Shown here: one piece after another, positions 1 through 64,000 of the stretch
How positions within the stretch are numbered: position 1 is the stretch's first letter
Layout of the letters: each line of letters begins with the position of its first letter
NCBI RefSeq assembly: GCF_000230715.2
Contig: NC_019792.1
Coordinates: 868,001-932,000 of the forward strand
DNA from: Natronobacterium gregoryi SP2
Lineage (GTDB): Archaea; Halobacteriota; Halobacteria; Halobacteriales; Natrialbaceae
Direction of reading: 5' to 3'
Length of the DNA: 64,000 bases
Translations under genes and position numbers: made by a program
The notes under the pieces: generated by a model
Seen by the model: the letters and a program-made list of their open reading frames with translations, nothing else
The model's database searches: none
What the model was told of the DNA's origin: nothing

Positions 1-361
1 GCTCCGGGAGGTTCCAACTCGCCAGGACGCTTCCCGGAAGCGCGTTCACTGCGAGGATCAACAACACGGTCAGGTTTCGACTGGCACCCGCGATCGCCCC
101 GAGTAGCCACGAGACCACCGTAAAGGAGACGAAGTAGCCGAGGAATCTCGCGTGTGGGTACGCCGCTCCGTCCGCCGTCGTGGTCAGGATCTCGTTTGCC
201 ATCATGGTATTTGCGACCGCCATCACGAGACAGGCACCGGCGACGGCGAGCCCGTACCGTCGTCGCCCCGACGGATGCTGGAAGCTCCAGCCGAGGAACC
301 CGATCGTCGCCAGACCGAACAGCCCGGCAAACGTCCAGTACAAGACGAGACCGTCGATCAT
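1..361 (-). CDS. Opsin-like seven-helix membrane protein (microbial rhodopsin family), 3' end outside the window
   Basis: The ATG at 361-359 overlaps the stop of the upstream transducer gene (ATGA), so the two are co-translated. The visible 120 residues form about four hydrophobic helices. From memory they align without gaps to Natronomonas sensory rhodopsin II: SG-x-RRY at 31-36 and Arg72 in helix C are kept. The helix-C segment, however, reads R-F-L-G-Y at 72-76, so Gly75 stands where the Schiff-base counterion Asp75 is in sensory rhodopsin II, and Trp76 is Tyr. The retinal-binding Lys in helix G lies outside the window. Gene order (transducer then opsin) matches htrII-sopII operons. It could be a divergent sensory rhodopsin or an opsin-related protein without normal photochemistry. 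Family assignment is moderately sure; light sensing is not shown. Confidence 0.62.
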   Translation of the reverse strand, partial: MIDGLVLYWTFAGLFGLATIGFLGWSFQHPSGRRRYGLAVAGACLVMAVANTMMANEILTTTADGAAYPHARFLGYFVSFTVVSWLLGAIAGASRNLTVLLILAVNALPGSVLASWNLPE

Positions 362-1947
362 GCACCACCACCCCCACTCGGCGACTCGAGGACATCTGGC
401 GTCGTCTCATCCTCGGCGGCGAAGACGTCGAGCGTACTCGTGAGTTGCTGTGCCTGCTGGTCGAGTGCGCGTGACTTGTCCGACACCTGTACCGCGGTCG
501 CGGCCGTCTCCTCTGCGGCGGCAGCAACCTCCTGGGAGTGTTGGGTCGTCTCCGCCGAGACCGTCGTGACCTCGTCGACGATCGTCGCGATCTCGGCCGC
601 AGAGTCGGCCTGGTCGCCTGTCGCGTCGTCGATCGACTTGAGCCCGTCGTTGACCCAGTTGATCCCGGTCGTGATCTCCTCGAGTTGGTCCTGGAGATCG
701 TCGATCGTCGCTGCAGTGTCGGTGATTCGCTCGTCGACGGCTTCGATCTCGTCGGCGCTCGTTACCGCTCGCTGCTGAATCGACTGGAGGGTCGTCTCGA
801 CATCCTCGACGGCGTTTTGTGTCTCCTGTGAGAGGTCCTTGACCTCCTGGGCGACGGCACCGAAACCGGAACTGTTTCCGCCCGCGCCCGCAGACCGGGA
901 CGCCTCGATCGCCGCGTTGACGGCGAGCATGTTGGTCTGCTGTGCGATTTCGTCGATGAGCGTGATTATCTCCTCGATCCGTTCGGCTTCCTCGTTGAGT
1001 CGATCGATCGTCTCGACGACCGCTTCGGTCGTCGACACCGACTGCTGGATCTGTGACTGTGCCTCGGCTGCAGCGTCTCGTCCGTCGTCGGCGCGGGCCA
1101 CGACACGGTCGGACCGATCGGCAATCTCGGACGTCGTCGACGCCACCTCCTCAGTCGTCGACGACAGCGACGTGACTTCGTCCGAGGCGAGTTCGAGAGC
1201 GTCCGTCTGTCGGCTCGAGCCGTCCGTGATCTCCTGTATGCCCTCGGAGACGTCGGCGTTTGCCTCCTGGATCTCGTTGGCCGAGAGCTGTAGTTCGGTC
1301 GAAGTTTCGTCCAGCGTTCGTGCGACCGTCTGGCCCTGTGCGACGAGCGCCTCTATCTGGTCGACCATCTCGTTGAACGAGTCGGCGATCGCTGCCATTG
1401 CCTCGTCGTCGGTCTCGGGCTCGAGCCGTCGCGTGAGGTCGCCACTCGCACAGACGGCCATCACGTCGGAGAACCGGTCGGCTTCCGCGAGCAACTGCTC
1501 GTTTTGTCGTTCGGCCGTTTGCTGGGCCTCGCGAGCACGTTCTCGTTCCCGGTCGAGGTCCGTAAGCGTCGTCTCGAGCGAGTCGCGCATCTCCGCAACC
1601 GACCCGTACAGCGTCCCCACCTCGTCGATCCGTCCGGTCTCGAGGTCGACCTCGAACTCGCCGTCGCCGATACGTTCGGTCTTCGTGCTCAACTGCCGGA
1701 GTGCCAGTGCGATGTTTCCGCCGATCACGATTCCGACGATCGCGAGATGGACGACGAAGATGACGAGCAACGACGCGATCGCCGCGATCGCCCGGTCTTC
1801 CAGTGTCTCACCAGTTCCATGAACGACGTGTCCAGCGAAAAACGCCCCCAGGCCGAGTGTCAACGCGATCACGAACACGAGGATCGAGGCCGTCTTGACG
1901 CTAAACCGGCGGCGTATCCTATCTGGAACGAATACTCTTCCTTTCAT
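358..1947 (-). CDS. htr: Htr-type transducer (methyl-accepting chemotaxis protein), HtrII-like
   Basis: A membrane-bound signal transducer that would relay input from a partner receptor to CheA/CheW and the flagellar motor. Two transmembrane helices (about 17-40 and 56-82) are joined by a very short outer loop, so there is no ligand-binding periplasmic domain. HAMP-type segments follow at about 83-140 and 160-205, then a long methyl-accepting coiled coil whose hairpin tip around 345-385 carries the E-I-A-Q-Q-T-N-M-L-A-V-N-A-A-I-E-A signature. Length (529 aa), topology and the second HAMP-like segment with FNEM-x4-EALV resemble NpHtrII. It overlaps the downstream opsin-like gene by four bases. 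The Gly-rich C-terminus is short. The partner is therefore probably that opsin-like protein (inference). Confidence 0.88.
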   Translation of the reverse strand: MKGRVFVPDRIRRRFSVKTASILVFVIALTLGLGAFFAGHVVHGTGETLEDRAIAAIASLLVIFVVHLAIVGIVIGGNIALALRQLSTKTERIGDGEFEVDLETGRIDEVGTLYGSVAEMRDSLETTLTDLDRERERAREAQQTAERQNEQLLAEADRFSDVMAVCASGDLTRRLEPETDDEAMAAIADSFNEMVDQIEALVAQGQTVARTLDETSTELQLSANEIQEANADVSEGIQEITDGSSRQTDALELASDEVTSLSSTTEEVASTTSEIADRSDRVVARADDGRDAAAEAQSQIQQSVSTTEAVVETIDRLNEEAERIEEIITLIDEIAQQTNMLAVNAAIEASRSAGAGGNSSGFGAVAQEVKDLSQETQNAVEDVETTLQSIQQRAVTSADEIEAVDERITDTAATIDDLQDQLEEITTGINWVNDGLKSIDDATGDQADSAAEIATIVDEVTTVSAETTQHSQEVAAAAEETAATAVQVSDKSRALDQQAQQLTSTLDVFAAEDETTPDVLESPSGGGGA

Positions 1948-1991
1948 TTATTGCGTCGAACGTTTGTATACAGAACAGATAATAGTTACTG

Positions 1992-2000
1992 TTATAAATA
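1992..2000 (-). promoter_or_regulatory. TATA box for the transducer-opsin operon
   Basis: On the minus strand this reads TATTTATAA inside an AT-rich stretch of about 100 bp between the divergent transducer and hydrolase genes. It lies about 45 nt upstream of the transducer ATG, so the mRNA probably has a leader of about 20 nt. Found by inspection only. Confidence 0.5.
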
Positions 2001-2100
2001 TAGAAATAAAACAAAGTTCTGTTTGGTTGTCATCAGTGGGCTGTGTGGGAGAAAATAGAAAAACAATCGGAAAATAGTAAGAGTTACAGCATCAACACCA

Positions 2101-2110
2101 TATTTTTATA
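2101..2110 (+). promoter_or_regulatory. TATA box of the alpha/beta hydrolase gene
   Basis: TATTTTTATA ends 22 nt before the ATG at 2133, the spacing expected for a leaderless haloarchaeal transcript. This supports the internal ATG at 2133 over the in-frame ATG at 2043, which lies upstream of the TATA box. Confidence 0.6.
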
Positions 2111-2132
2111 CGCAGTATCTAAAATAACTACT

Positions 2133-2939
2133 ATGGCCGATTCAACAACAGAGATGTATCGAACTCGAGCGGACACACTGGCGACCGAAGCCGGATCGGG
2201 GCCCGAGTTACTCTGTGCACACGGTTCGTTGATGGACCGAACGATGTACACGCCACAACTCGAGGCACTCTCCGACGAGTATCGCGTCGCAACCTACGAC
2301 CTTCGCGCCCGGACCGAACGAGCCACCACCGCCTACGACCTCTGGGACCTCGCAGACGACTGTCACGCTGTCGTCGACGGGCTCGAGATGGACCAGCCCG
2401 TCATCGCGGGAATGTCGATGGGCGGATTCATGGCGTTGCGATTCGCGCTCGAGTATCCCGATTCTGTCTCCGGGCTCGTCCTGATCGATGCAATCTCCCA
2501 GCCCCACCCCGAGGACGACGTCGATCTCTATCGCGGAATGATCGACCAGCTCCGCGATGCGGAGGCGGTTCCAGAGAACACCGCTCGAACCGCTTCGCAG
2601 TTCCTGTTTGGCGAGACGACCCGCGAGGAGAACCCAGAACTCGTCGAATCGTGGATCGACCGCTGGACGACCTACCCCGGAAAAGCCGTCTACCAGGAAA
2701 TCGGCTCCTGGCTCGACCGCGAGGACGTCACCGACCGACTCGAGGAAATCGACGTCCCCGCTCTCGTCGTCCACGGCGAGGAGGACGCATCGCTCGATGT
2801 CGAACAGGCCGAACCGATGGCCGACGCGCTCGGTGCGCGGATGGAGGTCGTTCCCGACGCCGGCCACTCTTCGAACCTCGAGCAACCCGAAGCAGTCAAC
2901 GACGCGATTCGCCAGTTCCTCGAGACCGTCTACAACTGA
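2133..2939 (+). CDS. Alpha/beta-hydrolase fold protein
   Basis: A soluble 268-aa hydrolase of unknown substrate. The fold is shown by an oxyanion-hole HGS at 30-32, the nucleophile elbow G-M-S-M-G-G with Ser95, an acid-containing loop H-G-E-E-D about 50 residues before the end, and the catalytic His in A-G-H-S-S-N near the C-terminus. Family relatives include haloperoxidase-like esterases and 3-oxoadipate enol-lactone hydrolase-type enzymes; nothing here selects among them. The start follows a TATA box at 2101-2110 with leaderless spacing. It is transcribed away from the transducer-opsin operon and is followed by the tnpB element. Confidence 0.85.
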   Translation: MADSTTEMYRTRADTLATEAGSGPELLCAHGSLMDRTMYTPQLEALSDEYRVATYDLRARTERATTAYDLWDLADDCHAVVDGLEMDQPVIAGMSMGGFMALRFALEYPDSVSGLVLIDAISQPHPEDDVDLYRGMIDQLRDAEAVPENTARTASQFLFGETTREENPELVESWIDRWTTYPGKAVYQEIGSWLDREDVTDRLEEIDVPALVVHGEEDASLDVEQAEPMADALGARMEVVPDAGHSSNLEQPEAVNDAIRQFLETVYN

Positions 2940-2947
2940 TGTAAACC

Positions 2948-3003
2948 ACCCTACCCTACTTCGCTCGGGGGCTATGGCCCCGCTCGCTCGTTGAGGGTAG
3001 GGC
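2948..3003 (-). repeat. Right-end subterminal palindrome of the tnpB element
   Basis: An imperfect hairpin with CCCTAC pairing to GTAGGG and an inner GGGGC/GCCCC arm. It begins about 20 bases downstream of the tnpB stop codon. Confidence 0.6.
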
Positions 3004-3150
3004 TTTCGCGTGGACTCCCGTTCTACGCCTCGGATGAGGCGGGAAGATCGTACTCTCCACTCACGTTCAGTGTCCCGCGATTCAAGCGCACGTCTACGGG
3101 TGCGCCTCCGTCGTCTGCGTTTTGCCGACGCCGGAGATACTGCAAGCCGA
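2948..3150 (-). ncRNA. Candidate TnpB guide RNA (omega RNA / sense overlapping transcript) at the element's right end
   Basis: In IS200/IS605 elements the transcript covering the 3' end of tnpB and the right end serves as the TnpB guide RNA, and such sense-overlapping RNAs are known for haloarchaeal tnpB genes. Here the tnpB stop at 3023 is followed by a strong hairpin at 2948-3003. The 5' limit is a guess and expression is not shown. The guide segment would be the genomic DNA just past the right end, toward lower coordinates. Confidence 0.3.
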
Positions 3151-4244
3151 TGTTCTTGGAAGCGTTGTAGTCGGCGTGGTTCTGGTAGCCACAATCCTGA
3201 CATTCGAAGTCTTCGCCGTGGCGGTTATCATCGTGGGTAAACCCACAGGTCGAACACCGTTTTGACGTGTTCCGTGGGTCCACTTGCACGACTTTGACGC
3301 CCTGCTCTCTGGCTTTGTATTCGACGTACTCGTAGAGGCGACGGAACGCCCACAGATGGTGCCACGATGCTTCTGGGACGTTCTCACGAATGTCGGTCAG
3401 GTCCTCGAACACGATATGCGAACAGTCGTGTTCGACTGCTTCTGCGACGATCTCGTTGGCAACACGATGCAGGAATATCTCGAAGCGTCCGTCCTCCTTG
3501 CGCTCGACGCCTGCTATCGCGTCGTGTGCCGCTCGCGTTCCGCACTGTTGGAGGTTGCCACGCCGTTTCTCGTACTCTCGCTTCCAGTGGTTGAACTCGT
3601 CTGCCGACCAGAACCGTCCGGTCGAAGCCACCGCGAGTTGGTTCACACCGAGGTCCACACCGAGGACGGTGCTGTGCCCGGTAGTGGGTTCGGTGTCGTC
3701 GTCCTCTTTGAGCATCGACGCATGGAGATACCAGTCGCCGTCACGCCGATGGAGTGTCGCCCGCCGAAACTCGTAGTCTTCGTCTGTGACGTACTTTGTC
3801 GGCGGTGTATCGGCATCGTCAGGTAGAATGTAGTCGCACTCAATCCGTCCGTCCGGTGTTGAGAGCGAAACGTGGTCACGATGGAACGTTGCGCTTCGCT
3901 TGTCGTAGACGGCAGTATCCGCCGTGAACGTCGGACGAGACGTATCTTGGTCGTTTTTGAGACGTTCGACGCCGCTTTTGACGGATTCGACGGCTTGGCG
4001 AATCCCCTTCTGGACAAGATTTGCGGTCAGCTCCGTGTCCTCACGTAGCTGGTCGTAGAGGGCGCGTTCGGCCTTCGCTTTCGAAGTGACGTGGTAGCCG
4101 TCATCGCCGTGCCAGCACCACTCACTCGCGGTGTTGGCGCAGTATTTGAATTGCTCGACAGTCTCTCGAAGGTGCGTATCTGCGCCTTCGGGTGTGTCGA
4201 GCTTGATAACGGCGGTACGACGGTATTCCGCTGTGTTTTCACAT
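3023..4244 (-). pseudogene. tnpB: TnpB (RuvC-like RNA-guided nuclease), start codon out of frame by one base
   Basis: About 405 codons are open, with all C-terminal signatures: RuvC-I G-V-D-L-G-V-N, RuvC-II F-E-D-L-T-D, a zinc ribbon C-S-T-C-G plus C-Q-D-C-G, and RuvC-III with D in H-A-D-Y-N-A-S-K-N. The N-terminal frame (A-E-Y-R-R-T-A-V-I-K-L) is also intact, but it contains no ATG, GTG or TTG before the internal Met at 3715. The only ATG (4244-4242) is followed at once by TGA. Dropping the single T after it gives M-E-N-T-A-E-Y-R-R, a normal TnpB start. So this is a one-base frameshift at the start, a non-canonical start, or a sequencing error. If only the 3715 start is used, the product lacks the N-terminal half. 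Confidence 0.8.
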
Positions 4245-4321
4245 ATGCGCTTGTAGTTACTTAATGATTAGGAGTTGGCAGGCGACAATTTGGTGGCTGG
4301 TCAGTACCGTGTCGGCTTCCT

Positions 4322-4383
4322 CCCCACCCTACTCGCTTGTGCTTCCGCCGAGGCCGGAAGCCCGGCGCTCCTTGAGGGTGGGG
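4322..4383 (-). repeat. Left-end subterminal palindrome of the tnpB element
   Basis: CCCACCCTAC pairs with GAGGGTGGGG around an inner GCTTCCG/CGGAAGC stem. The outer arms match those of the hairpin at 2948-3003 in sequence and orientation. Confidence 0.55.
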
Positions 4384-4402
4384 CCTCCGCCTCGTATTCG
4401 GT

Positions 4403-4474
4403 GAAACGCTGTAAGGACGTTCCGGCACAGTCACTGAACGGATCGCGGTCGCGCCGAAACTGAGTTACAGCAGC
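4403..4474. repeat. Degenerate copy of the dispersed palindromic repeat
   Basis: It contains GCTGTAAGGACGTTCCGGC on one side and GCGGTCGCGCCGAAACTGAG then ACAGCAGCCCGTC on the other, matching the arms of the palindrome family seen at 20089, 24369, 39729 and elsewhere. The outer ACGG end is lost on the left, so this is a decayed copy. Confidence 0.4.
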
Positions 4475-4518
4475 CCGTCGGAGAACGTCACCGGTAATTT
4501 ATTCACACAGACGAAAAC

Positions 4519-4525
4519 TATAATT
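4519..4525 (+). promoter_or_regulatory. TATA box of the sodium:solute symporter gene
   Basis: TATAATT ends 24 nt before the ATG at 4550, consistent with a leaderless message. This supports ATG 4550 over the in-frame TTG at 4541. Confidence 0.5.
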
Positions 4526-4549
4526 GATAGTGGTTTGTGATTGATTTCA

Positions 4550-6202
4550 ATGGTGGAGGGAGCACTTTCGGCGAAAGTTACGTCGCTGGTCGGTGGATCG
4601 ATTCTGTTCTTCGCGCTCATGCTGTACGTCGGAAGCCGGACCCAGCGGTGGGTCGACTCGGCGTCAGACTTTCTCGTCTCGGGACGGGAAATAAACGCCG
4701 TCGTCATCGCGTTCGGCCTGGCCGCGATCGGACTGGCCGGTTCCGTCGTCTCGGGTGTCCCGGAGTACGTCGTCGAGTTCGGGTTCGTCCCGGCGCTGTC
4801 GTACATGATCGGCTGGGTAATCGTCGTTAGCCTGTTCGGGCTCGTCCTCGGACCAGTAATCCGTCGAACAGGTGTCTATACGACGCCTGAGTGGATGGAA
4901 CAGCGGTTCGATCGGAAGACTCGAGTCGTCACGGCGATCGGAAGCGTCCTGGCTGGAATTGCGATCACGGCATCGCAGTTCGTCGGGATCGGCGCGATCC
5001 TGGCCGCGATGACGGACGTTCCGTTTTGGCAGACGACCCTCGCGATCACAGTCGTCACGTTGATCTACATGTACCTGGGTGGACTCTGGGCCGTCACCGT
5101 CACCGACGTGTTGCAGATGGTGTTTGGGTTCGTGGCGTTTGCCCTCGTGGCCGGCTGGCTGGCCGTCACCTACGGTGGACCGACGTGGCTGCTAGAGACG
5201 ACGCCGGCCGGGACGTTCTCGCTGACGGGGACCGACGCGGCTCCGATCGTCGGACTCGGGTTCGACAACATTCTCACGTGGACGCTCGCCTGGGTCGCCC
5301 TGGTCGTTGGCAACCAGTACTACTGGATTCGGATCGTCAGCGCACGGAGCGAACGGGACGCCACGCGTGGCCCCATTCTTGGCGGTCTCCTCGGGTTGGC
5401 GCTCGTCACCCTGCTTGCACTCCCAGGAGCGTACGCGTTCGGCGCGTTCGGTGATCCAGCGATCGCCGGTTACGATGTCCGGGGAATCATCGGCCTGTTC
5501 ATCCTCGAACTGCCGATCGGGCTCGACGCCCTGTTGCTGGTCGCGCTCGTCGCCGCGGTAATGAGTACGGCATCCACGACGATCATCGGAACGACGACCG
5601 TCCTGATCCGAGACGTCTGGGAGCCCGTCAGAGGGACGGCCGCAGGCAGCGAGGACCTGGTCGTCCCAAGTCGAGCCTTTACTCTCGTTCTCGGCGTGCT
5701 CGCCTGGATTCTCGCGGCGGGCTGGGCCGAGAGCGCGCTGCTCTTGCTCGGTCTCGGCATGGCGTTCGTCGGTCCGCTTGCAGCAGTCATCCTTCTCGGC
5801 CTCTTCTGGCCTCGAACCACCGGAACAGGTGCCTTCGCCGGCGTTCTCGTCGGTATCGTCACTGTCGCCGCCTGGGAACCAACCCAGCTGAGCGAGTTCG
5901 CCCACGCGACTTACCCGGGCGTCCTCGCGCCAGCTATCGTCACGATCCTCGTCTCGCTGGTGACGTCGCCGCCGTACTACGGGTCCAGAAACTGGCGGCA
6001 GTCAGAGTCGAGCGCCACGGCTGGAACGGAGTCCGGCACGGACGCGGTCGGCGAAGTGCCAGACCCCGAGTTCCGCGCGACCGTCCGCGAACTCGCCAAA
6101 CCCTGGACGCCGAGTACACGCTGGAACCGGGCGATCGAGACACGGGGACGGGAACGCGGTGGACTCGTCAGTCTGCTCGTCGGACGAGGTGAGGACGAAT
6201 GA
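4550..6202 (+). CDS. Sodium:solute symporter (SSS) family transporter
   Basis: A polytopic inner-membrane protein of 550 aa with about 13 hydrophobic helices, the usual size for the SSS (PutP/PanF) family. Family-typical features are the N-terminal helix followed by S-D-F-L-V-S-G-R near residue 40, a Gly-rich S-G-V-P-E-Y region, and charged helix caps. A hydrophilic tail of about 75 residues ends the protein. The substrate (amino acid, carboxylate or vitamin) cannot be read from sequence. It overlaps the next gene by four bases (ATGA), so both are in one operon with the small HTH-like protein, which could be its regulator (inference). Confidence 0.85.
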   Translation: MVEGALSAKVTSLVGGSILFFALMLYVGSRTQRWVDSASDFLVSGREINAVVIAFGLAAIGLAGSVVSGVPEYVVEFGFVPALSYMIGWVIVVSLFGLVLGPVIRRTGVYTTPEWMEQRFDRKTRVVTAIGSVLAGIAITASQFVGIGAILAAMTDVPFWQTTLAITVVTLIYMYLGGLWAVTVTDVLQMVFGFVAFALVAGWLAVTYGGPTWLLETTPAGTFSLTGTDAAPIVGLGFDNILTWTLAWVALVVGNQYYWIRIVSARSERDATRGPILGGLLGLALVTLLALPGAYAFGAFGDPAIAGYDVRGIIGLFILELPIGLDALLLVALVAAVMSTASTTIIGTTTVLIRDVWEPVRGTAAGSEDLVVPSRAFTLVLGVLAWILAAGWAESALLLLGLGMAFVGPLAAVILLGLFWPRTTGTGAFAGVLVGIVTVAAWEPTQLSEFAHATYPGVLAPAIVTILVSLVTSPPYYGSRNWRQSESSATAGTESGTDAVGEVPDPEFRATVRELAKPWTPSTRWNRAIETRGRERGGLVSLLVGRGEDE

Positions 6203-6753
6203 CGGCCAGTAGCGACCAGATAGACGACGAGCGCGAAATCGACGTCGAACTCGAGGGCGACACCGAGCGCTCGCCCGAGCAGTTACTCGCAGACCTACTG
6301 CGCTTGGTCCGCGAGGGGCGGACCCGCATGGACGCGCTCGCGGACAGCCTCGAGTTGAGCGCGGTCGACACCGAACGGCTCGTCGCGGCTGCCGAAACGC
6401 AGGGTGACGTGATGCGGGCCGGGTACACGGGCGGTGACCTCTATACGATTCACCTGACCGAGCAGGGGGCCACAAAGCTACCGTCCCGTTCGATCCGTGA
6501 AGTACGACTTGCCCGCCACGACCTCGCCGAGCGCGACCTCGAGGTACTCCGGGCCGTCGACGCAGTCGGTCGTTGCACGGCGACGACCGTCCGAGAACAC
6601 CTCGACAACGCGTTGTCCCCCATGGAGCTTATTCCGATCGTGACGCATCTCGTCCGGGAGGACTACCTCGAGGAGTCGGGCTGGTTCAGGCGGTACGTCG
6701 AACTGACTCCGGCGGGTGAGTCGGTGCTCGAGGCGATCGAGAACGAATCCTGA
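6199..6753 (+). CDS. Winged-helix-like protein of unknown function, co-transcribed with the symporter
   Basis: A 184-aa acidic soluble protein with no signal peptide or membrane helix. It appears to hold two winged-helix-type modules: about 27-95, ending in L-Y-T-I-H-L-T-E-Q-G-A, a typical wing, and about 108-178, ending in R-Y-V-E-L-T-P-A-G-E-S-V-L. The pattern suggests a DNA-binding regulator. Its ATG overlaps the stop of the symporter gene, which implies translational coupling and a role linked to that transporter. No ligand domain is visible. Confidence 0.6.
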   Translation: MTASSDQIDDEREIDVELEGDTERSPEQLLADLLRLVREGRTRMDALADSLELSAVDTERLVAAAETQGDVMRAGYTGGDLYTIHLTEQGATKLPSRSIREVRLARHDLAERDLEVLRAVDAVGRCTATTVREHLDNALSPMELIPIVTHLVREDYLEESGWFRRYVELTPAGESVLEAIENES

Positions 6754-6834
6754 GCCGGCAATGCGTTTACGGCCACCGCGTTCCGATCCTGGCGTTTGTG
6801 TATCGTTCCGAGGCCACGTCGTAGCGATACCCGA

Positions 6835-7565
6835 ATGGAGTGTCCGACGTGTGGTCACGAACTCGAGACCGAACGCGGCATGCGACAACACCACACCAAG
6901 GTTCACGACGAGCCGTTGCCGAATCGGACGTGTAAGGGCTGTGGCCGCGAGTTCTACGATCCGAAGTCGCGACGTTCCTACTGCGACTCCTGCAATCCGA
7001 ACGCGGGAGAGCACAACGGGAACTGGAAAGGTGCGAAAGAGACGACGGACTGCAAGCTCTGTGGGTCGACGTTCTCGTACTATCCGTCCGACAAGGACGG
7101 CGTCTACTGTCCGTCCTGCGTCGAAGCGGCTGACGAATTTCTCGGCACGCCCTACTACGAATATCACGACATCGAACGGGTGAAACGAGTCTGCGAACAG
7201 TGTGGTAGAATCTCGACCGTTCTCAAATCCAAAGCCGAGCGCGATCCCGTTCGCTTTTGCAGTCAAAACTGCCTCAGGCTCTGGCTGACAGATCTGTGGG
7301 ACAGTAACGGCAATCGATACAACGGTCGCTGGAGAACAGTGAGACGGAAATCCCTCGAGCGGGATAATCACACGTGCCAAGAGTGTGGAATCAGCCGCGA
7401 CGAAATCGGGCACGAACCGGACGTCATCACATCAAACCGATACGTGAATTCGACGATCCTCAGCTTGCCCACACGCTCGATAACGTCGTCTGTCTCTGTC
7501 GAAGCTGCCACCGATACGCGGAACTCGATAGAATCGGTGGACTCTCTGCGACTGCGCAGGAGTAA
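6835..7565 (+). pseudogene. Zinc-finger HNH endonuclease, frameshifted in the catalytic motif
   Basis: The first frame encodes a C2H2-like finger at the N-terminus (C-P-T-C-G-H ... H-H-T-K-V-H), several CxxC knuckles (C-K-G-C, C-D-S-C, C-K-L-C, C-P-S-C, C-E-Q-C), then R-D-N-H-T-C-Q-E-C-G, the usual lead-in to an HNH nuclease. Right after G-H-E-P-D the HNH core continues in the next frame as H-H-I-K-P-I, then D-N-V-V-C-L-C-R-S-C-H, ending at 7565. One base is missing between 7420 and 7425. Unless this is a sequencing error the nuclease is inactive. It stands alone next to tRNA-Gln; homing or restriction-type nucleases share this architecture. Confidence 0.75.
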
Positions 7566-7613
7566 ACAATAACTCATAAACCGTTCTGCCGCTAACCAAC
7601 GACTGCTGACTGC

Positions 7614-7686
7614 AGTCCCGTGGTGTAGTGGCCAATCATATGGGCCTTTGGAGCCCATGACGACGGTTCGAATCCGTCCGGGACTA
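7614..7686 (+). tRNA. tRNA-Gln (anticodon TTG)
   Basis: Acceptor arms AGTCCCG (7614-7620) and CGGGACT (7679-7685) pair fully, with discriminator A7686. The anticodon stem TGGGC/GCCCA encloses the loop CTTTGGA, which gives anticodon TTG. The T arm is GACGG-TTCGAAT-CCGTC. No intron is seen and CCA is not encoded. Confidence 0.93.
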
Positions 7687-7995
7687 TGTCATATTCTTCA
7701 CATTTTCCGTGTGAGTTGTTGTAGGGATAGAAGCAATAGCAAGGCACAATTTCCGACCTGCGGTCGAGGAAGACCCCAAAACATAATTTTAGTTATATGG
7801 TTCGTCTCGAAAATCTCCCCCGAACGACAGCGATCCAGCCAACCGAGCATTGAACCCGCCTCGAGATCAGACGCTCTGGACAGTGTTTTCGACTAACATA
7901 CTCCTGTAATGGATTTAGCCAATTTCACGTCACTCGCTACCATACACCATTAATTACAGTGGGGGATGTAGGGCTCTTGCTAATCGGGTGATAAT
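7687..7995. other. Intergenic stretch between tRNA-Gln and the ABC transporter operon
   Basis: About 310 bp with lower GC than its surroundings. No coding region is convincing. AT-rich ATTAATTA near 7950 may be the TATA element of the livH operon, which would give a leader of about 20 nt before the ATG at 7996. Confidence 0.4.
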
Positions 7996-9102
7996 ATGGG
8001 GACGATAGGCGGTCGAGGACGCCGTTCGAAGGTGACGGTGGAACAGTGGTTCGGGGCGGTGCTCCTCGTGGGACTGGTAGTACTGGTGCTCGATCTCGTT
8101 CGGCGGGTCGTCTTCGGCGACCTCCCGGTCGACACCCTCTCGGTCTTCGTGTGGCGGGGGCTGGTCGACGGGTTGCTCATCGCGCTCGCCGCCGTCGGGT
8201 TGTCGATGACCTACGCAATTCTCAAGTTTGCGAACTTCTCGCAGGGCGATCTCGTCACGACCGGCGCGTTCACGGGGTGGACTGCGGCGTACGTCGTCGC
8301 TGGGATCGGCGTGACCGACTTCGGTTCGACGATTCTGTTGAACGCCAACCGCGGAACCTCCGCCCGCGAACTCGACATGCACCTGTTCGGAGCACCGATC
8401 GCGATCCTCGTCGGCCTGGTCGTCGCGGCTCTCGCGACGATTCTCGTCGCCCTCGCGTTCGACCGAGTCGTCTACAGGCGCATGCGAACCGCCGGCGGAA
8501 TCCCGCTGTTAATCGCGAGCATCGGCGTCGCGCTGGTGGTCCGATATCTCGTCGTGTTCTTCTACGGCGAACGCACGCGCGGCGTGACCAGGGGTTCGCC
8601 GACGATCGATCACTCACTGGTGTTCTGGACCGATTCGTTGCACGTCCACCAGGCCACGCTCGTCGTGGTCGGGCTCGGGCTGATGCTCGGCCTCCACGTG
8701 ACGTTACAGTACACCAAACTCGGGACGGCAATGCGAGCGATGGCCGACAACCGGGACCTCGCGCTGGTCACCGGCATCCCGACCGAGCGAGTGATCCTGC
8801 TGACCTGGATCCTCGGCGCGGGACTGACCGGCGTCGCCGGCTACCTGATCGTCCTCGAGCAGGAGACGCTCAGCTTCAACACCGGCTGGTTCTTGCTGCT
8901 TTTGATCTTCTCGGCGGTCATCCTCGGCGGAATCGGATCGATCTACGGTGCAATCGCTGGCGGGTTGATCATCGGGCTGGCGACGAACGTGTCGCTGGTC
9001 TGGATTCCGGCCGACCTGACCGAGGTCGCCGCGTTCACGCTCATGATACTGATCCTCATATTCAGACCGTCCGGTCTCTTCGGTGGGGTGGAGACAGCAT
9101 GA
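7996..9102 (+). CDS. livH: Branched-chain amino acid ABC transporter, permease LivH
   Basis: A 368-aa integral membrane permease of the HAAT (LivH) class and first gene of a four-gene import operon. An N-terminal helix (about 17-38) precedes the LivH core, which begins with V-D-G-L-L-I-A-L-A-A-V-G and continues with about eight helices. The family's cytoplasmic coupling region carries L-G-T-A-M-R-A-M-A-D-N-R-D-L-A. The stop overlaps the ATG of livM. Substrate class follows from the family; haloarchaeal systems of this type may also carry other amino acids or amides. Confidence 0.92.
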   Translation: MGTIGGRGRRSKVTVEQWFGAVLLVGLVVLVLDLVRRVVFGDLPVDTLSVFVWRGLVDGLLIALAAVGLSMTYAILKFANFSQGDLVTTGAFTGWTAAYVVAGIGVTDFGSTILLNANRGTSARELDMHLFGAPIAILVGLVVAALATILVALAFDRVVYRRMRTAGGIPLLIASIGVALVVRYLVVFFYGERTRGVTRGSPTIDHSLVFWTDSLHVHQATLVVVGLGLMLGLHVTLQYTKLGTAMRAMADNRDLALVTGIPTERVILLTWILGAGLTGVAGYLIVLEQETLSFNTGWFLLLLIFSAVILGGIGSIYGAIAGGLIIGLATNVSLVWIPADLTEVAAFTLMILILIFRPSGLFGGVETA

Positions 9103-10559
9103 CTCGCGACGAGGCCGCAGACGCAGTCGAAGACGACGACGCGCTCTCGAGAACCACTTTCGCCGGTGGACGCCGGGTCGAGGCAGACGGTGGGTCGTCT
9201 GCGGGAGGTCCCGACGACCAGCCTACTCCCATCGATGTCGTTCTCGACGGCGACGTTCGGCCCCGCTGGCTGAACGACGTCCGCATCATCGTCGAGGCCA
9301 CCATCGTGGTGTACGGCCTCTTTATCCTACTCGGGCTTGCGGCCGGGCTGAACTTCAACGGAATCGTCAGTACCCTCCAGCAGGTGACGCTACTGGCGGC
9401 ATCGTTCGCGCTGGTCGTCCTGGCGCTCAACCTCCACTGGGGGTACACCGGGCTGTTCAACATCGGCGTCGCCGGGTTCATGGCTGTCGGTGCGTACACG
9501 ATGGCGCTGGTGACGGCCGCACCGGACGCCACGTTCCCCGGCCTTGGGTTGCCACTCTGGGTCGGCGTCGGAGCTGGACTGATCGCGTCCGGACTCGTCG
9601 GATTCCTGGTCGCACTGCCGGCGTTGCGCCTCCGGGCAGACTACTTTGCGATCGTCACGCTGGCCGCCGCAGAGGTGATCCGGCTGGTGTTCAACTCGAG
9701 TGCACTCCACGAGTTTTCGGTGCTTGGCGTCGAACTCGGGACGGGCAGCGGACAGGGGATGTCGTTCCCAAACCTGCGGAACACGGTCTCGCGGACGTTG
9801 CTGTACGTCGACGGTGATCCGGCTGCAGGGCCGACTCTTTTCGGTCGACCGTTCGTGACGATCGGGGACGGCCTCGAGTTGAGCACATCCGTCGTCGAAG
9901 GGTGGGTCTACACCGTCGTCCTCGTCGCACTCGTCGCGTTCGTGTTCGTCGTCATCACTCGGATCGGGAACTCCCCGTTCGGCAGGATGCTGAAAGCGAT
10001 CAGGGAAGACGAACTCGCGGCGCGATCACTGGGAAAGAACACCGATCGCGTGAAAATCAAGGTGTTCGTCCTCGGCTGCGTGTTCATGGGGCTGGCTGGC
10101 ATCGTTTGGCAGGGTCGCCGCGGGTACATCGATCCGAACCTCTTTCTGCCGATTATCACGTTCTACATCTTCATCGCGCTGATCATCGGTGGTTCCGGGT
10201 CCAACACCGGGAGCGTCGTCGGCGCACTCCTGTTTGCTGGCCTGCTGTTCGAGGGGCCGCCGTTCGTCCAGCGCATCGTCGACGCCACGTTCGACCTGCC
10301 ACAACCCCCGACGGTGTACGACGGTGCGGTCGCACTCGCTGATCTCGACCCGGGGCCGCTGCTTGGGTACGCGGTGGCCGAACTCCCGAACCTCCGGTTC
10401 GTCTTCTTCGGTGCGGTGCTGATCGCGCTGATGATCTTTCGGCCGGACGGGATCCTCGGCCACCGGAACGAGCCAGCGTCGCCAATCGACCTGAGAAGGG
10501 AACGACCACCGCAAGACCGCGAGGCGACAGTCGCAGACGGAGGCAAAGAAGATGAGTGA
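9099..10559 (+). CDS. livM: Branched-chain amino acid ABC transporter, permease LivM
   Basis: A 486-aa LivM-type permease and partner of LivH in the membrane. The ATG at 9099 overlaps the livH stop. About 60 acidic, hydrophilic residues form a cytoplasmic N-terminal extension, followed by roughly ten helices. Typical LivM features are N-L-H-W-G-Y-T-G-L-F-N-I-G-V-A-G-F and the coupling helix F-G-R-M-L-K-A-I-R-E-D-E. An extra-long loop of about 60 residues lies between helices near 215-275. The tail is hydrophilic and its stop overlaps the livG start. Confidence 0.92.
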   Translation: MTRDEAADAVEDDDALSRTTFAGGRRVEADGGSSAGGPDDQPTPIDVVLDGDVRPRWLNDVRIIVEATIVVYGLFILLGLAAGLNFNGIVSTLQQVTLLAASFALVVLALNLHWGYTGLFNIGVAGFMAVGAYTMALVTAAPDATFPGLGLPLWVGVGAGLIASGLVGFLVALPALRLRADYFAIVTLAAAEVIRLVFNSSALHEFSVLGVELGTGSGQGMSFPNLRNTVSRTLLYVDGDPAAGPTLFGRPFVTIGDGLELSTSVVEGWVYTVVLVALVAFVFVVITRIGNSPFGRMLKAIREDELAARSLGKNTDRVKIKVFVLGCVFMGLAGIVWQGRRGYIDPNLFLPIITFYIFIALIIGGSGSNTGSVVGALLFAGLLFEGPPFVQRIVDATFDLPQPPTVYDGAVALADLDPGPLLGYAVAELPNLRFVFFGAVLIALMIFRPDGILGHRNEPASPIDLRRERPPQDREATVADGGKEDE

Positions 10560-11358
10560 CGCCGAACTCGAGAAACGGGAACGAACGGAACAGACGATAC
10601 TTCACGTGTCGGATCTCGAGAAGCAGTTTGGGGGCATCGTGGCAGTCGGCGGCGTCAGTTTCGAGATCGAACGAGAGACGATAACGGGGCTTATTGGTCC
10701 GAACGGGGCCGGCAAGTCGACGGCGTTCAACCTCATCACCGGTGTCTACAGGCCGGACGGCGGAACCGTCTACTTCCGGGACGAAGACGTGACCGATCTG
10801 CGGCCCAACCAACTGGCCGATCGGGGGCTGGTTCGAACGTTCCAGATCAGCCGCGAGCTCTCGGGCATGACTGTACTCGAGAACATGTTGCTGGCGTTCG
10901 ACGAACAGCGCGGGGAATCGCTCTGGCGGTCGGTTCTTCCAGGTGCACGTCGATCTGTCGTCAGCCAGGAACGGGAGTTGCTCGAGCGCACGTGGGAGAT
11001 ACTAGAGCTGTTCGAACTCGACCACCTCGCCCACGAGGACGCGGCGACTCTCTCTGGTGGCCAGCGAAAGCTACTCGAACTCTCCCGGGCGCTGCTGACT
11101 GATCCGGAGCTCCTCTTACTCGACGAGCCGATGGCCGGCGTCAATCCGACGCTCGAGAAGAAACTCCTCGCTCGCCTCCACGAACTCAGGGAGCAGGGGT
11201 ACACTTTTCTCATCGTCGAACACGACATGGAGGTCATCATGAACAACTGCGAGACGGTGATCGTCATGCACCAGGGCCAGGTGCTCTCGAAGGGGCCACC
11301 AAAAACGATACAGGAAGACGAACGCGTCATCGACGCCTACCTCGGGGGACAGCTCTGA
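10552..11358 (+). CDS. livG: Branched-chain amino acid ABC transporter, ATPase LivG
   Basis: A 268-aa cytoplasmic ATP-binding subunit. Walker A G-P-N-G-A-G-K-S-T, ABC signature L-S-G-G-Q-R-K-L-L, Walker B L-L-L-L-D-E-P and the switch His in I-V-E-H-D-M-E are all present. The extended segment between Walker A and the signature is typical of LivG rather than LivF. It starts inside the end of livM (ATGAGTGA overlap) and its TGA overlaps the livF ATG. Confidence 0.94.
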   Translation: MSDAELEKRERTEQTILHVSDLEKQFGGIVAVGGVSFEIERETITGLIGPNGAGKSTAFNLITGVYRPDGGTVYFRDEDVTDLRPNQLADRGLVRTFQISRELSGMTVLENMLLAFDEQRGESLWRSVLPGARRSVVSQERELLERTWEILELFELDHLAHEDAATLSGGQRKLLELSRALLTDPELLLLDEPMAGVNPTLEKKLLARLHELREQGYTFLIVEHDMEVIMNNCETVIVMHQGQVLSKGPPKTIQEDERVIDAYLGGQL

Positions 11359-12056
11359 TGCTCGTCGTCGACGATCTGGACGCCGGTTACGGCGATCTAC
11401 AGGTCCTCTCCGGGGTCGATCTGACGGTCGAAGCAGAGGAGTACGTGGTGATCGTCGGCCCAAACGGCGCGGGAAAGTCCACCGTAATGAAGTCGGTGTT
11501 CGGACTGACGACATACTTCGGTGGGCGAATCGAGTTCCAGGCCGACCGAATCGACGGGAAGCCGCCGGAAGAAATCATCACACACGGCATCGGCTACGTG
11601 CCACAGACCGACAACGTCTTTCCGTCGCTTTCCGTCGGCGAGAACCTCGAGATGGGGGCGTACATCCTGGACGAGGTGCCACGGGACGCCCTGGAGATGG
11701 TCTACGATCGCTTCCCGATCCTGCGAGAGCGCAAGAGCCAGGCGGTCGGCAGTATGAGCGGCGGCCAACAACAGATGGTGGCGATGGGGCGGGCGCTAAT
11801 GTTGAACCCTGATTTGTTGATGCTCGACGAGCCCTCGGCCGGGCTTGCCCCCGATCTCGTCGAAGACATGTTCGACCGCGTCGACGCGATCAACGACGAC
11901 GGAACGGCGGTGTTGATCGTCGAACAGAACGCAAAAGAGGCTCTCCGGCGGTGTGACCGGGGATACGTACTGGTCCAGGGAGAGAATCGATACGAGGGAA
12001 GCGGCGACGAACTCCTCGCAGACGAACAGGTCCGACAAGAATTTCTTGGTGGCTGA
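11358..12056 (+). CDS. livF: Branched-chain amino acid ABC transporter, ATPase LivF
   Basis: A 232-aa second ATPase of the transporter, shorter as usual for LivF. Walker A G-P-N-G-A-G-K-S-T, signature M-S-G-G-Q-Q-Q-M, Walker B L-L-M-L-D-E-P-S and I-V-E-Q-N are intact; Gln replaces the switch His, as is usual in LivF. It is translationally coupled to livG (TGATG). The gene ends 36 bp before the convergent binding-protein gene. Confidence 0.94.
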   Translation: MLVVDDLDAGYGDLQVLSGVDLTVEAEEYVVIVGPNGAGKSTVMKSVFGLTTYFGGRIEFQADRIDGKPPEEIITHGIGYVPQTDNVFPSLSVGENLEMGAYILDEVPRDALEMVYDRFPILRERKSQAVGSMSGGQQQMVAMGRALMLNPDLLMLDEPSAGLAPDLVEDMFDRVDAINDDGTAVLIVEQNAKEALRRCDRGYVLVQGENRYEGSGDELLADEQVRQEFLGG

Positions 12057-12092
12057 CACCCACGGGACTCGAGTGGTCGCCGTCGGCCGACG

Positions 12093-13316
12093 TCACCCCT
12101 CGAAGTCGATCTGGTCGACAACCTCGAGTTCGAAGTCGCCGAACTCGACGATGTCGTAGGTAACCCCACGCATGTCGCCGTTGTCGTCGAACTCGAGGAC
12201 GCTCGAGGCTCCCTCGTAGGTAATCTCCTCGCCTGCAGCGGCGAGTTCGACCGCTTCGGGGAAGTCCGAGGGACCAACCGGCTCACCGTTCGGATTCGCG
12301 ACGGCTCTTATCTCGTCGCGGACGGCGACACCGTCGTTGTCGCCGGCGCGGACGTTTGCGAGGATCATGACGGCGCTTGCGTCGTAACCGTGGGCGTTGA
12401 ACACACCCGGACTCCGCCCGTACTCGTCTTCGTAGCTCTCGGTGAACGCGTCGACCTCGGGACCGGCGGCAGCGGGTGCGGTCCCTAGCACGTTGTCCAT
12501 CGGATTGTCGGCACTCTCGGGGAGGTCGTCCTCGATTAGTCCGTCCGTGACGATGACTGGCAGATCGGGATCGAACCCCGCGTAGAAGTCCCGGAAGATC
12601 TGGATGCCGCTGACGGGGAACGCGATCACCAGCAGGAAGTCGGGATCGTCCGCGAGGACGCTCTCGAGGACGGAGGTGTACGACGGCTGCTCCGGCTCGA
12701 ACGCCTCCGTGGCCGTGATCTCCCCGCCGAGTTCCTCGAACCGATTCTCGAACACCGTCGAGAGTGCGACTCCGTAGGCGTCGTTCAGGTGGAGCGACGC
12801 GCCTCGGTCCCAGCCTCGCTCCTCGTACGCGACTTCTGCGATGACGTCACCCTGTAGGGCGTCGCTCGGTGCCGTTCGGAAGACGAAGTCGTCGTCCACC
12901 AGATCGGTGATATCCGGACTCGTACTCGCGGGCGAACACATGACGACCTGGTTCGGGATCGCAACCTCTTCTGCGACCGGGATCGTCACGTCGGACGCTG
13001 CAGCACCGGTGAACATCGGATACCCGGCGTCCACGAGCGACTGTGCGGCGCTGATCCCTGCTTCGGACAGCGTCTGGGTGTCCTCGCGCTGAACGTCGAC
13101 CGAAAACTCGCTTCCGACAGCCGCGAGCTCTCGAGCCGGAAGTTCGGCTCCGTCAGCGATCGGGGTCCCCAATTCGCCCAGGTCGCCCGATTCTGGTTGT
13201 ACGATTCCCAGCAGTACCTCACGACCCTCCTGTTGTGCACCGATACGTCCCGTGAGCGATAGCGCACTCACACCACCGATTCCCGCCAGTACAGCGCGCC
13301 GGCTGGTTCGATCCAT
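12093..13316 (-). CDS. Periplasmic amino acid binding protein of the ABC transporter (LivJ/LivK type)
   Basis: A 407-aa secreted binding protein with the type-I periplasmic fold (Peripla_BP_6). The start at 13316 gives a Tat signal (T-S-R-R-A-V-L-A-G-I) and a hydrophobic stretch to about residue 27. No lipobox Cys follows, so membrane anchoring is unclear. Family pattern: P-x-S-G-D-L-G near residue 40, a central V-M-C-S-P-A-S-T-S-P and F-N-A-H-G-Y-D-A. It lies tail-to-tail with livF rather than inside the operon, so receptor and pump are made from separate promoters. The longer in-frame reading to 13580 lacks coding character. Confidence 0.88.
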   Translation of the reverse strand: MDRTSRRAVLAGIGGVSALSLTGRIGAQQEGREVLLGIVQPESGDLGELGTPIADGAELPARELAAVGSEFSVDVQREDTQTLSEAGISAAQSLVDAGYPMFTGAAASDVTIPVAEEVAIPNQVVMCSPASTSPDITDLVDDDFVFRTAPSDALQGDVIAEVAYEERGWDRGASLHLNDAYGVALSTVFENRFEELGGEITATEAFEPEQPSYTSVLESVLADDPDFLLVIAFPVSGIQIFRDFYAGFDPDLPVIVTDGLIEDDLPESADNPMDNVLGTAPAAAGPEVDAFTESYEDEYGRSPGVFNAHGYDASAVMILANVRAGDNDGVAVRDEIRAVANPNGEPVGPSDFPEAVELAAAGEEITYEGASSVLEFDDNGDMRGVTYDIVEFGDFELEVVDQIDFEG

Positions 13317-14078
13317 GGCAGCCGTGAAACGCCCGTTGTAAAAGCTTTCACACTTCGTTTTGGGAGTGATTCGGAGATTGTCGGCGAGCCGTCGTCGATA
13401 ATAGCTCGTTGCCCCGTCCACGTGACGCGACAGCCGACTTCTCCCGGCCAAGAGTAGCGGCCGCGGGAACCGGGCCGAGACACGTGAGAGACTGCCCGCC
13501 GGCAGTTGGCGAACGCAACCGGTGGAACTAATGGCATATTGACGGCGGTCGAAATCACGCCACACCACACCACACCACACAAGACCACAAGCGTTCGGTC
13601 GCTCCGCTCTCGAACGCCGACCACGTGAACGTTCGCCAGGTCATCCCGAAAGACGCGATCCAAGCATCGACCAGCCGACTTTCGGCACAGCACACGCGGA
13701 CGAGTCGACCGACGACGTGATCGTTCTCGAGTCGCCGCCGAAACGCGGACAGGACACGAGCGGTTGTCGACGAGTCCGTCTTTCGATACTGGCGTTCGGC
13801 CAGAACGGTCGCCAGACAAGCACACGCCGACAGTTCTCGAACTCGAGAGCACGTCCGTCCCGAGCAGACACGCGACGCCGCACAACGACTCGAGAAGTCA
13901 CAGCCCGCATACAGTTCTCGATACCGCGAAGACGTAGCTGGAACGTGTACTGCCGACACAACGCCGTTCCGGTTCGAATTCGTTCGTTTGAACGGTTCTG
14001 AAACGTCGACAAACGAGAAAAAATAACGTCGACGACTATCCAACTATTAGAGACGAGAGTTCCCAGAGCCGGATACGT
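13317..14078. other. Long intergenic region without a supported gene
   Basis: About 760 bp. Open frames on both strands exist but are Arg/Ser-rich shadows without starts or haloarchaeal composition. The start-proximal part (13317-13360) should hold the promoter of the binding-protein gene; GAAAGCTTTTACAAC on the minus strand is a weak TATA candidate. A short CACAC-type tandem run lies at 13558-13584. Confidence 0.45.
13558..13584. repeat. Short tandem repeat, ACCAC/CACAC units
   Basis: The pentamer CACAC occurs back to back about four times, flanked by CACGC and CACAAG variants. It is a small microsatellite-like tract in noncoding DNA. Confidence 0.6.
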
Positions 14079-14297
14079 ATGACAGACGACCGTTTCGAAC
14101 TCCTCGCAACGACAGACCGCGAGACGATTCGGATAGTTGGACGACTCCATGATCGCGCACCGTCGCCTTCGATCCTCACAGCAGGACTGGCCGTCTCACT
14201 CGACGTCGACTTCGACAGTGCTGGCCGAACGGCCCACTCACGGCGAGAGCGGCGACGAGCGCTACATCGAAGACGTTACCGGGGAGGCGGGTGGTGA
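14079..14297 (+). pseudogene. Possible small or frameshifted open frame upstream of a membrane protein gene
   Basis: The ATG at 14079 opens 72 codons whose first half has normal haloarchaeal composition (M-T-D-D-R-F-E-L-L) and whose second half is Arg-rich. The alternative frame from about 14149 to 14301 gives the acidic ending G-D-E-R-Y-I-E-D-V-T-G-E, which looks coding. A single frameshift near 14150-14220 could join the two. No family is recognised and it may be spurious. Confidence 0.25.
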
Positions 14298-14303
14298 GTG
14301 ACT

Positions 14304-14864
14304 ATGGCACCCGCAACTGACGACCGACTTCCCTACCTCGGAGGGGCAATCGCTGGCATCGCTGCGTGGCTCCTCGGGTATGCGTCCACCTATCTGACCG
14401 TCGCGGGCGATATCCGAGACTCGCCGCTACATCAGTTCGTCGAAGCTTTCGACGGGCAGGCCGCAGCCTACGAAATGGTCGGCTGGGTGTTCTACAACAC
14501 CCACCAGGTCGAGACGCTGTTCAGTGACGTGCCGCTCATCGGCAGCCACGCGATGACGTTCGTCGGCGGAGAAGACGGTTTCACCACCGTCCTGTACGCA
14601 GTTCCGGCCGGCCTCTTGCTCGTAGCCGGAATCGCGATCGCAGCCTACCGGCGGCCGGCGACGCCGACCGACGGTCTGCTAACCGGACTTACGGCAGTTC
14701 CCGGCTATCTCCTGGTGACCATCGCGGGGATTTTCCTCTTCGAGGTCACGGTCGGTGGAGCAACCGGCGCTCCCGACGCTCTCCCCGGCATCGTTCTCGC
14801 CGGCCTCGTCTACCCCGTCGTCTTCGCAGGCGCTGGCGGCGTCATCGGGACGCTCCTCGGCTAG
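14304..14864 (+). CDS. Haloarchaeal multispanning membrane protein of unknown function
   Basis: A 186-aa protein with about five predicted helices (roughly 10-30, 72-90, 96-115, 128-150, 160-183). The loop after helix 1 holds an acidic stretch and V-F-Y-N-T-H-Q-V-E. No catalytic or transport signature is recognised. The ATG at 14304 is chosen; a GTG two codons upstream is possible. It follows a doubtful small frame by a few bases and is the last gene before the NifU-like gene. Confidence 0.6.
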   Translation: MAPATDDRLPYLGGAIAGIAAWLLGYASTYLTVAGDIRDSPLHQFVEAFDGQAAAYEMVGWVFYNTHQVETLFSDVPLIGSHAMTFVGGEDGFTTVLYAVPAGLLLVAGIAIAAYRRPATPTDGLLTGLTAVPGYLLVTIAGIFLFEVTVGGATGAPDALPGIVLAGLVYPVVFAGAGGVIGTLLG

Positions 14865-15026
14865 CGGGGAAGAAGTGGCCGGGAACTCGAGCGAACGGGC
14901 ACCCACAGGCGTCTTTTCCTGTTCGATCGTGTTCGAGTAACCGATATAAACAGTAATCGTGAATTATTAACCACGAACGTTTTACTGAACCAAACCTATT
15001 CCTCGCTCGAGCGTCTAGGAACGTCG

Positions 15027-15410
15027 ATGACTGGTTCCAACGTCGAGTCCGACGCCGACGCGGAGGAAACGCTACGCGAGCGCGTCGAAAAGTGGCTCAG
15101 CCGGGAAATGCCGATCATCCAGATGCACGGCGGGACGAGCGCCGTTCGGAAGGTAGACCTCGAGAGTGGTGAGGTAGTGATCGAACTCGGCGGCGGGTGC
15201 AAGGGGTGTTCGGTTAGCGACGTAACGACGGGCAACATCGAGGCCGAACTCATCAAGTGGCCCGAAATCGACGAAGTGACAGTGCGGGTTCCGGACGCTC
15301 GCGACAGTCTCGGTGGGCCGGACCAGCCCGAATCGATCATGGGCGTCGACCGAACCGAGGGAGGCCGGGGCGACTGGGGATCATCGAACCCAGGAAAGGA
15401 TCATCTTTGA
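15027..15410 (+). CDS. NifU C-terminal-domain protein (iron-sulfur cluster scaffold)
   Basis: A 127-aa cytoplasmic protein. Residues about 15-95 match the NifU C-terminal (Nfu) fold, with the cluster-binding C-x-x-C at Cys58/Cys61 in G-G-G-C-K-G-C-S. Nfu proteins hold a transient 4Fe-4S cluster and hand it to target proteins. The 30-residue tail is hydrophilic. It stands alone with an AT-rich upstream region (14940-14990), so it is probably transcribed singly. Confidence 0.85.
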   Translation: MTGSNVESDADAEETLRERVEKWLSREMPIIQMHGGTSAVRKVDLESGEVVIELGGGCKGCSVSDVTTGNIEAELIKWPEIDEVTVRVPDARDSLGGPDQPESIMGVDRTEGGRGDWGSSNPGKDHL

Positions 15411-15560
15411 CACCCGCTTCGCGCAGGCGCGCCAGCGCGTTGTATGCTCAACGTTGACATGGCTGGTGAGTTTTGGGAACGACTATATGCTTTTACGGCG
15501 CAACTCCGGAACCATACACGATGACGACGTGTGGACGTCCACGACCGGGAGGTGAGGGCA

Positions 15561-16124
15561 ATGGCTGACGAATTCGGCACGGCAGAAACCGACGCTGAGA
15601 CCGACGGTGGCGTTCGTGCATACACCATCCGTCTCGAGCTCGTCGACGACCCCGGCGAGTTGCTTCGGGCGCTTACCCCGATCGCAGAGAACGGTGGCAA
15701 TCTCTTGAGTATCCACCACGAGCGTGGCAACATCACACCCCGAGGGCACATCCCCGTCGAGGTCGATCTGGAGTGTCCGCCCGATCGGTTCGACGACGTC
15801 GTCGACGGACTTCGCGATGCCGGTGTCAACGTCATCCAGGCCGGTGCCGAACACTACGGCGAGGAGATCAGCATCGTCCTCGTCGGTCAACTCGTCAAAA
15901 CCGGCCTCTCGGAGACACTCACCCGAATCGAAGACGAAACAGACGCCGCCGTTCTCGACCTCTCGCTTGCCACTCCTGACGGCACCAACGCCGTCTCGAG
16001 TGCACGGATTCGCCTTGCGATCGACTCCGGTCGATCAGAGAAGGCCCTGACCACGATTCGATCGATCGGTGCCGACACGGGACTCACTGTCGTCGAACCG
16101 CTGCTCGGGGGTGAAACCGCATGA
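15561..16124 (+). CDS. ACT-domain amino acid-binding protein, partner or regulator of homoserine dehydrogenase
   Basis: A 187-aa cytoplasmic protein. An ACT domain spans about 21-100, with the ligand-loop pattern V-D-D-P-G-E-L-L followed by N-G-G-N-L-L-S-I; the second half is a further alpha/beta module. ACT domains bind amino acids and give feedback control. The stop overlaps the homoserine dehydrogenase ATG (ATGA), so the two are translated together. In other organisms the ACT domain is fused to that enzyme, and here it appears as a separate subunit (inference). ATG 15561 is chosen over an in-frame upstream codon at 15531. Confidence 0.82.
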   Translation: MADEFGTAETDAETDGGVRAYTIRLELVDDPGELLRALTPIAENGGNLLSIHHERGNITPRGHIPVEVDLECPPDRFDDVVDGLRDAGVNVIQAGAEHYGEEISIVLVGQLVKTGLSETLTRIEDETDAAVLDLSLATPDGTNAVSSARIRLAIDSGRSEKALTTIRSIGADTGLTVVEPLLGGETA

Positions 16125-17071
16125 AGCTCGCGATCCTCGGTGCCGGCGACGTCGGGCGCTCGGTCGCCGACCTCGCGGGCGAATACGGACACGATGTCGT
16201 CGCACTCGCAGACTCGACGACCGCGGCCGTCGACGCCAACGGCATCGCCGTCCGGGAAACGATCGACCGAAAGGTCAACGATGACACTCTCGGAACAGCC
16301 GATCCCGACGATATCTTCGAGACCGAATACGATGTCCTCGTCGAGGCCACTCCGACGACGCTCGGCGACGCCCAGCCCGGTTTCTCTCACGCAAAACGTA
16401 CACTCACAGACGACCGACACGTCGTCCTCGCGAACAAAGGCCCCGTCGCCGAACGCTACGAGGAACTGCAGGGACTCGAAGCCGAGAGCGCGGGTTCGGT
16501 CCGATTCGAGGCCACAGTCGGCGGTGCCATCCCCGTGCTCTCGACGATCGAAGACGAGACACCACAGGCGGTAACGGCCATCAGGGGCGTACTCAATGGA
16601 ACCGCGAACTTTATTCTCACGCGGATGGCCGCTGAAGGACTCGACTACGAACACGTCCTCGCAGAAGCCCAGGACCTTGGCGTCGCCGAGGCCGACCCGA
16701 CGTTCGACGTCGACGGCACCGACGCCGCACTGAAGTTCGTCATCCTCGCAAACGTACTCGCCGACGGCGGCTTCTCGCTCTCCGACGCCACCGTCGACGG
16801 AATCGAAAACATCCCCGGCAGCGCGCTCGACCTCGCCGCCGAGGACGGACGAACGATCCGGCTGATCGGAGAGGCCACCCGCGACGGCGTCCGCGTCGGG
16901 CCACGACTAGTCCCCGAAAACAGCGCACTTGCCGTCACTGGCACGCGAAACATCGTCCAGATAGAAACACGACACGCGGGCTCGCTGCACTCGAGTGGTC
17001 GCGGTGCCGGCGGCCCAGAGACGGCAACTGCAGTTCTCTCCGACATCGGCCGGCTCCCACCCCTCGAGTAA
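16121..17071 (+). CDS. hom: Homoserine dehydrogenase
   Basis: A 316-aa enzyme that reduces aspartate semialdehyde to homoserine for threonine and methionine synthesis. The N-terminal Rossmann motif is G-A-G-D-V-G-R. The catalytic region has L-A-N-K-G-P-V with its Lys, then E-A-T-V-G-G-A-I-P, the substrate loop G-V-L-N-G-T-A-N-F-I-L and E-A-D-P-T-F-D-V-D-G. The length is that of the short form without a C-terminal ACT domain; the ACT protein is encoded just upstream with a four-base overlap. Confidence 0.93.
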   Translation: MKLAILGAGDVGRSVADLAGEYGHDVVALADSTTAAVDANGIAVRETIDRKVNDDTLGTADPDDIFETEYDVLVEATPTTLGDAQPGFSHAKRTLTDDRHVVLANKGPVAERYEELQGLEAESAGSVRFEATVGGAIPVLSTIEDETPQAVTAIRGVLNGTANFILTRMAAEGLDYEHVLAEAQDLGVAEADPTFDVDGTDAALKFVILANVLADGGFSLSDATVDGIENIPGSALDLAAEDGRTIRLIGEATRDGVRVGPRLVPENSALAVTGTRNIVQIETRHAGSLHSSGRGAGGPETATAVLSDIGRLPPLE

Positions 17072-17237
17072 GGGGACGCGTCCGGGACAACCCAGTGACC
17101 GTTGCTCGAGTGCGATCGGCTGGCGATGTCGTCCCCGCACACGGTCTGTGTGTACGAAACACAAACCGCAAGAGAGCGACGGGGTTAGGCGAATACGCTT
17201 TCGAAATGGTTTTAACCGCAACGAGCGAAAGAGACCG

Positions 17238-17243
17238 ATATAA
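17238..17243 (+). promoter_or_regulatory. TATA box of the EF-1alpha operon
   Basis: ATATAA lies 25 nt before the ATG at 17269, the leaderless spacing seen for other genes in this window. A second AT-rich element (GGTTTTAACC) lies about 30 bp further upstream. Confidence 0.5.
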
Positions 17244-17268
17244 GCGCCTCTGCGCGTGAGCTACAACA

Positions 17269-18531
17269 ATGAGCGAACAACACCAGAACCTGGCCATCAT
17301 CGGTCACGTTGACCACGGGAAAAGTACGCTCGTGGGCCGACTCCTCTACGAGACGGGGAGCGTACCCGAGCACGTCATCGAACAGCACCGCGAGGAAGCC
17401 GAAGAGAAAGGCAAAGGCGGCTTCGAGTTCGCCTACGTCATGGACAACCTCGCCGAAGAGCGAGAGCGCGGTGTCACCATCGACATCGCCCACCAGGAGT
17501 TCTCCACCGACGAGTACGACTTTACCATCGTCGACTGTCCTGGTCACCGCGACTTCGTCAAGAACATGATCACTGGCGCGAGCCAGGCCGACAACGCCGT
17601 TCTCGTCGTCGCTGCTGACGACGGCGTCGCACCCCAGACACAGGAGCACGTCTTCCTGGCCCGGACCCTGGGTATCGACGAACTCATCATCGGCGTCAAC
17701 AAGATGGACGTCGTCGACTACAAGGAGTCCACCTTCGACGAGGTCGTCGAGGAAGTCAACCAACTCCTCCAGCAGGTCCAGTTCAACACGGACGACGCCT
17801 CGTTCATCCCAATCTCGGCGTTCGAAGGCGACAACATCGCCGAAGCCTCCGACGAAACCGACTGGTACGACGGCGAGATCCTCCTCGAGGCTCTGAACGC
17901 CCTGCCGGAGCCGGAGCCACCGACGGACGCGTCGCTCCGACTCCCGATCCAGGACGTCTACACGATCTCCGGTATCGGTACCGTCCCCGTCGGACGTATC
18001 GAGACCGGTGTCATGAACACGGGCGACGACGTCGTCTTCCAGCCATCGGACGTCGGTGGCGAAGTGAAGACGATCGAGATGCACCACGAAGAAGTGCCGA
18101 AAGCCGAACCCGGCGACAACGTCGGATTCAACGTCCGCGGCATCGGCAAGGACGACATCCGCCGTGGTGACGTCTGTGGTCCGGCCGACGACCCGCCGAA
18201 GGTCGCCGAGACCTTCCAGGCCCAGATCGTCGTCATGCAACACCCCTCGGTCATCACCTCGGGGTACACGCCGGTCTTCCACGCCCACACGTCCCAGGTC
18301 GCGTGTACGATCGAATCCATCGACAAGAAGATGGACCCCTCGAGCGGCGAGGTCGCCGAGGAGAACCCCGACTTCATCCAGTCGGGCGACGCTGCAGTCG
18401 TGACGATCCGACCGCAGAAGCCCCTCAGCATCGAGCCGTCCAGCGAGATCCCCGAACTCGGGAGCTTCGCCATCCGCGACATGGGTCAGACCATCGCGGC
18501 CGGGAAGGTCCTCGACGTCAACGAGAAATAA
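17269..18531 (+). CDS. tuf: Translation elongation factor EF-1 subunit alpha
   Basis: A 420-aa GTPase that delivers aminoacyl-tRNA to the ribosome. The G domain begins at once with G-H-V-D-H-G-K-S-T, followed by the effector region with R-G-V-T-I-D, D-C-P-G-H-R-D and N-K-M-D. Two beta-barrel domains with the EF-1alpha pattern [11 protein letters not shown] follow. Length is standard for Archaea. The rps10 ATG immediately follows the TAA, so both form one operon. A large antisense open frame across this gene is a GC-driven shadow. Confidence 0.98.
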
Positions 18532-18840
18532 ATGCAGCAGGCACGCGTTCGACTCGCGGGCACGAGTCCAGACGACCTCGACGACATCTGCGACGACGTC
18601 CGCGAGATCGCGAACAACACCGGCGTCAACCTCAGCGGTCCGATTCCGCTGCCGACCAAGACCCTCGAGGTGCCGACCCGGAAGTCGCCTGACGGCGAGG
18701 GCACCGCGACGTGGGAGCACTGGGAGATGCGCGTCCACAAGCGCCTGATCGATCTGGACGCCGACGAACGCGCACTCCGACAGCTCATGCGCATTCAGGT
18801 GCCAAACGACGTTTCGATCGAGATCGTCCTCGAGGACTAG
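18532..18840 (+). CDS. rps10: 30S ribosomal protein uS10
   Basis: A 102-aa uS10 homologue of the small-subunit head. Recognised by [11 protein letters not shown], the central loop G-P-I-P-L-P-T-K-T and the C-terminal [10 protein letters not shown]. It starts directly after the EF-1alpha stop, the usual archaeal tuf-rps10 arrangement. Confidence 0.97.
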
Positions 18841-18998
18841 ATCCGATCGCCGTTCGCCGACCCACTTCTCCGTTTCTACAACCGATAGCCACAGCCATCG
18901 CTGCTGTACTCCCTCCCTAGCAGAGAAGGCCACCGCTTTCTCCAAGGCAGCCTGCGTAGGCCGTGTAAACTTTTAGCTCTCGACACCTGAGTACGTGT

Positions 18999-19697
18999 AT
19001 GTCAAGCGGGAAACGAAACCGTCCACGGACGCGATCACCGTCGGACGCGACCCCCAACTCGAGACCCGACCGCGGGGCTAACGCAACCGGAGACGAAACT
19101 CCCGGGTCCGGAAGTCCCCTCCTCGAGGTGCTCGCCGTTTTCTTCGTCGTCTACGTCCTGCAACAGGTCACGTCGCTACTAGGAGTGATGACTGGGCTGT
19201 TCGTCCTCTCGCCGCCGCTTGCGACGAACCCGTGGACGATCGTAACGAGCGTCTACGCCCACGGTGGACTCGGACATCTCGTCTCGAACAGTCTCGCACT
19301 GATCGTCTTCGGCTGGGCCGTCGCACGGGCGACGACCCGACTGCGATTTCACCTGTTTTTCGTGGGGGCTGGCGCACTCGCCGGAATCGCCCAGATCCTC
19401 GTCACTGGAGCAGCGGCAACACTACCACTGCTTTCCGTGACACCCACAGGCAGCGTCCTTGGTGCCAGTGGAGCCGTCTTCGCATTGCTCGGGTATCTCG
19501 TCGCCTCGAACCGACTCGCCGCCAGCTTTGCGTCGATCGTCGAGATTCCACGGTGGTTCACGATCCTCGTGTTCGTTGGTCTCGCAACTGCAGTCACCCT
19601 CGCAACTGCGGCACCGCATATCGCACTGATCGCACACTTTACCGGCTTCCTCCTCGGATTGATCGCAGGACGCGCTCGAGTGTTGCAGGTCGAATAG
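18999..19697 (+). CDS. Rhomboid family intramembrane serine protease
   Basis: A 232-aa membrane protein. A hydrophilic N-terminus of about 40 residues precedes six helices. Rhomboid catalytic features are present: His93 and Asn97 in H-L-V-S-N-S, the nucleophile Ser157 in G-A-S-G-A-V, and His213 in H-F-T-G-F-L-L-G. It would cleave single-pass membrane proteins within the bilayer; targets are unknown. The gene sits alone between the ribosomal operon and tRNA-Ala. Confidence 0.92.
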   Translation: MSSGKRNRPRTRSPSDATPNSRPDRGANATGDETPGSGSPLLEVLAVFFVVYVLQQVTSLLGVMTGLFVLSPPLATNPWTIVTSVYAHGGLGHLVSNSLALIVFGWAVARATTRLRFHLFFVGAGALAGIAQILVTGAAATLPLLSVTPTGSVLGASGAVFALLGYLVASNRLAASFASIVEIPRWFTILVFVGLATAVTLATAAPHIALIAHFTGFLLGLIAGRARVLQVE

Positions 19698-19815
19698 AAA
19701 CCAGCCGATCGCTCCTACGAATTCAAAAACGAAAGTGAGCGTCGCGTGGTTGCCCCTCACGATCTGCCCACGAAACACAAGCTACAAATAGAAACGCCGG
19801 ATTAGAAACGGGTGC

Positions 19816-19887
19816 GGGCTCGTAGATCAGTGGTAGATCGCTTCCTTCGCAAGGAAGAGGCCTCGGGTTCAAATCCCGACGAGTCCA
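19816..19887 (+). tRNA. tRNA-Ala (anticodon CGC)
   Basis: Acceptor arms GGGCTCG (19816-19822) and CGAGTCC (19880-19886) pair with the alanine identity pair G3:U70; discriminator A19887. The anticodon stem CTTCC/GGAAG encloses TTCGCAA, giving CGC. The T arm is CGGG-TTCAAAT-CCCG. The last 23 bases are repeated exactly 133 bp downstream. Confidence 0.95.
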
Positions 19888-19997
19888 CTATTCTTCGCCG
19901 CGAGCAAACTCGCGAGCGGCGCAAATCGTTGCCGAAGTCTGGATTTGAACTCCTGTGAGTTGCAGCGCCGAACGGAGTGAGGCGACCGTCTCACAAT

Positions 19998-20020
19998 GGG
20001 TTCAAATCCCGACGAGTCCA
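19998..20020 (+). repeat. Duplicate of the 3' end of tRNA-Ala (att-like direct repeat)
   Basis: The 23 bp at 19865-19887 (T-arm half plus acceptor arm and discriminator) recur exactly here, and ATTCTT follows a few bases downstream of both. A tRNA 3' end repeated downstream is the usual mark of integration by a tyrosine-integrase element. The 110 bp between the repeats hold no gene, so this would be a scar or remnant. Confidence 0.6.
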
Positions 20021-20088
20021 TGATTCTTGCGCGACTCACAAATCCGTGAGTCACGCGACTCGTCGTCGAAACCAGGCCTACCGCCCTG

Positions 20089-20178
20089 TGATACGGATTG
20101 CTGTAACTGTTTACCGCCACTCACCAGAACGGGGTCGGCGCTCGGCGGTAAGTAACTACAGCAAACCGTATGAGTCAC
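20089..20178. repeat. Dispersed palindromic repeat, copy 1
   Basis: The left arm TGATACGGATTGCTGTAACT and its continuation GTTTACCGCC pair with GGCGGTAAGTAACTACAGCA followed by AACCGTATGAGTCA, around a GC-rich loop. It lies between tRNA-Ala and the convergent surface glycoprotein gene. The core differs from the GCTGTCC subtype. Confidence 0.75.
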
Positions 20179-20460
20179 AACCCGTCCCGCAGACAAGAGC
20201 GAAAAGGGGCAACTCACAACGGGTTCGGATCTCGGTGAACCCGTGTTCAACAGCCCGTTGCCTTCTCGGCCACCGGATTCGCTGGCCCCTCCTTTCGCTG
20301 TCGTAGCGCCGGCAGATTCAAGCCACGTCTTTATATGGTTTCGATCGGCCAGTCGTCGTGGCGTAATAGTAGCAGTTCTGCAGCTACCGAATGGAACGTG
20401 TCCCGAAAGAAAAGCGAAGTGTGACGAACTGAAATTCCGAAACGAATCGGATTCAGTCAG
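20179..20460. other. Intergenic region upstream of the surface glycoprotein stop
   Basis: About 280 bp without a supported gene. It includes an imperfect ACGGGTTCGGATCTCGGTGAA near 20218 that faintly resembles the tRNA T arm; it is too diverged to call. Confidence 0.3.
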
Positions 20461-23400
20461 TTAGTTCTGCCGGCGCAGCGCGAGCATAGCTGCAGCGAGC
20501 AGGGCAACGACGGCAACGGCAACACCGAAGCCGGGCGTCTCGTCGTCTACGGGTTCGTCTTCTGGGTCGTCTTCTGGGTCGTCTTCAGGCTCGTCTTTGG
20601 GCTCGTCTTCGGGCTCGTCAACAGGCTTCTTCTCGACGACGTTCAGGGTGCCACTGTCGGACTGGTCGCCGGCAGTGACGTCCCAGTCGATGTCAGCTTT
20701 CTCGGCAGTGTCGAAGTCGAAGCTCCCGCTCCACTCTTCGTCAGGCTCGAGCGTGACGCTTTCGTTCTTGACAGTCTCACCGTCGGTCGTGACGGTGACG
20801 GTGATGTCGTCGGCAGCACCGCCGTCGTTGCTGACGGTCACGTCGAGTGCAGCGTCGTCACCGACTTCGACTTCGCCGGGTGCGGTCGCGTGGAGGTTGA
20901 TCACTGCTTCGTCGGCGTCGACGAGGACGGCGTCGATACTGTCCTCGAGGTCGTAGTCGCTGTCGTAGCTACTTTCGTCTTCGTGGGAAGCACCGAGTTC
21001 GAACTCGATGCCGGGATCGTACTCGCTGAAGTCGTAGGTCGCAGCGAAGGTGCCGTCCGCTTCGACGATGGCGTCAGCGCTTTCGGTGAAATTCCCGCCC
21101 GAACGGGCGTTGGTGCGGATCTCACTACCGGGTGCGGTAGTGGTCGTTCCACTCACTTCAGCGTCCGCGGCGTTTGGCACCTCTTCAGCGGAGTGATACC
21201 ACTCGACGACTGGCTCGACGAGATCGAACTCGGTTTCAATCTCGATTTCGTCGTCTGCGTCGTCGACGTACGGGCTTTCCTCGGTGATCTCGTAGGTTAG
21301 GTCGTACCCACCCAGGTCGAATTCCTCGCCGATCTCGTCTTCGTCGTACTCGAGTTGGAGCACGAGGTCCCCGTCGTAGTGCTCGAGGTCGGTGTAGACA
21401 GCGCTGACGTTTATCTGTTCGATATCGTCGTCGTCACTTGCATCGGTTTCGTTGATCGTCCAGACCTGCGCACCGACGTTCGGACCGGGGTCCTGTTCGA
21501 CGACGGTGATGTCGATGTGCTCTTCAGCGAGGTGGTCGCTGACCTGGTCACCTCCGCTTGCATCGGCGACAACACCGGAGAGGCCGAAGTCCTCGAGCGT
21601 CACGAGGAGTGCGTCGCCATCAGCGACGTCCGACTGTTCGGTAACGGTCGTCTCGTTGAACGCATCGTAGTCGTCGAGACTCGAGTCGATCGGTGCGACC
21701 GCGGTGGTTACGTCGGAGACCGGCGATCGTTCGTTGACGGAGAAGAACTCCGTGTCGGTTTCGGGTTCGACAACGGGGGTCGCGTACGATGCGCTATCGA
21801 CGCTCTCGTCGTCGAAGCCGAGTCCGGCGAACATCGTGTAGTCGTGGTCGCCGAGTGCGCCGTCGATCTCCGTTGCGTTTGCGTACTGTTCTTCGAGGTC
21901 AATTTCGTCTTCGTAGTCGGGGTGGACACGCCACGACTCGCTTTCGTTGGGAGCGTTGGCGTTGAACTGGAGAACCGCCTCGTCGACGTTGTGGTCCTCC
22001 GCTTCGAACATTGCACTGGCCTGGAAGTACGTCTTGTCGTACTCGCTGATCTGGATATAGCCTTCTTCAGCGTGCGTGAGTTCGAGTTCGATGTCGATCA
22101 CGTCACCGATTTCACCGGAAGATTGCTCGGCGAAATCGACGGACGAGTCGTCGTCGACGACGTCGATCGTGGCGTTGTCCCACGCGAACGAGTCAGTGAT
22201 TTCGAACTCGAATTCGTACTCGTCGGCGTCGAAGTCCTCGAATTCGATGTCGAAGTCATCCTCGCTCTCGACGTCTATGAGCGTCAGGATGTCGTCATCG
22301 GTGTCGACTTCAGTCTCTTCGTAGTCGATGTACTCCTCGAGGTCTTCAGCGTCGACATCCTCGCTGATAACGTCGACGTGCTGGTAGTCACGCTCGCTAT
22401 CGATATCGAGGGTGGCAGACTCGTCCTGTGGGATAGTGTTGACGTTGAATTCGGCACTAAGCTCTTCTTCAGCGGTCCAGAATTCTTTCTCGTCGAAGTG
22501 CGACTCATTAGCGCTGAAGTGATATCCTTCGCCAGTCTCGAGGTCTGACGTGTCGAATTCAGCGGTCCCGTCGGTAGCTTCCACCGACGTCACGAGTTCA
22601 GGATTGTCGAGTTCAACGGGTCCTTTGTAGAGAATGACGGAAGACACGCTGTCCCCGAATTCATCGTCCTTGAGTGTGAGTTCTTGTCCGATGTAGACGT
22701 TCTCGACGTCATTGCCGCTGGACCACGTTGGGCCACCGGCATCTGGGCCGTGCCCGACATCGGTCGGTTCGAAGACTTCGATCTCACCGTTGTAGGTGTC
22801 TGCTTGCTCCTCATCGACGGTAGCCGTGATGTTTAGGTCGTAGCTACCTTCTTCGACAGAGTCGAAGGAGACATTCTCGGTCTTGGTTTCGTTTCCGCCG
22901 ACCATCTCGAATTCGAGGGTCTCATTGCTGTCACCGAACTCAACATCGGCCTCAACCCCGGTAATCTCCTCATCGCCCGTGTTCTCGAGGGTCACGTCGA
23001 TGTCGACTTCATCGCCAGCTGCGACCTCGTCGTCGTACTCTGCGCTCTCAATTTCGATATAGTCTTCTGGGTCCTCGATCTGTTCGGAGACTTCGATCTC
23101 ACCGTTGTAGGTGTCTGCTTGCTCCTCATCGACGGTAGCCGTGATGTCTAGGTCGTAGCTACCTTCTTCGACAGAGTCGAAGGAGACACTCCCGGTCTTG
23201 TTTTCGTCTCCGCCGACCGTCTCGAAGTCGATGGTCTCATTGCTGTCACCGAACTCAACATCGGCCTCGACCTCGGAAATCTCCTCATCGCCCGTGTTCT
23301 CGAGGGTCACGTCGATGTCGACTTCATCGCCAGCTACGACCTCGTCGTCGTACTCTGCGCTCTCAATTTCGATGTCCGATTCTCCGGGATCGTCTGCCAC

Positions 23401-23502
23401 TGCCGTGCCCGCGAACGCGGCGGACATAGCAACGGCAGAGACGATCATAATCGCTGCTAGAAACAGCGATTTCGCCTTCGTCCGTGGAGGTTGGTCTGTC
23501 AT
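20461..23502 (-). CDS. S-layer-like surface glycoprotein with PGF-CTERM sorting signal
   Basis: A very acidic exported protein of 1013 aa. ATG 23502 gives a Sec-type signal peptide with the haloarchaeal S-layer pattern K-S-L-F-L-A-A-I-M and cleavage near A-V-A-D (36-37). Two near-identical CARDB-like modules occupy about 44-148 and 149-243. Large beta-rich domains follow with an S-layer-type segment Y-I-G-Q-E-L-T-L. A further CARDB-type domain precedes a Pro/Asp/Glu-rich linker and the tripartite end T-P-G-F-G, hydrophobic helix, R-R-Q-N. That PGF-CTERM signal is cut by archaeosortase A, encoded at 32123-33145. Many N-x-T/S glycosylation sites are present. It may be the main S-layer subunit or a paralogue. 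Confidence 0.88.
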   Translation of the reverse strand: MTDQPPRTKAKSLFLAAIMIVSAVAMSAAFAGTAVADDPGESDIEIESAEYDDEVVAGDEVDIDVTLENTGDEEISEVEADVEFGDSNETIDFETVGGDENKTGSVSFDSVEEGSYDLDITATVDEEQADTYNGEIEVSEQIEDPEDYIEIESAEYDDEVAAGDEVDIDVTLENTGDEEITGVEADVEFGDSNETLEFEMVGGNETKTENVSFDSVEEGSYDLNITATVDEEQADTYNGEIEVFEPTDVGHGPDAGGPTWSSGNDVENVYIGQELTLKDDEFGDSVSSVILYKGPVELDNPELVTSVEATDGTAEFDTSDLETGEGYHFSANESHFDEKEFWTAEEELSAEFNVNTIPQDESATLDIDSERDYQHVDVISEDVDAEDLEEYIDYEETEVDTDDDILTLIDVESEDDFDIEFEDFDADEYEFEFEITDSFAWDNATIDVVDDDSSVDFAEQSSGEIGDVIDIELELTHAEEGYIQISEYDKTYFQASAMFEAEDHNVDEAVLQFNANAPNESESWRVHPDYEDEIDLEEQYANATEIDGALGDHDYTMFAGLGFDDESVDSASYATPVVEPETDTEFFSVNERSPVSDVTTAVAPIDSSLDDYDAFNETTVTEQSDVADGDALLVTLEDFGLSGVVADASGGDQVSDHLAEEHIDITVVEQDPGPNVGAQVWTINETDASDDDDIEQINVSAVYTDLEHYDGDLVLQLEYDEDEIGEEFDLGGYDLTYEITEESPYVDDADDEIEIETEFDLVEPVVEWYHSAEEVPNAADAEVSGTTTTAPGSEIRTNARSGGNFTESADAIVEADGTFAATYDFSEYDPGIEFELGASHEDESSYDSDYDLEDSIDAVLVDADEAVINLHATAPGEVEVGDDAALDVTVSNDGGAADDITVTVTTDGETVKNESVTLEPDEEWSGSFDFDTAEKADIDWDVTAGDQSDSGTLNVVEKKPVDEPEDEPKDEPEDDPEDDPEDEPVDDETPGFGVAVAVVALLAAAMLALRRQN
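22772..23373 (-). repeat. Tandem duplication inside the surface glycoprotein gene (315-bp period)
   Basis: Two direct copies, about 22772-23058 and 23087-23373, are offset by exactly 315 bp (105 codons) and nearly identical in DNA, including synonymous sites. The encoded modules differ at about a dozen residues. This points to a recent in-frame duplication, or to gene conversion between copies. Confidence 0.85.
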
Positions 23503-23995
23503 GTTGTGTGAGTTAGCTTCGTTCGTCGATTCGCAGTCGATTCGCCGGGCGGCAACCGTTATCGTCGCATCCGTCGGCTCGTCTTCCAAGGCGACTCTGG
23601 CTCCGAGTAGGGGTGCCCGGTACGTTCACGTTTCCCGGAATAAAATTTTCGGTGAAAAGTCAGTAAACCTGTTATTATCAGATCGAAACGGACGATGGAG
23701 ACAGTCAACCAGGCGTTTCGTCCCGGCAACCGGAGGCAGGCCATCACCGCGAGAACCCTCGAGTGGTGGCTCTGGATCGCCGGCACGGGAAACACGAGGC
23801 CTCCTCACGATGAACGTCGTGGCGCGGGCGACCGGCGACGGACGAAAGCAGCGAGGAGGCTCACGAGCGGTTTCGTTGGTCTGGGCGTCGGGAAGGTATC
23901 GAGGCGCAACCGCCGGTCGCCGACGGTTACGACCGGCAATCCGTACTGGAGTCCGTCTCGGGGCACTGGCCGAACCGTTCTGTCCGCCCAGCAGG
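23503..23995. other. Intergenic region with the probable surface glycoprotein promoter
   Basis: About 490 bp without a convincing gene. On the minus strand CCGAAAATTTTATTCC (around 23637-23652) is a strong TATA candidate about 140 nt upstream of the ATG, implying a long leader if used. The remainder shows no recognisable element. Confidence 0.4.
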
Positions 23996-24262
23996 TTACA
24001 CTGCTTCCGTTCTCGGTTCGGCCGGCGATGCAGACTCTCGGACGATAATCTCGTCTGGGCTATCGACCTGAATCGCGTACTTCTTGTACGAAAATTCGAT
24101 CGCAGGGACGACCCGACTCGAGTCGTCCGTTCGAAATATCGCATCGAGTGCCTCGGTGTCGATAGCGTCGTGGAGGGGCGGATGTAGTTCCTCGACGGTC
24201 GTCCCTTCGTGTTCTGCGACTGCCTGTGCGATTCTGAAGCTGACTGGCGGTTTGGATGTCAT
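23996..24262 (-). CDS. HalOD1 output-domain small protein
   Basis: An 88-aa soluble protein consisting almost wholly of a HalOD1-type domain, a haloarchaeal signalling output domain often at the end of response-regulator-like proteins. Matching pattern: I-A-Q-A-V-A-E-H-E-G followed by E-E-L-H-P-P-L-H-D-A-I-D, then A-I-E-F-S-Y-K-K-Y-A-I-Q-V. ATG 24262 is chosen since the upstream frame has no coding character. It is isolated in a gene-poor region. Confidence 0.72.
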   Translation of the reverse strand: MTSKPPVSFRIAQAVAEHEGTTVEELHPPLHDAIDTEALDAIFRTDDSSRVVPAIEFSYKKYAIQVDSPDEIIVRESASPAEPRTEAV

Positions 24263-24368
24263 GCACGTCGCTGCCAGATTGTTGCCAATAAAGACCGCGG
24301 TCCTTTTACTGACGTGCGTCTGTCGACCGTCAGACAGTGGTAGCGTTCGAACGACGCGAGGCCTCGAG

Positions 24369-24456
24369 TGATAGGGTTTGTTGTCAGTCAGTTCCGGCGC
24401 GACCGCGAGTTTTCCTGTGGTTGCGCCGGGACATCGGGACAGCAGTCCGCATGAGA
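24369..24456. repeat. Dispersed palindromic repeat, copy 2
   Basis: TGATAGGGTTTGTTGTCAGT and CCGGCGCGACCGC form the left arm; GTGGTTGCGCCGGGACA and GGGACAGCAGTCCGCATGAG form the right arm. It lies about 110 bp upstream of the HalOD1 gene start. Confidence 0.72.
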
Positions 24457-25180
24457 GCACGGCCGAGTCTGCCGGCGGTCGGGACAACCGAGGAGTGCCA
24501 CACCGTGGCTCTCCGGGCGATGTCGGGAGCTGGCCTCATATCCGATGTTCGTCTGGAAAAGAAGGTCTCACTGCAGTGGTGTGTCAGAGGCACGCAGTGT
24601 CGTGAGACCAAGCTAGCTTTCTCAGTTCGTACTATTCATTGTTCTGGTCGAGAGTTGCGGTCGGTCCACGCGGACGCCGGCTGGTTGCAAGAACGAGACT
24701 GGACGCGAGAACGGCCAGACAGGGACTGTCGTAGCCGCATCGATGCGTTCCTGCTAACGGGTGTCGAGACGAGAACCACGGACTGTCAGGGACCACTCGT
24801 TCCGTGACAACGAGGAGTGGCAACTCTCGAGGCACGCGATCCGGGGCTCGTCACGGTGAAGAGAGTTCCGCGGCCCGTCGTGAGTCGGCTCGGTCGTCGC
24901 CATTGGCCGTGTGACGGTCGTGGGCGGACTCGAGGACCTCACGAGTAGCGGTCACTGACGGGCAGTTCGTCCTCGAGCACACGATAGACGCGCGGTTGGG
25001 GTGACGACGCGAGCGAGAGAGCGGACCGTGAACAGGGAGAAACGACCCGAAGTTGTGCAGGCGCTGTGCAACGAGTTCGGTTGATGCTGTAAGCACGGTG
25101 GCGGTCAGTGTGTCGTCTGGAGACTGCCACGAGGCCGGGAATCCGGAGAGGATCGATCGCGTGGTGGCGACGGGTTGGCG
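24457..25180. other. Gene-poor region, no supported feature
   Basis: About 720 bp. Open frames on both strands are Arg/Ser-rich, overlap each other and lack a plausible start or promoter. I see no RNA gene, terminal repeats or coding signature. It may be decayed DNA associated with the neighbouring palindrome. Confidence 0.4.
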
Positions 25181-25588
25181 TTACTCGTCGGGACTCGGTG
25201 ACTGGAGTCGTGAGAGATACGACGCCAGGTCGGTCGTCGTGACGATGCCGATTGCTCCTGCGTCTTCGTCGACGATCGGGACGTGTTTGAACCCGTGTTC
25301 GATCATCAGGTCTGCGACGTCACGGATACTGTCCTGGGCCGACGCCGTGACGATGTCCGTGCTCATGTAGCGTTCGACCGTCGTTTCCGCCTTGGGACGG
25401 CTCTGGGCAACGATGTCGACGAAGTCGGTCGAGGTCAGAATACCCTCGAGTTTGCCGTCGTCGTCGACTACCAGCGCCGAACCGATTTCGTTTTCGAGCA
25501 GCACTCGTGCAGCGTCCTCGACCAGCGTGTCTCGCTGCACCGTGTGTATCGATGACGACATAACGCGTGCCACGAAAATATCGTCCAT
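25181..25588 (-). CDS. Paired CBS domain protein
   Basis: A 135-aa soluble protein made of two CBS motifs (about 5-60 and 70-128). Each has the core V-x-x-D-T/S-x3-A and the I-x-G-I-[VL]-T-x-x-D pattern (E-G-I-L-T-S-T-D and I-G-I-V-T-T-T-D). Such Bateman modules bind adenosine ligands and regulate other proteins; the target is unknown. It is divergent from the TPP enzyme gene. Confidence 0.88.
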   Translation of the reverse strand: MDDIFVARVMSSSIHTVQRDTLVEDAARVLLENEIGSALVVDDDGKLEGILTSTDFVDIVAQSRPKAETTVERYMSTDIVTASAQDSIRDVADLMIEHGFKHVPIVDEDAGAIGIVTTTDLASYLSRLQSPSPDE

Positions 25589-25609
25589 ACCGTAAAATAA
25601 GGGGTTTCA

Positions 25610-25617
25610 CTAATAAG
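25610..25617 (-). promoter_or_regulatory. TATA box of the CBS protein gene
   Basis: On the minus strand CTTATTAG ends 21 nt before the ATG at 25588, consistent with leaderless transcription. A second ATTTTAC lies closer to the start. Confidence 0.45.
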
Positions 25618-25724
25618 GGTTGTCGAACGAGAAATACTACTGAAACGGGTTTTCACGTCGATGCAGATCGCGTCACCGTCGACGTGGTCCGCATCTTTTA
25701 GGCCCCGTCCCCCGATGTGCCGGT

Positions 25725-27371
25725 ATGCGAGTCAGCGAGGCGGTCATCGACCGGCTGGTGGAAAACGGTATCGACACGTTGTTTGGCATCCCTGGCAAGC
25801 AGACGCTGCCGCTGAACGAGGCTGTCGACGAACGGAACGACGTCGAGTTTGTGATGGCGCGCCACGAGACGGCTGTCTCCCATCAGGCGTGGGGGTATGC
25901 CGAAACGAGCGGGGAGATGGCCGCGACCGTCGTCATCCCCGGCCCGGGCGACATGAACGCGATGAACGGGCTCAAGAACGCGAAAAACGACTGTACGCCG
26001 GTACTACACGTCGCTGTGGAGACCGAACCCGAGCTCCGTGGCGGCGACGGCATCCACGAGACGCCGCCCGATACCTACGAGAACGTCGTCAAAGAGAACA
26101 TCACGGTACAGACGCCCCAGAGCACGATCGCCGAACTCGAGCGGGCGATCGATGTCGCACGGACGCCGCCGAACGGCCCGGTCCGGATCGGTATCCCGAA
26201 GAACTTCTTGCCGATGGACGTCTCGCTTGCCGAACCCGGACGGGACGGGCCGACGTCGGGCGGCGGGGTCCCTGCGGAGACGATTTCGGCGGGGGCGTCG
26301 TTGCTCGCGGACGCCAAAGCACCGATCGTCATCGCGGGTGGCGGCGTTCGCGCGTCGGGTGCGAGTGACGAACTGCGTTCGCTTGCAGAGCGGCTCGAGG
26401 CTCCCGTCGTGACGACGTACAAGGGAAAGGGCGTGTTCCCCGACGATCACGAACTGTCTGCAGGGACTCTCTGTGGCGGAAGTGGGACGGCTATCAAGAC
26501 GTGTCTCGCCGAGGCAGACGCGGCGCTGGGCGTCGGCACCGACTTCGACGCGGTGACGACGAAAGGGTGGTCGATCGACGTTCCCGACGACCTCGTCCAC
26601 GTTACGCTCGAGGCCACAGATGTCGGCACGGGCTACGAGCCGACGGTGTCGATCGTCGCCGACGCGGGACGGACGCTGTCGGCGCTCGAGGACGAGCTCG
26701 CCGGTCGCGAGATTGCGAACCGGGATGGGGGCGAACGTGCTCGGCGGACGCGGAATGCGATCGCAGACCGACTCTCGGAGTTGGCTGCGGTCGACGAGCC
26801 ACCAGTGACATCGGTCAGTGCCCTCGAAGCGCTTCGAGAGGCGATCCCTCGAGATAGTGTCGTCGCCGTCGACGCAGGTGGGTTCCGACTGTGGGCGTTG
26901 GTCGCGTTCGAGGCTTACGCGCCACGCGACTACGTCAACCCTGGTTCGTGGGCGACGATGGGGACCGGTGTCCCGTCGGCGATCGGTGCGGCCGTCGCCA
27001 ACCCCGACCAGGACATCGTTGCGATCACTGGCGATGGCGGTCTCATGATGTGTGTCCACGAACTTCACACGATCGCGGACGAGGGACTGGACGTCACGGT
27101 CGTCGTCCTCGACAACGACGATTACGCGATCATCAGCGAGGAGGCCGAACGTAGCTACCGGATGGACGCCGGCGAGTACGGCTGGAGTGAGACGCCGATC
27201 GACTTCCAGTCGGTCGCCGGCGGGATGGGACTCGAGACGAGACGAGCCGAGACGCCGGCCGAAATCGCCGAGACGGTCGGCGACGCCATCGGGACTGCTG
27301 GCCCGGTACTCGTCGAGATTCCGACCGATCCGTACGAGCCACAGTCGGGTGTCTGGATGAACGAATCGTGA
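25725..27371 (+). CDS. Thiamine pyrophosphate-dependent enzyme, acetolactate synthase-like
   Basis: A 548-aa member of the TPP family with Pyr, central and PP domains. Glu48 in R-H-E-T-A is the conserved activator of TPP. The PP domain has I-T-G-D-G-G-L-M followed about 25 residues later by L-D-N-D-D, the Mg-TPP binding motif. Relatives include acetolactate synthase, benzoylformate decarboxylase and glyoxylate carboligase. No regulatory subunit is encoded nearby, which argues against the biosynthetic IlvB. The exact reaction is not determined. Confidence 0.85.
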   Translation: MRVSEAVIDRLVENGIDTLFGIPGKQTLPLNEAVDERNDVEFVMARHETAVSHQAWGYAETSGEMAATVVIPGPGDMNAMNGLKNAKNDCTPVLHVAVETEPELRGGDGIHETPPDTYENVVKENITVQTPQSTIAELERAIDVARTPPNGPVRIGIPKNFLPMDVSLAEPGRDGPTSGGGVPAETISAGASLLADAKAPIVIAGGGVRASGASDELRSLAERLEAPVVTTYKGKGVFPDDHELSAGTLCGGSGTAIKTCLAEADAALGVGTDFDAVTTKGWSIDVPDDLVHVTLEATDVGTGYEPTVSIVADAGRTLSALEDELAGREIANRDGGERARRTRNAIADRLSELAAVDEPPVTSVSALEALREAIPRDSVVAVDAGGFRLWALVAFEAYAPRDYVNPGSWATMGTGVPSAIGAAVANPDQDIVAITGDGGLMMCVHELHTIADEGLDVTVVVLDNDDYAIISEEAERSYRMDAGEYGWSETPIDFQSVAGGMGLETRRAETPAEIAETVGDAIGTAGPVLVEIPTDPYEPQSGVWMNES

Positions 27372-27467
27372 GACCGGCCGCTGCCCTCAACATTTGCCGG
27401 TAGAAGGTATCTAGGGGCCAGAATTTAGCAATCGTTATCCGGGAGGCCACCTGTCTGTCGATCACAC

Positions 27468-28745
27468 ATGAGTACGGAGCAGGTTGGTGAGATGACCGAC
27501 AACGACAGGTCGATCACGGGATTCGTGATGATCTCGCACGCGGTCGTCCACACCTACGAACTCTCGATTCCGATCCTGATGGTGATCTGGATCACCGAGT
27601 TCGGCGTGAGTACGGCGATACTCGGGACTGCCGTCGCGGTCGGCTACGGGCTGTTCGGTATCGGCGCGCTTCCGGCCGGCGTTCTCGTCGATAGGTTCGG
27701 TTCGCGGGAGCTCGTGTTGGCCTGTCTCGCCGGGATGGGGGGGTCGTTCCTCCTGTTGAGCGCGGCCCAGGGAATCGTAACGATCACGCTTGCACTCTGT
27801 GTCTGGGGAATCGCAGCGAGCGTGTACCACCCTGCAGGTCTGTCGCTGATCTCGACCGGCGTCGAGCAACGCGGTACCGGCTTCGCCTACCACGGGATGG
27901 CTGGCAACTTCGGTATCGCGTTCGGGCCGTTGCTCACTGCGGTGTTGTTGCTGTTTTTCGACTGGCGACTCGTCACTGCTTTGCTGGTCGCCCCAGCCAT
28001 GATCGCGATCGCCTACGCTGTCACTGCAAGCTTCGACGAGACCGCCGCGGTCGAGACCGACGGTGGCAGCATCGAAGACGACCGTGATAGTCCAAGTTCG
28101 CTCTCGGCGTTCGTCGCCGACAGCAGGGCGCTGTTCACGCTCGGGTTCACAGTCGTCATGCTCGTCGTGATGATGAACGGACTGTTCTACCGCGGGACGC
28201 TTACGTTTCTCCCTGACGTCTTGAGTGACTTTCTGCCGGACGTGACAGCACAACTCCAGTTGTTCGATCCGGACAGCCCGATGGCAGAGGAGTTCGACCC
28301 TGCGTCGTATCTCTATGCCGGACTGCTGATGGTCGGGATGGCCGGCCAGTACGTCGGTGGAAAGCTGACCGACCGCATCCCGACCGAAACCGGGCTCGCG
28401 GTGATCTTTGGCTCGCTCGCCGTCGTCGCCGTCCTGTTCGTCCCCGCAGCACAGGCCGGCACGACGACGCTGGTCCTCGTCAGTGTGGTACTCGGTTTCC
28501 TGCTTTTCTCCCTGCAGCCGATGTACCAGGCGACGATCGCCGAGTACAGCCCGCCCGGCGATCGGGGACTCTCGTACGGTTACACCTATCTCGTCGTCTT
28601 CGGCATCGGCGCGACCGGAGCAGCTATCGCCGGCTACTTGCTCGAGGTGACGACGGTTATGGGAACGTTCGTCGCACTCGCTGCGTTCCCTGTTCTGGGG
28701 TGTCTGTTCGCGCTCTTGCTGTACCGGTACGGCGAGCGACGCTGA
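27468..28745 (+). CDS. Major facilitator superfamily transporter
   Basis: A 425-aa membrane protein with about 12 helices in two halves separated by a long acidic loop (about 200-215). The loop between helices 2 and 3 carries the MFS signature form A-G-V-L-V-D-R-F-G-S-R. A periplasmic insertion of about 40 residues lies between helices 7 and 8. Relatives include fosmidomycin-resistance-type exporters, but the substrate cannot be assigned. It follows the TPP gene by 96 bp on the same strand. Confidence 0.83.
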   Translation: MSTEQVGEMTDNDRSITGFVMISHAVVHTYELSIPILMVIWITEFGVSTAILGTAVAVGYGLFGIGALPAGVLVDRFGSRELVLACLAGMGGSFLLLSAAQGIVTITLALCVWGIAASVYHPAGLSLISTGVEQRGTGFAYHGMAGNFGIAFGPLLTAVLLLFFDWRLVTALLVAPAMIAIAYAVTASFDETAAVETDGGSIEDDRDSPSSLSAFVADSRALFTLGFTVVMLVVMMNGLFYRGTLTFLPDVLSDFLPDVTAQLQLFDPDSPMAEEFDPASYLYAGLLMVGMAGQYVGGKLTDRIPTETGLAVIFGSLAVVAVLFVPAAQAGTTTLVLVSVVLGFLLFSLQPMYQATIAEYSPPGDRGLSYGYTYLVVFGIGATGAAIAGYLLEVTTVMGTFVALAAFPVLGCLFALLLYRYGERR

Positions 28746-28976
28746 TCAATCCCGGCCGAGATCACGACTGTCTCGACTGGACGGCACGGCGTCAGTGTCG
28801 GTGTCTTGGCCGACTCTCTCGCTGACTCTGCGTTGGGCGTCACCTTCGGGGTTCTCACAGGCGTGCCCGTGTTCACGTTCGTGACTCGGAGACTGGACAC
28901 TCGGCACCGGGTTGTGGCGACCGAGTGATAGGTCTACGACGTGCATCCACGTCGCGTTGCGGCGTTTGGTCTACGG

Positions 28977-28984
28977 TTTTATAT
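28977..28984 (+). promoter_or_regulatory. TATA box of the FAD oxidoreductase gene
   Basis: TTTTATAT ends 21 nt before the ATG at 29006. This supports that start over an in-frame codon at 28925. Confidence 0.55.
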
Positions 28985-29005
28985 CTTCGCTCCCAATGCC
29001 CGGAC

Positions 29006-30283
29006 ATGCAGTCGACTCCGCGCGTGATCGTCGTCGGTGGTGGACTCGCTGGACTCGTGGCAACGCGGCACCTCGCGGGTGCTGGCCTCGAGGTGACGCT
29101 TCTCGAGCGAAACGGGACTGTCGGTGGCCGCGTTCGCACGGTCGAACGAGACGGGTTCCGGTTCGACCGCGGGTTCCAGGTGCTTTTCACTGGCTATCCT
29201 GCAGTGCAGCAGGAACTTGACTTCGGGGACCTCGATCTCCGGCGGTTCTCGCCGGGAGCGACGATCGCCCGGCCGAACCACCGCTCGACACTTTCCGATC
29301 CGCTCCGGGACCCGGGGGCATTGGTGGCGACGGTGCTCAATCCGAACGTCTCGTTCTCCGACGAGCTTCGCGTTGCACGCCTCTGGTGGGAGCTTCGACG
29401 ACTCGATCTCGAGGAAGTGTTTCGCGGCCCCGACGAGTCGATCGAATCGTATCTGCGAGGCCGGGGGTTCTCGGACGACTTCCTCGAGAGCTTCGTCGTG
29501 CCCTTCTACGGTGGGATCACGCTCGACCGGTCGCTGTCGACCTCGAAGCGGATCTTCGAGTACACGTTCCGGACGCTTGCGGCGGGATCGACTGCCGTCC
29601 CGGCCGAGGGAATGGGCGCGATTCCGACACAGCTTGCAGACCGAGTTCACGAGGAGGGAGCAACGGTGCAAACGGGCGTCGAGGTCCAGTCGGTCTCGGG
29701 TGCGAGTGCGGGCGTGACGGTGGTGGCCGACGACGCCGACTACGAGGCCGACGCGGTCGTCGTCGCGACCGACCCGCCGTCTGCCCGCGACCTCACTGGT
29801 GTGGACGCGATCCCGACCGACGGCCGGGGCTGTGTGACCCAGTACTACGCGCTTCCCGCGCGGGCCGAGTTCGAGACCGGAAAGCGACTCCTGTTGAACG
29901 CTACTGACGACGGGCCGAACCAGATCGTCCCCCACAGCGAGGTCGCGCCCGAGTACGCACCTGGCGACCGGATTCTGCTCAGTGGGACCTACCTCGGCGA
30001 CCCAGACGCCGACGACGAGGAACTCGCCGAACGAAGTCGGTCAACGCTCGAGTCGTGGTATCCGGAACGGTCGTTCGACGGGTTCGAGTGCGTTCACACC
30101 GACCGCATCCCGTTCGCCCAGTTCGTCCAGCCGCCGGGCGTCCACGAAGGTCTGCCCGATGCTCGCGACCCGAACGGAGCGATCTATCTGGCCGGCGACT
30201 ACACACACTGGTCGTCGATCCAGGGTGCGATAGAGAGCGGACGGGACGTGGCAACGGCCGTGCTCGAGGATCTCTCCTCGTAA
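29006..30283 (+). CDS. FAD-dependent amine oxidase/desaturase-like oxidoreductase
   Basis: A 425-aa flavoprotein. The N-terminal dinucleotide fold G-G-G-L-A-G-L is followed by L-L-E-R-N-G-T-V-G-G-R and the R-F-D-R-G-F-Q block typical of the protoporphyrinogen oxidase, phytoene desaturase and monoamine oxidase group. The FAD-closing motif near the C-terminus is Y-L-A-G-D-Y-T with S-I-Q-G-A-I-E-S-G. A role in carotenoid or quinone-type redox chemistry is possible. Nothing nearby fixes the substrate. Confidence 0.82.
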   Translation: MQSTPRVIVVGGGLAGLVATRHLAGAGLEVTLLERNGTVGGRVRTVERDGFRFDRGFQVLFTGYPAVQQELDFGDLDLRRFSPGATIARPNHRSTLSDPLRDPGALVATVLNPNVSFSDELRVARLWWELRRLDLEEVFRGPDESIESYLRGRGFSDDFLESFVVPFYGGITLDRSLSTSKRIFEYTFRTLAAGSTAVPAEGMGAIPTQLADRVHEEGATVQTGVEVQSVSGASAGVTVVADDADYEADAVVVATDPPSARDLTGVDAIPTDGRGCVTQYYALPARAEFETGKRLLLNATDDGPNQIVPHSEVAPEYAPGDRILLSGTYLGDPDADDEELAERSRSTLESWYPERSFDGFECVHTDRIPFAQFVQPPGVHEGLPDARDPNGAIYLAGDYTHWSSIQGAIESGRDVATAVLEDLSS

Positions 30284-30648
30284 GTCGAGGCTATAAACTC
30301 TGGCCACCATTATGTCCCGCAAGCGAACGTCGGGAGGTGTCCCGTTTCAGCCCCTCCACCCGAACCAGGTGTCGACTCCGTATCCTCGAGGGCGCTCTCG
30401 CCGTATCGTTCCTGTTCCTGTTGCTGTGGGCAGCGGCGTTCTCACCGGTGCTCGGTCCCTGCTGGCTCCACTCGAGTCGCTCGCTGTCTCGTCGCCGAGA
30501 ACCGCGTACGCATCGTCGGGGATTGTGTACTCCGTAGTCACTACCGGTCTCGTCGCGTGCCGTCGAATGGTCGTTCCGAACCTGTCAACAACCCACCCTA
30601 AATATCATCCATATAACAATTATTGGCGTCGGTTGCAACGACCCGGAT
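30284..30648. other. Intergenic region between the FAD oxidoreductase and CPBP genes
   Basis: About 365 bp. A frame from 30312 has a TATA-like GCTATAAAC just upstream but a Pro/Ser/Arg-rich product. A different frame encodes one hydrophobic stretch (L-A-V-S-F-L-F-L-L-L-W) without a usable start. AT-rich AATATCATCCATATAACAAT near 30600 is the probable promoter of the CPBP gene. Confidence 0.35.
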
Positions 30649-31404
30649 ATGGGAGAAGTTCCCCGACACCACGACAATATCGACTCCCGAACTGATCGAT
30701 TCGGGCGGACTCGAGCGCTGATCGTCGTCGCAATAGTGAGTATCGCAGCAGTAGTGACGAACAGCACCGTGACGCTACTCGCCGTGCAGTTGCAGTCGGT
30801 CGGCGGCGACGTTCTGACGGTCGGCGTCAACCTACTTGCGATTCAGGCTTCCTTTCTCGCCGTCGGCGTCGGATACGTGTGGTATCGACCGACTGTCCCC
30901 GTCTCCGTTCGGTTGCCTACCCAGGGCGAGTTGCGTCTCGCCACCGCTGCCCTCGCTGCCGGACTGGGCACCGTGACGCTGTCGTTTGCAAGCACGGACG
31001 TGCTGCTACTCGCCATCGAGATATCACCCGGCTTCACGGGGTATGCGGGCTACAGCATCTCGTCGGTGGCCGTCTTGCTCGTCGGCGCACTGTTGTCCCT
31101 GCTGGTGGTCGGCCCAGTCGAGGAGTTCCTCTTTCGCGGCGTCGTTCAGGGGCGACTGCGGCTGGCGTTCGAGCCGGTTAGGGCGATCGGACTCGCCGGC
31201 CTCGTCTTCGCGTTCTTCTACCTGTATCCGATTCTCTTGCTCGAGCCGCCGGCCGCAGTGATCGTCCACACGACCGTCTACTATACAGTAATGGGTGTGA
31301 TCTTCGGCGTGACGTACGAACAGGCGGGAACGCTCGTCGTTCCCGCGCTGGTACACGGTCTATTCACCGTCACGCTGTTTCTCGCCATGGTGCCGTTCGC
31401 GTAG
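30649..31404 (+). CDS. CPBP (Abi/Rce1-like) family membrane protein with altered second motif
   Basis: A 251-aa protein with about seven or eight helices. The CPBP metalloprotease motif 1 is intact (Glu158, Glu159 and Arg163 in V-E-E-F-L-F-R-G), and motif 3 has His236 in L-V-H-G-L-F. Motif 2, normally F-x3-H, reads F-A-F-F-Y at 187-191, with Tyr191 (TAC) in the place of the metal-binding His. The protein may therefore be inactive, or use another ligand. Known family roles are prenyl-protein processing and bacteriocin immunity; the role here is unknown. Confidence 0.82.
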   Translation: MGEVPRHHDNIDSRTDRFGRTRALIVVAIVSIAAVVTNSTVTLLAVQLQSVGGDVLTVGVNLLAIQASFLAVGVGYVWYRPTVPVSVRLPTQGELRLATAALAAGLGTVTLSFASTDVLLLAIEISPGFTGYAGYSISSVAVLLVGALLSLLVVGPVEEFLFRGVVQGRLRLAFEPVRAIGLAGLVFAFFYLYPILLLEPPAAVIVHTTVYYTVMGVIFGVTYEQAGTLVVPALVHGLFTVTLFLAMVPFA

Positions 31405-32115
31405 CTACAACAGTTCCCGACACTCACCCAGCGGTGGGAACCACAGGGTCTCCCCGACTTCGCCGTCCTGGACTGCCGGATAGAAGGCGTCGGCGTCGGT
31501 TACGAACGGCGACTGGAAGTTTCGAGCAGTCATGCCGTTGACCGTCGCACCGCCAGCGAGGCGGGTAAACGCGGGCAGGACGAGTACGTCCGCACCGTTG
31601 TAAACGTCGGGCCCGTAGAGCACGCAGGGGAGTTTCCGGCCGTCGACCGACAACGCGGGATGGTCGTGGCCGACGACGTACCTGTCGGCGTCGGTTTCCG
31701 GCGGTTCGTGGCCGTGACAGACGACCGTCTCGTCGTCGAGTCGGTACTCGTCTGCCGTCGAGCCGTCGAAAACGTCCTCGAGCATCGTATCGTGGTTGCC
31801 CGGGGTCACGACGAGGTCGGCCCCTCGCTCGTCGACCGTCGACGCGAGCGCTTCGAGATCACGTTCGACCCCACGCGGAACGCGGTCGAACGAGTGGAGC
31901 AGGTCGCCGGCGACGACGACCGTCGCGGCGTCGGTGCACTCGAGCAGGCCAGCGAGGCGGTCGCGCACGTCTTTGCCGTCGTCGATCGGCGCGTCGACGC
32001 TCGAGGCGACCGCACGGCCGAGGTGGATGTCGGCCACGACGAGTGCGTTAGCCGAGGGGAAGTAGCCAGCGCGCTCGAGGACGGAGAACGGAACGTCGAC
32101 GGCTGTGGTCGTCAC
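31405..32115 (-). CDS. Calcineurin-like metallophosphoesterase
   Basis: A 236-aa soluble phosphoesterase with the dimetal motifs in order: V-A-D-I-H-L-G (about 28-34), G-D-L-L-H-S, G-N-H-D-T, H-G-H-E and G-H-D-H-P. Its pattern fits the archaeal SbcD/YfcE-like group often annotated as ICC-like phosphoesterase. It starts 7 bp after the archaeosortase stop on the same strand, so the two form an operon. A functional tie to surface protein processing is not established. Confidence 0.88.
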   Translation of the reverse strand: MTTTAVDVPFSVLERAGYFPSANALVVADIHLGRAVASSVDAPIDDGKDVRDRLAGLLECTDAATVVVAGDLLHSFDRVPRGVERDLEALASTVDERGADLVVTPGNHDTMLEDVFDGSTADEYRLDDETVVCHGHEPPETDADRYVVGHDHPALSVDGRKLPCVLYGPDVYNGADVLVLPAFTRLAGGATVNGMTARNFQSPFVTDADAFYPAVQDGEVGETLWFPPLGECRELL

Positions 32116-32122
32116 GGTCGGA

Positions 32123-33145
32123 TCAGTCGGCAGCGGTGCCAGTATTGTGTTTGTCGGGCCGGTACTCGTCTTTGCCGAGTGCCTCGAAGAGGTCGTACTC
32201 GTTGCCCGAAAGAACGTACAGCACCTCCTCGAGCGGTGCGAGTACCTCCGGGAGGATTCTGACGACGAGATAGGTAATGCCGATCAGCGCGACGACCGAC
32301 AGCGATTGTGAGACGTAGTTGTGTGCGACGAGGTAAGAGACTCGGTCGGCCTCGGCACCCAGATAGGTCGTCATGAACGAGACGATCCAGTCCTGCTGGA
32401 ACCAGCCCCACGGAGAGGCCAGGCCGATGAAGACGTTGCGTGTGAGATTGAGTGCCCAGATGACGCCGATCGAGAGCGCGAAGGCAGCGGCCTTGCGCTT
32501 CAACGGGGCCGTAACGGACGCGATCAAGCCACCGAAGATGGCCATGCTCCCGAGCCCCGTACAGGCCATGACGATGTAGGTCGTCCGCCCGGTGACTGTC
32601 TCGTTGGGATCGAAGTCGAAGCGACTCTCGTACCCGTTTACCCCCTCGCTGAGCCCGGGGCTGTGCCCCAGCAGTTCCATCCCGTAGTGAGTCTGGGCGG
32701 CGGTCGTCTCGATCAGCCACGCTCGGACGAATGGAATCGTCTCGGCAGGCAGGTAAATCAGGCCCATGATCCCGACAGCTTTCGTGAGCAAGAGTAGCGA
32801 CTGGCGACCGGCAAAAAGGAGGTATCCGGTGTAAGCACAGAGCGGGAGGGCAGCCAGCGCCAACACGGTCTGTAGCGGGCTCTGTACGTCGTAGTAGTAG
32901 TACGGCACCATCGTGAGCCAGAAGACCCCAAAGAGCAGCCATGCGACGGCTCCGATGCGGCGGGCAGCGTCCGGTCCGCTCTGCCAGTGCAAGAGGAAAG
33001 CGGCAAAGAAAGCACCGATCGAGACCCAGGCAAGAACGTCCGTGAGCCCGATACCGCCGACTATCGCGGGGACGTGTGGAATCACATCGGCGGACTCTAA
33101 AAAGACGACCGAGTCGACTCCGACCGCAAAGGGGGCGGACGACAT
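32123..33145 (-). CDS. artA: Archaeosortase A
   Basis: A 340-aa polytopic membrane transpeptidase that cleaves PGF-CTERM signals and attaches surface proteins to lipid. It has about nine helices. The exosortase/archaeosortase catalytic residues are seen as Cys195 in V-M-A-C-T-G-L-G-S and Arg236 in L-N-L-T-R-N-V-F; His275 in V-A-H-N-Y is a further conserved-type position. The hydrophilic loop at 165-188 matches ArtA layout. ATG 33145 is chosen over a TTG two codons upstream. Its likely substrate, the PGF-CTERM glycoprotein, is encoded at 20461-23502. Confidence 0.9.
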   Translation of the reverse strand: MSSAPFAVGVDSVVFLESADVIPHVPAIVGGIGLTDVLAWVSIGAFFAAFLLHWQSGPDAARRIGAVAWLLFGVFWLTMVPYYYYDVQSPLQTVLALAALPLCAYTGYLLFAGRQSLLLLTKAVGIMGLIYLPAETIPFVRAWLIETTAAQTHYGMELLGHSPGLSEGVNGYESRFDFDPNETVTGRTTYIVMACTGLGSMAIFGGLIASVTAPLKRKAAAFALSIGVIWALNLTRNVFIGLASPWGWFQQDWIVSFMTTYLGAEADRVSYLVAHNYVSQSLSVVALIGITYLVVRILPEVLAPLEEVLYVLSGNEYDLFEALGKDEYRPDKHNTGTAAD

Positions 33146-33163
33146 GTTCAAATTATCCGACGA

Positions 33164-33790
33164 ACTCGCTCGGTATCAACTTGACGCCTCGCTTTCGTCG
33201 TCATGTAGCTGCGTGGCACTCGGAATGGGCGTTTACCCGTTTGTACGAGTCCCCTCGAGTCCAAGGCCGAAGCAGAAGGATTGGTCGTAGATACGACGAC
33301 CCCGAAAACACAGTCAAGCGATGTGTTTCGTGTGGGTTCATCCACGAGGACAATCGACCGTCACGCGAGCTGTTTGCGTGCCAGAAGTGCACGACTCATA
33401 CGGATTACTGTACCGATTTACCGGCGCAACCGCCGCCCGGGTCGCGGTTGTGCCGGAAATGACCTACAGTAAACCGTATCAGACGGTTTGCTGTCCGTCA
33501 GTGCCGGGTGGCCTGCGAGCCCGCCTGCGGTCGCGCCAGGACAGCGGGACAGCAGTCCGTCTCAGAACTCACGCCGATGACAACGCTGCCAAGAACGTGG
33601 CAGATGTGTCTCTCCGACGCGAGCAGCACTCCTCACGTGGGAGAGGCGCCAGCCAATACGCCCCGAGGCAAGAGACAGTGACACCGAATCGGGAAGACAC
33701 CCCGTACTCTGCCGAGCAGAGGTCGAGTCCGCGGACAAGTCCTATTTGCGAACGGGGTAGCCCGTTTGCATGGGCCGTGGGACCGACAGT
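33164..33790 (+). pseudogene. tnpB: Decayed tnpB interrupted by a palindromic repeat pair
   Basis: The plus strand encodes a broken TnpB C-terminus. A-A-W-H-S-E-W-A-F-T-R-L-Y-E matches the helix before the zinc ribbon, followed by a frameshift. The ribbon then reads D-P-E-N-T-V-K-R-C-V-S-C-G-F up to C-Q-K-C at about 33390. The RuvC-III part continues only after 33566 as H-A-D-D-N-A-A-K-N-V-A, then a C-terminal tail. Removing the 168-bp palindrome pair and one ACTCA copy restores C-Q-K-C-T-T-H-A-D-D-N-A-A-K. The N-terminal RuvC-I and II parts are missing and at least two frameshifts exist. The region after 33700 probably holds the old right end of the element. Confidence 0.78.
33399..33566. 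mobile_element. Tandem pair of palindromic repeats inserted in tnpB with 5-bp target duplication (copies 3 and 4)
   Basis: Two units of about 84 bp lie head to tail: 33399-33482, with ends TACGGATTACTGT and ACAGTAAACCGTATC, and 33483-33566, with ends ACGGTTTGCTGTCC and GGGACAGCAGTCCGTCTC. Direct ACTCA copies flank the pair at 33394-33398 and 33567-33571. Its removal rejoins the tnpB frame, which shows that the pair arrived as one insertion. Confidence 0.75.
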
Positions 33791-34024
33791 CCCCCGCTCC
33801 CCTCACCGAGCGAACCCGTTAGGGTAAGCGGAGTACAGTGGGGTCGTTGACAAGAGAACACTGTTCGAGAGCCACCCCCAGACGAGACGGCTCTGCCGAC
33901 GAGTGGTGTCTCGGACAGCACCCGGACCCGTCGTCCGCAAGCCGACGCCAGACGGCGGAACGAACGACCCGACAAGGTAGGACGTACCGAAGCCGTTTTC
34001 CCCAGTGCGCGCGTTCGACCGCGT

Positions 34025-34435
34025 ATGAACGGCGACAGTGACATGACTCTAGCGTTCGAGCTCGAGGCGTTGAAACAGCTTGCCTCGCCGGAGAGCGTCT
34101 TCGAGGACGCCAGAGGATGGACCGAGTACATCGGCGTCGTCTCCGAAAAACCGACATACGTCGTGACGAACTTCACGCGAAAGAACCGCGTCCGCCAAGA
34201 TTTCTTCTCCGGTCCCCGCGGCAAGCGCGAGAGTCTCGAAGGCGTCAAAGACCAGTTCGACACGGACCGCCACGTCTTCGTCGGTGTCGACGACGAGGAC
34301 GAACAACTCGCCGAAAAAGTCGACTGGGAGTACCTCGACCTCGAGGAGGCAGCAGATGCGGCCGACTGGATCGTCGCGACCCAGGCGGGCCAGGACGGGG
34401 ACGACGCCGAAGGGGTCCGAGACGACTGGCCGTAG
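34025..34435 (+). CDS. Conserved haloarchaeal hypothetical protein
   Basis: A 136-aa acidic soluble protein. The core (from about residue 7, M-T-L-A-F-E-L-E-A-L-K) has alternating alpha/beta character, and the C-terminal 20 residues are Asp-rich and probably disordered. A second in-frame ATG at 34043 is an equally plausible start. No domain is recognised. It is convergent with the nucleosidase-like gene, with 15 bp between stops. Confidence 0.65.
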   Translation: MNGDSDMTLAFELEALKQLASPESVFEDARGWTEYIGVVSEKPTYVVTNFTRKNRVRQDFFSGPRGKRESLEGVKDQFDTDRHVFVGVDDEDEQLAEKVDWEYLDLEEAADAADWIVATQAGQDGDDAEGVRDDWP

Positions 34436-34450
34436 ACGCACCCGACGTTT

Positions 34451-35383
34451 CTACGCCCGAACGCCGAGCGGATCTGTCTCGAGAAGTACCGAGACGACTG
34501 CTGAACCGACGATCGCTGCATTTTCGATCGCCAACTCGAGACTCTCTCCGGTCCCGTCGAAACTCTCCTCGACGGACTCACCCGGTGCGGGTCGGTCGTA
34601 GTTCGCAACCGCTCGAACCGACAGGTACCGCTCGAGTACGCCGAACCGAGCCAGTGCGGTCGCCGTGGCGGCGTCTTCCATCTGTGTCGTGACGTACGGG
34701 GCGACGCCGTACTGCTCACAGAGCCACTCTACTTCGCGTGCATGCCGCGAGCCGTGCCAGAACTCGTCGCCACAGACGGTCGTCCCCGTTCGAACGGTCG
34801 TCTCGGCATCGACTGCGTCGGGATACCGGTCCTGGTAGGCACGTGCGTCGTCGTTCTCGAGAAGCGAGACTGCCTGTGCAGCGTCTAGGGCCGACTCGAC
34901 GAGGTCTGCCTCGAGACGGTGGGCGTACTCGCGTGGCCGATACGAGAGCAGATCGATGGCGGAATCGCCGCTCGAGTCCGACCGACCCCAGCGATGCTTG
35001 CGGTCCCAGTCGACGACGGCGTCGGCGACCACGACCGAGCCGAGCGCGGCCTGGTCCGGCGGTGCACCTGCGATCCCCGTCGAGAGGACGTACGCCGAGG
35101 AGAGGTCGATCGAGGGCGTCGCCAGCAACGCAGTCACCGTCGTCGCCGCGTCGCTCTTGCCGATCCCGGTCGTCGTAATCGCGACCCCCTCGTCCGTCAG
35201 GTAGAGCGGCGTGTAACAGCCCGGAACGGTGATCGCGTCGACGATATCGTGATCTTCGAGCCACGGACGGCGCTCCTCGAGTGGCGGTTCGGCTACGGCC
35301 GGCACCACTAACGCGGCCGGCGCGACGATCTCCCCATCCTCGAGTCGCCGTGGCTCCGGCACGGAAGGCTCGGGCTCGCTCAT
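34451..35383 (-). CDS. Purine nucleoside permease/phosphorylase-like (NUP family) protein
   Basis: A 310-aa protein of the nucleoside phosphorylase fold. The NUP-type pattern is visible: S-T-G-I-A-G-A-P-P-D-Q-A-A-L-G near 115, D-E-F-W-H-G in the middle and T-T-Q-M-E-D-A-A-T near 245, then A-V-A-N-Y-D-R-P. No signal peptide or membrane helix is seen, so a cytoplasmic phosphorylase or nucleosidase role is more likely than transport despite the family name. The start at 35383 fits the acidic N-terminus; upstream codons are Arg-rich shadow. Confidence 0.7.
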   Translation of the reverse strand: MSEPEPSVPEPRRLEDGEIVAPAALVVPAVAEPPLEERRPWLEDHDIVDAITVPGCYTPLYLTDEGVAITTTGIGKSDAATTVTALLATPSIDLSSAYVLSTGIAGAPPDQAALGSVVVADAVVDWDRKHRWGRSDSSGDSAIDLLSYRPREYAHRLEADLVESALDAAQAVSLLENDDARAYQDRYPDAVDAETTVRTGTTVCGDEFWHGSRHAREVEWLCEQYGVAPYVTTQMEDAATATALARFGVLERYLSVRAVANYDRPAPGESVEESFDGTGESLELAIENAAIVGSAVVSVLLETDPLGVRA

Positions 35384-35475
35384 ACGCGACCCGTGACGCC
35401 ACGTCGGTAAAGGGGCTCCGGCGTCGAACCAGTCGGACCGCAAGAACTTCGGTCGCCGTCTTCGATCCACGGACC

Positions 35476-36057
35476 GTGAGCGACGGCGACGCGCCGACAC
35501 TTGCCGACGAGAGCGTCGCCCGTGCACGAATCCACGCTCGAGAAGTCGCGAACGGCGACGGCGACTACCACCTTCCGGTCGACCTCGGGCGTCTCGAGTG
35601 GACCGTCTCCGCGCGGGCACGGCGGCGGGCAGGTGCGTGTCGGTGGAACGCGAGTTGCGAGGTGGCGACGATCGTGCTCAGCCGGCGAGCATACGAGCAG
35701 TACGACTGGCCGGCATTCGCCGCCGTCGTCCGACACGAACTCGTCCACGCCTGGGAGTTCCAGCAGTTCGGCGAGTCGGGCCACGGAAAACGGTTTCACA
35801 AACAGGCAGCCGAACTCGACGCCCCCCGCCACTGCCAGGCGTTTGCCGAACCCCGGTACCGCCTCCGGTGTCTCGAGGTGGACTGTGACTGGGAAGCGAA
35901 GCGCCACCGCGCCTCGAAACCGGTGAAGGCACCCGACCAGTACCGGTGTGGTGCCTGTGGCGGCCGGTACGAAGCCGAACACGTCTCGAGTGGACGAACG
36001 TGGTCGACCGCGAGCGGCTACGGCGGGACGAAAGCGACACTCGGCGACGGGTGGTAG
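35476..36057 (+). CDS. SprT-like zinc metalloprotease domain protein
   Basis: A 193-aa cytoplasmic protein starting at GTG 35476. The HExxH zinc site is H-E-L-V-H (87-91) in V-V-R-H-E-L-V-H-A-W, with a downstream His-rich segment G-H-G-K-R-F-H providing the third ligand. A C-terminal zinc ribbon follows (C-L-E-V-D-C and C-G-A-C-G). The architecture matches SprT/Spartan-type domains, which in eukaryotes cut DNA-protein crosslinks; the archaeal role is untested. Confidence 0.82.
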   Translation: MSDGDAPTLADESVARARIHAREVANGDGDYHLPVDLGRLEWTVSARARRRAGACRWNASCEVATIVLSRRAYEQYDWPAFAAVVRHELVHAWEFQQFGESGHGKRFHKQAAELDAPRHCQAFAEPRYRLRCLEVDCDWEAKRHRASKPVKAPDQYRCGACGGRYEAEHVSSGRTWSTASGYGGTKATLGDGW

Positions 36058-36096
36058 GTCCGAACACTTATTCGAGTCACCCGATCTGTTTCACCT

Positions 36097-36630
36097 ATGG
36101 GGATACTCGATCTGATGTTGGGTCAGGCAGACCACGGCGAACAGGGCGTCGAGGGACACTCGTACAAGCTCCCGAAAGAGACCCACGACTTCGTCTACCC
36201 CGTCGCAGTCCGCCGACGAGAACTCGAGGCGTTCGACCGGCTGATCCAGGTCGAAGCGGACGCGCCGTACCTCGAGGAGAACGTCGACGAACTCCAGGCC
36301 GTCTTCGACGACGTGCTGGAGAGCCACGAGATTGACGCGGCCAAACTGATCGAGCGGAAGCGGGCGACGAGACGCGCCGCCAGTTCCATCGTCGAGGGGT
36401 GGCTCGAGAGCGTCGAGGACGACGTCGACGTCGTCTACGTCTCCCCGGGAACCGACGAGACGCTCCGGGAGTTCGTCAAACTCTGCAAACAACGCAACGA
36501 CGAATCGGACGATCCCTTCGACGTTCCCGAGCAGATGCCGGACGCGGTGGCGCTTTTGAAACGCGTCGACGAGGCAACCGACGATCAGTACCGTGCCGTC
36601 GTCCACATCGATCTCCTGCCCGGCAACTGA
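36097..36630 (+). CDS. Conserved haloarchaeal hypothetical protein
   Basis: A 177-aa acidic, probably helical protein with no membrane segment. Residues about 35-95 are rich in Leu/Glu/Arg heptad-like spacing, and the middle contains V-V-Y-V-S-P-G-T-D-E-T. No motif allows a functional call. It starts 40 bp after the SprT-like gene on the same strand and may be co-transcribed. The IS630 element lies about 100 bp downstream. Confidence 0.6.
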   Translation: MGILDLMLGQADHGEQGVEGHSYKLPKETHDFVYPVAVRRRELEAFDRLIQVEADAPYLEENVDELQAVFDDVLESHEIDAAKLIERKRATRRAASSIVEGWLESVEDDVDVVYVSPGTDETLREFVKLCKQRNDESDDPFDVPEQMPDAVALLKRVDEATDDQYRAVVHIDLLPGN

Positions 36631-36984
36631 CGGTCACTCGCTTCGACGTGGACGGTCGGGGACCGCGGCCAGATCCGCGACGGGAGCCGACCGTGATGTC
36701 TACACTTCCAGACCTCGACGACGCCCTCACTGATAGTGATTAAGACGAACCGTTACCAGTCAAATACGGCCAGATATTTGGCTCCTTGATTGCGCTCAAA
36801 CCTCGTGGAAGGTAGTCTTTCAGCGTCGATAGAGCAGAAACAAGGCGGTACTTGAACCACTCTTGGAGCTGATCCCAGCACCCTTCGACGGCGTTTAATT
36901 CGGGGAGTTTTCACGGGAAATACCACACTTCGAGATCGTCTCCACGCACGCACGAGACCGAACTGTCTCCGACAGTTTCGGTCT

Positions 36985-37985
36985 CGCTCTTGTGTAGCAC
37001 TTTGTTGATCTCATAGCGTCGCTTTGATAGCGTGTTTGAGCGCTTCTCTCCCTGGTTTCCGCAGTAGCTTTCGTCGAAGTTGGAACGCTCGGAGATACTG
37101 TGTGAGCTTGTCTTTTGAGATGCCTCGATGAGGCGAGAGCCACGGTCGCAGCAGCGATCCGTGGCTCTCGCAGGTGTTGACGTGTACGTTTTCGTTGGCG
37201 TATTCGCCGTCGCCGTGGACGACGTATTCGCGGTCGAATGCGTCGTCCTCGGCCAGTGGATCGTAGGCACGAAATCCGTCAGTGTAGACGGTCAGTGGCT
37301 CCTTCTGACGGTTTTCGAGAAGGAGCCGAATCGTCGATTCGTCGGCTGATTTCGCTGGGATCACGTATCGGTCGCCGGTGCCACGATCGACGATCGTGAA
37401 CACCGGCGGTTTGTCCTGCTCGTACGTTCCTCGCCCACGCGTGGACAGGCCACGCGAGCGCGACTCTTGGTCGCGCTCGCGGCCTTTCAGCCCTGCAGAA
37501 ACGTAGACTTCATCGATTTCGACCGGTCCGACAAGGTCAAGCGAAGGTGCATCAAGCGCCTTCGTGAAGCGCTCGACGCGCTGATAGATCGTTTTGTACT
37601 GGACGTCGATCTCTATCTGAAGTTGACGAAGACTCGTGTTAAACCGGAGAAACGCGTAAATCGAGAACAGCCACTTTCTGAGTGCGACTTTCGAATGGGC
37701 GAAGATTGTGCCGGTCTTGTCGTTGAACGTGCGGTCGCAATTCTTACAGAGATAGCGCTGAAAGTGCCCATAGCTACCGTTCTTGACCGTCAGGTCAGAA
37801 CGGCAGCGAGGGCAAGTAACACCGTTACGCCAGCGAACCTGCTCTAACAGGTCCGCTGCGACCGATTCCGACCCAAACACATCTAGCGGGATCATGCCTA
37901 ACGGACACCGCTGACGCGGTGTCCTTGCTCTCTTCGATTCTACAGCGACAGCTGAGCAGTATCAACAATCTCCTACAGAAGAGCG
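36985..37985 (-). mobile_element. IS1595-family (ISH4-like) insertion sequence, 1001 bp
   Basis: Flanked by an exact 8-bp direct repeat TTCGGTCT (36977-36984 and 37986-37993). The inverted ends are CGCTCTTGTGTAGCA on the left and, on the other strand, CGCTCTTCTGTAGGA on the right, with TTGTTGAT shared further in. Size, 8-bp duplication and transposase fit the ISH4-type group of IS1595. Removing element and duplicate restores the IS630 frame. Confidence 0.9.
37011..37895 (-). CDS. IS1595-family transposase
   Basis: A 294-aa intact transposase. The N-terminal zinc ribbon has Cys28, Cys31, Cys50 and Cys53 (C-P-R-C and C-K-N-C). The DDE-type core shows Asp128 in V-E-I-D-E-V-Y, Asp206 in V-Y-T-D-G-F-R-A-Y and Glu243 in H-V-N-T-C-E-S, typical of the family. 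The gene ends 26 bp from the left end of the element. A complete frame and ends suggest the element may still be mobile. Confidence 0.93.
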   Translation of the reverse strand: MIPLDVFGSESVAADLLEQVRWRNGVTCPRCRSDLTVKNGSYGHFQRYLCKNCDRTFNDKTGTIFAHSKVALRKWLFSIYAFLRFNTSLRQLQIEIDVQYKTIYQRVERFTKALDAPSLDLVGPVEIDEVYVSAGLKGRERDQESRSRGLSTRGRGTYEQDKPPVFTIVDRGTGDRYVIPAKSADESTIRLLLENRQKEPLTVYTDGFRAYDPLAEDDAFDREYVVHGDGEYANENVHVNTCESHGSLLRPWLSPHRGISKDKLTQYLRAFQLRRKLLRKPGREALKHAIKATL

Positions 37986-38862
37986 TTCGGTCTTGCGCTC
38001 ACCGCTTACGTGTTCCCAGAGATCCCTCGCGTAGAAGTAGCCCGCTCGGTCCAAAAACACCACTAACTCATCACCGAACTTGTCGGTTAACGCCTCTAAA
38101 AGCCGAATACCGTGCTTTCGTGTGAGGTTCTCTTCTGTTCAGCAGAAGAAGCTGTCACCGTCGTCGGTGACCGCGCCTAGTACTGTCACCGACTTCCAAG
38201 ATGTTGCAGTCTCTATTGACGGATTTGAGCCGATCGGATACCATCCACGCCGCTGAACGGTTCCGACGTGTTTGGTAAACTGGTCGACGGCAACGACGGT
38301 TTTCTCGCTCAGTTCGGGTCGTTTTTTTCGGCTGTCTCTTGAAATTCGGCTTTCTCTTTGGGATCAGCCTCGTAGTGTTGAGGCCGTGCTGTCCGCAAGG
38401 ACAGCCCGGCCTCTCTCAACAACTCGTACGCGTAGTTCTCGTGGTATTCGACGCCGTACTCCTCTTTGACGTGGTGAAGCAGAAGCTTCGCTGACCACGC
38501 TTGCTGATCGTAGCCAAGTTCAGTTGGTGACTGCTGCAACTGTTCGAATAGTTGCTCGCGGTCTTGTCCCTCGATCTTTGCTGGGCCTCCTGGTCGAGGA
38601 GCATCGTAGGGAGCTTGTTCGATCGGTTCTTCCTCGAACCGATCGAGCCAGTTGCGAATCGTTTTCTCGACGACACCGTGGCGGTCAGCCAGCGTATTCA
38701 GTTGATCGCCTTGCTTGCGCCCGATCGCCGCGAGAACACGTTCTCGCGGCTTGCCTTCGTCTATCTGATCTTTGAGCTCGTAGAGTTCCTCAAGTGTGAC
38801 CTCGTCGAGCCGACCCATTACCGGCTCTACAACACCCGCCGGTAAATAACTTCCTTAATCAC

Positions 38863-38943
38863 TATGAGACGGGTTGCTGTCCGTCAGTCCCGGTGCAACC
38901 ACGCCCCAGGTTACACCGAGGCATCCGAAGCAATCCGTATCAG
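38863..38943. repeat. Dispersed palindromic repeat, copy 5
   Basis: TATGAGACGGGTTGCTGTCC with GTCAGTCCCGG on the left; GAAGCAATCCGTATCAG on the right. The inner arms are more degenerate than in other copies. It touches the IS630 end on one side, and its TGATACGG end (minus strand) supplies the stop codon of the next gene. Confidence 0.68.
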
Positions 38944-39560
38944 TCTTCGTATGAGAGCAGCCGGTCCGCGTTGCCCGCGAGACGGGTCGCGCGCTCGCCA
39001 AACGAGTCGGCGTACCTGACGACGAGCAACAGGACAGTTGCGGGACGCCGGACCTCGTAGCCGTCTTCTCGGGAGAGCAGCCCTGCCTCCTCGAGTTCGC
39101 CTGCGTACTTGCTGACCGTCGGCGGGGAGACATCGAGCACGTCCGCGAGGTCGCCGGCGGTCGCGTCCGGCGCGACCAGCAGTTCGATCAGCATTCCGCG
39201 GGCCGTTTCCCGTCGCAGGTAGCCCAACGCTCGCTTCTCGAACTCGTCGAACCGCCCTGCCGGAACGAACCGCTTGTAGTCGCCGTCGCTGTAGCGTTCG
39301 ATCGCCTCGCCGTCCTCGAGTCGGCGCAGGTGGTGCTGGGTCTCGCCGGTCCCGAGCTGGAGGTCGTCGCGAATCTTCGAGAAGTGCGCCCCAGGAGTCG
39401 TCGAGAGATAGCCTCGGATCGCGTTACGGGCGTCGCTATCGCCGTCGTCCGTCGCGGCCGCCTTCTCGGAGAAACCGGCGATTGGAGCGGTCGCACCGAG
39501 GGCAGCGAAGCGGCGCAGGGTCGCTCGTTTCTCGTCGTCGACCCCGTCGGGCGATGGCAT
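38940..39560 (-). CDS. Two-module winged-helix transcription regulator
   Basis: A 206-aa protein with two winged-helix segments: about 45-105 (A-R-N-A-I-R-G-Y-L then G-E-T-Q-H-H-L-R-R-L) and about 118-165 (M-L-I-E-L-L then S-P-P-T-V-S-K-Y-A-G-E-L). The double MarR/ArsR-like layout is common in haloarchaeal regulators. The N-terminus contains L-R-R-F-A-A-L-G-A followed by a hydrophobic stretch, which resembles a weak Tat or membrane segment. The TGA stop lies within the terminal TGATACGG of the adjacent palindrome. Targets are unknown. Confidence 0.75.
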   Translation of the reverse strand: MPSPDGVDDEKRATLRRFAALGATAPIAGFSEKAAATDDGDSDARNAIRGYLSTTPGAHFSKIRDDLQLGTGETQHHLRRLEDGEAIERYSDGDYKRFVPAGRFDEFEKRALGYLRRETARGMLIELLVAPDATAGDLADVLDVSPPTVSKYAGELEEAGLLSREDGYEVRRPATVLLLVVRYADSFGERATRLAGNADRLLSYED

Positions 39561-39728
39561 GTCTGTCTACCGTCCGAAAGGGGTTCCGGCGTAAAACAGG
39601 TTTCGCTCGGCTTCCTTCTCTGAATCGTGACCGTCACGGCTCTCGATCCGTTGCTAGCGGTACTCCACCGACTGGCAGTGCTGACGCGGTGCTCTCGTCC
39701 ACTCTGTCCCTACCGGCTGCTCGACGGG

Positions 39729-39811
39729 AGCATACGGACTGCTGTCCCGGCGCGACCGCAGGCGGGCGTGCGGGCCCGCCGGAACTGACATCCAGCAAAC
39801 CGTATCACTCA
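39729..39811. repeat. Dispersed palindromic repeat, copy 6
   Basis: The left arm is CATACGGACTGCTGTCCCGG then CGCGACCGC; the right arm is GGGCCCGCCGGAACTG then CCAGCAAACCGTATCA. It lies downstream of the SPFH gene and upstream of the HTH regulator start. About 150 bp on its left and 95 bp on its right hold no gene. Confidence 0.72.
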
Positions 39812-39907
39812 CGCTACTATCTAAACAGCGAATAAATGTCACACGAACACCGAACCCAGACACATCGTCGCCGAAACATTGTGGAACGCCCGACGATCGG
39901 CAGCCGA

Positions 39908-41059
39908 TCAGTCGTCTTGGGTCTCTTCGGCTGCCGGATTGGCTTCCTTGAAGTCCTGATCCATCTCCTCGATCACTTCTTCAGGATCGGAGATATTACC
40001 GGGGTCCTGCCCTTCCTTGATCGCCTGCGCTTCTTGTTCCATCGCCTCGACATCCATCTCGGCTTCCTCGTCAATCTCGCCGATAATCTCGGCGATGTCG
40101 TCCAGGCCGATCAGTTCGCGGGTCTCTTCGTCGAAATCGAGGGCCTCGAGTTCGTCCGTCTCCTCGGCGACGTCGCTACCCGAAAGGTGTTTGCCGTAGC
40201 GGCCGACCATCGACGTGAGTTCCTGTGGGAGGACGAACGTCGTCGACTCGCTTTGACCGATCTCGGTCAGCGCGTCCATCCCCTTGTCGATGACCGCGCG
40301 TTCGCCCATCGATTCCGCAGAGCGAGCGCGCAGGACCGTCGAAATCGCGTCACCCTGTGCCTCGAGAATCTGGCTCTGCTTTTCACCCTGGGCACGGATG
40401 ATCTCGGACTGCTTGTCACCTTCTGCCTTCTCGACGGCACTGCGGCGTTCACCCTGTGCCTCGAGAATCATGGCACGACGCTTTCGCTCCGCGGAGGTCT
40501 GTTGCTCCATCGCGCGCTGGACGTCTTTCGATGGGTTGACCTCGCGGACTTCGACGCTCTCGACGCGAATCCCCCACTCGTCTGTGGGTTCGTCGAGTTC
40601 GTTGCGGATCTTCGCGTTGATCTGCTGGCGTTTGTTCAGCGTGTCGTCCAGTTCCATATCACCCAGCACGGCACGCAGGGTGGTCTGAGCGAGGTTCGAG
40701 ACGGCTTTCTTGTAGTCGTCGACCTCGAGGAACGCCTTCTTGGCGTCCATCACCTTGATGTAGACGACGGCGTCGGCGGTCACGGGCGAGTTGTCGCGCG
40801 TGATCGCTTCCTGTCGCGGGACATCAAGCGTCTGTGTTCGCATGTCGAACCGATAGGTGTTCGAGACGAACGGCGGGACGAAGTTGATACCCGGCTCGAG
40901 GAGTTTCCGGTACTCTCCGAAGACCGTCAGGGCTCGTTTCTCGTACGCGTCGACGATCTCGATCGCGCTGAGTAGCGCGGCGATGACGACGACGAGAACG
41001 AGGGCTCCGACGAACAACAGTGCACCGCCGGTTTGCATGGGGAACAGTTCTACGACCAT
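39908..41059 (-). CDS. SPFH/Band 7 (stomatin-like) membrane protein
   Basis: A 383-aa membrane-anchored scaffold protein. One N-terminal helix (about 12-34) precedes an SPFH domain (about 38-200) with G-I-N-F-V-P-P-F-V and D-V-P-R-Q-E-A-I-T-R-D-N. A long Glu/Ala/Arg coiled coil with repeated E-A-Q-G-[ED] units (about 205-270) follows, then an acidic tail. Such proteins oligomerise in membrane microdomains. The NfeD-like gene lies 89 bp upstream on the same strand, the usual pairing. A Met at residue 8 is an alternative start. Confidence 0.9.
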   Translation of the reverse strand: MVVELFPMQTGGALLFVGALVLVVVIAALLSAIEIVDAYEKRALTVFGEYRKLLEPGINFVPPFVSNTYRFDMRTQTLDVPRQEAITRDNSPVTADAVVYIKVMDAKKAFLEVDDYKKAVSNLAQTTLRAVLGDMELDDTLNKRQQINAKIRNELDEPTDEWGIRVESVEVREVNPSKDVQRAMEQQTSAERKRRAMILEAQGERRSAVEKAEGDKQSEIIRAQGEKQSQILEAQGDAISTVLRARSAESMGERAVIDKGMDALTEIGQSESTTFVLPQELTSMVGRYGKHLSGSDVAEETDELEALDFDEETRELIGLDDIAEIIGEIDEEAEMDVEAMEQEAQAIKEGQDPGNISDPEEVIEEMDQDFKEANPAAEETQDD

Positions 41060-41148
41060 GCTCCGTCGTTGTAGCGGTAAAGTGAAAAGCGTTCCCTTGT
41101 TTGAGAGACATGTCAGCGGTGAGGGGCCGGGTTCGAAACCGGTCGGGG

Positions 41149-41742
41149 TTACGACTCCGTTTCGGTTTCGACTTCGGGATCGTCGTCCGACTCGCTCGAG
41201 GTGTGTCCCTCAGAGTCTTCGCTCTGGGGCTGGTCCTGTGTGTTGGCAAGCGCCCGGTCGATCTCGTCCTCGCCGATCGCACCGAGCGATTCGACCGTGA
41301 GGACGTTGCCGCCGCCGGGATCGAGGACGATGATCTCGTCGCCCTCGTCGATCGTGCCGCTCGTCGTCCGAGCACTATAATAGGGTGCGAACCCGCCCTG
41401 ATCGAGTTTCACCTCGCCCTCCCGAGTCGTGATCTCCGTGGTCGCGTAGCCAGTCACGCCGGCAAGCGAATCAGAATCGGAGGTCTGGGCCGTTCCTTTG
41501 CCGCCATAGAAGTCGAACTCGTTGTAGACGTACGCCGCGACGGCACCGATGGCAAGCGTCAGCGCTGCCAGAATGAACAGGCTCACCGGGCCCGGGAATA
41601 GTATGCCGATCAATCCTGCGCCGACGAGAGCGACCCCGATGACGATGAGGTGTGCACCCGGAGAGAGCGCCTCTAGCGCCATCAGTACGAGCCCCACCGA
41701 CAGGAGCAAAAGCGGCACGTTCCCCAAGAGGGCATCGAGCAT
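41149..41742 (-). CDS. NfeD-like membrane protein
   Basis: A 197-aa protein with three or four N-terminal helices (about 8-80) and a soluble OB-fold domain (about 92-155, G-V-T-G-Y-A-T-T-E-I then G-D-E-I-I-V-L-D-P). This is the short NfeD form without the ClpP-like protease. The Ser/Asp/Glu-rich tail is probably disordered. It is the first gene of the NfeD-SPFH pair, both thought to organise membrane domains. A TATA-like AACATTTAATC on the minus strand lies just upstream. Confidence 0.87.
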   Translation of the reverse strand: MLDALLGNVPLLLLSVGLVLMALEALSPGAHLIVIGVALVGAGLIGILFPGPVSLFILAALTLAIGAVAAYVYNEFDFYGGKGTAQTSDSDSLAGVTGYATTEITTREGEVKLDQGGFAPYYSARTTSGTIDEGDEIIVLDPGGGNVLTVESLGAIGEDEIDRALANTQDQPQSEDSEGHTSSESDDDPEVETETES

Positions 41743-41830
41743 ATCCTTGGATAAGGGCTCACCCCGATTAAATGTTTATCGCCGGTTGAGGACCAACCCC
41801 GGAACGAACCGAACGCGCCGACAGCGGCGT

Positions 41831-42805
41831 TTACTCCGACGACCCGTTCCTGATCGTCGTGTGTGCCCCGATCAACGCGCCCGCCAGATCCAGATCCTCG
41901 AGGTGAGTCCCCTGGTCGATGATCGACCGGCGGATGTCACCGTTCCGGACCGTCGCACCAGGGAACACCACCGTGTGCTCGAGGTGTGTATCCTCGAGCG
42001 TGACGCCGTCCATCACGTGGACGTTGTCGCCGACCGTCGCGTTCTCGAGGGTCGCCGACTCCGCGACCAGCGAGTTACCGTCGAGATGCCAGGAGACGGC
42101 ATCGAGGTAGCTCTCGGGTGTCCCGATATCGAACCACGCGCCTTCGAACGTATAGGCGTAGGTCGGCTCCCGGCTCTGAAGCCACTGGACGAACCAGCCG
42201 GGTTCGTCGGGGTTGTTACCTTCCTCGAGGTAGGTCGGCAGCAGGGACAGGGCGTCTTCGGGGAATGCATAGCAGGCGATCGAGACCAGCGTACTCCTGG
42301 GGTCGTCGGGTTTCTCCTGGAAGTCGACGACGCGGTCGCCCTCGAGTTCGACCAGCCCGTAGGACTTGGCCTTCTCCCGGGAGCCGACGTCGTAGGCGGC
42401 CAGCGTCGGCGCGTCCTGCTGGTCGAAGTAGTCGAGGAAGTCGGTGACGTCGAAGCTGATCAGGTTGTCTCCGGCGATGACCAGCAGGTCGTCGTCGACT
42501 CCCTCGCGGTCGATCAACTGCGCGAGCGCGCCGACGACGCCGAACTTCTCGTCTTCGTCGGTCGTCTCTTCGATCGAGAGCTGTGGTTTCTCGAACTCAC
42601 GTTCCGCGAGGTGGCTCTCGAAGTCCGGGGCGAATCGCTCGTTAGTGCTGACGTAGACGTCGTCGATCCGATCGTCTTCCTCGAGCTCCGTGAAGATGCG
42701 ATCGACGACCGTCGAGTCGCCGATCGGGAGGAACATCTTGGGCCGATGTTTCGTGATCGGCCACATGCGGGTCGCGTATCCACCCGCGAGAACCACGGCC
42801 TTCAT
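41831..42805 (-). CDS. Sugar nucleotidyltransferase (glucose-1-phosphate thymidylyltransferase-like)
   Basis: A 324-aa enzyme that joins a sugar 1-phosphate to NTP. The N-terminus L-A-G-G-Y-A-T-R-M-W-P-I-T-K-H-R-P-K is the nucleotide-binding signature, with Thr-Arg in place of the usual Gly-Thr-Arg variant. A-G-D-N holds the metal-binding Asp, E-K-P the sugar site and W-F-D-I-G-T-P the product site. The last 80 residues form a short left-handed beta-helix. It probably feeds glycan synthesis for glycoproteins. The exact sugar is not determined. ATG 42805 fits the family start. Confidence 0.88.
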   Translation of the reverse strand: MKAVVLAGGYATRMWPITKHRPKMFLPIGDSTVVDRIFTELEEDDRIDDVYVSTNERFAPDFESHLAEREFEKPQLSIEETTDEDEKFGVVGALAQLIDREGVDDDLLVIAGDNLISFDVTDFLDYFDQQDAPTLAAYDVGSREKAKSYGLVELEGDRVVDFQEKPDDPRSTLVSIACYAFPEDALSLLPTYLEEGNNPDEPGWFVQWLQSREPTYAYTFEGAWFDIGTPESYLDAVSWHLDGNSLVAESATLENATVGDNVHVMDGVTLEDTHLEHTVVFPGATVRNGDIRRSIIDQGTHLEDLDLAGALIGAHTTIRNGSSE

Positions 42806-42903
42806 GGCCTCGGATTCGACGGACGGATGTAAGTCACTTGCCCTTTCAGCGATGTCGGCGACGACCCGGCATCCATAAACGCCCGAACCACGTTCCCTCG
42901 AGT

Positions 42904-43194
42904 ATGCGCGAGGCCGATCAGACGACGCGACAGCGACTCGCCGACGCGTTACGCACTGAGCCAGCGACGCCCAGCGAACTCGCCACGCAACTGGATCTGA
43001 CGCCCCACGCGGTCGTCGGCCACGTCGAACACGTCTCCCAGTCGGTCGAGGGGACGGACGAACAGCTGCTCGTCGCCCCACCGACCTGTCGTGACTGCGG
43101 GTTCGACGACTTCGACGACCTGGTAAATCTCCCGTCGCGGTGTCCCTCTTGCAAGAGCGAGTCGGTGGCGGAACCGACCTTCACGATCGAGTAA
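42904..43194 (+). CDS. HTH protein fused to a zinc ribbon (COG3357-like regulator)
   Basis: A 96-aa predicted regulator. A winged-helix module spans about 5-60 (T-P-S-E-L-A-T-Q-L-D-L-T-P-H-A-V-V), followed by a zinc ribbon with C-R-D-C-G-F and C-P-S-C-K-S. This HTH plus ribbon fusion is a known small archaeal family of unknown targets. It is divergent from the nucleotidyltransferase, with about 100 bp between the start codons. Confidence 0.8.
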   Translation: MREADQTTRQRLADALRTEPATPSELATQLDLTPHAVVGHVEHVSQSVEGTDEQLLVAPPTCRDCGFDDFDDLVNLPSRCPSCKSESVAEPTFTIE

Positions 43195-43401
43195 TCGCTC
43201 GAGACGCTCGGACTGTCCGGACGGTCCGGACCGTCACTGTCACCGGGGATGCGGTTCCGTTCCGACACGCATATTTAGACGGCAGGCTTGAGCCCGGTAC
43301 GAACGCGAACGTGACCCTCTCGAGTCGTCCGCAATCGCCGTCTCCCGATGTCTCGCCGGGGCGTCGGCCGTCACACTGCGTTCGAGGAGACAGAAGAGAA
43401 G

Positions 43402-43764
43402 ATGACTACCACGCCTGATTCCGGGCCCGACTGCGCCGAATTCGTGCTCGCGGTACTCGAGTGGCTCGACGAGCGCGACGAGCCGACCGATACGGTCGAC
43501 CAGGCGTTCGAGGTTCTCGCGAGCGAACGCCGACGGCTGTTTCTCGAGGTGATGCAAGTCTACGGGGAGTCGCTCACGTTGCCCGATGCGGCCGAAGAGG
43601 TCGCAGTCCGGGAGACCGGCGCTTCGGTCCAGGAGCTCTCCGCCCAGTGTGTCGCTAACGTCTACATCTCGCTGTATCACGACCACCTGCCCCGACTGGT
43701 TCGTGCGGGGCTGGTCGAGTACGATCAGGAGCGGGATCTCGTGTCGCCGGTCGGACTCACGTAA
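43402..43764 (+). CDS. DUF7344-type haloarchaeal winged-helix protein
   Basis: A 120-aa acidic protein. The segment A-F-E-V-L-A-S-E-R-R-R-L-F-L-E-V is the characteristic start of the haloarchaeal DUF7344 winged-helix domain, and I-S-L-Y-H-D-H-L-P-R-L-V-R-A-G-L-V-E-Y-D its recognition and wing part. These are thought to bind DNA. The gene ends about 40 bp before a palindromic repeat that separates it from a convergent gene. Confidence 0.78.
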   Translation: MTTTPDSGPDCAEFVLAVLEWLDERDEPTDTVDQAFEVLASERRRLFLEVMQVYGESLTLPDAAEEVAVRETGASVQELSAQCVANVYISLYHDHLPRLVRAGLVEYDQERDLVSPVGLT

Positions 43765-43802
43765 GCGAGTGACGACGTGGCAGTCCGTGAACTCGAGCGC
43801 GG

Positions 43803-43888
43803 TCAGGCGGACTGCTGTCCCGATGTCCCGGCGCGACCGCAAGAGCGCGCGGGCGCGCCGGCACTAGACGGCAGCAAACCGTATCAGT
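43803..43888. repeat. Dispersed palindromic repeat, copy 7
   Basis: The left arm GGCGGACTGCTGTCCCGATG and CCGGCGCGACCGC pairs with GGGCGCGCCGGCACT and GGCAGCAAACCGTATCAG. It lies between the stops of two convergent genes and supplies the TGA of the minus-strand one. Confidence 0.75.
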
Positions 43889-45209
43889 CGCTTCCGGTAT
43901 CCGAAGCCGTGTCGGAGACGATCGAGCGATCGGGGAGGTTCGACGACGGTTCTCGGCCCAGCGTGAGCAGACGTTCGGTACGGGTGACTTCTATCGGACT
44001 CGGATTCGACTTTTCGATTTCCTCGTACTCGACCGTAACGCCTGCTGTCTCGGCGCTGATCCTGACGGCACAAAGCTGATACGAGGGGTAAAACACTGGC
44101 GGAAGAACGCCGACGGCGACGTCTCGGCGGTGGAGTCGCTTCAACCACGTTCCGGTGTTGACGAGCAATCGGCCGTCGACATCGATCACCTTCGGTCGGT
44201 GAGTATGCCCGTAGCAGAATATCGCCGTCTCCGGCTGGGCAGCAAACACCTCGCGTGCAGCCTCTTTGTAGGGTTCGTCCGGATCGACGGTGAGGTCGGT
44301 TTCGAAGATGCCGAACCGGTCGACAGTCTGTCTGAAGTCACGGAGGACGAAGTAGACGGGAATCCCAACGAGAAGGAGGATGCCAGCGACCGCTGCGTTG
44401 ACGACGAGGAGCAGATGGACGGTCTCACCGACGTAACCCAACTGGTCGAGAACTGCATCTGCCATTTCGACCGGCATCGCCCAGACGCCGGCAACGTCCA
44501 GACCTGCCAGCACTGCGAGGACGACACTGACGTTGAGAAGGAGCAAGAACGGGAGCACGGCGTACCGCAAGAGCGGGTTCATTTCGCGGTAGAAGTACTT
44601 CGAAAGGAGCCAGCGTGGCACTCGTTCGGTCGGGGTAACCGCCTGGACGTCTTTCAACCAGTTGTACCGCCCCCGTTCGGAGAGCCGGCCTGCTCGACTC
44701 GTCACGAGGGCGTTGTAGTAGTAGCCAAGCGGCGTCTCGTGTCGGTTCCCGACATCCTCGAAGCGGTTGTTTGGATCTTGCTGGTGGCCGTGTTCGAAGT
44801 GGATCGTCCGGTCGCCGACCGGACGCGTGACCGACTCCGCCTGGACGAGGTCGACGTTGTACTCGGCCAGTCGGTCGACGTACTCGTCGTACGCGGCGAG
44901 ATCGTGGTCGTGATTCCCCGGCAACATCGTGACCGGGATCGACGCACCGGTCGCACGCAACTGCTCGAACAACCCGGAATAGCGGTCGGTCAGAACGTCG
45001 AACTTCGCCAGCCCGTCGATCTCGGTGATCTCCCACAGACCGAACGCGTCACCGTTGATGAGGAGTTCTACGTCTTCGTCGGTCGTCTCCAGTCGCTCGA
45101 GAAACGCGATCAACTCCTCGAGGAAGTCGACTTCCCCCAGTTGCTCGTCGCCGCCGATGTGGAGGTCGCTGATGACGTAGTAGACCCGCCCGTCGGCATC
45201 GTCAGCCAT
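43884..45209 (-). CDS. Membrane-embedded metallophosphoesterase
   Basis: A 441-aa calcineurin-type phosphoesterase. Metal-binding motifs are S-D-L-H-I-G (14-19), N-G-D-A-F-G (52-57), G-N-H-D-H-D (98-103), H-G-H-Q (140-143) and, much later, G-H-T-H-R-P (334-339). Two hydrophobic helices (about 216-246 and 263-290) are inserted between the fourth and fifth motifs, anchoring the catalytic domain to the membrane. The fold resembles UDP-diacylglucosamine hydrolases, but haloarchaea lack lipid A, so the substrate is unknown. The stop codon lies in the end of palindrome copy 7. Confidence 0.82.
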   Translation of the reverse strand: MADDADGRVYYVISDLHIGGDEQLGEVDFLEELIAFLERLETTDEDVELLINGDAFGLWEITEIDGLAKFDVLTDRYSGLFEQLRATGASIPVTMLPGNHDHDLAAYDEYVDRLAEYNVDLVQAESVTRPVGDRTIHFEHGHQQDPNNRFEDVGNRHETPLGYYYNALVTSRAGRLSERGRYNWLKDVQAVTPTERVPRWLLSKYFYREMNPLLRYAVLPFLLLLNVSVVLAVLAGLDVAGVWAMPVEMADAVLDQLGYVGETVHLLLVVNAAVAGILLLVGIPVYFVLRDFRQTVDRFGIFETDLTVDPDEPYKEAAREVFAAQPETAIFCYGHTHRPKVIDVDGRLLVNTGTWLKRLHRRDVAVGVLPPVFYPSYQLCAVRISAETAGVTVEYEEIEKSNPSPIEVTRTERLLTLGREPSSNLPDRSIVSDTASDTGSD

Positions 45210-45242
45210 GTCGTCACACGTCCACCCTCGAGACGTATATAA

Positions 45243-45656
45243 CTAGAACTCGACGTTCGACGTCGCGGTCAGGTCGTCGCCGTCCTCGATCGGGCCGGTG
45301 CCGACGAACTCGTAGGCGTCGTCGGTCAGGGAGATCTCGTCACCGACGACTGTCACCTCGAGTTCTGTCAGGGTCGCGCCCTCGCAGGGACCATGCGTAC
45401 AGTCGCCGGAGTCGGCCTCGAAGTACGCGCCGTGGTTCTCGCAGACGAGTTCGCCGTTTCGCATCACCGCACCCGAGCCCTTGTCGAGTTTGATGTGCGT
45501 GAAGTGCTGGCAGTAGTTGAGCCAGCAGAAGACGTCGGCTCCCGAGCGGACGAGGACCGCCTCTTTCACCTCGCCGTTTCCGTCTCGAACCCGAAAGAGA
45601 AACGTCGACTCCGCAGGTACCGCCTCGAGCGTCGTGATCGGTCGTTGGGCTGCCAT
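45243..45656 (-). CDS. Rieske 2Fe-2S ferredoxin-like protein
   Basis: A 137-aa soluble protein with one Rieske domain. Cluster ligands are Cys49/His51 in N-Y-C-Q-H and Cys72/His75 in V-C-E-N-H-G. An extra C-T-H-G-P-C lies downstream of the second box. There is no signal peptide or membrane anchor, so it is a cytoplasmic electron carrier or oxygenase ferredoxin rather than a bc1 subunit. The phosphoesterase start lies 34 bp downstream on the same strand, so co-transcription is possible. Confidence 0.88.
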   Translation of the reverse strand: MAAQRPITTLEAVPAESTFLFRVRDGNGEVKEAVLVRSGADVFCWLNYCQHFTHIKLDKGSGAVMRNGELVCENHGAYFEADSGDCTHGPCEGATLTELEVTVVGDEISLTDDAYEFVGTGPIEDGDDLTATSNVEF

Positions 45657-45728
45657 CGACGCTCCGTTCGCAGTCGGGTTTCGTGAACGTTACGTCTCAC
45701 TGGCAGGTCTCGCGACCGTCTGACGGAG

Positions 45729-45736
45729 TTTTATTA
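45729..45736 (+). promoter_or_regulatory. TATA box of the saccharopine dehydrogenase-like gene
   Basis: TTTTATTA ends 22 nt before the ATG at 45759, the usual leaderless spacing here. Confidence 0.55.
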
Positions 45737-45758
45737 CGGCTACGTCGAAACGGAACGT

Positions 45759-46871
45759 ATGGACTCCCTGCTCGTTTATGGCTCGTACGGGTACATCGGG
45801 AGCCGAATCGCCGCGAAAGCGGTGTCTCGAGGCTGGTCGCCGGTCGTCGCCGGCCGCGACCGCAGCAACGTCACTCGCCAAGCCGACGCGCTCGGGGTCG
45901 AGAGACGAGTGTTCACCCTGGCGGAACCAGCAGGGAAGCAAGTTCTCACTGACTCTCTCGAGGACGTCGAAGCTGTTCTCAACTGTGCGGGACCGTTCGT
46001 CGAAACCGCCGAGCCGCTGGTCGAGGCCTGTCTCGAGACTGGCACCGACTATCTCGACGTCACCGGCGAGTGCCCGGTGTTCGAACGGCTCCGCCAGCGA
46101 GATCAGCGTGCACGCGACGCTGGCGTGACGGTGCTGCCGGGAGTCGGTTTCGATGTCGTCCCGACGGACTGTCTGGCGGCGTTTCTCGACGGGGTGTTAC
46201 CGGAAGCCGACCGTCTCCATCTCGGCAAAAAGAGTCGGAGTTCGCTTTCACGAGGTACTGCACGGACGGCTCTCGAGGGGCTCTGCGAGGGAGGTGTGAT
46301 CCGACGGAACGGACGGCTCCTACGAGTGCCCGTGGCGTTTCGCAGCCGTGAGATCGATTTCGGCCACGGACCCGAACACGCCGTCACTGTTCCGTTTGGC
46401 GACGTCGTCACTGCAGCCTACGACACCGGACTCGAATCCGTCGAAGTCTACGTCGCCGCGCCGCCGTGGACGACAAAAGCGATGCAGGCGCTGGACTCGG
46501 TCAGTTCTGTCGTCGCCTCGGAGCCAGTAAGGCGACTTCTCGAGCGAGCGATCGATTCTACGTTCGACGGACCGGGCGACCGAGAACTGGCGACCGATCG
46601 AGCTATCGTCTGGGGCGAAGTCGAGGACGACGCCGGGCGACGTGTGGGTGCACGCCTCGAGACGCCGAACCCGTACGCGCTAACCGTCGAAACCGCACTC
46701 GCCGCGAGCGAGCGCATCGACGACGCCGACGACGGTTTCCAGACGCCTGCGACCGCTTTCGGGAGCGACTTCATCCTCGAGTTCGACGCTCGTTGTGAGG
46801 TGCTTTCGGCACCTGCTCTCGAGAACGACGGCGCACAACAGTCTCTCTGGCAAGTCGCGTCGAACAGTTAA
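45759..46871 (+). CDS. Saccharopine dehydrogenase-like NAD(P)-binding oxidoreductase
   Basis: A 370-aa protein of the family that includes trans-acting enoyl reductase and saccharopine dehydrogenase-like oxidoreductase. Rossmann start V-Y-G-S-Y-G-Y-I-G, then L-N-C-A-G-P-F around residue 70 and Y-L-D-V-T-G-E near 95, are typical. The second domain has G-V-G-F-D-V-V-P-T-D. Membrane enzymes of this kind reduce lipid or polyketide double bonds in actinobacteria; the archaeal substrate is unknown. Its TAA overlaps the stop codon of the convergent MATE gene. Confidence 0.82.
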   Translation: MDSLLVYGSYGYIGSRIAAKAVSRGWSPVVAGRDRSNVTRQADALGVERRVFTLAEPAGKQVLTDSLEDVEAVLNCAGPFVETAEPLVEACLETGTDYLDVTGECPVFERLRQRDQRARDAGVTVLPGVGFDVVPTDCLAAFLDGVLPEADRLHLGKKSRSSLSRGTARTALEGLCEGGVIRRNGRLLRVPVAFRSREIDFGHGPEHAVTVPFGDVVTAAYDTGLESVEVYVAAPPWTTKAMQALDSVSSVVASEPVRRLLERAIDSTFDGPGDRELATDRAIVWGEVEDDAGRRVGARLETPNPYALTVETALAASERIDDADDGFQTPATAFGSDFILEFDARCEVLSAPALENDGAQQSLWQVASNS

Positions 46872-48310
46872 TCTTCGCCAGGGGTACTCCCTCGTTCGTC
46901 CATCATCGACTGGGTGCGTTCGATCCAGGCACCGCGATGGAATCCAATGGCGACGTAGATCGTCGCCCACAGGTAATAGACGACGATCGAGACGTAGATT
47001 GCTGGGACGCCGTAGCCGAGGACGATGCCGCCGACATAAGAGACGCCGAGGAGTCCGACTACCATCCCGCTGATCCTACCGATAAGCGGCGTCTTCGTGT
47101 CACTGCCGCTCGTGAGCGCGCCTGCGAGGACGACGTAGAGCACGGTCACTGGCGCGGCGAGTGCGTAGGCCGCGGCGAAGCCGGCCGCGTAAGACCGCGT
47201 CGCGGGATCGTCGGTAAAGAAGCTGACGAACCACTCGGCACCGAAGAAGAGAACGACGCCGAGTGAGCCGACAGTCAAAACGCCGAGCGCTGCGGCTGCC
47301 CAGCCGTTGTACCGTGCACTGACGGGATCGCCCTCGCCGAGTGTCTGGCCGACGACGATGCTCGTCCCCGTCCGGTAGCCCCGCGAGAGGGGTGACGTAA
47401 TCTGCTGGTAGACGCGTCGCCCGATCTGGTAGGCGGCGTTGACGTCCGTCCCGAAGTACAGCAGGATCGAGTTGAACGGGAACTCGAGGGCGGTCGTCAG
47501 GAACCCTTCTGTGATTCTTGGGGCACTGATCGCGAGCAGTTGCCGGGTGATCGTCCACTGCGTCGGCCGGACGAAGCCGGCTGGCGTCCACGAGCCGTAG
47601 ATCGCGGCCACGAGTGCGAGTGCAGAGAAGACGTTTCCAACGGCGGTCGCAATGCCGACGCCGACGATGTGCAGGTAGGGCGCAGGCCCGAGTCCGAGCC
47701 CCAGAACGACCGTCCCGACGATGTTGAGTGCGTTCGAAACGACGTTGACGGACATCGGCGTGCGCGTGTCGCCAGCGCCCTGGATCGACCGTGCAGCCAC
47801 GAGCGCGACGTGGCGTGCAGGCGTCGTCGCAAAAATTATCGCCAGATAGATTCCGCCCATCCGGGCGACTTCTGACTCGGGAGTGAGCTCCGGACTGATG
47901 ATAGCGATTGCCCACTGGCCGAAGAAATACCCGAACACGATAAAGGGGATTCCCGCGACGGCACCGAGCAGTATCGCCTGCGTGATCGCCTCGTCTCTGT
48001 TCGCCGTCGCACCGCTACCGGTATCCTGACTCGAGAGCGCGATGACGCCGCTGCCGAGGCCGAGGCCGATCCGCAGCGGGAGTCGTGCGTAGAGGTCCGC
48101 GAGTCCGACGGCTGCCACCGCCGCGGGGGAGAACAGACCGGTGACGGCGACGTCGGTCGTCCGCATCAGCGTCCGGAGGAACTGCTCGACCATCACCGGC
48201 CAGGAGAGATCGAGCACGCGCCGCCAGACGTCGACGAGCCGTCGGCGTCCGAGAGACCGCACGGCGTAACACTCGAATCGTCCGCCGCTTGAACCTGTTG
48301 GAGACGGCAT
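46868..48310 (-). CDS. MATE family efflux transporter
   Basis: A 480-aa membrane protein with about 12 helices in two similar halves, the MATE (NorM/DinF) layout. Typical segments are W-P-V-M-V-E-Q-F-L in helix 1, Q-G-A-G-D-T-R-T-P in the first half and the related A-G-A-L-T-S-G-S-D-T-K-T-P in the second. It would export cationic compounds by Na+ or H+ antiport. ATG 48310 fits; upstream in-frame codons are Arg-rich. Stop codons overlap tail-to-tail with the gene on the plus strand. Confidence 0.87.
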   Translation of the reverse strand: MPSPTGSSGGRFECYAVRSLGRRRLVDVWRRVLDLSWPVMVEQFLRTLMRTTDVAVTGLFSPAAVAAVGLADLYARLPLRIGLGLGSGVIALSSQDTGSGATANRDEAITQAILLGAVAGIPFIVFGYFFGQWAIAIISPELTPESEVARMGGIYLAIIFATTPARHVALVAARSIQGAGDTRTPMSVNVVSNALNIVGTVVLGLGLGPAPYLHIVGVGIATAVGNVFSALALVAAIYGSWTPAGFVRPTQWTITRQLLAISAPRITEGFLTTALEFPFNSILLYFGTDVNAAYQIGRRVYQQITSPLSRGYRTGTSIVVGQTLGEGDPVSARYNGWAAAALGVLTVGSLGVVLFFGAEWFVSFFTDDPATRSYAAGFAAAYALAAPVTVLYVVLAGALTSGSDTKTPLIGRISGMVVGLLGVSYVGGIVLGYGVPAIYVSIVVYYLWATIYVAIGFHRGAWIERTQSMMDERGSTPGED

Positions 48311-48354
48311 TCGAGATGTCTCCCGCACGCGGCGAGCTCCGGAACGGAGCGGCG

Positions 48355-49383
48355 TTATGCTGAGGGGAGGCCGACGCCTTCGGCCAGCAGTTCGTGGGAG
48401 CGAAGCGCGTCGTCGTGGTCGGCGAGTACGTGCTGGATCATCACCTCGTCGACGCCGACGCGGTCGGCGAGTTGCTCGAGCAGGCCAGCGAGCGTGTCCG
48501 GACTTCCTGAGATCGCCCGCGGCCATTCGTCGGCCTCGAGCGTGGCCGGCGTCGGTTCCGGGACATCACCGAGTTCGTCGATGGCTTCCTCGACCGAGGG
48601 CGTCGTTCCGACGACTCCACGCCGCATCCGCGCGAACGACGCCTCGGCGACAGCACGCTGACGCGCCGCCTCTTCGTCGGTTTCGGCACAGATTGCGTTT
48701 ACCGCGACCAGCCCCTCCGGTTCGTCGATGCCACCGGCGAGGGCCGGCGGTTCGAAATGCTCGCGGTACGCCTCGAACGACTGCGTGGCCAACTGTGGGC
48801 GGATGAACGCCGCAAAACAGTAGCGTAAGCCGAGTTTCCCAGCGATCTTCGCACTCGAGGAACTCGAACCGAGAACCCACGGAACGGGTGGCTCTGCACT
48901 CGAGCGTGCGATCTCGAGGTCGCTGTAGGCGTGTCCCTCGGGGAAGTCGTCGTAGAGGTGGTTGACGACGGCCTCGATCTTCTCGGCGTGATCTTCGTCG
49001 GGGTTCTGGACGCGACGGGACGTTTCGAGGGCCTGATCCGCGGCCGGCGAGCCGTTCGCCCGTCCGAGGCCCGCGTCGATGCGACCCGGCGCGAGTGCGT
49101 CGAGCGCGCCGAACGCCTCCGCGACCTTGAACGGGCTGTAGTGGTTGAGCAACACGGCACCCGATCCGAGCCGGATCGAGTTCGTTTCGGCGGCGAGATG
49201 GCCGAGCAACACTTCAGGCGTCGTGCCCGCAATAGTATTTGCCATGCCGTGGTGTTCGGCAACCCAGAACCGCTCGAATCCGAGTTTTTCGGCCTGTTGA
49301 GCGGCTTCGACAGTGTTTTCGTACGCTTCCGTCGCAGTGCCGTCGTCGGGGACCGGAGAGAGGTCGACAGCAGAGAGTCTCAT
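48355..49383 (-). CDS. Luciferase-like flavin monooxygenase
   Basis: A 342-aa TIM-barrel enzyme of the LLM class. The group-1 signature is F-W-V-A-E-H-H-G-M (about 39-47), with L-G-S-G-A-V-L-L near 73 and R-I-D-A-G-L-G-R-A near 100. Relatives use F420 or FMN with alkanes, sulfonates or unknown substrates. The LLM and MATE genes are adjacent in the same direction and could be co-transcribed. ATG 49383 gives the expected L-S-A-V-D-L-S-P-V start. Confidence 0.86.
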   Translation of the reverse strand: MRLSAVDLSPVPDDGTATEAYENTVEAAQQAEKLGFERFWVAEHHGMANTIAGTTPEVLLGHLAAETNSIRLGSGAVLLNHYSPFKVAEAFGALDALAPGRIDAGLGRANGSPAADQALETSRRVQNPDEDHAEKIEAVVNHLYDDFPEGHAYSDLEIARSSAEPPVPWVLGSSSSSAKIAGKLGLRYCFAAFIRPQLATQSFEAYREHFEPPALAGGIDEPEGLVAVNAICAETDEEAARQRAVAEASFARMRRGVVGTTPSVEEAIDELGDVPEPTPATLEADEWPRAISGSPDTLAGLLEQLADRVGVDEVMIQHVLADHDDALRSHELLAEGVGLPSA

Positions 49384-49914
49384 ACGTCCCACTCGGAAAC
49401 TGCGAGAAATAACGGTTCGGCTAGCGGAAGGTAGCTGCCTCGTCGAGAACGTATCCACGTCGACGTGAAATGGCGCGCTGTCGGCCGACCGAGTGAAACG
49501 AGGGCGGTCGACAGCGCGCGAGCTCTTCACGAGCGCAGCGAGTGAAGGCGTGTCATACGGTTTGCTGTCCGTCAGTGCCAGCGCGCCCGCGAGCACGCCT
49601 GCGGTCGCGCTGGGACATCGGGACAGCAGTCCGTCTCATACGGTTTACTGTAAGTCATTTTCGGCACAACCGCGACCCTGGCGGCGGTTGCGCCGGTAAA
49701 TCGGTACAGTAATCCGTCTCAGAGTTTGCTCTGACAGTGGTTGAGTGAGGACGAAGTGACCGAACGAATCGGTTGGGGTTCTGTCGAATCGATTCCTCGA
49801 GAACGAACGTCTACAGGCGGAGCAGGCCGAGTGGCTCGGGGACGTTCGGAAGATCTCTGCGCTTCCGTGATGACGAGAGACGAAGTCTCTCGAACCACTT
49901 GACCCCGAGGCGGT
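49384..49914. other. Intergenic region holding the second palindrome pair
   Basis: About 530 bp without a supported gene. Besides the pair at 49553-49722, a short inverted repeat with GTCGACAGCGCGCG and CGCGCTGTCGGC lies around 49476-49518. The rest shows no coding pattern. Confidence 0.45.
49553..49722. repeat. Tandem pair of dispersed palindromic repeats, copies 8 and 9
   Basis: Unit one (49553-49637) has TCATACGGTTTGCTGTCC and GGACAGCAGTCCGTC. Unit two (49635-49722) has TCATACGGTTTACTGTAAGT and GGTACAGTAATCCGTCTCA. The second unit is nearly identical to the reverse complement of 33399-33482. The arms of unit one pair as CCAGCGCG with CGCGCTGG, where other copies have CCGGCGCG with CGCGCCGG. 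Confidence 0.75.
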
Positions 49915-50787
49915 TCACCCGTAACAGCGTTCCTCGACGCGCTCGTCGTACAGCCTCGAGAGGCAATCTGTCACTGGCCCGCCCCCAATCTCTCGACCGT
50001 CGACCGTCGCGACCGGCCGCAGTTCCCACGTCCGGTTCGTCAGGAACACCTCGTCGGCTGCGAGGACGTCCTCGAGGTCGTAGGTTCCTTCTCGAGTCGA
50101 AACGCCGGCTTCTTCGGCGAGTTCGAGGACGACTTCCCGCGTGATCCCGGGCAGGACGGGGCCGTCGGTCGAGGGGGTCTGCAAGACGCCGTCGCGGACG
50201 AAAAACAGGTTGCTCGTCGTTCCCTCGGCAACGTGGTTGGCCGCGTCGAACAGGACTGCCTCGTCGACATCGCTCGAGAGCTCTGTCCGCGCCAAAATGC
50301 CGTTCAGGTAGTTGTGTGTCTTCGCGCTCGCTGGCAGAGCGGCGTCGGGAATCTTGCGCGTCTCGACGGTCTCGACCGTCGCTGACTCGTCCCAGACCGA
50401 CTCGCCTTCGAGTCCACCCCGTGACAGCGGCTTCGCGTAGACGATCACCGTGGGATCGACCTCCGGCTGTGGCGTCAGTTTCCCGGGCTGGACGCCACGC
50501 GTGATCGAGAGGCGGACGTAGGCGTCCGCGAGGTCGTTCGCCGCGAGCGTCTCGCCGATCCGCCCCTGGAGGGCGTCCGTAGAGAGGCCGTGCTCGAGCG
50601 ATAGGGTTTCGCAGGTGGCCTCGAGGCGCTCGACGTGGTGCTCCCACTCGAAGACCGTGCCGCCGTAGGCCCGTAGCGTCTCGAAAGCTGCGTCGCCGTA
50701 GCGGAAGCCTCGGTCGTCGACGCTGACGGTCGCCTCGCTCGCTGGAACGAGTGTGCCGTCGACATGGTAGAGAGGTTCGTCGGTCAT
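49915..50787 (-). CDS. Class IV aminotransferase, probable aminodeoxychorismate lyase
   Basis: A 290-aa PLP enzyme. Fold-type IV features are F-R-Y-G-D-A-A-F-E-T-L near 28-38, the PLP lysine Lys156 in S-A-K-T-H-N-Y-L-N, and E-G-T-T-S-N-L-F-F near 200. The close match to PabC layout suggests release of 4-aminobenzoate and pyruvate; D-amino acid or branched-chain aminotransferase activity cannot be excluded. No pabA/pabB is visible next to it. ATG 50787 is chosen over an upstream Arg-rich extension. It lies 80 bp downstream of the HEAT-repeat gene. Confidence 0.8.
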   Translation of the reverse strand: MTDEPLYHVDGTLVPASEATVSVDDRGFRYGDAAFETLRAYGGTVFEWEHHVERLEATCETLSLEHGLSTDALQGRIGETLAANDLADAYVRLSITRGVQPGKLTPQPEVDPTVIVYAKPLSRGGLEGESVWDESATVETVETRKIPDAALPASAKTHNYLNGILARTELSSDVDEAVLFDAANHVAEGTTSNLFFVRDGVLQTPSTDGPVLPGITREVVLELAEEAGVSTREGTYDLEDVLAADEVFLTNRTWELRPVATVDGREIGGGPVTDCLSRLYDERVEERCYG

Positions 50788-50867
50788 GGGATGCTCGAGG
50801 TGATTCGTCTCGTCGTGGTACTCGAACCAGTATGAACTCTCCTGTTCAGGAGACGACAGTCGATCCG

Positions 50868-52232
50868 TCAGGCTGCAGGCTCGAGGTCGACGCGTGTGGC
50901 TTCGGCCTGGACGAGATAGGCCCGGTCGTCCTCGTAGCCGGCGACGATCTCGAGTGCGTCTGCCGTTCCGATGCAGTTGAGCGCCCACGCGGCGCTGGCG
51001 CGGACGCGATCTTCTTCGTCGTCGGCGAGGACATCCGCGAGCGGGTCGATCGCGCGGGTATCGCCGATCAAGCCGAGCGCGCGAGCGGCCCAGCTACGGA
51101 CGTCCGGATTGTCCGCGAGGAGTTGGTTCGCGAGCGGTTGGACGGCTGACTCGGCACCGATCTCACCGAGCGCACGGAACGCTGGCTTCTGGAGGTCGGG
51201 GTTGGAGTCGACGTAATCGAGGAGGGCGTCGACCACCTCGTCGTCCGCGACGCCGATCTTGCCGAGGATGCGGATGGCAGCCTCGTCGCGGCGGCCGGCC
51301 TTCTGTACCATCGGCTCGATCGCGTCCTCGGGCCCCATCCGTTCGAGAGCCTCGAGGCAGTGTTCCTCCATGTACTCGGAGCCGAGCGTCTCGTAGGCAA
51401 GCAGGATCTGGTCGACGTTGCCGCGTTTCTCGTGGACTTTCAGCGCGTGCCACTCCGGCGGGAAGTCCTTGACGTGGGCGAGCACGTCGTAGAACCCCTC
51501 ACGGCGGAGCTGTTCGCGCACTTCGAGATCGGTCCACTCGGTCGCGTCGTCGACGCCGCCTTCGAAGTCGTCCGTTGCCTCGAGCAGGCCGGCGATCGTC
51601 TCGGCGTCCTCGTCGGGATCGGGGCTGGCGTCCTCGACGGCTGCGGTAGCCTCTTCGAGCGTTTCCTCGAGCGCTTGGGGAACCGTTCCCTCTTCCTCGG
51701 CGTTCTCGCCGAGTTCGGCACCGCTTGCGGGTTCGAGATCGCCGGGCGTCGAGAGGTCACTCTCGAGCAGGTCGTTCACATCCGTGAGAAACGAGTCGAC
51801 GGCCTCGATCAGTTCCTCGTCGCCCTCGACGGTCCAGCGGGTGTTCGTGATGGTGTTCGCGACGCCATCGATCTCGCCGACGACGTCCTCGGCGTAGGGA
51901 CCACGCTGGTCCTCGAGGTCGTCCTCGAGATCGCCGAGGTCGCTCTCGAGGTCGTCGTAGCGGTCCTGGAGTTTCGCTTCGGGTGCGGGTTCGTCGTCCT
52001 CGTCGTCGTCCGTCTCCGGCGGGTCCGGAATCTCGACATCTTCGACGTCCTCGCGAACCGACTCGAGGTCGGCCTCGACGACGTTTAAGTCGTCTTCAGT
52101 GTCGGCCGACTCGAGGTCGGCCTCGAAGTCCTCGAGATCGGCCTCGAGCGCACCCAGGCGGTCCCTGATCGCGTCGAGGTTCCGCTCCCGATTTGCTTCG
52201 CCCTCGTCAGCAGTTGGCTCGTCTTCGCTCAT
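50868..52232 (-). CDS. Coiled-coil and HEAT-repeat protein
   Basis: A 454-aa soluble acidic protein. The N-terminal 130 residues form Glu/Asp/Leu coiled coils with a duplicated E-x-D-L-E-S pattern. A linker follows, then about five HEAT or PBS-lyase-type helical repeats (about 270-440) with A-I-R-I-L-G-K-I-G, A-F-R-A-L-G-E-I-G and A-A-R-A-L-G-L-I-G. Such repeats are protein-binding scaffolds. It is conserved-looking in haloarchaea, with no known partner. Confidence 0.78.
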   Translation of the reverse strand: MSEDEPTADEGEANRERNLDAIRDRLGALEADLEDFEADLESADTEDDLNVVEADLESVREDVEDVEIPDPPETDDDEDDEPAPEAKLQDRYDDLESDLGDLEDDLEDQRGPYAEDVVGEIDGVANTITNTRWTVEGDEELIEAVDSFLTDVNDLLESDLSTPGDLEPASGAELGENAEEEGTVPQALEETLEEATAAVEDASPDPDEDAETIAGLLEATDDFEGGVDDATEWTDLEVREQLRREGFYDVLAHVKDFPPEWHALKVHEKRGNVDQILLAYETLGSEYMEEHCLEALERMGPEDAIEPMVQKAGRRDEAAIRILGKIGVADDEVVDALLDYVDSNPDLQKPAFRALGEIGAESAVQPLANQLLADNPDVRSWAARALGLIGDTRAIDPLADVLADDEEDRVRASAAWALNCIGTADALEIVAGYEDDRAYLVQAEATRVDLEPAA

Positions 52233-52304
52233 GGTACCACCGTCGATACGAGACGACGCCGACGCGTGACAGAGTCCATACGGGACAGTCGCGTCAGGAT
52301 CGTC

Positions 52305-53030
52305 CTAAGCGTTTCCATGCACGTTGGCCGTCGGCGGTTCGGGATCGTCACGCCAGTAGAACCAGGGGCTCAACGTCATGTACGCGAGCCCGAGCAACAG
52401 GAGTGCGAATGGGAACGATCGGTCGGCGAACTCGGGGACGAGAACGGCAAGCACGTGGACGACACCCATGATAGCGGCGTCCCGGGCCAGCAGGTCGGGG
52501 TAGGTGATCCGTGAGACCATCAGGTAACAGAACAGGCCGGTGATGACGAGTACGAGCCAAGCGTCGGCGACCCCAGCCAGGATCGCCGCCCCGAGAATCG
52601 TCGCGGCGAGTGTCGTCTGTATTCCCTCGGTGTAGTTCGCGGCAGTGTCGTAGGTCGTGTACAGTCCCAGTCGAGTGACTGCCGTCGCGACGAACAGAGC
52701 ACAGACGACTGTCACCAGCAGGAGTTCGAGGGTAACAGCCTCGCGACTGACGCCGAGGCCGTCGGTGACGACGACGAACGCAAGAACTGCTGGGGCGACG
52801 CCGAAAGAGGCGACGTCGGCGAGCGAATCCAGATAGGGACCGGCCTCGGTGCCGCCATATCGCCGCGCGAGGATACCGTCTAGCCCGTCTGCGACCGCCG
52901 CGAGCAGGATGAGTCGAGCAGCGATATCGATGTCGACGAACGCGACGACGACGGCGACGAACCCCAGCGCGGCGTTTGCGATCGTCACCGCGTCGGCGAC
53001 GCCCAGTCGGCCGACAAACCGCGGAAGCAT
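52305..53030 (-). CDS. CDP-alcohol phosphatidyltransferase, probable archaetidylserine synthase
   Basis: A 241-aa membrane enzyme with about seven helices. The family motif DG-x2-AR-x8-G-x3-D-x3-D is seen as D-G-I-L-A-R-R then G-P-Y-L-D-S-L-A-D. The N-terminal [13 protein letters not shown] fits the PssA branch, which makes archaetidylserine from CDP-archaeol. The start at 53030 follows the motif spacing. No decarboxylase gene is adjacent. Confidence 0.82.
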
Positions 53031-53156
53031 ACTCGCCGATTCGACGGGCAGATACCTTACGTGTTTTCGTTCGCAGTCGGGCACGAACGTGGTCCAGTCG
53101 TCGAACCGGATCGCCGAACCGGGCTGATTATACCGTTACTTCTCTAACACCCCGAT

Positions 53157-53582
53157 ATGAACCGGCGCGCCTATCTCGCTGCCGTCGGCACCGGCGTTTC
53201 GGCGACGCTTGCAGGCTGTGCGTCAGTGCTCGGAGCCTTCGACGGCGAGGAGTACCAGATCGGTATGTCCCGCAACGCGTTCGACCCCGAAGAGTACGAG
53301 GCCACCGTCGGCGAGACCGTCGTCTGGCAAAACACGAGCAGCGCCGACCACACCGTGACAGCACTCGAGGACGGCATCCCCGACGCGGCAACGTACTTCG
53401 CGAGCGGCGGCTACGACGACGAGGAGACCGCTCGAGCCGCCTGGCACGACTACCGTGGCGGCCGTATCGGTCCGCGAGAGACGTACGAGCACACCTTCGA
53501 GATCCCGGGACGGTACGTCTACATCTGCGAACCGCACTTCGAGCCCGGCACGATGGCGGGGACGGTCGTCGTCACCGAGTAA
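53157..53582 (+). CDS. Halocyanin-like blue copper lipoprotein
   Basis: A 141-aa exported electron carrier. The Tat signal M-N-R-R-A-Y-L-A leads to a lipobox L-A-G-C with Cys21 as the lipid-modified residue. The type-1 copper ligands are His65 (A-D-H-T-V), Cys124, His127 and Met133 in [12 protein letters not shown]. The plastocyanin fold is of normal length, with a single domain. It would carry electrons at the outer membrane face. It is divergent from the CDP-alcohol transferase gene. Confidence 0.92.
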
Positions 53583-53728
53583 CGGTTTCGCTCGCTTTTC
53601 TCTGCAGGTACCGAAGTCCCCGTTTTCCCCAGCTACGCTTACTACCCGTTCGATACTTGCTACGGCGGTCCCGTTGTGCCCACACGTCACGACAGACTTT
53701 TCACCACCCAAAGATACCACCTAGTTGT

Positions 53729-54658
53729 ATGAGCGACTTCGACCAGTTCAGTCAGGTAGACGAGGCGGACGTAACGCGTGCGATCGGTCAGGAGTGGACC
53801 GAGGAGTTCATGGACTTCTCAGACAGCGACGTCATCGTCGTCGGCGGTGGCCCCTCGGGACTGACCGCCGCGAAGGAACTCTCCGAGCGCGGAGTGAAGA
53901 CGATGGTCGTCGAGAAGAACAACTATCTCGGTGGCGGCTTCTGGCTCGGTGGCTTCCTGATGAACAAGGTGACAGTGCGGGACCCGGCCCAGAACATCCT
54001 CGACGAACTCGAGGTCTCCTACAAGCAGTCCGAGGATAGCGAAGGGCTGTACGTCGCCAACGGGCCGGAGGCCTGTTCCGGGCTCATCAAGGCCGCCTGT
54101 GACGCAGGCGCGAAGATGCAGAACATGACCGAGTTCACGGACATCGTCATCCGCGAGGACCACAAGGTCTCGGGGATCGTGATGAACTGGACGCCTGTCC
54201 ACGCCCTGCCCCGCGAGATCACCTGTGTCGACCCGATCGCCGTCGAAGCCGATCTGGTCATCGACGCCACCGGTCACGACGCGATGGCAGTCAAGAAACT
54301 CGACGAGCGCGGCGTCCTCGACGCGCCCGGTATCGGCGACGCCGAGGCCTCGGCGACGGGCATGGACCAGACCGACGACGACAGCTACGGCGCGCCCGGC
54401 CACGACTCGCCCGGCCACGACTCCATGTGGGTCGGCAAGTCCGAGGACGCCGTCGTCGAACACACCGGCCTCGTCCACGACGGCCTGATCGCCACCGGAA
54501 TGGCCACCGCGACGACCTACGGCCTGCCGCGCATGGGCCCGACCTTCGGTGCCATGCTCGTCTCGGGCAAACGCGCCGCCCAGGAAGCACTCGACGAACT
54601 CGAAGTCGACGCCGAACCCGTCGACGTCACGTCGCGTGCGGCACCGGCCGACGACTGA
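53729..54658 (+). CDS. thi4: Thi4, ADP-thiazole synthase with sulfur-donor cysteine
   Basis: A 309-aa enzyme that builds the thiazole part of thiamine from NAD+ and glycine. The dinucleotide fold V-V-G-G-G-P-S-G-L is at 37-45, and [11 protein letters not shown] and A-T-G-H-D-A follow as expected. Cys166 in E-I-T-C-V-D-P stands where eukaryotic and haloarchaeal Thi4 carry the sulfur-donating Cys and methanogen enzymes have His. So it is probably the single-turnover (suicidal) type, which loses its sulfur. A ThiR-like regulator is encoded 2.7 kb away. Confidence 0.93.
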
Positions 54659-54696
54659 CCGCGAACAGAGACAGCCGCCGATTTTTCGCGACGACG

Positions 54697-55050
54697 CTAC
54701 GACCAGCCAGTTTCGTCGCTCCAGTTGTTTTCGGTCGCAGTGTCGTCGCTCGAGTCCCGTTTGCCCGCATCGTCGGCAAGCGACTCGCTACAGTAGTCAC
54801 AGGTTCCGTCGTCGGTCGTCCGGGAGCCACAGGACGGACAGTTAGTCTTCGACGGCGTCGACGTCGAATCGTCGGAGCTGTTGTGCGCGTGTAGCTGCTC
54901 GAACTCCACGACGATCCGAAGATAGGTCCCGACACCGATCGCTACGAGTACCGCGATCGTCACTACTGACTCGGGAGTGATCGCCGCGAGCGACACTGTC
55001 GATGCCGGCCTCTTTCTCCAGCGGGAGAATAAACCTTCTGCCGACGACAT
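54697..55050 (-). CDS. Small membrane protein with zinc ribbon
   Basis: A 117-aa protein with one hydrophobic helix (about 27-45, V-V-T-I-A-V-L-V-A-I-G-V). A zinc ribbon follows (C-P-S-C-G-S about 70-75, C-D-Y-C about 83-86), then an acidic Ser/Asp/Thr-rich tail. It belongs to the widespread haloarchaeal type of membrane-anchored zinc ribbon protein without known function. It is divergent from the small membrane protein gene at 55144. Confidence 0.68.
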   Translation of the reverse strand: MSSAEGLFSRWRKRPASTVSLAAITPESVVTIAVLVAIGVGTYLRIVVEFEQLHAHNSSDDSTSTPSKTNCPSCGSRTTDDGTCDYCSESLADDAGKRDSSDDTATENNWSDETGWS

Positions 55051-55143
55051 TTCGCGTTCCGTGCTGGTGGGATACCGGACGCGAACGAGACTGATTGATT
55101 CGTCGATCACTGGATTGATCGGTCTCTCGTCGATGATTGACGT

Positions 55144-55476
55144 ATGGAAGACGACCGCGACGTGACTGCCGTCCGGATCGCCGTTCGACAGGAGCTAAAC
55201 CACTTCTTCCGGCGACTCGTCTCGCTGCTTCTGGCCACTCTCGGGACCCTCTTCGGTCTCGCAGCGATGGTTTCACCGTTCGTACTCGGTGGCGGTGAGT
55301 TTCTGTTCGCAAGCGGATTGCTCGTCGCCACACTCTGTAGCTGGTGGTTTCTCGGTTCGACCACCGACCTGGGCCTCGAGGAGTTGACAGAAGAACTGGA
55401 CGAGCCGACAGGGTCGAACGACTCGAGCGACTCCGGCGACGGTGGCAACTCGGGAGAAACCACCGGCACCGAGTGA
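55144..55476 (+). CDS. Small two-helix membrane protein
   Basis: A 110-aa protein with two adjacent hydrophobic helices (about 25-48 and 50-70), a basic N-terminal segment (R-Q-E-L-N-H-F-F-R-R) and a hydrophilic, acidic, Ser/Gly-rich tail. No conserved motif is recognised. It probably resides in the cytoplasmic membrane. Confidence 0.6.
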   Translation: MEDDRDVTAVRIAVRQELNHFFRRLVSLLLATLGTLFGLAAMVSPFVLGGGEFLFASGLLVATLCSWWFLGSTTDLGLEELTEELDEPTGSNDSSDSGDGGNSGETTGTE

Positions 55477-55533
55477 CCCTCGCTCCCTCGGCGAAACCCA
55501 CACTGTTTCGCCGGCCCGCGACAGCCGTTGGAC

Positions 55534-55661
55534 ATGAAACTCGACGTCACCGGCGCGACCGGCGGTGTCGGAAGCTGGATCGTCGATCACTGCGCAAAGG
55601 AGACACACGACATCCTTGGGGTCGACACCGCACTCGAGAATCCCGACAGCGAGGTGGCGTC
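55534..55661 (+). pseudogene. 5' fragment of a NAD-dependent epimerase/dehydratase gene
   Basis: The ATG at 55534 begins M-K-L-D-V-T-G-A-T-G-G-V-G-S-W, the N-terminal Rossmann motif of extended short-chain dehydrogenases, followed by L-G-V-D-T about 15 residues later. Homology stops after about 42 codons, where the sequence changes to a different gene. Everything downstream of the first strand-helix unit is missing, so no enzyme can be made. Confidence 0.72.
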
Positions 55662-56165
55662 CTCTAGGACGGTCTCCAGGCAAAGCGGGCGCTGAACCGT
55701 GCCCTTCCCGCGAGAGAACGCAGGCTGGATCGACTCCACGTTCCGATTCTCGATAGAGCGATTGGCACCTGGGGGAGGACCACGACGGCCGCTGGCACAA
55801 GCGCGTGAACGTGCTCGGCCAGCCCGCACTCGTGTCGGTGCCCGGCCTCTACGAGGCACCCGCCAAACCCGAGGTGTACTACAAGGGAAAAACAGCGCCA
55901 CGCCTTGCTCTCGGGTGACGCGCCGCCACGGGAGGTCCTCGAGACCCAGGTCGAGGGCGATTTCCTGGTCGAGAACGACCCGCGAACGACCGGCGCCCTC
56001 AAAGGCTCCGTCCGCCAGGCGTACCACTACCTCGAGACCGGCGAGGCGTTTTGCGACCGAGAGGTGTGTCGGCTTTACAACGCCCACTCTCACGAGGACC
56101 TGATCGACGCCCAGCTACGCGAACCCGAGTTCTGTAGCGAACACGCCTGGCTGTACGCGGATTGA
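55662..56165 (+). pseudogene. Truncated and frameshifted gene of a haloarchaeal family of unknown function
   Basis: Coding sense moves between frames. R-A-L-N-R-A-L-P-A-R-E-R then L-D-R-A-I-G-T-W-G ends at 55767 where a G is missing; H-D-G-R-W-H-K-R-V-N-V-L-G-Q-P continues to Y-Y-K-G-K; a run of five A at 55888-55892 (four expected) shifts frame; R-H-A-L-L-S-G-D-A-P then runs to the end, with C-D-R-E-V-C-R-L-Y-N-A-H and C-S-E-H. The start is lost at the junction with the epimerase fragment. I recall intact relatives but cannot name the family with certainty; the Cys/His pattern suggests metal binding. Confidence 0.65.
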
Positions 56166-56218
56166 CGGCGAGCTTCGAACCGGCATCCTCTTTTCTACCA
56201 GCCGATTTCGACGACACG

Positions 56219-56626
56219 ATGGACGAGTTTACTGTCGACGTTCCCGTGCGTTATCGCGACCTCGACCCGCTCGATCACGTCAACCACGCGGTCTACGCGA
56301 GCTACCTCGAGGCCGCCCGAACCGACTACCTCGAGGCCGTCCTCGACGTCGCACCCGAGGAGATCTCCTTCGTCATCGCGAACCTCGAGATCGACTACCG
56401 GCGGCCGATCGTCACGGACGACGAGCCCGAGGTCGCGCTGTGGGTCTCACGGCTCGGCGACTCGAGTTGTACCATGGCATACGAGATCCGTGTCGGCGAC
56501 GACATCGCGGCGACCGCGGAGACGACGATGGTCCACGTCGATCCCGACTCGAAGGGGCCAGCGCCGCTCCCCGACGAGACGCGCGAAGCCTTGCTGACTG
56601 CAAGCAGAGTCGAACCGTCAGCGTAG
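56219..56626 (+). CDS. Acyl-CoA thioesterase, 4HBT hot-dog fold
   Basis: A 135-aa cytoplasmic hot-dog protein. The active-site segment is R-Y-R-D-L-D-P-L-D-H-V-N-H-A-V-Y, with the catalytic Asp before H-V-N-H. The long helix L-E-A-A-R-T-D-Y-L follows, and the strands include I-V-D/E-type R-R-P-I. It would hydrolyse acyl-CoA; chain length is unknown. ATG 56219 matches the family start; the upstream frame overlaps the preceding pseudogene. Confidence 0.87.
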   Translation: MDEFTVDVPVRYRDLDPLDHVNHAVYASYLEAARTDYLEAVLDVAPEEISFVIANLEIDYRRPIVTDDEPEVALWVSRLGDSSCTMAYEIRVGDDIAATAETTMVHVDPDSKGPAPLPDETREALLTASRVEPSA

Positions 56627-56646
56627 CCGCTCAAACCGACGCGTCC

Positions 56647-57339
56647 TCACTCGAGCCGTCCACCTGTCACCCGCACGACGCCGAAGACGTGCGTCTCGTC
56701 GGCGATAGCCGCCGACCGTTCCCGAAGTCGCCGGTGGGCGGCGTCGATCTTCCGGTCGAGTCGCAGGTGGGGCTCGTCTTCGTACAGCAGTTTCGTCGTC
56801 GGCGGCGTCGAGAGGACGACGATCGCCCGGAAAACGGCGTTGATCGGCGGCGCGTACCACGCGTCGCTGCGGGCCGCGTTCGCGAGGACGACGTGGCCGT
56901 CCGGGCCGACGAGGTCACACCAGTCGTCGACCGCGCCCGCGGGGTCGTCCAGCATGCCGACGACGAACGTCGCCAGCAGGGCGTCGATATCTGCGTCGCC
57001 CGCTACGGCATCGAACGGCGACTGCGTCGCGTCGCCCCGAGCCACGTGGACGTTGTCGTACTCGCTCGTCGACTCTCGCGCTCGCTCCAGGACGGGTCGC
57101 GTGAAGTCGATCCCGATGACCGTTCCCTCGGGGCCGACCCGTTCACGGAGAGAGGGCAGGTTCGCGCCCGTTCCACAACCCATCTCGACGACGGTGTCGC
57201 CGGTCTCGAGTCGACAGGCGGTCGCGGCCCGCTTCCGAAGGTGTGGGATTCCCGGCGTTCGACGCGCGATCAGGTCGTAAAGCCGAGCCCAGCGGCCGTA
57301 AAACGCCTGTGCGGACTCCGAACTCGTGCTCGCGGACAT
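56647..57339 (-). CDS. SAM-dependent methyltransferase (UbiE/class I)
   Basis: A 230-aa soluble methyltransferase. SAM motif I is V-V-E-M-G-C-G-T-G-A-N-L (about 50-61), the acidic ribose-binding residue is in V-I-G-I-D-F-T, and motif II region L-L-A-T-F-V-V-G-M-L is present. The UbiE-like N-terminus F-Y-G-R-W-A-R-L-Y-D fits quinone or lipid methylation, but the substrate is not shown. It begins directly after the stop of the ThiR-like gene, so both are probably on one mRNA. Confidence 0.85.
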   Translation of the reverse strand: MSASTSSESAQAFYGRWARLYDLIARRTPGIPHLRKRAATACRLETGDTVVEMGCGTGANLPSLRERVGPEGTVIGIDFTRPVLERARESTSEYDNVHVARGDATQSPFDAVAGDADIDALLATFVVGMLDDPAGAVDDWCDLVGPDGHVVLANAARSDAWYAPPINAVFRAIVVLSTPPTTKLLYEDEPHLRLDRKIDAAHRRLRERSAAIADETHVFGVVRVTGGRLE

Positions 57340-58239
57340 CTACAGGAGCGACCGCACCGAGTCCGCCACCGTCTCCGCGTCCGGTCCGAGGACGTAAATC
57401 AGAGGTTCAATCCCCATCCCGCCAGTCTGGTACAGCACCGTCGCCTCCGGACTCTCGTCGACTGCAGCGCCGACGCTCGAGGCCACGTCGTCCGATTCGT
57501 CGAACTCGGCGGTGACGTGGCCGGCCTCGGACAACTGTGCGAGCAGGTCCGGGTCGTACCTGACGTTGATCGCGGCGGACGCGCCAGACCCGTGCTCTCG
57601 AGCCGCTAACAACACCGTGGCGACGTGTTCGGAGACACCGAACTCGGGGTCCGTAGGGACCGTCGCCTGTCCTTTCACGTCGAAGATGCGACCGGGAACA
57701 CCAGCGACGTCGTCGATGTCGCTGGCGTCGGGCGTGCACGCGACGAGGTTCGAACCCACCGCCGGAATCAACGTCACGAACCCGCTTGCGTTCTCGAGAA
57801 TGCGAAGCCCGCGCCGAAGCGACGAGAGCACGCGCTCGCTGGTTCGCAGGTCGCTCTCGGGGTCGTGGACGCGAAAACTCGAGCCGTGGTCGGCGAGTTC
57901 CGGGACCGCTTCCTCGTGGAGTTGGGCGAGCAAGTCGCCACCCCCCTCGAGTTCGCGGATCAGAATCTCGATCTCGACCAGCGCCTGGACTGGCGTCACG
58001 TCGCCGGCGGCAAGCCCTTCGCCGAGTTCGTCGACGAGAGCCTGGACACGTTCGTCTTCGGCGATCCGGTTGTTGGTTGCGACGTCGCCGTGGGCGTACT
58101 TCGAGACGGCGCTCTGGCTGATGCCGAGCACGTCCGCGACTTCACTCTGGGTGAGTCCCTGTTCGCGGAGCCGTCCGGCAAGCAGCGACCGAACGGTCGG
58201 CAGGAACTCGTCGACGACGATCTCCTCGACGAATTTCAT
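57340..58239 (-). CDS. thiR: ThiR-like regulator: HTH fused to a ThiN domain
   Basis: A 299-aa predicted thiamine-responsive transcription factor. An Xre-type HTH spans about 22-55 (L-T-Q-S-E-V-A-D-V-L-G-I-S-Q-S-A-V-S-K-Y). A helical linker follows, then a ThiN domain (about 125-299) with G-S-N-L-V near 165, the D-V-K-G block and I-N-V-R-Y-D. Archaeal ThiR proteins of this architecture sense thiamine phosphates and repress thiamine genes; thi4 at 53729-54658 is a likely target (inference). ATG 58239 gives the M-K-F-V-E-E-I-V-V-D-E-F start. Confidence 0.86.
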   Translation of the reverse strand: MKFVEEIVVDEFLPTVRSLLAGRLREQGLTQSEVADVLGISQSAVSKYAHGDVATNNRIAEDERVQALVDELGEGLAAGDVTPVQALVEIEILIRELEGGGDLLAQLHEEAVPELADHGSSFRVHDPESDLRTSERVLSSLRRGLRILENASGFVTLIPAVGSNLVACTPDASDIDDVAGVPGRIFDVKGQATVPTDPEFGVSEHVATVLLAAREHGSGASAAINVRYDPDLLAQLSEAGHVTAEFDESDDVASSVGAAVDESPEATVLYQTGGMGIEPLIYVLGPDAETVADSVRSLL

Positions 58240-58305
58240 TTGCCGGAGGATACGACCGCCCCGGGAATAACTTGTCGGTACTGTAGACGAGACCGACCCA
58301 CACTT

Positions 58306-58719
58306 ATGCGAGACGGTAGCAACTGTACGCAAACGATGGCCGCCAGAACTGCTGGTCTCGCGCTCGTCTCTGGACTCCTCGCGTTCTTCGCGTTCGGAAC
58401 GGCCACGTCGGCGATCACCGGGCCGCTCGTGGAGTACGAACTCCTGCTTGGCCTTCTGACTGGGGCCGTCGCCGGTCTCGCCACGACTGCTGCCGTCAGC
58501 GTCTCGCTGGCTCCCGACGTCCCACCGGGCCGACGACGCGCCGCAGGAACCGTGACTGGCTTCGGCGCGGGTTTTTTCGTCGGCCTCGTCGGCGGCGTCG
58601 TCGTGGGACACTTCGGGCCGATCCAGTCGACCGGCGCAGGGTTCCTGCTCGGCCTGCTCGGCGGGTACGGCGTCTCTCGATCCGACTTCGCCGACGAACC
58701 GCAACCGATCGAAGAGTGA
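58306..58719 (+). CDS. Small glycine-rich membrane protein of unknown function
   Basis: A 137-aa protein with four predicted helices (about 15-35, 43-65, 82-102, 110-127), rich in Gly and Ala. No motif is recognised. An alternative ATG at 58336 would shorten it by ten residues. Its TGA abuts the stop codon of the convergent dcd gene. Confidence 0.6.
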   Translation: MRDGSNCTQTMAARTAGLALVSGLLAFFAFGTATSAITGPLVEYELLLGLLTGAVAGLATTAAVSVSLAPDVPPGRRRAAGTVTGFGAGFFVGLVGGVVVGHFGPIQSTGAGFLLGLLGGYGVSRSDFADEPQPIEE

Positions 58720-59322
58720 CTACTCCTCGCGCTCGAGTTGGTCGCCGCCGAACTCGTGGTCGCCCTGGATGCGTGATGCCTGCGGGCCGTCCTGGTCCTG
58801 GTACTTCGAGCCACGCTCGCTGCCGTAGGGACGGTCGGATTCGGTCTTGAGTTCGGTGAACGTGAGCTGCGAGATGCGCATCCCCGGCGTGAGCGCGACC
58901 GGTGCGGTACCGAGATTCGAGAGCTCGAGGGTGATCTGGCCGCGGTACCCCGGATCGCACAGCCCCGCAGTTGCGTGGACCACCACAGCAAGCCGCCCCA
59001 GCGAGGAACGGCCCTCGACGTGGGCGATCAGATCCGACGGAATCTCCACGCGCTCGTGGGTCGTTCCGAGCACGAAGTCGCCGGGATGGAGGATGAAATC
59101 ATCGCCCTCGTCGACGACCGTCTCGGTGACGTACTCGTCGACCTCCTGCTCGGAGTTGGGGTGGATACAGGAGATGTTCGTCCGCTGGAACTCGAGGAAC
59201 TCGCGGCCGAGTCGTAGGTCGACGCTTGCCGGCTGGATCTGCAGTTTGGGGTCGTCGAGCGGATCGACGACGAGGTCGCCCTCCTCGAGTCGCTCGAGGA
59301 TGTCCGCGTCGGAGAGGATCAT
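58720..59322 (-). CDS. dcd: dCTP deaminase
   Basis: A 200-aa trimeric enzyme that deaminates dCTP toward dUTP (or dUMP in bifunctional archaeal forms) for dTTP synthesis. Characteristic segments are [10 protein letters not shown] near 30, P-G-D-F-V-L-G near 80, E-G-R-S-S-L-G-R-L near 103 and G-Q-I-T-L-E-L-S-N with the catalytic Glu133. Length is normal. ATG 59322 matches the family start M-I-L-S-D. Confidence 0.93.
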
Positions 59323-59380
59323 ACCCGTCGAGTCGAACGGCTGGCGTGTAAACGGTTCGATCCAATCCGAAAAATAGTCG

Positions 59381-59998
59381 TTACTCGACGGCGGCGTCGA
59401 TCGTTTCCACGAGGTCTTCCTCGACCAGTTCGTCGTCGACGAAGACCGTCGGCGTCGCCTCGACGCCGTTGGCGTCACCGTAGGCGTGATCGGCCTCGAC
59501 GGCGTCACGGTACTCCTCCTCTTGGGCTGCCTCGCGGATAGCGCCACCGTCGAACCCGAGGTCGTCGGCGACGGTCTCGATCGCGTCGTAGGAGTAGTCG
59601 CCGAAGTGATCGTAGATCTCGGCGGAGAACTCCCAGAACGCCTGGTCACCTTCCGTCTCGTAGACGGCACGGGCACCACACGCGACGGCCCACGACCAGG
59701 TCTCGTCGACCGGGAGCGGATAGTCGCGTTGCTCCAGTCGGATCAGTCCGGGTCCGACGTAGTTCTCCTGGAGGTACGGGAGCATCTGGAACTTGAACTG
59801 CCGACACGCGTCACAGGCGAAGTCCTCGTAGACGGTGACCGTCACGTCCGCGTCCGGGTTCCCCGCGACCGGCGGCTCTGGCGGTTCCGGCAGCTCCGCT
59901 GGCTCCGACGACTCGTCGTCTCCGAGACAGCCGGTGGTACCGATACTCGCACCTGCGACTGCAGTCGCTGCGAGAAAAGACCGTCGCGTTCCGTCCAT
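59381..59998 (-). CDS. Tat-exported DsbA-like thioredoxin-fold lipoprotein
   Basis: A 205-aa secreted disulfide oxidoreductase. The Tat signal T-R-R-S-F-L-A-A leads to a lipobox T-T-G-C with Cys24. A Pro/Glu-rich linker precedes a DsbA/DSBA-like domain. The redox motif is Cys62-x-x-Cys65 in D-F-A-C-D-A-C-R, and the cis-Pro loop is V-E-A-T-P-T-V-F. It would form or shuffle disulfides of exported proteins. Confidence 0.88.
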
Positions 59999-60093
59999 AC
60001 TGTCCGGTAACGAGGCCGTCAGCAAATACGTGACGGACGGTTCCGGCCGTTAGGATCGCCGACGCTTTACCGATCGCCCGCGATATTCCGGGT

Positions 60094-60432
60094 ATGAAAC
60101 AGGCCATCGTCGCCCGCACCGATATCGGAATGGGGCAGGGAAAGCTCGCCGCACAAGTCGCCCACGCCTCGTTGTCGGCCTACGAGAAGGCGGACGGGCG
60201 AATCCAGGATCGGTGGAAAAACGGAGGACAGAAGAAAGTCGTCCTGAAGGGAGAAAGCGAACGCCAGCTACACGAACTCTCCGAAATCGCCGACAGCAAG
60301 GGAATTGCCAACGCTCTAATCCGCGACGCCGGCCACACACAACTCGAGTCCGGAACCGTCACAGCCCTCGCGGTCGGCCCAGCCGAAGAAGAGATCGTCG
60401 ACCGAGTCACCGGCGACCTCTCGCTGTTCTAG
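60094..60432 (+). CDS. pth2: Peptidyl-tRNA hydrolase, archaeal type (Pth2)
   Basis: A 112-aa enzyme that recycles peptidyl-tRNA. Pth2 signature [13 protein letters not shown] (14-26), then [14 protein letters not shown] and the ending T-A-L-A-V-G-P-A. Full length and in the normal start context. Followed by a long noncoding palindromic repeat region. Confidence 0.95.
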
Positions 60433-60811
60433 TACTCCACCAAGCGTCGACTGCTGAGTGAACCCAGACGACTGCATTCGGTTTCACTCATCCGTTCAGG
60501 CTTGCCAAAGCACTAGTAGCGTCCCAAGTCTACTCTGGCTAGTGCACTCTACTCCTGATCGAAAATCGTGATCGGTTTGGACCAACTCTCAACTAGTCGG
60601 TCCACGGTTGGGATGGTACTAGTAGTGTCCCAAGTCTACTCTGACTAGTGCGCTCTACTCCTGATCAAGAATCGTGATCGGTTTGGGCCAACTCTCAACT
60701 AGTCGGTCTACGCTTGGGACGGTACTAGACGTCCGGTGGGACCGTCCCGAGGTGCGCCCGGTCGCCGCCAGCGGTAGTTATTTATCACCGATCGTGGACG
60801 ATCCGGCTATC
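60433..60811. other. Noncoding region carrying the 106-bp repeat pair
   Basis: About 380 bp with no supported gene. It contains the tandem palindromic repeat at 60512-60728 and, near 60777-60785, AGTTATTTATC, a TATA candidate about 25 nt before the ATG at 60812. Confidence 0.5.
60512..60728. repeat. Tandem 106-bp palindromic repeat, two copies, CTAG-rich
   Basis: Copies at 60512-60617 and 60618-60723 differ at about ten positions; ACTAG of a third unit follows. Within each, GTCCCAAGTCTACTCTGACT near the left end is inverted as ACTAGTCGGTCTACGCTTGG near the right, forming a hairpin with arms of about 23 bp; a smaller GATC...GATC segment is in the middle. Seven CTAG tetramers occur in 217 bp, although CTAG is normally rare in haloarchaeal DNA. 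It is unrelated to the other palindrome family. Confidence 0.85.
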
Positions 60812-61069
60812 ATGGCAGTCCTCTCGACTGAAGACGAAGGAAAGTTCCTGATGGACGTCCGCGGCGAACAGATCGGGATCGTCACCGAGGTCGATCCCGT
60901 CGAACAGGTAGCCTACGTCGATCCCGACCCGAGTCTCACGCAAGCGTGGCTCCAGAGTCTCGGCCGCGGCGACGCTGGCGAAGACGACCTCGAGATCCCT
61001 GCCGAGAACGTCGAAACGGTCACGGACTCGGAGATTCGCGTCAATGCTGATCTGAGCAGCGAGGCCTGA
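60812..61069 (+). CDS. Small PRC-barrel-like protein
   Basis: An 85-aa soluble acidic protein. F-L-M-D-V-R-G-E-Q-I-G-I-V-T-E-V-D followed by A-Y-V-D-P-D-P has the strand pattern of PRC-barrel domains. A TATA-like TTATTTATC about 25 nt upstream supports ATG 60812. The role is unknown; PRC-barrel proteins in Archaea include cell division and RNA-processing partners. It is the gene just before truD. Confidence 0.66.
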   Translation: MAVLSTEDEGKFLMDVRGEQIGIVTEVDPVEQVAYVDPDPSLTQAWLQSLGRGDAGEDDLEIPAENVETVTDSEIRVNADLSSEA

Positions 61070-61123
61070 CGACGGCAAGAACGAACCGATTTATCCCCGG
61101 CGGCCAAAGCGCCGACAACGACC

Positions 61124-62476
61124 ATGCGCCCGGCACACCCCACGGAACAGGCCGTCGGTATGCAACACTACGTCAGCGACGCCGACGGCGTCGGCGGCCG
61201 ACTCCGCGCCGCCGACGACCACTTTCGCGTGCGTGAACTCGAGCGGTTCTCCACCGAATCCGTCGACGCCGACCCGGGCGGCTACCCACACGTCGTCTTC
61301 CGGGCGACGCTCCGTGGCTGGGACACGAACGACTTCGCCGCTCGCGTCTCGGACGCACTCGGGGTCTCCCGGGAGCGAGTCGACTGGGCAGGGACGAAAG
61401 ACAAGTACGCCGTCACGACCCAGCTATTTTCCGTCGACGGCGTCGACCCCGACGCGCTCGCAGCCCTCGAGATAGACGGCGTCGACCTCGAGGTGCTGGG
61501 ACGGGCGGGCCGTGGCCTCGAGTTCGGCGACCTCGCAGGCAACGCCTTCGAACTCGTCGTCAGCGAACCCAACAGGCCCGAGACGGCCGCGGAGATCACG
61601 GACGAACTCCGCGAGTTCGGCGGCCGGGAGAGCGAAGATCGAGAGATCGGCGTCCCCAACTTCTTTGGCCAGCAGCGGTTCGGTAGCCGTCGGCCGATCA
61701 CCCACGAAGTCGGCCTCGCGATCGCTCGCGGCGACTGGGAAGGCGCGGTGATGGCCTACCTCGGGAACCCGGCCGACGCCGAACCCGAGGGGACCCAGGA
61801 GGCTCGCGCGTTTCTCGAGGAAACTCGTGACTGGGAGGAGGCGCTCGATCGATTCCCGAACCGGTTGCGGTACGAACGCTCGATGCTGCACGAACTGGCC
61901 GAGTGTACGGGCGACCCCGACGAGAAGACGTTCCGGGCCGCACTCGAACGCGTCCCGTCGAACCTCCAGCGACTCTTCGTCCACGCCGCCCAGTCGTACG
62001 CGTTCAACCTGATGCTGGGCGAACGCCTCGAGCGCGGCCTGCCGTTCGACCGTCCCGTCGAAGGCGACGTGGTCTGCTTTTCCGATACCGGCAGCGACGT
62101 CCCCGACGAGCTCGTCTTGCCCGACACCGACCGACTCCAGCGCGTCGACGAACGTCGGGTCGGCTCCGTCACGCGCCACTGCGAGCGCGGCCGGGCGTTC
62201 GTCACCGCACCACTGGTCGGCACCGATACCGACCTCGCCGACGGCGAGCAAGGCGAGATCGAGCACAACGTACTCGAGGACTTGGGGCTCGCGCCAGCGG
62301 ACTTCGACCTCCCCGACGAGTTCCACTCGAGTGGCACCCGGCGGGCGATTCTCGTCCGAACGGATCTGGCTCTCGAGAGCGATCCGCTTACACTTTCGTT
62401 TTCCCTTCCAAAAGGGTCGTACGCGACGGTCGTCCTCCGTGAATATCTGAAAGTCGATCCGGTCGACCTCGGATAG
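61124..62476 (+). CDS. truD: tRNA pseudouridine(13) synthase TruD
   Basis: A 450-aa RNA-modifying enzyme. The catalytic Asp93 is in [13 protein letters not shown], the TruD signature. [11 protein letters not shown] near 180 and the inserted TRUD domain follow, with [10 protein letters not shown] near 290. Length is in the archaeal range. It stands 54 bp after the PRC-barrel-like gene and is convergent with the eS1 gene. Confidence 0.95.
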
Positions 62477-62555
62477 CGATCCGTCTCGAGCAGCGAAGCG
62501 ACACCGAAGGCTCTCGTGGCGGAGAAACGGCAAAAAGCCGAGCCGTTCGTTACGG

Positions 62556-63197
62556 TTAGTCGCCGGTCGCGACGTCGTCTTCGTCGACGTCGACGGCCGT
62601 CGCTTCCTCTTCGGCGACTTCCTCGGGGTGGGCCTCGAGGGTTGCCTTCTGTATCTCGACGCGGCGAAGCGGGTAGATCGTCTTGGCCTCGCCGTAGATC
62701 GCCGAGGAGAGTCGGCCTTCGACGACGCTGTCGATGAGCTCTTCGAAGCTCCGGTCGGCAGCCGCCTCCTCGACCATCTGGACCATCTGGTCGCGGATGG
62801 CTTTCTCCTGGCTCGCGTCGGCCTTCTTCGTCGTAAACGCGACAGGCTGGACCTGGACGCGGTAGTCGTCCGTCGTGAGGACGGTGACGTAGGCCTCGAC
62901 CTTCGAGGCACCGCGTCGGACCAGCGAACGCAGGTAGTCACGGGTCAGGGAGTGTTCCATGAACTCCGTGTACGCCGTGTCGCTGCCGACGTCGTTGATC
63001 TTGAAGGTGAGTTTCGTGTTGTTCTCGCTTGCCGCTCCTTTCAGATCACCGAGCGTCGTCTCGATAGTTCGGTCGTAGAGCTTTTCGGGTTCGTCAGCGG
63101 GGGTCTCGCCGAGCTCCTCCCGGTCGAACTGCTCCGGGGCGAGCACGGTGTACCACCGCTTCTCCTGTTTCGCACGTGAAACTGATCGTTCACTCAT
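62556..63197 (-). CDS. rps3ae: 30S ribosomal protein eS1 (S3Ae)
   Basis: A 213-aa small-subunit protein. Recognised by E-K-R-W-Y-T-V-L-A-P near the N-terminus, F-K-I-N-D-V-G, R-R-G-A-S-K-V-E-A and I-Y-P-L-R-R-V-E-I-Q-K near the end, plus an acidic haloarchaeal tail. Its start overlaps the end of pcc1 by eight bases. Confidence 0.96.
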   Translation of the reverse strand: MSERSVSRAKQEKRWYTVLAPEQFDREELGETPADEPEKLYDRTIETTLGDLKGAASENNTKLTFKINDVGSDTAYTEFMEHSLTRDYLRSLVRRGASKVEAYVTVLTTDDYRVQVQPVAFTTKKADASQEKAIRDQMVQMVEEAAADRSFEELIDSVVEGRLSSAIYGEAKTIYPLRRVEIQKATLEAHPEEVAEEEATAVDVDEDDVATGD

Positions 63198-63468
63198 TGT
63201 TGTCGTGTTGTCTGGTGGACGCAGATCCCGCGTCCGTCGGTTGTCGATTCGGTGCCGCTGTGGCTGTGACGTCTACTGCCACCGCCAGATTGACCACGTA
63301 GTCGTCGACCGTCGAGTGAAGTCCACCCGTCGTCTCGCGTTCGATGTGCGTGACGACGGTATCCGCCTCCACGGTCGTCTCCATCTCGTCCGTGTTGTCC
63401 GGCTCGAGCGCCCGCGCGACGAGTTCGGCGTCGTCGTGTTCCGTTCGGATCGTCGCCCGCCGGCTCAT
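63190..63468 (-). CDS. pcc1: KEOPS complex subunit Pcc1
   Basis: A 92-aa Pcc1-like protein, the dimerising subunit of the KEOPS complex that makes t6A on tRNA. The pattern is A-R-A-L-E-P-D-N near 18-25, then I-E-R-E-T-T-G-G-L-H-S-T-V-D-D-Y. The C-terminal 20 residues are a variable tail. It overlaps the RecJ-like gene (ATGA) upstream and the eS1 gene downstream, forming a tight three-gene operon typical of haloarchaea. Confidence 0.88.
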   Translation of the reverse strand: MSRRATIRTEHDDAELVARALEPDNTDEMETTVEADTVVTHIERETTGGLHSTVDDYVVNLAVAVDVTATAAPNRQPTDAGSASTRQHDNNE

Positions 63469-64000
63469 AGGACCTCCCTCGCAGTCGTGACGACCGTCGA
63501 TCGATCGACGGCCGGATCGTACCGCAGGTAGCCCCGACGGCGGCCGACGTCGTACGCGACGCCGCCGATCTCGATTTCTGATTCGAGTTCGCGGGCGATC
63601 CGTTCGACGGTCGCCCCGAGCGGATCGTCGTCCCGGGTCGCGATCGCAACCTCGCCACCGTCGGCGGCGACCGCGAGCACGACCGGTTCCGGCGAGCGGT
63701 ACGCGACGGCGAGGCGAGCGATCGCCTCGACGGGGCCGTCGTCGATCCCAACGACGAACAACCCGTCGTACCGACCAGTCGAAGCCGACTCGAGAGTCTC
63801 GTGAGCACAGCGACCGTACTCGCGCCAGGCCGACAGTGCTGGCTCGCGGGCGTCGTGCCCCATCGCGAGGGCGACGCCAGTTCCCGGTTCCGTTCGCGCC
63901 GTCGCCTCGAGCACGTCGGCATACCCGCCGACGGTGGCAAACGGCGCGTCGGGCGTCACGTACGGCTTCAATCCGTGCCGAATCGCGTTCGCTGCGGTCT
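63465..64000 (-). CDS. RecJ-like (DHH family) single-stranded DNA exonuclease, 5' part outside the window
   Basis: The visible C-terminal 178 residues include P-F-A-T-V-G-G-Y-A-D-V, a stretch V-A-L-A-M-G-H-D-A-R-E and a strand-rich end with G-Y-L-R-Y-D-P. The frame stays open to the window edge. Gene order RecJ-like, pcc1, rps3ae is conserved in haloarchaea and supports the call. The catalytic DHH motifs lie outside the window, so the assignment rests on context and C-terminal pattern. Confidence 0.62.
   Translation of the reverse strand, partial: TAANAIRHGLKPYVTPDAPFATVGGYADVLEATARTEPGTGVALAMGHDAREPALSAWREYGRCAHETLESASTGRYDGLFVVGIDDGPVEAIARLAVAYRSPEPVVLAVAADGGEVAIATRDDDPLGATVERIARELESEIEIGGVAYDVGRRRGYLRYDPAVDRSTVVTTAREVL

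Follow-up and report, generated by a model that had tools for sequence, protein, structure and literature searches.

The SMR-A repeat of Haloquadratum walsbyi is an element of about 110 bp with prominent inverted terminal repeats that is present in many copies. Its insertions frequently lie within other mobile elements and within PATE/IS605 palindromes, its repeats are unrelated to those of known transposons, and its mobilisation has been called enigmatic, with no target duplication reported and no transposase gene (PMC3119063). In the REP/REPIN systems with a RAYT (TnpA-REP) transposase, hundreds of hairpins carrying a short motif at their foot are dispersed between genes and also form tandem clusters, and the tagged families in the surveys of these repeats have been described from bacteria (PMC2817692, PMC3116915, PMC6006769). 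IS200/IS605 elements are flanked on the left by a target motif and finish on the right with a motif equivalent to it (PMC6006769).

The palindromes that we describe here from Natronobacterium gregoryi resemble SMR-A in their inverted terminal repeats, their many copies, their want of a transposase gene and their nesting in palindromes, but they occur in another haloarchaeal lineage, measure 83 bp, can number several hundred in one genome and have a defined TCA target; the likeness is one of description. With the REP/REPIN repeats they share a high copy number, palindromes dispersed between genes and also clustered in tandem, stem mismatches that are conserved, and a motif at the foot of the hairpin, although the foot tag of the REP repeats is GTAG (or CGTC) and that of the 83-bp unit is TCA/TGA, and although the Y1 gene flanked by repeats of the REP/REPIN-RAYT systems was not found here. 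Similar to IS200/IS605 and the haloarchaeal PATEs, the units lie 3' of a short fixed target, form hairpins and have a similar 3' end of their own (PMC3119063, PMC6006769). Those elements insert without a duplication, and here the same is favoured by an asymmetry between the two borders that is weakly above its control. In contrast to IS200/IS605, the whole element is a single hairpin with no linked tnpA or tnpB, and the motif has three bases instead of four to six. The border arrangement appears to work like that of IS200/IS605, and the units are no more than candidate members of this class.

The stretch that was analysed (the window) comprises 64,000 nucleotides, positions 868001-932000 of the closed contig of 3,788,356 bp in this 3.79-Mb genome (G000 in the coordinates below). 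It carries the C-terminal third of a tnpB gene (33208-33764), which intact TnpB homologues match by tblastn at 33208-33408 and 33564-33764, and which has an earlier frame break upstream of the palindromes (Table 1). The motif ACTCA is found at 33394-33398 and again at 33567-33571, and the 168 bases in between consist of two 83-bp palindromes followed by GA. Compared with chance, the folding of the palindromes gives z = -5.35 for unit 1 and z = -2.12 for unit 2. Further tnpB matches, with equal scores and an open frame, are present at window positions 3029-3262 and at G000 3761071-3761304, and this copy has possibly moved recently. Two other repeats were observed in the window: a pair of 299-bp direct repeats, near-tandem and 95% identical (22760-23373), and two adjoining 106-bp repeats that are 84% identical (60486-60697).

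Table 1. Features of the interrupted tnpB remnant and other palindrome copies in the window (window coordinates).
Feature	Position	Strand	Basis
5' part of decayed tnpB C-terminal remnant, zinc-ribbon region	33208..33398	+	tblastn with intact TnpB, E ~1e-18
Target TCA, native to tnpB, within left ACTCA	33396..33398	+	opposite AATCA in the alignment with L071/L072, which are uninterrupted
Palindromic unit 1, 83 bp, ends ...CCGTATCA, young subfamily of at least 93% identity	33399..33481	+	
Palindromic unit 2, 83 bp, ends ...CCGTCTCA, diverged family member, tandem with unit 1	33482..33564	+	
3' part of tnpB remnant, HADDNAAKNVADVSLRREQ...	33565..33764	+	tblastn with TnpB
GAACTCA, native tnpB: QN codons plus one extra base; holds right ACTCA	33565..33571	+	homologues: CAGAA(C/T)CACGC
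Palindrome copy, TGA-bounded	20089..20173	.	profile match, G000 888089-888173
Palindrome copy, TGA-bounded	24369..24454	.	profile match, G000 892369-892454
Palindrome copy, diverged	38865..38942	.	profile match, G000 906865-906942
Palindrome copy	39731..39807	.	profile match, G000 907731-907807
Palindrome copy, TCA-bounded	43803..43889	.	
Second tandem palindrome pair in window	49554..49721	.	

An earlier note on this DNA had taken the pair for a single mobile element made of two units, which duplicates five bases, ACTCA, of its target. The letters are as it gave them, since ACTCA stands on both sides and a deletion of 173 bases joins CQKCTTH to ADDNAAKNVA in a single open frame, and a similar order is found in several other pairs. 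The empty site that the note had proposed to look for in relatives exists, with uninterrupted tnpB homologues present in many of them, and these homologues point to a different excision. At the insertion site the nearest of them read GGGAATCAGAA(C/T)CACGC, for instance TGCGGGAATCAGAACCACGC in L071 and GGGAATCAGAATCACGCC in L072. When exactly 166 bp (2 x 83, 33399-33564) are removed from the window, the remaining sequence, TGCACGACTCAGAACTCACGC, equals the homologues across the junction (TCAGAA; ACGACTCAGAACTCACGC in the comparison with L071 and L072), with one extra base downstream. The equivalent of ACTCA in the homologues is native gene sequence (AATCAGAATCA), and each of the two places, which lie 7 bp from one another, has a natural TCA motif in them; because they have their own second TCA motif there, the ACTCA on the right is not a duplicate. 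The 166-bp excision scores above the 173-bp excision in 22 of the 28 homologues, including all of the nearest ones, and with 173 bp removed the gene falls short of its close homologues by 6 bp (two codons). The restored frame, which the note had counted as evidence, carries little weight, because tnpB was already frameshifted upstream. Around isolated copies (n = 50), the 5-mer equivalent to ACTCA (NNTCA) recurs on the right in a single case, and no other direct repeat of at least 5 bp is common. These observations led us to reject the 5-bp duplication and, together with the single units at exact empty sites described below, make a two-unit element moving as one piece highly improbable.

Single palindrome units are mobile, so that the note's more general claim, that palindromes had moved into the tnpB remnant, stands. 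At one site (L038, G000 468457-469343) a young copy interrupts a transposase gene that is IS630-like as judged by eye, and the uninterrupted counterpart in a congener (G004, L127), with 96% identity over 403 columns, carries just one TGA in place of the TGA-unit-TGA of the window's genome. A second copy (L098, G000 706628) splits an oxidoreductase-like gene, of which the congeners G003 and G004 have intact versions; removing one 79-bp unit and keeping one triplet, as the TCA rule demands, reopens the frame and gives a gap-free alignment to G003 over 252 columns. The sites L034/L128 and L025/L129 are also empty in congeners, with less precise flanks, and several copies are nested inside other copies as a unit plus TCA. 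A comparison of open reading frame length after exact and shifted excision of 72 copies, nearly all of them intergenic, gave no signal. Mobility of two units together was rejected, given that the exact empty sites hold single units. Since all empty sites and nested insertions involve single units, two separate single-unit insertions are the best reading of the tandem pair in tnpB. Unit 2 has diverged, whereas unit 1 is a member of a young subfamily, so the older unit 2 was probably inserted first. We put at roughly 0.6 the probability that a small, non-autonomous mobile hairpin of about 83 bp, which inserts beside TCA without a target duplication, entered the tnpB remnant on two occasions, each time as a single copy.

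The end motif ACAGYAAWCCGTMTSA occurs 381 + 389 times (770) in the genome, against 1 + 0 for a reversed control pattern, from which we estimate about 385 palindromes in N. gregoryi. A profile search found 149 copies in a contiguous sample of 864 kb and 239 copies in 1.28 Mb, the larger sample including loci that were picked because they hold copies. Of 61 sampled genomes, 25 gave a match to the family; these 25 are all Natrialbaceae, in which the repeat is widespread, and the sampled genomes from other families of the order gave none. Every host of the repeat that has a name likewise belongs to the Natrialbaceae. Across 125 genomes of this family the counts range from background to about 400 palindromes; within the genus, four congeners carry about 53-70 each and N. 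gregoryi about 385, a spread of about 6-fold. The stem contains conserved mismatches. Neither Rfam nor the phage records gave a match to the palindrome, and the literature that we searched held no description of the family. Two viral contigs of IMG/VR (L306 and L307) each show one exact match to the conserved arm of the repeat.

Only 7 of 180 copies lie inside called genes, although 77% of the sequence is called coding by the simple, purpose-written gene caller on which this count rests, and the palindromes are slightly enriched between convergent genes (62, with about 47 expected). Such a distribution would also suit ordinary non-mobile structures formed in place, for example terminators. The exact empty sites, the nesting and the roughly 6-fold differences in copy number within one genus contradict this explanation and leave it with very little probability; the palindromes may still have a secondary function as terminators.

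The single units are inserted exactly 3' of TCA (TGA on the other strand), with one TCA per border, and their ends read TCA|KACGG...CCGTM-TCA|. Among 78 full copies of the contiguous sample, 33 are of the form TCA..TCA and 39 of the form TGA..TGA, and no longer duplication is evident. When copies are oriented by TCA, 38 of them deviate only in the upstream triplet and 9 only in the downstream triplet (p = 2.5e-5), and pooling with the named relatives gives 57:18. In a neighbouring control motif, the ACGG foot, there is a weak excess on the upstream side as well (37:25), and the difference between triplet and control reaches only p = 0.044. At least one deviation, the CCA at G000 706628, is probably a later mutation, as judged from its closest relative, which has TCA at this position. 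Two separate sets of copies gave the same consensus for the preferred target, CGWCTCA^GTC, which is similar to CGTMTCA, the 3' end of the element itself; undetected remnants of older adjoining copies could contribute to this consensus. In tandem pairs one TCA is common to both units at the junction. Two copies at unrelated sites (G000 1275448 and 1397726) have the same unusual 3' end, CCGTACCA, and TCA as the upstream triplet, and this common end fits a 3' triplet that travels with the element. No clear strand bias of the copies along the chromosome, of the sort that the lagging-strand preference of IS200/IS605 elements might leave, was observed, the replication origins not having been placed.

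MITEs of DDE transposons can be flanked by 3-bp duplications, as with the TNA target of the IS1031 type. The palindromes share with them a short length and inverted repeats, which are long and terminal here, and three identical bases at both borders, found in 72 of the 78 copies, and they could therefore be the MITEs of an unidentified DDE transposon with a TSA target that duplicates three bases upon insertion. The nearly random orientation of the loop relative to TCA and the partly symmetric outer flanks agree with such an origin as well. If the target triplet were copied, however, we would expect occasional matched triplets of other sequence and equal mutation on both sides, and neither is seen: the triplet is TCA/TGA only, the deviations fall mostly on one side, and none of the 324 oriented copies has a matched non-TCA pair. 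A parent transposon, or a full-length element with matching ends as proposed in the earlier note, did not turn up either, and no larger element with the palindrome's ends, including one carrying tnpA, was found in 1.28 Mb (about one third of the genome). Because the upstream triplet varies more and matched non-TCA pairs are absent, the evidence favours insertion beside TCA without a duplication over a transposon that duplicates 3 bp, and we consider the latter rather unlikely.

No mobilising enzyme was found for these hairpins. The N. gregoryi genome contains Y1_Tnp only as fragments, none of them near palindrome copies, and of 25 Y1 loci in relatives not one has palindromes on both flanks. 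Several high-copy genomes, among them G133 (642 end motifs) and G136 (409), have no reported Y1 match; of the genomes that reach 100 end motifs or more, six have none reported. The number of Y1 copies correlates with that of the repeats (rho 0.40), which may reflect the general load of mobile elements. A search for the IS91-type Y2 transposase (PF04986) gave no match in 8 genomes, and the control genomes gave none either. A REP/RAYT system was considered and rejected, with no RAYT-like locus found.

For the preferred reading, two single-unit insertions beside TCA, the upstream TCA would be the target, there before the insertion, while the downstream TCA would form the 3' end of the element itself. 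A trans-acting enzyme with cleavage 3' of TCA would excise the unit and reinsert it as a folded single strand, much as the TnpA of IS200/IS605 or the REP-associated transposases do. In tnpB, the older unit 2 would have been inserted first and the young unit 1 later, at the upstream TCA. A further suggestion, which we hold to be rather doubtful, is that the Natrialbaceae harbour a separate kind of transposition, in which a single 83-nt hairpin moves between TCA sites, with no duplication of the target, by means of an enzyme not recognisable as Y1 and has been active recently; the recent activity is suggested because copy number differs about 6-fold within one genus.

For genes cut by these units, comparison with relatives should be made after removing one unit and one TCA, and not a 5-bp duplication. 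The palindromes represent an archaeal counterpart of the REP-type repeats, with hundreds of copies and a clear rule, insertion 3' of TCA. The very different loads in close relatives mean that the mover of the small, transposase-free repeats of haloarchaea can be tested for by genome comparison.
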